From positions 1 to 34,297 of the forward strand of contig VFKM01000117.1 of the NCBI GenBank assembly GCA_009885545.1: a stretch of 34,297 bases of DNA, written 5' to 3'. This document shows positions 1-34,297 of the stretch, in pieces; within the stretch, counting starts at the first letter, position 1; each line of letters opens with the position of its first letter. The notes below the pieces were generated by a model that did no database searches, had not been told where the DNA came from, and was given only the letters and a program-made list of their open reading frames with translations. Origin of the DNA: Flavobacteriales bacterium (GTDB taxonomy: Bacteria; Bacteroidota; Bacteroidia; Flavobacteriales_D; Crocinitomicaceae). The position numbers and the translations under genes are program-made.

Positions 1-26
1 AAGCAAATATTAGCTAATTTTGCACT

Positions 27-1034
27 ATGGCATTCAACAATATCGATTTAAAACCTTACAACACTTTCGGCATCTCAGTTCACGCAAAACATTTTTCTCG
101 ATTTGGAAACGTAGACGAATTAAAAAATTTACTTACAAAATTTGCAGGGGATGAGCTCTTAATATTAGGTGGAGGTAGTAATTTGTTGTTCACAGAAGAT
201 TTTGATGGTGCCGTTTTGCGCAATGAAATAAAAGGATTTGAAATTGTTGAAGAAACACCTGACTCAGCAATAGTAAAATCTGGAGCTGGTGAAGTTTGGA
301 ATGATTTTGTAAATAAATGTATCAAACATAATTTTGCTGGCATTGAAAATCTCAGTTTAATTCCAGGAAGTGTAGGTGCAAGTCCAATGCAAAATATTGG
401 TGCATATGGCGTTGAGATAAAAGATGTATTTCTTGAATTAGAGGCATTTCACATCCCTACTGGTGAAATTCACACATTCGATAATAAAGCGTGTGAATTT
501 GGCTATAGAGAAAGTGTTTTTAAAAATAAGTTGAAGGGACAATATGTAATATTATCCGTTTCATTCAAACTTTCTAAAAAACCAAACTTAAATACGAGTT
601 ATGGCGCTATTGAAAGTGAATTAATGAAAATGAGTGTTACGAAACCTACGATAAAGGATATTAGTAAGGCTGTAATTTCAATTCGTAAATCTAAATTACC
701 AGATCCAAAAGAACTGGGAAATGCTGGAAGTTTCTTTAAGAATCCAGTGGTGGATCAAAAAGTATTGGATGAAATTTTGAAAACATATCCAACGATTCCA
801 AATTTTGCTGCTGAACCAGGCAAACGTAAACTTCCAGCTGGTTGGCTAATAGAACAAGCTGGTTGGAAAGGTAAAATGTACAGCCAATATGGCGTTCATA
901 AATTACAAGCACTTGTTCTTGTGAATTATGGCAGTGCTACTGGCAAAGAGATTTATCGCTTATCTTCTCGAATTATAAAGGACATTGAAGAGAAATTTGG
1001 GGTGACTTTGGAAAGAGAAGTGAATATTCTTTAA
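27..1034 (+). CDS. murB: UDP-N-acetylmuramate dehydrogenase (MurB)
   Basis: 335 aa ORF; FAD-binding GGGSNLLF, IPGSVGASPMQNIGAYG, NAGSFFKNP and PAGWLIEQAGWKG motifs typical of MurB. Confidence 0.96.
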   Translation: MAFNNIDLKPYNTFGISVHAKHFSRFGNVDELKNLLTKFAGDELLILGGGSNLLFTEDFDGAVLRNEIKGFEIVEETPDSAIVKSGAGEVWNDFVNKCIKHNFAGIENLSLIPGSVGASPMQNIGAYGVEIKDVFLELEAFHIPTGEIHTFDNKACEFGYRESVFKNKLKGQYVILSVSFKLSKKPNLNTSYGAIESELMKMSVTKPTIKDISKAVISIRKSKLPDPKELGNAGSFFKNPVVDQKVLDEILKTYPTIPNFAAEPGKRKLPAGWLIEQAGWKGKMYSQYGVHKLQALVLVNYGSATGKEIYRLSSRIIKDIEEKFGVTLEREVNIL

Positions 1035-1038
1035 GGTA

Positions 1039-1080
1039 GTTACTAATTACTAGTTGCAAATTGCTAGTTACTAGTTACCA
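1039..1080. repeat. Degenerate heptanucleotide tandem array (6 units of about RTTRCWA)
   Basis: Phased 7-mers GTTACTA|ATTACTA|GTTGCAA|ATTGCTA|GTTACTA|GTTACCA read directly between murB and the helicase remnant. Confidence 0.75.
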
Positions 1081-1368
1081 TTCATCTTCAGTGCCATCTT
1101 CTTTATTCGATTGATCAAGGCGTTTTTTTCAATTATTACTTCCGTCATCGCTGTCGTTAAGAATGTCAAGATATTCATCTTTTGTGATAGTGTATAGTTC
1201 AATATCTTAACCAGTATAGGCTTCTATCGCTTCTAATAATTCCTTTACCGCTTCATTACAAAATGATAATGCTTGACCTCGTATTACTTTAAAATATTAT
1301 CTAAATACCCCAACTTATCGTCCATGTCGACAAATGTAAAAGCGTGATCGATATTTTTTGCAACTGGC
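1075..1368 (-). pseudogene. Decayed 3'-terminal fragment of a DEAD-box helicase gene (partial duplicate of 5039-5634)
   Basis: 1077-1282 aligns without gaps to 5041-5246 (about 15 mismatches in 206 by hand count); 1283-1368 aligns without gaps to sequence from 5542 onward (about 72% identity); 295 bp are missing between them; in-frame nonsense codons (TGG to TGA, GAA to TAA). Confidence 0.9.
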
Positions 1369-1371
1369 TTT

Positions 1372-4300
1372 TTATTTGATCAACAACTTTTTATTGAATT
1401 TCATAGTCTTCTCTTCTGTCAAGATAACTACATGATAAAATCCAGTTGATACGTTTAATTTTAGATCAAGGATCATTTCTTGCGTATTGGTTTCAAAAAC
1501 TTGCTTACCTGATAGATCAAATAATTTAATTGTCTTTTCACCATCAATTTTACCAAAATCAATCGTTAGATTTCCATCTGAAGGATTTGGATAATAATTC
1601 AATATATCTTGGTTATTTTCATTGATTCCAACACCAGATATTGTAACTGATTGAGTTATAAAGTCAGTTCCACAACCATTTGTGATCGTAAGGGTTACAG
1701 TGAATGTGCCATTTGTCAAATAAACGTAATTCGGATTTTCAACGGTTGATGTTCCACCATCACCAAAATCCCAATCCCATGTTGCAGCATCTGCAGATGT
1801 ACTTGTAAAAGTATAATCGTTAGCGATGTTTGATGATGTAAACGATGCCGTTGGTGCTCCTGGTTCAACAGATATTGCTAAAGTACTTGATACACTTGGT
1901 CCACAAACATTTTCAGCATTCACTTCAATTGTACCTGAAATTGCATTGTCTGTTACATTGATGGAATTCGTAAAACTGGTACCAGTCCAACCAACCGGTG
2001 TTGTCCAATTGTAAACTACAGTTGGATCATTTACAACAGAATATGTATTGGTTGTTAATGCACATATAGAATTTGGACCACTAATAACACTAGGTGTATT
2101 CGCTGGTGCAACAACCGTTATGTAATTTAATTTTGTTTCTGATGTTTGTGAGATGGCATCTATAACTGTTAATGTAGCATCATAAACTCCTGCCGCAGCA
2201 TATGTTACAACAGGATTTTGAAGGATTGATGTTGATGGTGTTCCTCCCGGAAATAACCACTGCCATGAAACAGGTGCAGATCCTGAAGTAATATCAGTAT
2301 AGGTTACTGGGGTATTCACACAAACTGTCAAAGGTGATGTAGAGAAGTCAGGAACCATAGTTGATGAAAGGTTATTCCATTTCCATATTCCCGCGGTCAC
2401 TGCATCTGTATTGAACCAACCTGACCAACCAACAGAAGGATTTGTAAATTCTACATACAAATGTTGTTCAGTATCAATAATATTCCAAGTTGTACCGCCA
2501 TCAGCTGAATAGGATGAACCAGAAGCACCTGCAGCAGCGCCAGTCGTGAATGCTATATTCGTTCCTTCGATAAAGCACAATCCATTTGTAAATACAGAAC
2601 CAGTCGTAACAACCGGGGCCCAAGAGGCACCACCATCCAAGGTTTTATATACGGTTCCTGAATTATTGACAATAAGACCATCTGTAGTAGAAGCATACGA
2701 AAGATTAGCTGTAACTCCTGTAGTAACGGCTCCACCAAAATCTGCAACTGGAGATGTATTTACTATCCAATTAACTCCTCGGTTTGTAGAATGGTAAACA
2801 CGTCCAAGACTAGTTGTAAACCATACATGATCTCCAACTACTTCAATTCCTCTCACATAACCAAATTCATTTGCATTTAAAGGATTTGGAATATTGGCAG
2901 CAGGCACCAATGTCCATGTTGCACCTCCATTTATAGTTGTATACATCTCAAATTCGCCACTGATAGGATCTCCTTGGCAAAAACCGATATTCGCATCCCA
3001 AAAATGTACAATATTGGCAAATGATGCCGCATTACTAAATGTTGCTGTGTTTTGTCTTGTCCATGTTGTTCCTCCATTGATGGTTATCCAAATTCCTCCA
3101 GTTTGTCCTGCAGCAGTTGGATATGCTGCTAACCATGCTTTGTTTGCATCAAAAGCATGAATCATTGAAATTCCTAAGTTTGTATTTTGAACATTAATAG
3201 TACCTGGTGTCCATGTTGCACCACCATTTATAGTCTTTGTAAATTCTTGAACATTAGCACCCGTAGCTGAGCCATCATAAGCCAAAGCCCAAACAACATT
3301 AGGGTCAACGATTGAAATATGATCAATCCCTCTATTGGCAGTTGTGAAAGCGGAAACTTCTTCGATCCATTCTCCATATGGTTGAATGGTCACATTCACA
3401 TATGCTGTTTGAGTTAACGATTGAGTACTTTGACTATTTGTTACTTGAAGAGTCACATCATATGTTCCAGCGCTTGAATATAGAATCGATGGTGGTGTCA
3501 TTCCTACAAAAGAGGATGGGCTACCTCCAGGAAATGACCATGTATAATTTGTGATTGGGTTACCACCGTCAACTGATAAATTATTAAATGTCACATTGTT
3601 TCCTTCGATAATTGAAAGCGGTGTCCCGTTGAAAAAAGGAACAGGATCGCCAGTCAAGGTACTTTCAACACATTGCAGTGCGGCCAATGCATTGATTCTC
3701 GGACCAATACTTTGACTGATGTTTACACCTGTTGAAACAATACACGTTTGAATTTGTGTTGGGGTTAATGTTGGATTAACACTTAGCATAAGTCCAACCA
3801 AACCGGCAGCGAATGGTGTAGCCATTGAAGTTCCACCCATTTGGTCATAACCATTACCTCCTGACGTATAAACTGTACTGTAAAGTCCACCAAAAGAATA
3901 GCCGCCAGGTGAAGCAATATCAACAAATGGGGTAGAACCATTATAATTTGAAAAACTTGAGCGGGAATCGTTGGCATCAACGGATCCGACACAGATCACG
4001 TTATTATATGCTCCCGGATACATAAGTGCTGTAGAATTATCATTCCCTGCAGCAGCTAAAAAAACAACTTGGGGATAAGAATTTATCAAGGTCTGCATAG
4101 CTGATGATGACGAACCGCTTCCAAAAGACATGCTCACCACATTTGCTCCATTTTGACAAGCCCATTGAACTCCTTCATATGTATACCATAGACTTCCAGA
4201 ATTTGAAGCACTATTTGGTGTTGCTTTGACGCCAATTAATTCAACATTCGCACCAAGAGATGCAATTCCAATTCCATTGTTCATATCCGCAGTAGCGAGT

Positions 4301-4938
4301 CCAGCACAATGAGTTCCATGTGACCATCCAAAATCAACACTTGATACCAAAGGGGGTGTTGCATTGTTATCATTATCTGCGACATCATATTGTGCGTATG
4401 TTGTAAGGTCTGAATGCCCACAAAAAACAGCATTATCAACTATTGCAACTTTTATATTATTACTTCCCTGACTAATATTCCATGCGTTTTCTGAACCAAC
4501 CAAAGTGTGATACCATTTGTTATTTCCTGCATGATACGTGTCATTTGGAATAAAATCGATCTTGTAGATCGGTTCTTTCTCAGCATATTCAACATTCGTA
4601 ATAGTTTTCAAACGTCTTAGTACTTCTTCGATTTGATTGTTTTCAGCAAAGGTTATTCTGAAAATATTTTCCAACTGAGATTTATGGGTAAAATAACTTG
4701 GCTTTTCTAATTTTAGCACGGTCATTCCGGATAAAGCAATTTGCAATTCAGGATATTCATTAATATTAACGATCAAACTGTAATCGTTCACATCCTTTTG
4801 CACAGCTTTGTTATAAGATATCGGATCTTGGTGTAATTTAAACATGATCGTTCCATCCAAGAAATTTGCATCATAATATTGAGAGAATCCTAAAGACGAA
4901 GAGAATAGGACGAGACAAAGTGAAAGTAGTTGTTTCAT
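1372..4938 (-). CDS. Secreted S8 (subtilisin-like) serine protease with Ycf48/BNR-like repeats, PKD domains and a T9SS C-terminal sorting domain
   Basis: 1188 aa; signal peptide MKQLLSLCLVLFSSSLGFSQ; catalytic regions AIVDNAV, HGTHCAGL, GTSMATPFAAGL; PKD-type 'WDWDFGDGGTSTVENPNYVY'; terminal 'YPNPSDGNLTIDF...KKLLIK' typical of Por secretion tails. Confidence 0.93.
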   Translation of the reverse strand: MKQLLSLCLVLFSSSLGFSQYYDANFLDGTIMFKLHQDPISYNKAVQKDVNDYSLIVNINEYPELQIALSGMTVLKLEKPSYFTHKSQLENIFRITFAENNQIEEVLRRLKTITNVEYAEKEPIYKIDFIPNDTYHAGNNKWYHTLVGSENAWNISQGSNNIKVAIVDNAVFCGHSDLTTYAQYDVADNDNNATPPLVSSVDFGWSHGTHCAGLATADMNNGIGIASLGANVELIGVKATPNSASNSGSLWYTYEGVQWACQNGANVVSMSFGSGSSSSAMQTLINSYPQVVFLAAAGNDNSTALMYPGAYNNVICVGSVDANDSRSSFSNYNGSTPFVDIASPGGYSFGGLYSTVYTSGGNGYDQMGGTSMATPFAAGLVGLMLSVNPTLTPTQIQTCIVSTGVNISQSIGPRINALAALQCVESTLTGDPVPFFNGTPLSIIEGNNVTFNNLSVDGGNPITNYTWSFPGGSPSSFVGMTPPSILYSSAGTYDVTLQVTNSQSTQSLTQTAYVNVTIQPYGEWIEEVSAFTTANRGIDHISIVDPNVVWALAYDGSATGANVQEFTKTINGGATWTPGTINVQNTNLGISMIHAFDANKAWLAAYPTAAGQTGGIWITINGGTTWTRQNTATFSNAASFANIVHFWDANIGFCQGDPISGEFEMYTTINGGATWTLVPAANIPNPLNANEFGYVRGIEVVGDHVWFTTSLGRVYHSTNRGVNWIVNTSPVADFGGAVTTGVTANLSYASTTDGLIVNNSGTVYKTLDGGASWAPVVTTGSVFTNGLCFIEGTNIAFTTGAAAGASGSSYSADGGTTWNIIDTEQHLYVEFTNPSVGWSGWFNTDAVTAGIWKWNNLSSTMVPDFSTSPLTVCVNTPVTYTDITSGSAPVSWQWLFPGGTPSTSILQNPVVTYAAAGVYDATLTVIDAISQTSETKLNYITVVAPANTPSVISGPNSICALTTNTYSVVNDPTVVYNWTTPVGWTGTSFTNSINVTDNAISGTIEVNAENVCGPSVSSTLAISVEPGAPTASFTSSNIANDYTFTSTSADAATWDWDFGDGGTSTVENPNYVYLTNGTFTVTLTITNGCGTDFITQSVTISGVGINENNQDILNYYPNPSDGNLTIDFGKIDGEKTIKLFDLSGKQVFETNTQEMILDLKLNVSTGFYHVVILTEEKTMKFNKKLLIK

Positions 4939-5038
4939 TTTTAAGTTTTTAGCAATAGATGTTCTAAAACTACGATAATTTTTTAGTTTTTTATTGACAC
5001 AATCAATAATTTATTCATTGCTAATGATAGTTTTAAAA

Positions 5039-6262
5039 TTACCATTCATCTTCAGTGCCATCTTCTTTATTCGATTGATCAAGGAGTTTTTTCCAATTAT
5101 TACTTCCGTCATCGCTGTCGTTCAGAATGTCAAGATATTCGTCTTTTGTGATAGTGTATTGTTCAATTTCTTCACCTGTGTAGGCCTCTATAGCTTCTAA
5201 TAATTCTTTTTCCGCTTCACTGCAAAATGATAATGCTTGACCTCGTTTATTTCCACGACCTGTTCTTCCGCAACGGTGAACGTAATTTTCTGCGTCGTCA
5301 GGTAAATCATAATTGATAACATAATCCATTGTTGGAATATCTATTCCACGTGCGGCAACGTCGGTTGTAATCAAAACATTGTTCTGATCTGAACGAAAAC
5401 GATCTAATATTGCAAAACGATCTTTTTGTTCAATCCCTCCATGTAAAATTTCAGCCTTTACTCCTACTCTTTCCATTGCAGCATGAACCCGCTCAACTCG
5501 CACTTTAGTTCGAGCAAAAACAATGAATTTTTTATCCTCGTATTCCTTTAAGATATTCTCTAGAAAAAATCGCTTGTCGTCCATATCTACAAAAGCTACC
5601 GCATGATCAATGTTCTTTGCAACCGGGTTTTTAGGAGATACTTGAATTCGAATGGCATTACTTACGACTTCGTATGCCAAAGACTTAATTTTCTTTGAAA
5701 TCGTAGCCGAAAAGAATAATGTTTGACGTTTTTTAGGAATGTATTTCAAGACATCCTGAATATCTTTCATGAACCCTAAATCAAGCATTAAATCCGCTTC
5801 ATCTAAAACTAAAAACTCAAGTTTCGAAATATCTAAATGGCCTTGAGAGATCAAATCGAACATTCTACCTGGTGTTGTTACAATTACATCTAATCCGTTG
5901 TTTAACGTTCTAATTTGCTGTTCTTGTTCTACGCCACCGTAAAGTCCAAATGTTTTGACAGTTGTTCTTTTTCCAATTTCATTAAAAACACCAGAAATTT
6001 GTTTTGCAAGCTCACGAGTTGGAACCATTACAATACATCGAACACCCTTGTAACCTTTGCGGTTCCTATTTTCTAATTTATCTATAATTGGAATCGCAAA
6101 TGCACCAGTTTTACCGGTACCTGTTTGAGCTACAGCCATTACATCTTCACCTTCAAGAATGTGTTTAATCGATTTAAATTGAATGTCAGTCGGCTTGTTA
6201 AAGCCCATTATTTCCAATTGTTGCTTGATTAAAGGTGAAATATGGTAATCGCTGAATTTCAT
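5039..6262 (-). CDS. DEAD/DEAH-box ATP-dependent RNA helicase (RhlE-like)
   Basis: 407 aa; AQTGTGKT, PTRELA, TPGR, LDEADLML, SAT, HRCGRTGRGNK motifs. Confidence 0.95.
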   Translation of the reverse strand: MKFSDYHISPLIKQQLEIMGFNKPTDIQFKSIKHILEGEDVMAVAQTGTGKTGAFAIPIIDKLENRNRKGYKGVRCIVMVPTRELAKQISGVFNEIGKRTTVKTFGLYGGVEQEQQIRTLNNGLDVIVTTPGRMFDLISQGHLDISKLEFLVLDEADLMLDLGFMKDIQDVLKYIPKKRQTLFFSATISKKIKSLAYEVVSNAIRIQVSPKNPVAKNIDHAVAFVDMDDKRFFLENILKEYEDKKFIVFARTKVRVERVHAAMERVGVKAEILHGGIEQKDRFAILDRFRSDQNNVLITTDVAARGIDIPTMDYVINYDLPDDAENYVHRCGRTGRGNKRGQALSFCSEAEKELLEAIEAYTGEEIEQYTITKDEYLDILNDSDDGSNNWKKLLDQSNKEDGTEDEW

Positions 6263-6388
6263 TTGTTTTATTATTGTGCCTTAAGGTGTATTATGTTTAA
6301 AGTCATCGTTGAACTCATCACTCTTTCTTTACCACTTAGGAACGCAGTAAACATATAAATATAAATTGTATTAATCGAATCTTCTTTA

Positions 6389-6423
6389 AAAAAGTTAGGG
6401 CGGAATTAATCCGCCCTTAACTT
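6389..6423 (-). terminator. Rho-independent terminator of the 6453-7199 gene
   Basis: Minus strand AAGTTAAGGGCGGATTAATTCCGCCCTAACTTTTTT: long GC-rich stem with one bulge followed by a T run. Confidence 0.85.
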
Positions 6424-6452
6424 AATATTATATTGGATAAAATCCTTTTTGT

Positions 6453-7199
6453 TTATGCTTCTTCGCTAGGAACTAAGATACGTCCACAATGCTCACAAAC
6501 CAAAACTTTCTTTTTAGATTGAATGTCTAATTGACGTTGTGGTGGAATTTTATTAAAACAACCTCCACATGCATCTCTATCAACTGGAACAACAGATAAA
6601 CCATTTTTTGCATTTTCTCTCAAACGGTTATAAGCAAAAACTAAACGGTCGTCAATTTTCTTTTTAGCGTCCTCAGATTTCTTCAACAATGCTTCTTCGT
6701 CCTTACGTGTTTCACCAACGATTTCTTCTAATTCAGCTTGTTTCGTTTTCAAATCTCCCTTACGAAATTCTAAACGCTCTTTTGCCTCTTCGAACATTTC
6801 CTTTTTGCTCACACTTTTAAACTTCGCTTCTTTGCTTTTCTTTTCGTGCAATTTAATCTCCAATTCTTGGAATTCGATTTCTTTTGCAAGCGATTCAAAT
6901 TCACGATTGTTACGAACGTTATTTTGTTGCTCTTTGTACTTTGCAATAGCAGTTTCAGAATCCTTAGTCGCATTTTTACGATCTAAAAGTTCAGTTTCTA
7001 CTTCTTTAATCTCTTCTTGTATTTTACCAATTCGAGTTTCTAAGCCTTCCAACTCATCCTCCAAATCTTGCACTTCCAATGGCAATTCACCACGGATTGT
7101 TCTGATTCTATCTATCTCAGAATCAATTTTTTGTAATTCATATAGAGCGTCCAATTTGTCCGCTACTGATACCTCTTTTTTAGTCGCAGTTACTGCCAT
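6453..7199 (-). CDS. C4-type zinc ribbon, coiled-coil protein (zf-RING_7/DUF164 type)
   Basis: Long coiled coil then CGGCFNKIPPQRQLDIQSKKKVLVCEHCGRILVP. Confidence 0.9.
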   Translation of the reverse strand: MAVTATKKEVSVADKLDALYELQKIDSEIDRIRTIRGELPLEVQDLEDELEGLETRIGKIQEEIKEVETELLDRKNATKDSETAIAKYKEQQNNVRNNREFESLAKEIEFQELEIKLHEKKSKEAKFKSVSKKEMFEEAKERLEFRKGDLKTKQAELEEIVGETRKDEEALLKKSEDAKKKIDDRLVFAYNRLRENAKNGLSVVPVDRDACGGCFNKIPPQRQLDIQSKKKVLVCEHCGRILVPSEEA

Positions 7200-7202
7200 G
7201 TG

Positions 7203-8297
7203 CTAAAAATAATTAATAGGATTCGTATTTATTACCGTTTTATGAACGGCAAAGGTAGTAAATTTTTTCTTCAATATATCAGCAATTAAATCAGAAGTAT
7301 ATTGTTCACTTTCATAATGACCAATATCTGCGATCAAAATTTGATTTTCAGCATCAAAAAACTCATGGTATTTAAAATCTCCCGTGATATAAACATCTGC
7401 ATTTAAGCGTTTTGCTCGATTCAATAAAAAACTTCCAGAACCGCCACAAAAAGCAACTGTTTTTATTTTTTTATTTAAAAAAGCTGTATGGCGAATACTT
7501 CCACATTGAAATATCTCTTTAAGTCGAGCTAAAAAATCTATTTCATACATTTCTGTCTCCAATTCGCCAACCATTCCGCTTCCTTCTGATTCATTTTCAT
7601 TGGCTAAAAGAATGATATCGTGAGCAACCTCCTCATAAGGATGTGCTTCCTTCATGGCTTTCACAACAGTTTGTATAAGATGAGCACTAACGATATATTC
7701 AGCTTTGACTTCTAGGGACTCATTTAATTTATTTAGTTCACCAGAAAAAGGATTTGCATCATTTACTGGTTTAAATGTTCCAGTTCCAACAGAATTGAAA
7801 TGACATTCTTCGTAATTTCCAATTTTACCCGCTCCAGATTCAAATACAGCTGTATTCAAAGAAATAAGATGATCTTGAGGAACAAAAACACTCAACTTAT
7901 ATAAAACCCCATTTTTCGGCGCTAAAACTTTCAGATTTTTCAACCCAAGTCGTTGACCAATTTCGAAATTTACACCTTTCGAATAATTATCTAGATTCGT
8001 ATGAATAGCATATAAAGCAATGTCATTTTTAATACACGCCAAGATTGTTCTTTCGATGTATGTTGCTCCAGTCAACGATTTTAATCCTTTAAAAATTAAC
8101 GGATGATGAGCAATAATTAAATTAGAACCTTTTTTGATTGCCTCTTCAACAACTGCTTCTGTGCAATCTAAACAAATTAATGTTGATGTAATAATTGAAT
8201 TTTTATCTCCAACTAACAAACCACAATTATCGTAGGATTCTTGACTTGATTTTGGAACTAATTCTTCAAGATAATGAATAACATCATTTACTTTCAT
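7203..8297 (-). CDS. Nif3-like dinuclear metal center hexameric protein
   Basis: 364 aa; DNCGLLVGD, IIAHHPLIFKGLK, AIHTNLDN, DIGHYESEQ motifs; central insert compatible with PII-like domain. Confidence 0.93.
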   Translation of the reverse strand: MKVNDVIHYLEELVPKSSQESYDNCGLLVGDKNSIITSTLICLDCTEAVVEEAIKKGSNLIIAHHPLIFKGLKSLTGATYIERTILACIKNDIALYAIHTNLDNYSKGVNFEIGQRLGLKNLKVLAPKNGVLYKLSVFVPQDHLISLNTAVFESGAGKIGNYEECHFNSVGTGTFKPVNDANPFSGELNKLNESLEVKAEYIVSAHLIQTVVKAMKEAHPYEEVAHDIILLANENESEGSGMVGELETEMYEIDFLARLKEIFQCGSIRHTAFLNKKIKTVAFCGGSGSFLLNRAKRLNADVYITGDFKYHEFFDAENQILIADIGHYESEQYTSDLIADILKKKFTTFAVHKTVINTNPINYF

Positions 8298-8301
8298 GTT
8301 T

Positions 8302-9066
8302 TTATAATTTTCTTGTCAATCCAAATGTAATTCCAAAGGCTCTTCCTTTGTGAACATAACCATTCAATTTCTCATAACTAGATGTAAGTTGAATTCTGGC
8401 CTCAGGAGATACCAACAATGACCAATTATTCTGAAAACTCACCATTAAACCAATATTAAAAACAGAACTTAGAACAAAGCTATTATACCCTGTTTTTGTT
8501 TTGATCGTCTCTTCTTTTTTTTCACCAAGGGTTGTTGTCCATTCTTGTTCTTGACGAAAACCATTGAACATTTGAGGAATTATTCCTGCACCAGCATAAA
8601 ACTTAAAATCTTTTCCAATCGTATAATTTAATCTTAAAGGCATTGAAATAAAATTGTAATAAGATTTATACGAAAAGGTTGAATCCGAACCTACAAAAGA
8701 ATAACTTTCACCATTACGGAGCAAAGAAATACCACCATCCCACATGAAATGTTTGTTTAATTGGCTTTGCATCCCAATTCCAAAAGACCAAGTAGTTAGG
8801 TTTTTTTCATCCGCACGAATGCCCAATGTATCGCCATAAATGTCCCCATTTTTCTCAAGTAGTCGATTTGTTTTAGACCAATTTGCAACCAAATAAGCCG
8901 AATTACTTGAGGCTATCTTATTATTTCCTAAAGTGTCAATTTTTGGTGATTCAACACGTTTTTTTTTCTCTTTTTTTGTAGGAGTTGTTGGACCACCAAT
9001 TAGAATTTGACCAATTAAAGTGTTTGTGTAAAACAAAACTGCAAGCAATAGAATAAAACATTTCAT
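8302..9066 (-). CDS. Secreted/outer-membrane beta-barrel-like hypothetical protein
   Basis: Signal peptide MKCFILLLAVLFYTNTLIGQ; alternating aromatic beta-strand pattern; C-terminal 'GRAFGITFGLTRKL'. Confidence 0.65.
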   Translation of the reverse strand: MKCFILLLAVLFYTNTLIGQILIGGPTTPTKKEKKKRVESPKIDTLGNNKIASSNSAYLVANWSKTNRLLEKNGDIYGDTLGIRADEKNLTTWSFGIGMQSQLNKHFMWDGGISLLRNGESYSFVGSDSTFSYKSYYNFISMPLRLNYTIGKDFKFYAGAGIIPQMFNGFRQEQEWTTTLGEKKEETIKTKTGYNSFVLSSVFNIGLMVSFQNNWSLLVSPEARIQLTSSYEKLNGYVHKGRAFGITFGLTRKL

Positions 9067-9143
9067 TATTTCATTATTTCGTTATTTTTACATCTCTTAA
9101 ACGAGAAGATAACAAATATCGTAAAAAATAGAACAATCAGGAT

Positions 9144-12020
9144 ATGAGCACGAAAGTAAAGAAGAAAAAAAGCCTATTAAGGAGAATTTTGAAGTGGACA
9201 GGATTTACATTCCTTTTCTTATTAATAATATTAATAATCACACCATTACTTTTTAAAGATCAAATCAAAGAATTAGTAATTGAAGAAGTAAATAAATCGT
9301 TGAATGCTAAATTATCATTAGGTGATTTTGATTTAACTTTCATCAGTACATTTCCAAATATGACGATCGAATTAAACGATGCTAAATTGGCTGGTATGGG
9401 GAAATTCAAGGGAGTTGAATTAGCAAATATCAAACAATTTGTCGCGCACGTAGATTTTTGGAGTGTTGTTTCAGGTGATCAAGTTGAAATAGATGAAATT
9501 CATTTAATTGAACCTTCATTTGATGTACGAGTGCTTAGTGATGGGCTGGCAAATTATGATATTGTGAAGCCAGATTCAGTTAAAACGCCTGAGCAAGTTT
9601 CAGAACCTTCAAATTTCAAGCTTTCTTTAAAAGAATATAGCATAACGAAGGCAAATGTGAATTATGACGACCAATCTTCGGATATGGCACTGAATATTAA
9701 AAACTTAGACCACGTTGGAACAGGAGATTTAACAGCGGACGTAATTGATTTTGAAACAACCACCAATATGGAAAAAATCACATTTGATATGGGCGGCGTT
9801 TCTTATCTAACAGACGTTAAGACAGATGTAATTGCCAACATATTAATGGAGTTTACTGAGAATTCTTCCAAATTTACTCTGAAAGACAATGAATTCAAAT
9901 TAAATGCTTTGACCTTTTCTATTGATGGTTTTTATGAAATGTTGGAAAATAAAGACAACATGGACTTGAAACTAAATGCCTCAAAAGCAACATTTAAAGA
10001 ATTTCTGTCTTTAATTCCAGCTTTCTACCATTCTGGATATGAAAACATGATTTCGAAAGGAAATTTAGAACTTGGAGGGGTGGTGAAAGGAATCATGGAT
10101 GACAAAAATATGCCTGCATGGGATTTCAAATTAAATATTGACAAAGCATCCATCAAATACCCAGATCTTCCTGGAACGATTAATAACATTTTAGTGAAAG
10201 CAGGTTCTAAATTCGCTGGTGGTGGAAACATGGACAAAATGACAATTGACGTAGATAAATTCCATGCAGACTTTGTTGGAAATACCATTGATGCCAATTT
10301 AAAAATGCGCAACCCAATGACTGATCCATTATTGATTTCAAAAATCCAAGCAAAAGTGGATTTGGCAACTTTGAAAAAAGTAATACCAATGGCCGAGGGT
10401 GAATCCTATACCGGAAAACTGAAAGCAGATGTAGATATTAATGGTAGAATGAGTGCTTTGGACAAAGGAGATTATGAAGCATTTAAAGCACTAGGAACAT
10501 TGGAGTTAAGAGATATGATCTATAAAACAAAAGATTTAAATGACGATGTAAACATTTCCGAAATGCTTTTCAGATTTTCACCACAAAATTTAAGTTTGGA
10601 AAAATTAATCGCCAAAGCAGGTAAATCTGATTTCCAAATGAATGGAAAAATTGACAACTACATGGGATACATGTTCCGTGACGAATTGTTAAAAGGAAAT
10701 TTCACTTTTAACAGTAACTATTTGGACATTGATCAATTGATGAATATCGTTCCTGTGGGCGAAACCACAACTGAGACTGCAAAAACTGAGGCAGCTCCCG
10801 CTTCTACAGAACCAACATTAATTCCTGATAATATTGACTTTTTATTGAACACCTCAATTAATACATTGCGTTACAATAAAATGGATATTAAAAACATGAA
10901 AGGCGAGGTTAAGATGAAGGAAGAAGTTGCTTCATTAAATAATTTAACTATGAATGCAATGGGAGGAATTATTGGTTTAGACGGAAGTTATGACACCAAA
11001 GATCACAGAAAACCAAAAATCAACTTTGCCTATTCTTTGAAGGAAATCGATATCAAACAGTTGGCGGATAATTTTCTAACAATTGAAAAACTCGCTCCAA
11101 TCGCTAAATTCTGTAAAGGGAAAATTAGTTCAGATTTCAAAATGAAATCAGATTTAACTTCTTCGATGGAACCAATTTATTCTTCACTAACAGGGTTAGG
11201 TGATTTTTCATCAAGTACCTTGACAATTTCCGGATTCAAACCATTAGAAAAAATGGGCGAAGCATTAAGCATGAATAAACTTTCGACTCAAACTGTGAAA
11301 GATGTCAAAGCTAAATTCCAATTTGCTGATGGAAAAATCAATGTGAAGCCTTTTGATGTCAACATGGGTAAAATTAAAACCAACATTTCTGGATTCACTT
11401 CTTTTGAGCAAGACATCGATTATGATATTAAGATGTTGATTCCGAAAGAAGAAATTCCAGCTGCAATGATTAAAACAGTTGAACAAGCAATCTCTAAAGT
11501 AAACAAATTAGCTCCGAAATTAAATTTAAGTGCTATACCAGACCAACTTCCTGTGAAAATTGGAATGGGAGGAACAGTTACGAATCCTAAGATCACTAAT
11601 AACTTTAAAGAAGCATTATTAGAAGCAACTGGAAACATGAAAGACCAGTTAATAAATAACATCAAAGAAACTGCAAAAGATACTGTTAAAGCTATCATTA
11701 ATGACAAAGTGAATGATGTGAAGGAAGATTTAAATGCCAAAAAACAAAAAATTCTTGACGATGCTCAAAAAGAGGCTGACAAAGTTAAAGCAACTGCACG
11801 AAAAGCAGCAAATGATGTTCGTTCTTCTGCTTCTAAAGAAGCAGATAATTTAATGAAAGAGGCTGGATCTAATCCTATTAAGAAAAAGGCTGCTGAAGTA
11901 GCTGGCAATAAATTGAAAAAAGAGGCCGAAGAAAAAGCGGTTCGAATAGAAAAAGAAGGCGATAAAAACGCCGATGCAATTATGGCAACTGCAAGAGAAA
12001 AAGCGGATAAGGTAAAATAA
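9144..12020 (+). CDS. AsmA family protein with long Ala/Lys/Glu-rich C-terminal tail
   Basis: 958 aa; N-terminal TM plus AsmA-type N-terminus (VIEEVNKSLNAKLSLGDFDLTFISTFPNMTIEL), repeated beta segments; charged helical tail of about 110 aa. Confidence 0.88.
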   Translation: MSTKVKKKKSLLRRILKWTGFTFLFLLIILIITPLLFKDQIKELVIEEVNKSLNAKLSLGDFDLTFISTFPNMTIELNDAKLAGMGKFKGVELANIKQFVAHVDFWSVVSGDQVEIDEIHLIEPSFDVRVLSDGLANYDIVKPDSVKTPEQVSEPSNFKLSLKEYSITKANVNYDDQSSDMALNIKNLDHVGTGDLTADVIDFETTTNMEKITFDMGGVSYLTDVKTDVIANILMEFTENSSKFTLKDNEFKLNALTFSIDGFYEMLENKDNMDLKLNASKATFKEFLSLIPAFYHSGYENMISKGNLELGGVVKGIMDDKNMPAWDFKLNIDKASIKYPDLPGTINNILVKAGSKFAGGGNMDKMTIDVDKFHADFVGNTIDANLKMRNPMTDPLLISKIQAKVDLATLKKVIPMAEGESYTGKLKADVDINGRMSALDKGDYEAFKALGTLELRDMIYKTKDLNDDVNISEMLFRFSPQNLSLEKLIAKAGKSDFQMNGKIDNYMGYMFRDELLKGNFTFNSNYLDIDQLMNIVPVGETTTETAKTEAAPASTEPTLIPDNIDFLLNTSINTLRYNKMDIKNMKGEVKMKEEVASLNNLTMNAMGGIIGLDGSYDTKDHRKPKINFAYSLKEIDIKQLADNFLTIEKLAPIAKFCKGKISSDFKMKSDLTSSMEPIYSSLTGLGDFSSSTLTISGFKPLEKMGEALSMNKLSTQTVKDVKAKFQFADGKINVKPFDVNMGKIKTNISGFTSFEQDIDYDIKMLIPKEEIPAAMIKTVEQAISKVNKLAPKLNLSAIPDQLPVKIGMGGTVTNPKITNNFKEALLEATGNMKDQLINNIKETAKDTVKAIINDKVNDVKEDLNAKKQKILDDAQKEADKVKATARKAANDVRSSASKEADNLMKEAGSNPIKKKAAEVAGNKLKKEAEEKAVRIEKEGDKNADAIMATAREKADKVK

Positions 12021-12059
12021 GTAGAAGATCAATCATTCTTAATATCTAGAATACTAATT

Positions 12060-12101
12060 CAATCGATGAAAGCGATTTTAAAATCGTTTTCATCGGATTG
12101 G
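12060..12101. terminator. Long near-perfect palindrome between convergent genes, possible bidirectional terminator
   Basis: CAATCGATGAAAGCGATTTTAAAATCGTTTTCATCGGATTG; arms pair with one G/T mismatch and one bulge; almost no loop. Confidence 0.55.
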
Positions 12102-12131
12102 AAATATAAGGTAAATGAGACACAATTAACC

Positions 12132-12992
12132 TCAATGCGTACTCGTCATATTCTCATTCACACAAATAATAAAATCTCCTTTTCCTAGATTCTCTTTGTC
12201 CAATTTTGAAATATTCGCTTGAGATACAGTTGAAATTGTCATGATCTTCGCTTCTGGTTGAGCTTGTTGAATGTACCAAATAATTCCTTGATGATAATCA
12301 GAATGATATGATCCGTTCAAGTGATAAACAATGTTTTCCGGTTTTTTATTAAGCATAATAAAATGTGACATTGTTGCGTCTTTAAATGCTTGCGCTTCCA
12401 TCAAGTGACTTCCTTCCATGTGTTCTTCCATTTCTTGCAGTGCCGAATATTGAGACAAAGCTGTATCGATTACAAAATTTAACGGAGTCATATACGCTTT
12501 GTCTAAATCAGATAGTGAATCCAATGCTGGTCTACCGTTTTTAAACAAAATTGAAGCATATCTTCTTGGAACATTAGATGCCAAACAAAACAATTTATTT
12601 TCTTTTGCGAACATTACTAATGGTTGATAATCCGTTTTATAATTTGGCCATAACCTGCAAGAATCTTTGAAAAACTTATCACTGACAATTCCTTGCATAT
12701 AGTCATTCATCAACATTTGTTGATCTTGTTCAAACATCTCAAATCCAACTTGTAATTTTGTTCCATGTTGCGTGTGCAAAGCCTTCAACATTTCTAATTC
12801 CAACCAATGAGAAATAGGATTATCATGATATTCGCCAAAGAAAACATACTCTTGAGCTAATGCACATTTTTGCATCTTTTTATAACTCACCTTTTTTCCT
12901 TTTGAATTATAAATAATATAAGCTCTATCATTTTGAGCAGTTAAATTCAATGAGCAAGTATAAAGAAGTGCGATTGTAACTAGTAGTTTCAT
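12132..12992 (-). CDS. ChaN-like lipoprotein/heme-regulated family protein
   Basis: 286 aa; secreted; 'YVFFGEYHDNPISHWLELEML' and 'VGFEMFEQDQQ' typical of ChaN family. Confidence 0.82.
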   Translation of the reverse strand: MKLLVTIALLYTCSLNLTAQNDRAYIIYNSKGKKVSYKKMQKCALAQEYVFFGEYHDNPISHWLELEMLKALHTQHGTKLQVGFEMFEQDQQMLMNDYMQGIVSDKFFKDSCRLWPNYKTDYQPLVMFAKENKLFCLASNVPRRYASILFKNGRPALDSLSDLDKAYMTPLNFVIDTALSQYSALQEMEEHMEGSHLMEAQAFKDATMSHFIMLNKKPENIVYHLNGSYHSDYHQGIIWYIQQAQPEAKIMTISTVSQANISKLDKENLGKGDFIICVNENMTSTH

Positions 12993-13051
12993 TTTCTGTG
13001 GTTTTGTATGATGTGTTTCACAATAGTATTAAAATTAAGGATAAAAATCCC

Positions 13052-13059
13052 TAATTTTG
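13052..13059 (+). promoter_or_regulatory. Bacteroidetes -7 element (TAnnTTTG) for the LtaS-like gene
   Basis: TAATTTTG, 10 nt upstream of ATG at 13070. Confidence 0.5.
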
Positions 13060-13069
13060 GACAGAATCT

Positions 13070-14956
13070 ATGAAAAAAGAAAAATCTATCTTATCAAGTT
13101 TTAAAATTCTATTGATGCGGTTAGGTATCGTTCTCCTAATGATGACGATCACAAGAGTGCTCTTTCTTTTTTTTAATTTTGATAGTTTCACTAATCTCGG
13201 TTTCAATGAATTCATTGTAGCTTTTTGGTTTGATTGTATTACAATTTCGCTTTACTTTCTCCCTTTTATTGTAATTCACTCTATTCCAGTTTCAAAAAAT
13301 ATTTTTCGAATCAAGGAGTTAATTTTGATAATTTATTTTCATTCCATCAACACTTTGATGATTGCCTTGAATTTAATGGACATAGAGTATTTCAAGTTCA
13401 CAAGTAAGCGATCAACCTTCGATTTGTTCGCTATTTTAGGTGCAGGAAATGATTTCTCACAACTTGTGACAACATTTATTAAGGACTTTTGGTTGATTAT
13501 TATTTTTCTCGTTATTCTTGTTGGATTCTCTGAATTACTCTACCGAAAAACAAAACAAGTTTACCAAGCCTATAAAACTATTTGGCGACCATTGGCTTTT
13601 AATTTTTTGATTGTTTTGCCTGTGTTGATCGTAGTTGGCCGAGGTGGATTTCAATTAAAACCAGTTGGAATCATAGAGGTTTCACAATACAGTAATCCTG
13701 AAAATTCAGCGCTCGTTTTAAACACTCCTTTTACGATGTTGAAATCCTATGGCAAGGAACGACTAGAGATTAAGAATTACTATACAGAAAAGGAAGAGTT
13801 GGCCATTTTCAATCCAGTTCAAGTGAGTCAACCTCAACATATTTTACCAGATGGTACAAATGTGATGATTATCATGTTGGAAAGTTTTGGAAATGAATTC
13901 GTTGGTTCATTTAGCGGAGAAACATCATTTACTCCATTTTTTGATTCATTAATTGGGCAATCCCTTACTTTTGAACATGGTATTGCCAACGGTAAAAAAT
14001 CAATTGAAGCTGTTCCTTCAATACTCGCTTCTATCCCAAGTTTAATGGATAACCCTTATATTTCTTCTCCTTACGGAAACAACAAAATTGAATCTTTGGC
14101 TTCTATTTTAAAGAAGAAAGGATATGAATCTGGTTTTTATCATGGTGCAACAAATGGTTCAATGCGTTTCGATGGTTTCGCTGCTCTTGCTGGATTTGAC
14201 CATTATTTCGGAAGAAAAGAATACAATAATGACAAGCATTTTGATAAAACGTGGGGTATTTTGGATGAGTTTTTCAATCCATGGACAGCTAAACAATTGA
14301 CGAAATTAAAAGAACCATTTTTCGGGACATTATTCACGTTGTCTTCACATCATCCCTATTACATTCCACCAAATTGGAGAAAGATTGTCAAACAAGGGAA
14401 ACAGCCCATGTGTGCTTCCATTAATTATGCTGATATATCCTTGAGGAAATTTTTTGAAGAGGCTAAAAAACAACCTTGGTACAATAATACACTCTTTATT
14501 CTTGTTGCAGATCACACACCATCAACAATCGATAAATTATATGGTCAACGTCGCTTTATGTATCAGATTCCGATTGTATTTTTCCATCCTAAAAAACTGT
14601 TGCCCATTAAAAAAGAACCAATAATTTTTCAACAATTGGATATTTTACCGACTGTTTTAGACCTTTTAAACATCAAAACAAAATTCTATTCTTACGGACA
14701 ATCATACTACAAAAAGACTGACAGAGAAGCGATTACATATATTGAAGGCTCATGTTTTTACTTCAAAGGTCATCATATGTATACTTTTGCCAATGAAAAG
14801 GCACGAAATTTGTATGATTTCACTTTTCGAAAAGAATTAACAAATGATTCACTTTCCTATTACAATAGTGAAAAGAAAGTAGTTGAAAAACGCGTAAAAG
14901 CAATAATTCAACGTTATAATCGTGACTTAATTCATAATAAAACTGTAGTTGAATGA
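13070..14956 (+). CDS. LTA synthase family (phosphoglycerol transferase/sulfatase superfamily) membrane protein
   Basis: 628 aa; about 5 N-terminal TM helices; MIIMLESFG, NGKKSIEAVPSILASIPS, TLSSHHPYYIP, LVADHTPST, FQQLDILPTVLDLL. Confidence 0.9.
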   Translation: MKKEKSILSSFKILLMRLGIVLLMMTITRVLFLFFNFDSFTNLGFNEFIVAFWFDCITISLYFLPFIVIHSIPVSKNIFRIKELILIIYFHSINTLMIALNLMDIEYFKFTSKRSTFDLFAILGAGNDFSQLVTTFIKDFWLIIIFLVILVGFSELLYRKTKQVYQAYKTIWRPLAFNFLIVLPVLIVVGRGGFQLKPVGIIEVSQYSNPENSALVLNTPFTMLKSYGKERLEIKNYYTEKEELAIFNPVQVSQPQHILPDGTNVMIIMLESFGNEFVGSFSGETSFTPFFDSLIGQSLTFEHGIANGKKSIEAVPSILASIPSLMDNPYISSPYGNNKIESLASILKKKGYESGFYHGATNGSMRFDGFAALAGFDHYFGRKEYNNDKHFDKTWGILDEFFNPWTAKQLTKLKEPFFGTLFTLSSHHPYYIPPNWRKIVKQGKQPMCASINYADISLRKFFEEAKKQPWYNNTLFILVADHTPSTIDKLYGQRRFMYQIPIVFFHPKKLLPIKKEPIIFQQLDILPTVLDLLNIKTKFYSYGQSYYKKTDREAITYIEGSCFYFKGHHMYTFANEKARNLYDFTFRKELTNDSLSYYNSEKKVVEKRVKAIIQRYNRDLIHNKTVVE

Positions 14957-15831
14957 AACAAAGAATCCGATTTATTATCAACCCCATTTCCGGAGTAGGG
15001 AAAAAAGGTGATTTGCCTCAAATTATTGAAGACAACTTGGATCACTCTAAATTCGATTACGATATTGCAATCACAGAATACGCCAAGCACGCTAAAAAAA
15101 TTGCTTACGAGGCTTCTTTAGAAGGAATCGACATCGTTTGCGCAGTTGGTGGTGATGGTTCTGTTCACGAGGTTGGAACAGCTTTGATTGGAACACAAAC
15201 AAAAATAGCAATCTTGCCTTGTGGTTCTGGAAATGGACTTGCGAGACATTTGAATATCCCAATGAACATCCCAAAAGCAATTGAGTGCATTAATAATGAT
15301 TCATCTATACGAATGGACACTGTTTTAGTGAATGACAAACCTTTTCTAGGAATAGGTGGTTATGGTTTTGATGCTATAATTGCGAAGAAATTTGACAATT
15401 ATCACAAAAGAGGATTTTGGAGTTATGTGAAATTGGTAATTCGGGAATTTGCAAAATACAATCCAATAAATGTTTCTGTTGACCTAAATGGGGAAATTAA
15501 AACAATGCCTGTAGTTTTATGTACAATAGCTAATTCTTCTGAATTTGGAAATGGATTTGTTGTATCACCGAACTCAAGTGTAACGGATGGAAAAATTGAA
15601 TTGTGCATTTTAAAGCCATTTTCTTTTTGGCTAGCTCCTAGTGTCGTTTATCGTTTTTTCAAAAGAACAGTGCATAAATCGAAATACTCGGAAGTTATTT
15701 CTTTTGAAAAAGCACGAATTACCTTATCTCAAAATATCGCACATTACGATGGGGAACCATTTGATGTGAGAAATGTATTGAATATTCAAGTAGTTCCAAG
15801 TAGCCTGAACATATTAATTGGAAAAAAATAA
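14953..15831 (+). CDS. Diacylglycerol/lipid kinase family protein (DagK catalytic, YegS/BmrU type)
   Basis: IRFIINPISGVGKKGDLPQII, VGGDGSVHEVGTALIG, LPCGSGNGLARHLNIP; ATGA overlap with upstream gene. Confidence 0.93.
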   Translation: MKQRIRFIINPISGVGKKGDLPQIIEDNLDHSKFDYDIAITEYAKHAKKIAYEASLEGIDIVCAVGGDGSVHEVGTALIGTQTKIAILPCGSGNGLARHLNIPMNIPKAIECINNDSSIRMDTVLVNDKPFLGIGGYGFDAIIAKKFDNYHKRGFWSYVKLVIREFAKYNPINVSVDLNGEIKTMPVVLCTIANSSEFGNGFVVSPNSSVTDGKIELCILKPFSFWLAPSVVYRFFKRTVHKSKYSEVISFEKARITLSQNIAHYDGEPFDVRNVLNIQVVPSSLNILIGKK

Positions 15832-15836
15832 AACAC

Positions 15837-16292
15837 ATGAAATTTATTGAAATTGATATTTCTGAAATTATTCCAAAATTGGATAAATTAACTTCAGAAA
15901 CAATGCCAGTTTGGGGCGATATGTCGTCACAAAGAATGGTTGAACATTTAACTGACACTATAAAAATTGCTTCTGGGAAGGTGAAATTTCCACTGGAAAT
16001 ACCCGAAGATAAAATTGAAAAAATGCAGATGTTTCTTGATTCAGACAAACCAATGGCAAGAGGGATTGTTGTTCCATTTGCGAAGAAGAACGAAGAATTA
16101 AGAAATGAGGAAATTGAATTAGCCATCGATGAATTTTTACTTGAATGGCTAGATTTTGATGAGCATTATGCTCAAGACGAGAACAGAACTGAATTACACC
16201 CTTATTATGGTCAATTAAATTATACTCAATGGTGCCGTTTGCATTCAAAGCATTTGACCCATCATTTCGAGCAATTTGGAATATTAGATTAA
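15837..16292 (+). CDS. DUF1569-like/DinB-fold hypothetical protein
   Basis: 151 aa; 'MVEHLTDTIKIASGK' and 'LHSKHLTHHFEQFGI'. Confidence 0.6.
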   Translation: MKFIEIDISEIIPKLDKLTSETMPVWGDMSSQRMVEHLTDTIKIASGKVKFPLEIPEDKIEKMQMFLDSDKPMARGIVVPFAKKNEELRNEEIELAIDEFLLEWLDFDEHYAQDENRTELHPYYGQLNYTQWCRLHSKHLTHHFEQFGILD

Positions 16293-16316
16293 TTTTAATT
16301 ATAACTTTTCTTTCAT

Positions 16317-16354
16317 AAAAACGCCCAAACAGTAAAAACTATTTGGGCGTTTTT
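16317..16354. terminator. Bidirectional rho-independent terminator
   Basis: AAAAACGCCCAAA (16317-16329) pairs perfectly with TTTGGGCGTTTTT (16342-16354); lies between convergent genes. Confidence 0.92.
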
Positions 16355-16369
16355 GGTATAAATTCTTTT

Positions 16370-16600
16370 TTATTCTTTTGTTCTAATTTCTTTTACCGGA
16401 ACAACTTCTTTTTTAGCCGATTTTGATGGTCGAACTTTTGATTTAGATTTAGTACTTTGCAACCCAGCTCCTTTAACCGGTTCTTGTTTTGATGCAGATT
16501 GTTTAATAGGAACAGTGTTTGGTTTCGATTCTTGCGCCAAACCAGAAAAAGAAATTAATACTACTGTTGCGCACGCTAAGATTTTAGATATTGCTTTCAT
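16370..16600 (-). CDS. Small secreted Lys/Ser-rich hypothetical protein
   Basis: 76 aa; signal peptide MKAISKILACATVVLISFSGLAQ then low-complexity basic tail. Confidence 0.6.
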   Translation of the reverse strand: MKAISKILACATVVLISFSGLAQESKPNTVPIKQSASKQEPVKGAGLQSTKSKSKVRPSKSAKKEVVPVKEIRTKE

Positions 16601-16666
16601 GATTTTTTACTTTTAAATTTACGAAAAAAATAGTGCAATAGATATGCCAATAATTTTACAAAATAA

Positions 16667-16822
16667 ATGATACTTCTTTACTCCTTTATTTCGGGGCTTA
16701 TTCTAAGTACTTTTAATTACATTTACTTCAGAAGACAAGGATTTACAGGAATCAATGTGTTTCTAATGGGCATTTTTGCCTTTTCTGCATTATCATATAT
16801 GTTTTTGAAATTCTTTACCTAG
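16667..16822 (+). CDS. Putative 51-aa membrane microprotein (below the ORF-track size cutoff)
   Basis: ATG...TAG encoding MILLYSFISGLILSTFNYIYFRRQGFTGINVFLMGIFAFSALSYMFLKFFT; two hydrophobic helices; 32 nt upstream of the next ORF. Confidence 0.5.
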   Translation: MILLYSFISGLILSTFNYIYFRRQGFTGINVFLMGIFAFSALSYMFLKFFT

Positions 16823-16854
16823 TCGCTTTTTATTATATTCGTGTTACAAATTAA

Positions 16855-17589
16855 ATGAAAGCACTTCAACTTCATATAAATGCAATTTCTTTTATGTTCA
16901 TAGAACTAGGAAAAGGAAAATATTTACTTTTTTTTGTTCCTGGATTTGTTTTAGCACTCATATTTTGGCAAGTTTTTCTTTTCACTGAAACCGCTGAAGA
17001 CACATTTTTAGTTGTTGAGAATATCCCTTTAATAGGTTCCTATATAGGCACTGGTGTCAAAGGAACATTTAATTTTATTCAATTTATAATAGATCAACTA
17101 TTTATCTTTTTCATATTAACAGTTCTATCCCCATTCAACACAATATTATCAGAAAAAATAGACTCAGCTTTAACTGGTAAAAAATACGTTTTTGATTTGG
17201 TGCAAGTTATATTAGACTTAATTAGAATGATTTTCGTGGTCTTAATTGCGCTTCTTTTAGAAATGTTTACTTTTTTAATCTATTGGGTTTTATCTGGAAT
17301 ATTAAATTTAGATTTCCTAGATCCCTTGGCCTATTTTATAATAGCTGCATTCTTTTACGGTTTTTCATTTTACGATTACAGTTTAGAACGTAATAAAAAG
17401 GGAATTTATGAAAGTTTACAATTTGCATTTTCAAATAAATTACTCGTCGTAATGAGTGGAAGTTTGTTTTTGATAATATATGAAGTACCCATTGTAGGAG
17501 TAATAATTGCCCCAGTAATTTCAACAATGATCACAACATTTGTTTATTTAAAGAATCAAGAAAATAATTTGAAGTTAAACTTAAAATGA
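16855..17589 (+). CDS. EI24/CysZ-like integral membrane protein
   Basis: 244 aa, multiple TM helices; 'LSPFNTILSEKIDSALTGKKY' and 'FFYGFSFYDYSLERNKKG' consistent with EI24 family. Confidence 0.7.
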   Translation: MKALQLHINAISFMFIELGKGKYLLFFVPGFVLALIFWQVFLFTETAEDTFLVVENIPLIGSYIGTGVKGTFNFIQFIIDQLFIFFILTVLSPFNTILSEKIDSALTGKKYVFDLVQVILDLIRMIFVVLIALLLEMFTFLIYWVLSGILNLDFLDPLAYFIIAAFFYGFSFYDYSLERNKKGIYESLQFAFSNKLLVVMSGSLFLIIYEVPIVGVIIAPVISTMITTFVYLKNQENNLKLNLK

Positions 17590-18941
17590 TACAGCTGAAA
17601 AAAGATTTCAAATCAAGTTCATTAACAGAATGGATTGAGCAATTGAAAAAAGAATTGAAAGGTGATGATTTTAATAAACTCCTTCGTGAAGATGAATTGG
17701 AAGAATTGACACACCCTACTTTTAGTCACCAAGAAAGTAAATCTGGATCAATTGAAATACCTGGGAGCTTTCCTTTTACAAGAGGATATAAGTCGAAAAA
17801 CAACAATTGGAACAACGGTTATTTATTAAAAGTAACTGACGAAAAAGCTGCAAATTCAAAAGCGTTGGACGTTTTATTAAAAGGATGTGATTCACTGGTT
17901 TTTGATTTTCAAAATAAAACTGAAATAAATTGGCAAATGCTATTAAACGAAATAGAATTGGAATTTATTCAATCAGAATTTCGTTTTACAGTTATCCAAC
18001 AATTTACCAGCCTAAAAAATCATTTTAAGAACAATTTACCTTCTTCGATTAAATTTTCCTTTGATTTTCTAACACTAGATAATTCTGATCAATTATTAGA
18101 TACTATTTCAGAAGAAATGAAAGCGACTCATCGTCCATTTTGTTTTGTCGATGGTTTTTCAATTCAACAATGCGGCGCAACAACCTGGCAGGAAGTTGCA
18201 TTCATGTTGACTACCGGGCATCATTATCTTTACTCTTTAATTAAGAATGGATATACAGTGAATGAGGCTGTAGAAAGTATTCATTTTTCAACAGGAATTG
18301 GAGCAAATTATTTTTATGAAATAGCTAAAATAAGAGCTTTTAGAAAAGGTTGGGCTGCGATAATCAATCAATATGACCCAAAAAATTTAAGCACTGATAA
18401 ATGTTCAATTACAGGTATTGTGGGACTTATGAATAAATCATTATTAGATCCACACACCAATTTATTAAGACAAACAACTGAAGTTATGTCTGCAGTTTCA
18501 GCTGGGATTGAAACGATCGTTGTTTTACCCTATGATTCTCAATCAACGAAAGGCACAAGTATTCTTGCAGAAAGAATGGCGCTAAATATTTCATTGATAT
18601 TAAAAGAAGAAAGCTATTTTAATGCGGTAATAGATCCATTGGGAGGAAGCTATTCTTTAGAAGATCTAACCACTCAAATTGGAGAAAAGAGCTGGGCACT
18701 CTTCCAAAATCTTGAGAAATCAGAAGGAATTTTTTCTTTAGAAACGTTAACTGATTTGAAATCACAAATTAGTCTTAAAGCTGAAATTAGAAAAAATCAA
18801 GTATTGAACAATCAAAAAACTATTATTGGAATTAATAAATTCATCAATCCTAACACCGAAAACAATTATTTCGTCAATCAAAATGACTATTTAGGAATGT
18901 CGAAAATTAATTTTGAATCTGATTTAAAACAAGTGAAATGA
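17586..18941 (+). CDS. mutA: Methylmalonyl-CoA mutase, small (beta) subunit
   Basis: 451 aa mutase fold lacking a B12-binding domain; '[11 protein letters not shown]'-like segment [18 protein letters not shown] overlaps on both sides. Confidence 0.9.
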
Positions 18942-21076
18942 AAAGAATTGACTTTAGTGAAATCCCTTTTCAATCAGTAGTTACGAGCTCTGAAGGAAAT
19001 TCAGAGTTTACAATGGAAACTGCTGAAAAAATAAAACTTCGATCTTTTTATCAAGCTAAGGATATTGAGAAAACAGAACACATTGGTTATGTATCAGGAA
19101 TTGCTCCATACTTAAGAGGGCCTTATGCTTCGATGTTTGCTATTCGACCTTGGACTATTCGACAATACGCAGGTTTTTCAACTGCTGAAGAATCAAACGC
19201 CTTTTATAGAAGAAATTTAGCCGCTGGACAAAAAGGGCTTTCTGTTGCATTTGATTTAGCTACTCACAGAGGTTATGATTCAGATCATGAGCGTGTAGAA
19301 GGTGATGTAGGAAAAGCAGGTGTTGCAATCGATTCTATATTGGATATGAAAATTTTGTTTGATCAGATTCCTTTGGATGAAATGTCAGTGTCAATGACTA
19401 TGAATGGAGCTGTTATTCCAATATTAGCATTTTACATAGTAGCTGCAGAAGAACAAGGAGTTTCTCAAGATAAATTGACGGGAACTATTCAAAACGACAT
19501 TTTGAAAGAATTCATGGTGCGGAATACCTATATATACCCACCTACTCCATCGATGAAAATCATTTCTGACATTTTCGAATACACCTCGAAAAATATGCCG
19601 AAGTTCAATTCTATTTCAATTTCTGGTTATCACATGCAAGAAGCAGGTGCAACTGCTGCGATTGAATTAGCATACACTTTAGCAGACGGATTAGAATATC
19701 TAAGAGCTGGAATAAAAACAGGTATGAGTATCGATGAATTCGCGCCGCGCTTGAGCTTCTTTTGGGCAATTGGAATGAATCATCACATGGAAATTGCAAA
19801 GATGCGCGCTGGAAGATTAATTTGGGCTAAACTCGTTCAACAATTTAATCCTGCAAACACAAAATCACTTGCTTTAAGAACACATTGTCAAACTTCTGGA
19901 TGGAGTTTAACTGAACAAGATCCATTTAATAATGTAGCTCGAACTTGCATAGAGGCTCTTGCATCTGCATTTGGAGGAACACAATCATTGCATACTAATG
20001 CACTTGACGAAGCTATTGCTTTACCAACAGATTTTTCTGCACGAATTGCAAGAAACACTCAAATATACTTACAAGAAGAAATTGGCATCACTTCATTCAT
20101 TGATCCATTTGGTGGAAGTTATTATATAGAAAAATTGACAGAAGAACTTGTTGATGAAGCATGGTCATTAATTCAAGAAGTTGAAGAATTAGGCGGAATG
20201 GCAAAAGCAATAGAAACAGGTTTGCCTAAAATGCGTATTGAAGAAGCAGCCGCAAGAAAACAAGCGAGAATAGATTCCGATAAAGATATAATTGTTGGTG
20301 TGAATCGTTATCAAATTAGCAAAGAAGACGGAGCAAATATTGAAATTTTAGAAGTTGATAATTCAAAGGTTAGAGATGCTCAATTGAATCGTCTGAAAGA
20401 CTTGCGTCAAAATAGAAATCTAACAAAAGTACAAGAAACACTTACCGAACTAGAAAATGCAGCTAAGGATAACAGCGGAAATTTGCTAGAAATTGCAATA
20501 CGCTGCGCAAGAAATAGAGCTTCATTAGGTGAGATTTCAACTGCAATGGAAAACGCATTTGGAAGATATAAAGCAACTATTCGTTCAATTTCTGGTGTAT
20601 ATTCGCATGAAGCTATGGAAGACAAAGATTTTATTATTGCAAAAACATTAACAAATCAATTCAGCAAACTGGAAGGTCGTAGACCTCGAATAATGATTGC
20701 AAAAATGGGGCAAGATGGCCATGACAGAGGAGCCAAAATTATTGCTTCTTCATTTGCTGATATTGGATTCGATGTTGATATTGGACCATTATTTCAAACT
20801 CCATTTGAAGCTGCCAAACAAGCGGTAGAAAATGACGTTCACATCCTAGGTGTTTCATCATTAGCTGCAGGACATAAAACCTTAATTCCACAAGTTATTG
20901 CAGAACTAAAAAAACTTGGTCGTGAGGACATTATGGTGATAGCAGGAGGAGTAATCCCTCAACAAGATTATGATTATTTATACAAAGCTGGTGTTTTTGG
21001 TGTTTTTGGACCAGGCACAAAAATTTCTAAAGCCGCACAAGAAATATTAAATTTGCTAATAAAAAGTACAGAATAG
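18938..21076 (+). CDS. mutB: Methylmalonyl-CoA mutase, large (alpha) subunit with B12-binding domain
   Basis: 712 aa; [59 protein letters not shown]-terminal [32 protein letters not shown]. Confidence 0.97.
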
Positions 21077-21102
21077 AAACATTTTAATGTCAACGATTGC
21101 AG

Positions 21103-21118
21103 TAAACAAATTTGTTTA
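21103..21118. promoter_or_regulatory. Perfect 16-bp palindrome, operator-like
   Basis: TAAACAAATTTGTTTA, identical to its reverse complement, 64 nt upstream of ATG at 21182. Confidence 0.5.
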
Positions 21119-21181
21119 GTACATTCGGCATAGTTATTGAAATGTCGGAAATCATTCGAAATTATTAAAAAACGCAAGGTT

Positions 21182-21907
21182 ATGAAAAAAATACTCCCTT
21201 TACTACTGTTCATTATAAGCGCTTTAACAGTTAACGCTCAAGCACCCAATTACGACGATTTAAAAATTCTCTATGCAGATGCTAATTATGAGAAATTAGT
21301 GAAAGTTGCATCAGGTTATACGTTAAAAGATGAACTTAAAAAGGATCCTCTGCCATTTATATGGTTAACTAAAGGATTATACAAAATTTCACTTTCTGGT
21401 ACAGATGATGAAAAATACAAAAATGCTTATAAAGAAGCGATCGCATCCTTGACGAAAGCAATGAAAAATGATAAAGACGGAACGGCTTTAACTGATTTTC
21501 AAGAATTTATAGAAGAATTTCAAGGTTCTTTAGTTGAATTGATAAGCAATGATATTGATGCAAAAGATTACAATAAAGCATCAGGTTGGGTTATTAAATA
21601 TATAAAAATCACGAAAAATCCAATTGGATCAAAATACCTTGATGGCGCTTCTAAGTATAGAAAAACAGATAAAGGTGGAGCAAATACAGCTTGGAAAGAA
21701 GCTGAAATTATGTTGACTCAAATAACTTCAATAGAAGAATGGAGTAAAGCAGATAAAGACATATTGAAACTAGGCGTTTTTCAAACTGCAGAATGCTACA
21801 TTCTTTCAAAACAAAAAGACAAAGCTAAAACACTTTTGAATAAAGTCGCTCAATGGTTCGAGGAAGACGAAGATTTCAAATCAAAATACGACGAAATCAT
21901 TAATTAA
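21182..21907 (+). CDS. Secreted hypothetical protein, helical repeat (TPR-like)
   Basis: Start moved from 21137 to 21182 because signal peptide MKKILPLLLFIISALTVNAQ begins there. Confidence 0.75.
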   Translation: MKKILPLLLFIISALTVNAQAPNYDDLKILYADANYEKLVKVASGYTLKDELKKDPLPFIWLTKGLYKISLSGTDDEKYKNAYKEAIASLTKAMKNDKDGTALTDFQEFIEEFQGSLVELISNDIDAKDYNKASGWVIKYIKITKNPIGSKYLDGASKYRKTDKGGANTAWKEAEIMLTQITSIEEWSKADKDILKLGVFQTAECYILSKQKDKAKTLLNKVAQWFEEDEDFKSKYDEIIN

Positions 21908-21909
21908 TT

Positions 21910-21935
21910 AAAGCCCCATTTGGGGCTTTTTTTTT
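21910..21935 (+). terminator. Rho-independent terminator
   Basis: AAAGCCCC-ATTT-GGGGCTTT followed by T run. Confidence 0.93.
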
Positions 21936-22063
21936 GTCTAGTTCCAATTTCAACTCAAAGGTGCACCAATCAATCTGACGATAATATCACTATTAACAGT
22001 ATTGCATTTATAACTATTTGGTGAGTTTTTTAATTGAATCACTGAATAATTTAATTTTACAAT

Positions 22064-22348
22064 ATGATCAAACATATGAAATACTTCAAAAACAAATTTA
22101 TATTAACAACGTGTTTGTTTTTCATTTACATACTTTTTCTAGACGATATTGACATCTTTACAATCATCAACCAAAACAGTAAACTCTCTCATTTTGAATT
22201 AGAAAAATCAGAAGTTTCAAAAAAATTGGCAAGAACAAAGCTCACATTAAAAAAATTAAAATACACGTCCGAATTAGAGAACTATGCAAGAGAAGAAAAA
22301 CTCTTTAAACGTGACAACGAAGAAATTTTTGTTATTTCATACGAATAA
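22064..22348 (+). CDS. Septum formation initiator family protein (FtsB/DivIC-like)
   Basis: 94 aa; N-terminal TM, coiled coil, 'LENYAREEKLFKRDNEEIFVI'. Confidence 0.85.
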   Translation: MIKHMKYFKNKFILTTCLFFIYILFLDDIDIFTIINQNSKLSHFELEKSEVSKKLARTKLTLKKLKYTSELENYAREEKLFKRDNEEIFVISYE

Positions 22349-23539
22349 TTAAAAATTTGAGTTTTTCTGTGCGAAAAATCTTAATTCCGAATAATTTGCA
22401 ATAACTATTTTTGGGAAATAAAACAAAGCAATTTGCATAAAATCATAACCAGATTTAGCCATTTTCATTGCTCCCTCTTGACATAAGCCTACACCATGTC
22501 CAAAACCTCTTCCTTGAACTACAACTTCTTCACCTTCCAAATGACAATTAAAAAAAGTCGATTTTAGATTGAATTCTTCACGAATATCCCTTAAAGGTAT
22601 TCCTAAGACTGGGTGTATATAAAATGCTTTCCTCTGCGGTTGATTGAACGAGAAAATTAACGATGCGAATGTGCTATCATAAATTGGATAATCGTATTTT
22701 TCAACAAGAAAATTTTGCCATAGATTTTTATCAATTTTTTTCTCCCAAGTAGCTTGTTTAGTATATAAACAGAAAGTATCAATGAATGACGATAAATATT
22801 CAATTTCCTCATTCCAAACATCTTGTGGCTCACATGTTTGACCTCCACAATTCGCATGGAAATAAGAATCAATCAAGTGATTTTTTGAATCAATCATAAT
22901 CAAATCATGCGTTAGATATACTGCTGAATCAATTAATGGAGTATATCGCATCATACTGTGATAAGCCTGACAATGGACACCGTCACACAAATCAAACCCT
23001 TCCTTTTTATGTTTACCACAGTACTTTAAAGCATAAGTGCGACTCATCAATGCTTGAACCTTATAATATTCAATATGTCTTCCCCCTCCACCTTCAGATT
23101 CAACTACTCCAGCTAGGTAGTTATCAATATCAACTAAATTAACAAGTGCTAATTCCTTACCATTGGACGAAATTTCAAAATCATCTTCATACTTACGTTG
23201 CTTTACTACTGGTACTTTCGATGTTAATACAAGCGAAGTATTTAGATTATTCTGAATCAAATAGATTTTTTGAAAATCACCTAGTTCGATTGTCCCTTTT
23301 TTGAGTTTAACTTTATCTTTTTCAATTGAAACTTCTATGAATTCATTAGGTAAAATAGAACCAAAATCTGATGTGTCTCCAAAAATAGAATAACTTCCGC
23401 TATTATAGGAAAAAGTTATTCGTTTGACATCATAGCCTCTCAACACACCAATCCTCATCTGTTGAGCATTAGCTGTCCAAAGAACTAATAACATTAAAAA
23501 AGTGACACTAAATTTCACAAGACAAAAATAATTCAACAA
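22349..23539 (-). CDS. SpoIID/LytB domain protein (putative peptidoglycan lytic transglycosylase)
   Basis: VDIDNYLAGVVESEGGGGRHIEYYKVQALMSRTYAL; FHANCGGQTCEPQDVW; GRGFGHGVGLCQEGAMKMA. Confidence 0.9.
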   Translation of the reverse strand: MLNYFCLVKFSVTFLMLLVLWTANAQQMRIGVLRGYDVKRITFSYNSGSYSIFGDTSDFGSILPNEFIEVSIEKDKVKLKKGTIELGDFQKIYLIQNNLNTSLVLTSKVPVVKQRKYEDDFEISSNGKELALVNLVDIDNYLAGVVESEGGGGRHIEYYKVQALMSRTYALKYCGKHKKEGFDLCDGVHCQAYHSMMRYTPLIDSAVYLTHDLIMIDSKNHLIDSYFHANCGGQTCEPQDVWNEEIEYLSSFIDTFCLYTKQATWEKKIDKNLWQNFLVEKYDYPIYDSTFASLIFSFNQPQRKAFYIHPVLGIPLRDIREEFNLKSTFFNCHLEGEEVVVQGRGFGHGVGLCQEGAMKMAKSGYDFMQIALFYFPKIVIANYSELRFFAQKNSNF

Positions 23540-23554
23540 AAAATCGATTTTTTG

Positions 23555-24691
23555 CTAATCAGTAATAGTTTTCAACAAGGATTGTGCTACTTTTTCACTT
23601 GCACCACCTTTTCCTAAAATTTTCTTCATATCACTATAATCTTGCAGCATCTGTTCTCTCTTGTAACCGCCTATCAATAAGTGCTTTAATTCGTTTTCAA
23701 TGTTTTCAGATGAACATTCGTTTTGAATCAATTCTTTAACCACTTCTCTATTCATGATTAAATTCACCAATGAAATATATTTAATTTTAATCAATCGTTT
23801 AGCAATTTGATACGAAATTGCTGATCCTTTGTAACAAACAACCTCTGGAATACCCAACAAGGCAGTCTCTAAAGTGGCTGTGCCAGATGTTACAACTGCG
23901 GCCTCAGAATTAGACAATAAATCATATGTTTGACCATAAACAATTTTAACATCCTCTGTTATTAGTGAATTATAAAAGGATTGTTCTAAACTTGGTGCTC
24001 CAGCAATTACTATCTGATAATTTTCAAAAGATTTCAATGCCTCTAACATTATAGGAAGTTTAACTGACACTTCTTGTTTTCTACTTCCTGGTAATAGCGC
24101 AATAATTGGCTTTGTATTCAAATCATTGCTAACAAGAAAATGTTCTTTTGAAACTGCAGTTTTTTGATAATCACCAATTGCGTCCAACAATGGATGTCCT
24201 AAATATGTTACATCATAATCAAATTGGGCATAGAATTCTTTTTCAAATGGCAAAATGACATACATTTGATCTACAAATTTCTTGATTTTGTGAACTCTAG
24301 ATTTCTTCCAAGCCCATACCTGTGGAGAAATATAATAGATAACCTTTATACCTTTAGAATGTGCCCATTCAGCAATTCTTAAATTGAATCCTGGGTAATC
24401 TACAAGAATCAAAACATCTGGTTGGTATTCTTCTATATCCTTTTTACAAAAACGTATATTTTTAATAATCGTTCTGATATTTGAAATAACCTCAATGAAT
24501 CCCATAAAGGCTAAATCTTTTATATGCTTAACAATTTTTCCGCCTTGATGTTCCATCTTATCTCCACCCCAGCAACGAAAATCTATATTATCTCTTTCGT
24601 TTTTTAATGCGCGCATCAAATTACTGGCATGTAAGTCACCAGATGCCTCACCGGCAATTACGTAAAGTTTTAAATTTTTAATGGAGCCCAT
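23555..24691 (-). CDS. lpxB: Lipid-A-disaccharide synthase
   Basis: 378 aa; VIAGEASGDLHASNLMRAL, GFIEV, DYPGFNLRIA, YISPQVWAWKKSRV, LLPGSRKQEV. Confidence 0.96.
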   Translation of the reverse strand: MGSIKNLKLYVIAGEASGDLHASNLMRALKNERDNIDFRCWGGDKMEHQGGKIVKHIKDLAFMGFIEVISNIRTIIKNIRFCKKDIEEYQPDVLILVDYPGFNLRIAEWAHSKGIKVIYYISPQVWAWKKSRVHKIKKFVDQMYVILPFEKEFYAQFDYDVTYLGHPLLDAIGDYQKTAVSKEHFLVSNDLNTKPIIALLPGSRKQEVSVKLPIMLEALKSFENYQIVIAGAPSLEQSFYNSLITEDVKIVYGQTYDLLSNSEAAVVTSGTATLETALLGIPEVVCYKGSAISYQIAKRLIKIKYISLVNLIMNREVVKELIQNECSSENIENELKHLLIGGYKREQMLQDYSDMKKILGKGGASEKVAQSLLKTITD

Positions 24692-25000
24692 TTAAGCGAT
24701 GAACTTAACATAAATAATGTACGGTAAAAAACAAAAGGTTGCAATTATAATTGAACGAGCAAACGCGTATTTTTCACGATTCAATGAAATATAAAACCAA
24801 AGTAAATTTGAAATCACTGATACAGAAATAATCATTCCCCTATAATTCCTGTTTAATATAAATCGATCCCACAATCGATCGTAATCATAATTTTGAACTA
24901 AGGATATAATTAAAATCGTCAAAGGCACAAAGATTAGGGGAGATATTAATCCCACCAATAATCCCTTTGTATGTTGAGATGTCCATTTATTAAATTTCAT
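24692..25000 (-). CDS. Small membrane hypothetical protein
   Basis: 3 hydrophobic segments; start at 25000 (MKFNKW) gives an ATGA overlap with the surE stop, preferred over 25009. Confidence 0.65.
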   Translation of the reverse strand: MKFNKWTSQHTKGLLVGLISPLIFVPLTILIISLVQNYDYDRLWDRFILNRNYRGMIISVSVISNLLWFYISLNREKYAFARSIIIATFCFLPYIIYVKFIA

Positions 25001-25770
25001 ATTTCCCATTTTTTAAATTGTTCAATTGCTTTATATGCTGTCATATCGAAGTGTGTTGGCACGACACTTATATATCCATTTTCTAATGCGAAGAGATCCG
25101 TATCTCTCTCCATATCTTGATTTAAAAATTCACCTGTCAACCAATAATATGGTTTTCCAAATTGATCCAATCTTTTATCAAAACGATCTGCCCAAAACGC
25201 ATGTGCTTGTCTACATATTTTAATTCCTTTAATTTTCACATCACTTTTCTTTGGAATATTAACATTCAAACAAACATGTGAAGGGAAATCAGAATTTAAG
25301 GTATCTTTAATAATCTGCCCAACAAATTCCTTCGCTTCAGAAAAATCGGCATCTGAGTCATGATCCTTTAACGAAAAACCGATAGACGGAATATTTTCCA
25401 TAGCACCTTCAACTGCAGCAGACATCGTTCCGGAATACAAAACATTTGAAGAAGCATTTTCCCCATGATTTATACCAGACAAAATCAAATCAGGCTTTCG
25501 ATGCATTATTTCATAAATTCCAATCTTTACACAATCAACTGGTGTTCCAGAACACGTAAATGCTTCGCAATTATTATATAACATTGACTTTTCCAAACGA
25601 ATAGGATGATTCATTGTGATAGCATGTCCCATTCCTGATTGAGGTTTGTCTGGTGCAATTACTAGCACATCACCAAACTCTACAGCTACTTCAATAAGTG
25701 ATTTTATTCCTTTAGCAGAAATACCGTCATCATTCGTTACAAAAATCAAAGGTTTCATCCTGTTTGTCAT
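24997..25770 (-). CDS. surE: 5'/3'-nucleotidase SurE
   Basis: IFVTNDDGISAKGIKSL, APDKPQSGMGHAITM, SGTPVDCVKIG, SGINHGENASSNVLYSGTMSAA; start revised from 25800 to 25770 or 25758. Confidence 0.95.
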   Translation of the reverse strand: MTNRMKPLIFVTNDDGISAKGIKSLIEVAVEFGDVLVIAPDKPQSGMGHAITMNHPIRLEKSMLYNNCEAFTCSGTPVDCVKIGIYEIMHRKPDLILSGINHGENASSNVLYSGTMSAAVEGAMENIPSIGFSLKDHDSDADFSEAKEFVGQIIKDTLNSDFPSHVCLNVNIPKKSDVKIKGIKICRQAHAFWADRFDKRLDQFGKPYYWLTGEFLNQDMERDTDLFALENGYISVVPTHFDMTAYKAIEQFKKWEI

Positions 25771-25852
25771 TTGAAATTCACTTCTTGACGAAAGTAACAA
25801 TTCTTGATAAAACGACCTCTAAACTTGTAGTTAAATAATATCACTTTTTTTA

Positions 25853-25882
25853 TTGTTAATCCTTTAAAACGTGTTACTTTTG
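25853..25882 (+). promoter_or_regulatory. Bacteroidetes-type promoter: TTG, 19 nt, TACTTTTG
   Basis: TTG at 25853-25855 and TAnnTTTG at 25875-25882, 18 nt upstream of ATG 25901. Confidence 0.6.
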
Positions 25883-25900
25883 AATAGTTTCTTAGAAAGA

Positions 25901-26479
25901 ATGACAACACTTGAACTCATAGAAGAATTAAAAAGAATTACTCAGGCCAATATTGATCTGATTAAGAAAAAATTTGCGCACTTAAACGTGCAACAAAAAA
26001 ACTGGAGAAAGGATAGTGAATCATGGAGCATCAATGATGTTTTTGCTCATTTAAATGAATATTCAAAATATTATCACCCTACCATATTATCAAAAATTGA
26101 ACGAACACGTTTTACTGAACCTAAAGAATTATTTATTTCAACCCCACTTGGGAAATCTGCTTGGAAATCTATGAAATTAGGGAATGCTAGAAATGTCAAG
26201 CGTAAATTCAAATCACCTAGATCGTATAATCCGATAATAAATCCAGAGATTTTAACGGGAAATGAAATTAGTGATTTTGAAAACGGACAAAATCAGTTGT
26301 TGTCAATAATCGACGCTGCACAAAACGTAAATATGAGGAAAGTAAGAATACCTATTTCTATTTCCAAAATTGTACGATTGAAACTTGGTGATGCTTTATT
26401 ATTCGTCGTTTATCACAATGAACGCCATTTACAACAAGGATTATCAATTTTATCTCATTCTAAATTTCCAGCAAATTAA
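25901..26479 (+). CDS. DinB family protein
   Basis: MTTLELIEELKRITQANIDLI, SESWSINDVFAHLNEYSKYY, YHNERHLQQG; start revised from 25871 because the likely promoter overlaps that ATG. Confidence 0.78.
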   Translation: MTTLELIEELKRITQANIDLIKKKFAHLNVQQKNWRKDSESWSINDVFAHLNEYSKYYHPTILSKIERTRFTEPKELFISTPLGKSAWKSMKLGNARNVKRKFKSPRSYNPIINPEILTGNEISDFENGQNQLLSIIDAAQNVNMRKVRIPISISKIVRLKLGDALLFVVYHNERHLQQGLSILSHSKFPAN

Positions 26480-27237
26480 TGTCAGTCCGACAAGGATATT
26501 GTATTGTTAGTGTTTCGCCTGTTCGCTCTCTAGAACAAGATTCTTCAGAAATGGTAACACAATTATTGTTTGGAGAGTTAGTTTCAGTTGAAAGCACTTC
26601 AGGTTCCTGGGCTAAAATACTCACTTTTTCAGATAATTATGAAGGTTTTGTTGATGTCAAACACATACACTATCTTTCTAATAAAGAAATTAATAATTGG
26701 CTGAATGGCTTGAGTTTTGAAAAACATATTACGCGCATTTTAGATACTCCATGGGGCAGTCAAACAATCTTTAGAGGTTCATACATACCTTTTGGAAATA
26801 CAATTGAATTTAATATTGGGAATGATTACTTTACATTTAAAGATGACTTAAACTCAATTCAATTTACAAGCCCAGTAGAACTTGCTTTAGAATATTTAAA
26901 CACCCCTTATCTTTGGGGAGGAAAAACGCCATTTGGAATTGACTGTTCAGGATTGACCCAAGTCATTTATCGATTCTTTGACATCAACCTACCTCGAGAT
27001 GCTTCGCAACAAGTCGAGTTTGGTTCTGATGTTAACTATGAAGATATTGAGGAGGGAGATTTAGCTTTTTTTAATAATCCTTCTAACAAAGTTATACATG
27101 TCGGAATATTAGATGGACTAGGTTCAATTATTCATGCTTCTGGTTTGGTTAGAAAAGATCCATTGAGTCAAGAAGGAATAATACATACGGAAACAGGTAC
27201 TTTAACACATGTTTTACATTCTATAAAGAGGATGTAA
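26479..27237 (+). CDS. C40 (NlpC/P60) family peptidase with SH3-like N-terminus
   Basis: TPYLWGGKTPFGIDCSGLTQVIYR, DLAFFNN, VIHVGILDG, IIHASG. Confidence 0.94.
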   Translation: MSVRQGYCIVSVSPVRSLEQDSSEMVTQLLFGELVSVESTSGSWAKILTFSDNYEGFVDVKHIHYLSNKEINNWLNGLSFEKHITRILDTPWGSQTIFRGSYIPFGNTIEFNIGNDYFTFKDDLNSIQFTSPVELALEYLNTPYLWGGKTPFGIDCSGLTQVIYRFFDINLPRDASQQVEFGSDVNYEDIEEGDLAFFNNPSNKVIHVGILDGLGSIIHASGLVRKDPLSQEGIIHTETGTLTHVLHSIKRM

Positions 27238-27282
27238 AAGTCAACTGTTAAAAAAAAATAACGATATTTGAAAAAAAAATAA

Positions 27283-28206
27283 ATGAAGATATTAATCACA
27301 GGAGGAGCAGGATTTATAGGAAGTAATTTGGCGAAACGATTAGTAGAAGATGGCCATAATGTTGTTGTATTCGATTCCTTATTACGAGGAAATAAACTAG
27401 ACAAAATCACTTATTCCAAAGTTGAATTTATAAAAGGTGATACAAGAGACTTGAATGCTGTTATTTCGGCTAGTAAAGATTGTGATCTAATTTTTCATTT
27501 GGCAGCAGTTTTAGGTGTTGACATTGTAGCTGATAATCCTGTTGAAACAATGGATGTCGAAGTTATTGGAACAAGAAACGTTGTTGAAGCAGCTTTTATT
27601 AATAATGTCAAAAAAATAATGTACGCTTCAACAAGTGGTATATATGGCCATTCTGCAATAGAGAGCGCCTTGACAGAAGAAGTTTTGGTAGACCCAAGAA
27701 CATCTTATGCTATGGCTAAACGATACAATGAAATTTATTTAGCTTCACATCATCAAGAAAAAGGTTTGAATGTTACGTCATTACGTTTTTTCAATGTTTA
27801 TGGAGGAAATCAAGATACGCGAATGGTCGTACCTTTGTTTTTTGAGCAAGCGATGGAAAATTCATCAATTACAGTTTTTGGATCAGGCAATCAAACAAGA
27901 GATTTCACATACATTGACGACACTGTGGAAGCTTGTGTAAGATTAATGGATGTTAATGGTTGTCATATTATTAACATTGCTAACGAAGCAGAATGGACAA
28001 TTACTGAATTATCGAAACAAATAAAAGAGATCACACAATCTAAATCTGAAATCATTTATCTAGAGGCTCCAAAAAAGCGTTATGATTACGAAGTAGAAAG
28101 AAGAGTCGGAAGTTCTGAAAAACTATTGAGCTTAACCAATTACAAACCAACGACATCGTTACCAGAAGGATTAAAATTAATATACAATCAAAATTATTCC
28201 AAATAA
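27283..28206 (+). CDS. NAD-dependent epimerase/dehydratase (extended SDR)
   Basis: [33 protein letters not shown]. Confidence 0.92.
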
Positions 28207-28217
28207 AATACCCAATA

Positions 28218-29492
28218 ATGAAAAGAGATCAAGCAATTTTCGACCTTATTGAGGAAGAAAAACACAGACAAATTAATGGCGCTGAATTAATCGCATCGGA
28301 AAATTTTGTGAGTGATGAAGTGATGCAAGCAATGGGAAGTGTTTTAACAAACAAATATGCGGAAGGATTGCCAGGAAAACGTTACTATGGAGGCTGTGAA
28401 GTTGTTGACAAAGTGGAACAACTCGCAATTGACAGATTATGTAAGCTTTTTGGTGCTACTTGGGCAAATGTGCAACCTCATTCTGGTGCACAAGCTAATG
28501 CAGCAGTATTTTTAGCATGCTTACAACCAGGTGATAAAATTCTAGGATTCGATTTATCTCATGGAGGACATTTAACGCATGGTTCACCAGTTAACTTTTC
28601 AGGAAAACTATACAAGCCATTTTTCTATGGCGTAAATAAAGATACAGGGAGAGTTGATTATGATGTGATGGAAGAAGTTGCAAGACGTGAAAAACCAAAA
28701 ATGATTATATGTGGTGCATCTGCTTACAGTAGAGATTGGGATTATGCTCGAATCCGCAAAATCGCTGATGAAGTAGGAGCTGTTATTTTAGCCGATATTT
28801 CACATCCAGCAGGAATGATCGCTGCAGGTTTGTTGACTGATCCTTTGGAGCATTGTCATATTGTTACTTCAACAACGCACAAAACTTTAAGAGGGCCTCG
28901 AGGTGGAATTATAATGATGCGTCATAATTTCGAAAATCCGTTTGGTATAAAATGGAATAATGGAAATTTAAGATCTATGGGTGCATTATTAGATGCTGCT
29001 GTTTTTCCTGGAATTCAAGGTGGACCTTTAGAACATGTTATTGCTGCTAAAGCTGTAGCTTTTGGCGAAGCTCTAACTGACAACTACAAAAATTACATGG
29101 CTCAGGTTAAGAAAAATGCGGCTGTTATGGCTGATGCCTTTATCAAAAAAGGATATGATATCATTTCAGGAGGTACAGACAATCACTCAATGTTAATTGA
29201 TTTACGTTCAAAAGGAGTAACTGGAAAAGACGCTGAAAACACATTGGTTTTGGCCGATATTACAGTCAATAAAAATATGGTCCCTTTTGACACTGAATCA
29301 CCATTTATTACATCAGGAATTAGAATTGGAACTGCTGCAATAACAACTCGAGGTGTGAAAGAAACAGAAATTCTTCAAGTTGTTGAATTAATTGACAAAG
29401 TAATAATGAATATGAATGATGAAACTGTAATTCAATCTGTAAAAGCAGAAATCAATAGCTTAATGAACCAACGACCATTATTTCAATGGTAA
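28218..29492 (+). CDS. glyA: Serine hydroxymethyltransferase
   Basis: [52 protein letters not shown]. Confidence 0.98.
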
Positions 29493-29504
29493 AAAATACC
29501 TGTC

Positions 29505-29542
29505 AAAAAAAAAACAGCATTTATTGAATGCTGTTTTTTTTT
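29505..29542. terminator. Bidirectional rho-independent terminator
   Basis: A10-CAGCATT-TATTG-AATGCTG-T9 between convergent genes. Confidence 0.9.
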
Positions 29543-29549
29543 GACTTTT

Positions 29550-30344
29550 TTATGTGGCAGACTGTTTTTTAATGATTCGCCAAAATAACGAAGGGAAAAA
29601 CCGTTTTATTTTTACAGCGAGTATTTCTTTGTTTCCAATTAAAACATCCTTTTTATTCTTCTGAACAGCTTTAAGTAATTGTTTCACACATTCTTCTGCC
29701 GACATACCCGTAGATTGATTGTGATCCATCAAACCATGTGTTGTGCCTACTGCATTTATAGCATTTTTTGAAATATCAGTATTTATTTTTCCAGGTGAAG
29801 CCATCGTAACACGAATTCCATGTTTTTCTTCCTCTAACAGTAAGCTTTCATAAAATCCATATAGCGCATGTTTCGAAGCGCAATAAGCAGAACGTAAAAA
29901 GAACCCAAATTTCCCAGCAATACTAGAAACAACAACAATGTGACCCCTGTTTTGATTAATCATGAAAGGAAGAACAGCTTTTGTAAGTGCAATATTGCCA
30001 AAATAATTGACTTCCATTATTTTTCTGTCGATTTCCAAACTAGTTTCTGCAACTGTTGATCGTTGACTTAAACCTCCATTATTGAAAAGAAAATCAATCC
30101 GACCAAATTGATCAATCACTTGTTGTGCTAATAAAGTGAAATTCTCAGAGTGTTCTAAATCCAAAGGCAAACACAAGTGATTCTCTGAATTTTTAAGTAC
30201 TTTTTTGACTTCATTTAAACCACTTTCATTACGCGCAGAAAGCACAATAGTTGCCCCATCTTGAGCCAATTGCTTTGCCATTTCAGAACCAATTCCTGAA
30301 GAAGCTCCAGTAATCCAAATAATTTTATTTTCGAAATAGTTCAT
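29550..30344 (-). CDS. SDR family oxidoreductase
   Basis: IWITGASSGIGSEMAKQL, NNGG, SSIAGKFGFFLRSAYCASKHAL. Confidence 0.93.
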   Translation of the reverse strand: MNYFENKIIWITGASSGIGSEMAKQLAQDGATIVLSARNESGLNEVKKVLKNSENHLCLPLDLEHSENFTLLAQQVIDQFGRIDFLFNNGGLSQRSTVAETSLEIDRKIMEVNYFGNIALTKAVLPFMINQNRGHIVVVSSIAGKFGFFLRSAYCASKHALYGFYESLLLEEEKHGIRVTMASPGKINTDISKNAINAVGTTHGLMDHNQSTGMSAEECVKQLLKAVQKNKKDVLIGNKEILAVKIKRFFPSLFWRIIKKQSAT

Positions 30345-30353
30345 TGTACAAAT

Positions 30354-30385
30354 AAAAAAAATCCCAACTACTTTTTAGTTGGGAT
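30354..30385 (-). terminator. Rho-independent terminator of the 30406-30828 gene
   Basis: Minus strand ATCCCAACTA-aaaag-TAGTTGGGAT then T run; perfect 10-bp stem. Confidence 0.88.
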
Positions 30386-30405
30386 TCAATAATAAAACTG
30401 AAGAT

Positions 30406-30828
30406 TTATAAATCGTCTGGAATTGTAACTTCCTTCAATGTTTTTGATTTCGGCTTCAATTTGTCGATAAAAATAATTTTAAATTTCTCGCCATCTGCAG
30501 TATAGATCATTTCTGAAATTCCATTGATAATTGTTGGAGCAGTTTTTTTCTCATTAAAAAATTTCTTATCAAGCAATTCATATGTATTATCATCATATTG
30601 AATAAAAATTGACATGATCATTCCATTTTCAACTCTTGCTTTACCAGAGATACAAGAAGTCCCTTCTTTTTCGAAATAACTAATTATAACATTTCTGTGC
30701 ATATCATCGGCTACAGTATATGCACCTCTTTTAGCAAATGCTTCTTCGAACTTTTTGTAACAATCCGTTTGAGCTGAAACTGAAAACGTTAAAACAATTG
30801 CTGTTAAAAATAATAAGCTTTTCTTCAT
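30406..30828 (-). CDS. Small secreted hypothetical protein
   Basis: 140 aa; signal peptide MKKSLLFLTAIVLTFSVSAQ. Confidence 0.7.
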   Translation of the reverse strand: MKKSLLFLTAIVLTFSVSAQTDCYKKFEEAFAKRGAYTVADDMHRNVIISYFEKEGTSCISGKARVENGMIMSIFIQYDDNTYELLDKKFFNEKKTAPTIINGISEMIYTADGEKFKIIFIDKLKPKSKTLKEVTIPDDL

Positions 30829-30861
30829 AATAATGTTCTTTTATGGGAGTAACCCCGGATT

Positions 30862-30869
30862 CAAATATA
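30862..30869 (-). promoter_or_regulatory. -7 element TATATTTG for the 30406-30828 gene
   Basis: Minus-strand TAnnTTTG with a TTG at 30893-30891, 21 nt spacing. Confidence 0.55.
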
Positions 30870-30910
30870 ACAAGTTTGAATGAATTTCACCAAGTCGTCT
30901 CTAATTTATT

Positions 30911-30918
30911 TATTTTTG
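30911..30918 (+). promoter_or_regulatory. -7 element TATTTTTG for gmhA
   Basis: TAnnTTTG 15 nt before ATG 30934. Confidence 0.45.
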
Positions 30919-30933
30919 ACAAAATTCAAAGCG

Positions 30934-31506
30934 ATGAGCACAAAACAAATAGCAGACCATTTTTTGGAGGCAGCGGAAATTTTGCAAAAATTTAACACAC
31001 CTGCGAATATCTCACTTATTGAACAAACAGGTAGATTAATGGTTGATTCAATTAATAATGGGGGAAAAATTATTAGTTGTGGAAATGGTGGCTCTTTGTG
31101 TGATGCAATGCATTTTGCTGAGGAACTTACGGGAAGATATAGAGATAACAGAAAAGCAATTGCTGCGATTTCTATTTCAGATGCTAGTCATATGAGTTGT
31201 GTTGCCAATGATTATGGTTACGATTTTGTTTTCTCACGTTATTTAGAAGCAATTGGAAGAAAAGGTGATGTCTTATTAGCTATTTCAACTTCAGGAAATT
31301 CAAAAAATATATTAGAAGCAATTAAGGTCGCAAAAGCAAATGGCATAACTGTAATTGGACTAACTGGAAAAACAGGCGGCGAAATGGCCAATTTATGTGA
31401 TATTGAAATTCGTGCCCCTTACTCAGATTATGCTGATCGTGCTCAAGAAATTCATATCAAAATAATTCATTCTTTGATTGATTATATTGAAAGTAATGTT
31501 GACTAA
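30934..31506 (+). CDS. gmhA: Phosphoheptose isomerase (SIS domain)
   Basis: [48 protein letters not shown]; start revised from 30880. Confidence 0.93.
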
Positions 31507-31508
31507 CA

Positions 31509-31570
31509 TTTATCAACATTATTTCACAAAGTATGTTGATAAACGAAGTGAAAACAACACATTTCATTCG
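31509..31570. promoter_or_regulatory. Two consecutive inverted repeats upstream of the Fur-family gene
   Basis: TTTATCAACAT (31509-31519) with ATGTTGATAAA (31533-31543), perfect 11 bp; then CGAAgTGAAA (31544) with TTTCATTCG (31562-31570), one bulge; no T run. Confidence 0.45.
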
Positions 31571-31592
31571 AAACTGAACCAAAATAAATAAC

Positions 31593-31600
31593 TAAATTTG
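31593..31600 (+). promoter_or_regulatory. -7 element TAAATTTG for the Fur-family gene
   Basis: TAnnTTTG 20 nt before ATG 31621. Confidence 0.5.
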
Positions 31601-31620
31601 TCCTTTTCCGCTAAGAAATT

Positions 31621-32073
31621 ATGTCGAGTCAGGAATTACAGATAACTGTAAAAAATATTTTTTCGGCTTACCTAGAGCAAAACGGGCATCGCAAAACACC
31701 TGAACGCTTTGCTATACTTGCAGAAATCTATGATTATCAAGGTCATTTTGATATTGAATCCTTGTACATTAAAATGAAAAATCAAAATTACAGGGTTTCT
31801 CGTGCTACATTATATAATACCATTGAATTATTATTAGCATGTAATTTAGTATGTAAGCACCAATTTGGGAAAAACATCGCACAATTTGAAAAATCACATG
31901 GCTCGAAACAACATGACCATGTTATATGCACTGACACAGGTGAAGTAATAGAATTTTGTGATCCTCGAATTCAGAATATCAAAGCATCAATCGAAGAAAT
32001 TTTTGATATGAAAATACAACACCATTCTTTGTATTTATATGGTGTAAAGAATGAAAAAAAATCCAAATCTTAA
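31621..32073 (+). CDS. Fur family transcriptional regulator
   Basis: [51 protein letters not shown]. Confidence 0.9.
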
Positions 32074-32076
32074 TTA

Positions 32077-32424
32077 ATGAGTTTAGATTTCAATATAGCT
32101 ATTACTAACGGAATTGCCGTTGTGTCATTTAAAGGAAAAATCTTGACTGATAGCCATCTTGAGAAATTAAATGCAGAAATTGGAATACAAACACTAGAAA
32201 AAACGACCAACTGGGTTTTTGATTTTGATCAATTAACACATATCAATTCTTCTGGAATAAATTTTATCATTCGTTCATTGACACGCTCACGCATTAATTG
32301 TGGTGACTTGGTCTTATGTTCGATCAAGGGAAATGTAAAAACACTATTTGAAATCGGGAAAATAAATGAAATCTTTTCAATTTATTCATCGACTTCAGAT
32401 GCAATCAATCATTTTAAGCAATAA
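32077..32424 (+). CDS. STAS domain protein (anti-sigma factor antagonist-like)
   Basis: 115 aa; 'NWVFDFDQLTHINSSGINFIIRSL'. Confidence 0.85.
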   Translation: MSLDFNIAITNGIAVVSFKGKILTDSHLEKLNAEIGIQTLEKTTNWVFDFDQLTHINSSGINFIIRSLTRSRINCGDLVLCSIKGNVKTLFEIGKINEIFSIYSSTSDAINHFKQ

Positions 32425-32427
32425 GTA

Positions 32428-33699
32428 ATGAAAGTAGATGTATTATTGGGGTTACAATGGGGTGACGAAGGAAAAGGGAAAATTGTTGATGTATTAACTC
32501 CACAATATGACATTATTGCTCGTTTTCAAGGTGGCCCAAATGCTGGTCACACGCTAGAATTTGAGGGAATAAAACATGTTTTGCACACTATTCCGTCTGG
32601 AATTTTCAGAGAAGGTGTAATGAACTTAGTAGGAAATGGAGTTGTTATTGACCCTGTTATTTTCCAAAAAGAATTGGAGAAGTTAGCGCCTTTCAATATT
32701 GATTTTAAAGCGCGTTTACTTATTTCAAAGAAAGCACATTTAATATTGCCAACACATCGTTTATTGGACGCTGCTTCTGAAACTTCTAAAGGTAAAAACA
32801 AAATTGGCTCAACATTAAAAGGAATTGGTCCAACATACATGGATAAAACAGGGCGTAATGGTTTGCGAGTAGGAGATATTTATATGTCCAATTTCAAAGA
32901 GAAATACAATGCTTTAGTTGAAAAACACGTTGGAATCCTTAAACATTACGAAGGTTTTGAATACGATTTAGCTGAATTGGAAGGCCCTTGGATGGAAGGA
33001 ATTGAAGTATTGAAAAGTTTAACTGCAGTTGATAGCGAACATTACTTGAATGAAGCAATTAAAAGCGGGAAAAAAGTTTTAGCGGAAGGAGCTCAAGGAA
33101 CAATGTTAGACATTGATTTTGGAACATATCCATTTGTTACTTCTTCAAATACTGTAACAGCAGGGACATGCACTGGATTGGGTATTGCACCTACTAAAAT
33201 TGGAAGTGTTATTGGTATTTTCAAAGCTTATTGCACGCGAGTAGGAAGTGGTCCTTTTCCAACAGAATTAGATGACGAAGTTGGTGAATTGATACGTCAA
33301 GAAGGACGTGAATTTGGAGCTACAACCGGACGTCCTCGTCGTTGTGGATGGAATGACATTCCACAGTTGAAATATGCAATCATGATTAATGGTGTTTCAG
33401 AATTATCCATGATGAAAGCGGATATATTAAGCTGTTTTGACAAAATAAAAGTGTGTACTCATTATATTATCGATGGTGAGAAAGTGGATTATTTCCCTTT
33501 TGATGTTGATGGCGTTGACTTAGTTCCTGTATATGAAGAAATCGAAGGATGGAACACAGATTTAACAGAATTGAGAAATTATGCTGATGCTCCACAAGCT
33601 TTAAAGAACTATGTGAAGTATTTGGAACAAAAATTGGAGGTTCCGATCACGGTCGTTTCAGTTGGACCAGATAGAACACAAACTTTAAGCAATAAATAA
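32428..33699 (+). CDS. purA: Adenylosuccinate synthase
   Basis: VLLGLQWGDEGKGKIVD, GGPNAGHT, GRPRRCGWND. Confidence 0.98.
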   Translation: MKVDVLLGLQWGDEGKGKIVDVLTPQYDIIARFQGGPNAGHTLEFEGIKHVLHTIPSGIFREGVMNLVGNGVVIDPVIFQKELEKLAPFNIDFKARLLISKKAHLILPTHRLLDAASETSKGKNKIGSTLKGIGPTYMDKTGRNGLRVGDIYMSNFKEKYNALVEKHVGILKHYEGFEYDLAELEGPWMEGIEVLKSLTAVDSEHYLNEAIKSGKKVLAEGAQGTMLDIDFGTYPFVTSSNTVTAGTCTGLGIAPTKIGSVIGIFKAYCTRVGSGPFPTELDDEVGELIRQEGREFGATTGRPRRCGWNDIPQLKYAIMINGVSELSMMKADILSCFDKIKVCTHYIIDGEKVDYFPFDVDGVDLVPVYEEIEGWNTDLTELRNYADAPQALKNYVKYLEQKLEVPITVVSVGPDRTQTLSNK

Positions 33700-33704
33700 C
33701 CGGA

Positions 33705-34297
33705 TTGATCAAATTCAAAAACATACTTAAAATTGCGCTTGTTACAGGCGCAATTTTTTTGTTGCCACAATTTGCTTGGACACAAAAGAATGTTCTTGAA
33801 TTATTGCCCGGTGCAGACAAACTCGGTTACAATGAAAAAACTGGTGCACACAGACTCGTAGGCTCTGTGAATTTTATTTACCAAGGAAACACCATGTACT
33901 GCGATTCTGCTCATTATTTCGATAAAACGCAAGAAGTTCGAGCTTACGGAAATGTGCATATTACAAAAGATGATATCAATTTATTTTGTGATTCGCTCTA
34001 CTACAATGGTAAAACGAAAAAAGCTAAATTGTGGGGACATGTGCGTGTGCGTGATTTGGAATACAAACTAACGACAGACACATTAGAGTACGACGCTAAA
34101 AAAAGCCAAGGAATTTACCGTCATGGAGGCAAAGTAGAAAGTATTGTTTCCAATGAAGTTTTGACTAGTCGAATTGGTTATTTCTATCCTGAATCACGTA
34201 GTTTTTTCTTCAGTGGAAAAGTGAATTACAAGAACGATGATTTGACAATGACCACTGATACATTGCAATACATTTACGCCAAGCAAACAACTTACTT
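33705..34297 (+). CDS. OstA/LptA-like family protein, N-terminal part (truncated by window end; TTG start proposed)
   Basis: Open frame to the window end: LIKFKNILKIALVTGAIFLLPQFAWTQKNVLELLPGADKLGYNEKTGAHRLVGSVNFIYQGNTMYCDSAHYFDKTQEVRAYGNVHI..., repeated OstA-type strands; absent from the ORF track. Confidence 0.8.
   Translation, partial: MIKFKNILKIALVTGAIFLLPQFAWTQKNVLELLPGADKLGYNEKTGAHRLVGSVNFIYQGNTMYCDSAHYFDKTQEVRAYGNVHITKDDINLFCDSLYYNGKTKKAKLWGHVRVRDLEYKLTTDTLEYDAKKSQGIYRHGGKVESIVSNEVLTSRIGYFYPESRSFFFSGKVNYKNDDLTMTTDTLQYIYAKQTTY
33729..33760 (+). terminator. Intrinsic terminator-like hairpin downstream of purA, inside the OstA-like signal-peptide codons
   Basis: AAAATTGCGC (33729-33738), 9-nt loop, GCGCAATTTT (33748-33757), T run 33754-33760; perfect 10-bp stem. 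Confidence 0.75.

Follow-up and report, generated by a model that had tools for sequence, protein, structure and literature searches.

A decayed copy of the 3′ end of a DEAD-box RNA helicase gene and the intact helicase gene itself flank a gene for a secreted protease in the 34,297-nucleotide stretch of Flavobacteriales DNA analysed here (the window). The protease gene and the duplicated helicase end probably came from one additive event, either the crossover of a circle or a template switch, as judged from the arrangement of the sequence and its comparison with relatives. The source genome is a single draft of 206 contigs that is 89% complete, the analysis was made from the assembled sequence, and the comparison set comprised 26 members of the genus, the window genome included.

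The site is bordered on one side by murB (27–1034, + strand), a convergent core gene with the Pfam domains MurB_C and FAD_binding_4 and 96–97% amino acid identity to its counterparts in G005, G007, and G022. It still adjoins a 40-bp murB–helicase spacer of ancestral kind (1035–1074), which consists of TAGTTRC-type units and has the same type and length in G005 and G022. The − strand then carries the helicase remnant in two blocks (1075–1282 and 1277–1374), an intact T9SS-type subtilisin gene of 1188 amino acids (1372–4938), and a 5′ flank without similarity to the spacer that appears to have arrived with the protease gene (4939–5010). The spacer end recurs as TTGCTAATGATAGTTTTAAAA (5011–5038), and beyond it lies the intact helicase gene (5039–6262, − strand), whose product of 407 amino acids has the Pfam domains DEAD and Helicase_C and is 98–99% identical to those of the same three relatives. 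The spacer at 1035–1074 is itself a dispersed intergenic repeat, with TAGTTRC-like units that are widespread across the genus; copies of this type were seen on contigs C181, C61, and C76 of G000, the window's own genome, and about 30 matches were found in G008.

An earlier note on this DNA had described 1077–1368 as a degraded, same-orientation copy of the helicase 3′ part on the far side of the protease gene, with direct repeats about 3964 bp apart. Alignment bore out the homology, the orientation, and the spacing, which is 3964 bp from start to start (1075 and 5039). The proximal block (1075–1282) matches 5039–5246 over 208 nt with 92.8% identity (E = 2.5e-84), the distal block (1277–1374) matches 5536–5633 over 98 nt with 74% identity (E = 5e-11), and a joint gapped alignment of remnant and helicase scored 396, whereas none of 200 shuffles exceeded 69, so that the similarity is significant. 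The copy is not a continuous stretch, however, since it reaches helicase position 5633 across an internal deletion of ~295 bp. The motif CCTCGT stands at both ends of the sequence absent from the remnant, and the two remnant blocks abut there (1277–1282). We infer that the remnant formerly spanned the terminal ~595 bp of the helicase gene, of which ~295 bp were then deleted between these short repeats. Both nonsense codons that had been noticed before, GAA to TAA and TGG to TGA, are present in the helicase frame of the proximal block. The internal deletion, together with the mosaic structure and the general hotspot nature of the interval described below, goes beyond what the earlier note contained.

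A draft genome of 206 contigs at 89% completeness and a repeat with 93% identity are circumstances in which contigs of two strains could have been joined wrongly at the repeat. Such a chimera is extremely improbable here: the longest exact match between remnant and intact helicase is 46 bp, little for the k-mers commonly used in assembly, identities of 96–99% assign murB and the helicase gene to one lineage, and the decayed remnant itself occupies the ancestral place beside the 40-bp spacer.

Comparison of the murB–helicase interval among relatives contradicted the protease as ancestral content at this site and supported the earlier proposal that it was inserted at the helicase 3′ end. G005 and G022 are the closest relatives (98–99% amino acid identity in the helicase and 96–97% in murB). 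Their two genes lie 40 bp apart with no protease between, and a search at E ≤ 1e-80 found no protease anywhere in these genomes, both 99% complete. Most outgroups are empty as well, the convergent gap being 7–80 bp in G005, G022, G003, G008, G011, G014, G018, G019, and G024. The helicase is present in 22 of the 26 genus members, the window genome included (E ≤ 1e-100), and murB in 23 of the 26 (E ≤ 1e-50); the murB–protease–helicase insertion was found in none of the other genomes among the 26. These sequence comparisons favour insertion of the protease as the derived state. Because a crossover between the repeats would recreate the original junction precisely, an empty site in a relative might in theory have arisen by excision; with so many outgroups empty, there is no need to assume this.

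The ends of the duplicated unit can be read against the ancestral spacer, which in G005 and G022 is TAA ATGAGTTGCTAATTGCTAGTTGCTAGTTTTAAAA TCA. On the remnant side the murB end of a spacer comparable in type and length is kept, but without TTTTAAAA. The flank of the intact helicase retains TAGTTTTAAAA, the spacer end known from G005 and G022, plus TTGCTAAT, followed by unrelated sequence, and comparison with the spacer of these two relatives places the right-hand junction of the insert at about 5010–5017. Since ~25 bp of ancestral-type spacer lie beside the intact helicase, the duplicated unit includes this part of the spacer, and the homology does not begin exactly at the helicase stop codon as previously thought. 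At the other junction, the protease stop codon (1372–1374) falls within TAAAAA, the first 6 bp of the distal-block homology, so that no gap separates the protease gene from the helicase fragment. A single duplicated segment of ~620 bp is compatible with both junctions.

We infer the following course of events. The murB and helicase genes would at the start have been convergent and ~40 bp apart. A protease segment, ~3.64 kb long if its 5′ flank is counted, would then have been added, and with it a further copy of the terminal ~595 bp of the helicase gene and of ~25 bp of spacer, either by a template switch or through Campbell-type integration of one molecule that bore the protease and the helicase end alike; circular-molecule crossover and template switching give the same product and are therefore indistinguishable by it. 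The helicase copy beside its own promoter would have stayed functional, and the redundant 3′ copy beside murB would have decayed, losing 295 bp between the CCTCGT repeats and gaining stop codons. Later gene conversion would have homogenised the 208-bp block present in both copies and halted at the deletion. The insertion is known from one genome, and the intermediate steps are without counterpart among the relatives.

As in Campbell-type single-crossover integration, a full-length gene stands on one side and a 5′-truncated copy on the other, with the cargo between them, and the duplication of the target segment is direct. Unlike in the textbook case, neither a plasmid backbone nor a circle is visible here, and the event would be old, with a truncated copy that has decayed. 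No donor molecule carrying both the protease and the helicase segment was found among the genomes searched, and collections contain hardly any plasmids from this family. The same structure would follow from microhomology-mediated, replication-based template switching, in which the protease was copied from elsewhere and the helicase re-entered upstream of the point of exit, duplicating ~620 bp without an incoming homologous molecule. The TAAAAA common to protease and remnant, boundaries that lack an integrase, an IS, and terminal inverted repeats, and the single simple origin that it offers for both junctions speak for this route, which we nevertheless regard as rather unlikely: the microhomology is only 6 bp, A/T-rich, and cheap by chance, and if the protease stemmed from the same cell, its source would since have to be lost, the genome having one copy of the protease. 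Homology-facilitated illegitimate recombination could unite the helicase homology with the microhomology junction TAAAAA, there being one such junction only here. A duplicated target 3′ end beside the cargo is also known from integrative elements that substitute this end of the gene they enter; in the present interval, however, there is no integrase, and the repeat, ~620 bp before decay, is far longer than a short att repeat, so that a site-specific element was rejected. Insertion by an IS or transposon was rejected because no inverted-repeat pair is present at 1372 and about 5012, and an integron cassette reading of the protease insert was likewise rejected.

The remnant is a mosaic, as became apparent when the polarity of its differences from the intact helicase was judged with G005, G007, and G022 as references. 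In the proximal block, 184 of the 199 nt compared are identical, and the 15 differences comprise 10 derived in the remnant, 2 derived in the intact copy, and 3 ambiguous ones; 11 bases are common to both copies and absent from all three relatives. In the distal block, by comparison, only 67 of 92 nt are identical, the 25 differences comprise 10 remnant-derived, 5 intact-derived, and 10 ambiguous ones (third positions), and a single base is common to both copies and absent from the relatives. The contrast is significant both for identity (Fisher, p = 1.6e-5) and for shared versus private bases (p = 0.01), and the boundary coincides with the CCTCGT deletion. Thus, the proximal 208 bp has the lineage's derived bases in common with the helicase and the distal block does not. 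This pattern would fit equally well with a duplication that is old and was followed by gene conversion and with derivation of the distal block from a related donor, and the history of the distal block rests on few sites (92–98 nt). In the latter case a ready-made block of protease plus helicase fragment would have been imported from a related species and gene conversion would be unneeded. This origin would suit the near absence of derived bases common to the distal block and the intact helicase, and the fact that this block matches G005 better (79%) than the helicase of its own genome (73%); still, it is doubtful, as the joining of protease and helicase fragment would only be moved back into the donor, and no genome with such an arrangement was found among the 26 of the genus. 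Under gene conversion, the proximal block would look younger than the distal one because conversion stopped at the deletion, and the insertion would be old, near the split from G005, G022, and G007, with repeats that recombined without removing the protease.

The murB–helicase interval has received different cargo in different genomes: KatG and a LysR regulator in G006, G017, and G025, a DnaJ-domain protein in G002 and G009 with a similar ORF in G010 and G023, a GNAT-like ORF in G015, and in G007 (L057, 8212–9612) a 467-amino acid protein with a secretion-type N-terminus and no Pfam or NCBIfam match. With the same core neighbours and accessory content that differs between genomes, the interval is an insertion hotspot. 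No mobility gene is present in the window interval, which holds the protease and the remnant only; integrase matches in the same genome are on other contigs. Hotspots without mobility genes have been linked to recombination at flanking core genes, which recombine above average (Oliveira et al., 2017, PMC5635113). The present site resembles these hotspots in its fixed core pair, varying cargo, absence of integrase or transposase at the site, and recombining flanking core gene; it differs in that the 3′ end of a core gene is duplicated, whereas a clean double crossover would leave no duplicate. We conclude that the protease event is an additive insertion at a core-gene hotspot. No copies of the helicase or murB gene ends were found in the occupied intervals of G002, G006, G007, G009, G010, G015, G017, G020, G023, G025, and G035, where only chance-level matches of 18–21 nt occurred. 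Self-comparison of 101 stretches (1.27 Mb) of the window's own genome gave no other gene-end direct repeats flanking an unrelated gene among the matches examined, the remaining matches resembling tandem paralogs, repeat-rich proteins, or two integron-like intergenic repeats. At L310 (G000:C186), 599–3224, small same-strand ORFs are separated by intergenic sequences of ~150–190 bp with RYYYAAC...GTTRRRY-like ends and hairpins, possibly a chromosomal integron cassette array with attC-like sites. At L259, 14447–16316, tandem 293-amino acid secreted paralogs agree completely at their C-terminal ends and diverge more in their N-terminal parts, possibly another case of gene conversion.

The protease contains Peptidase_S8, PKD domains, and a C-terminal sorting domain by Pfam and NCBIfam profiles, and a signal peptide was recognised by eye. 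Por_Secre_tail scored above the cut-off in both Pfam and NCBIfam (TIGR04183) which, with the protease domain, identifies it as T9SS type A cargo. Differences from the G024 relative amount to 60% at third and 20–27% at first and second codon positions. The intact frame, the D-H-S catalytic motifs, the sorting domain, and the codon-position pattern make the protease look functional. Relatives with 64–67% amino acid identity occur in the genus at other loci, one common to G024, G008, G004, and G016 and another found in G018 and G001 with a shared neighbour; a relative also lies elsewhere in an uncultured Fluviicola MAG. In two MAGs, relatives (57%) adjoin putative gldK–gldN, judged by size and sequence. 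In the MAG loci L133 (3908–11540) and L134 (3846–11477), the protease relative is directly downstream of putative gldL, gldM, and gldN, which belong to the T9SS core. Composition was uninformative as a sign of foreign origin, the GC3 of 0.23 being inside the neighbours' range of 0.19–0.29. Given that protease identity to the genus relatives (64–67%) is about that of murB (65–69%), transfer and relocation inside the genome are inseparable by identity, and relocation is possible.

Precise excision of the protease between the helicase repeats is likewise possible. If, as the conversion tract suggests, the copies are still recombining, part of the population might precisely lose the 3964-bp protease unit; although we consider such a reversible cassette very unlikely, it would restore the ancestral helicase–murB junction and make the secreted protease a switchable public-goods gene.

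In summary, the locus is a readable footprint of accessory secreted genes entering convergent core-gene gaps without mobility genes, and its remnant offers an internal clock in the form of decay and conversion. As a single case its effect is modest, the footprint of gene acquisition being well preserved yet ordinary. Such footprints could be counted across the Bacteroidota, which would indicate how often gene gain at hotspots is additive and how often it is clean allelic exchange.
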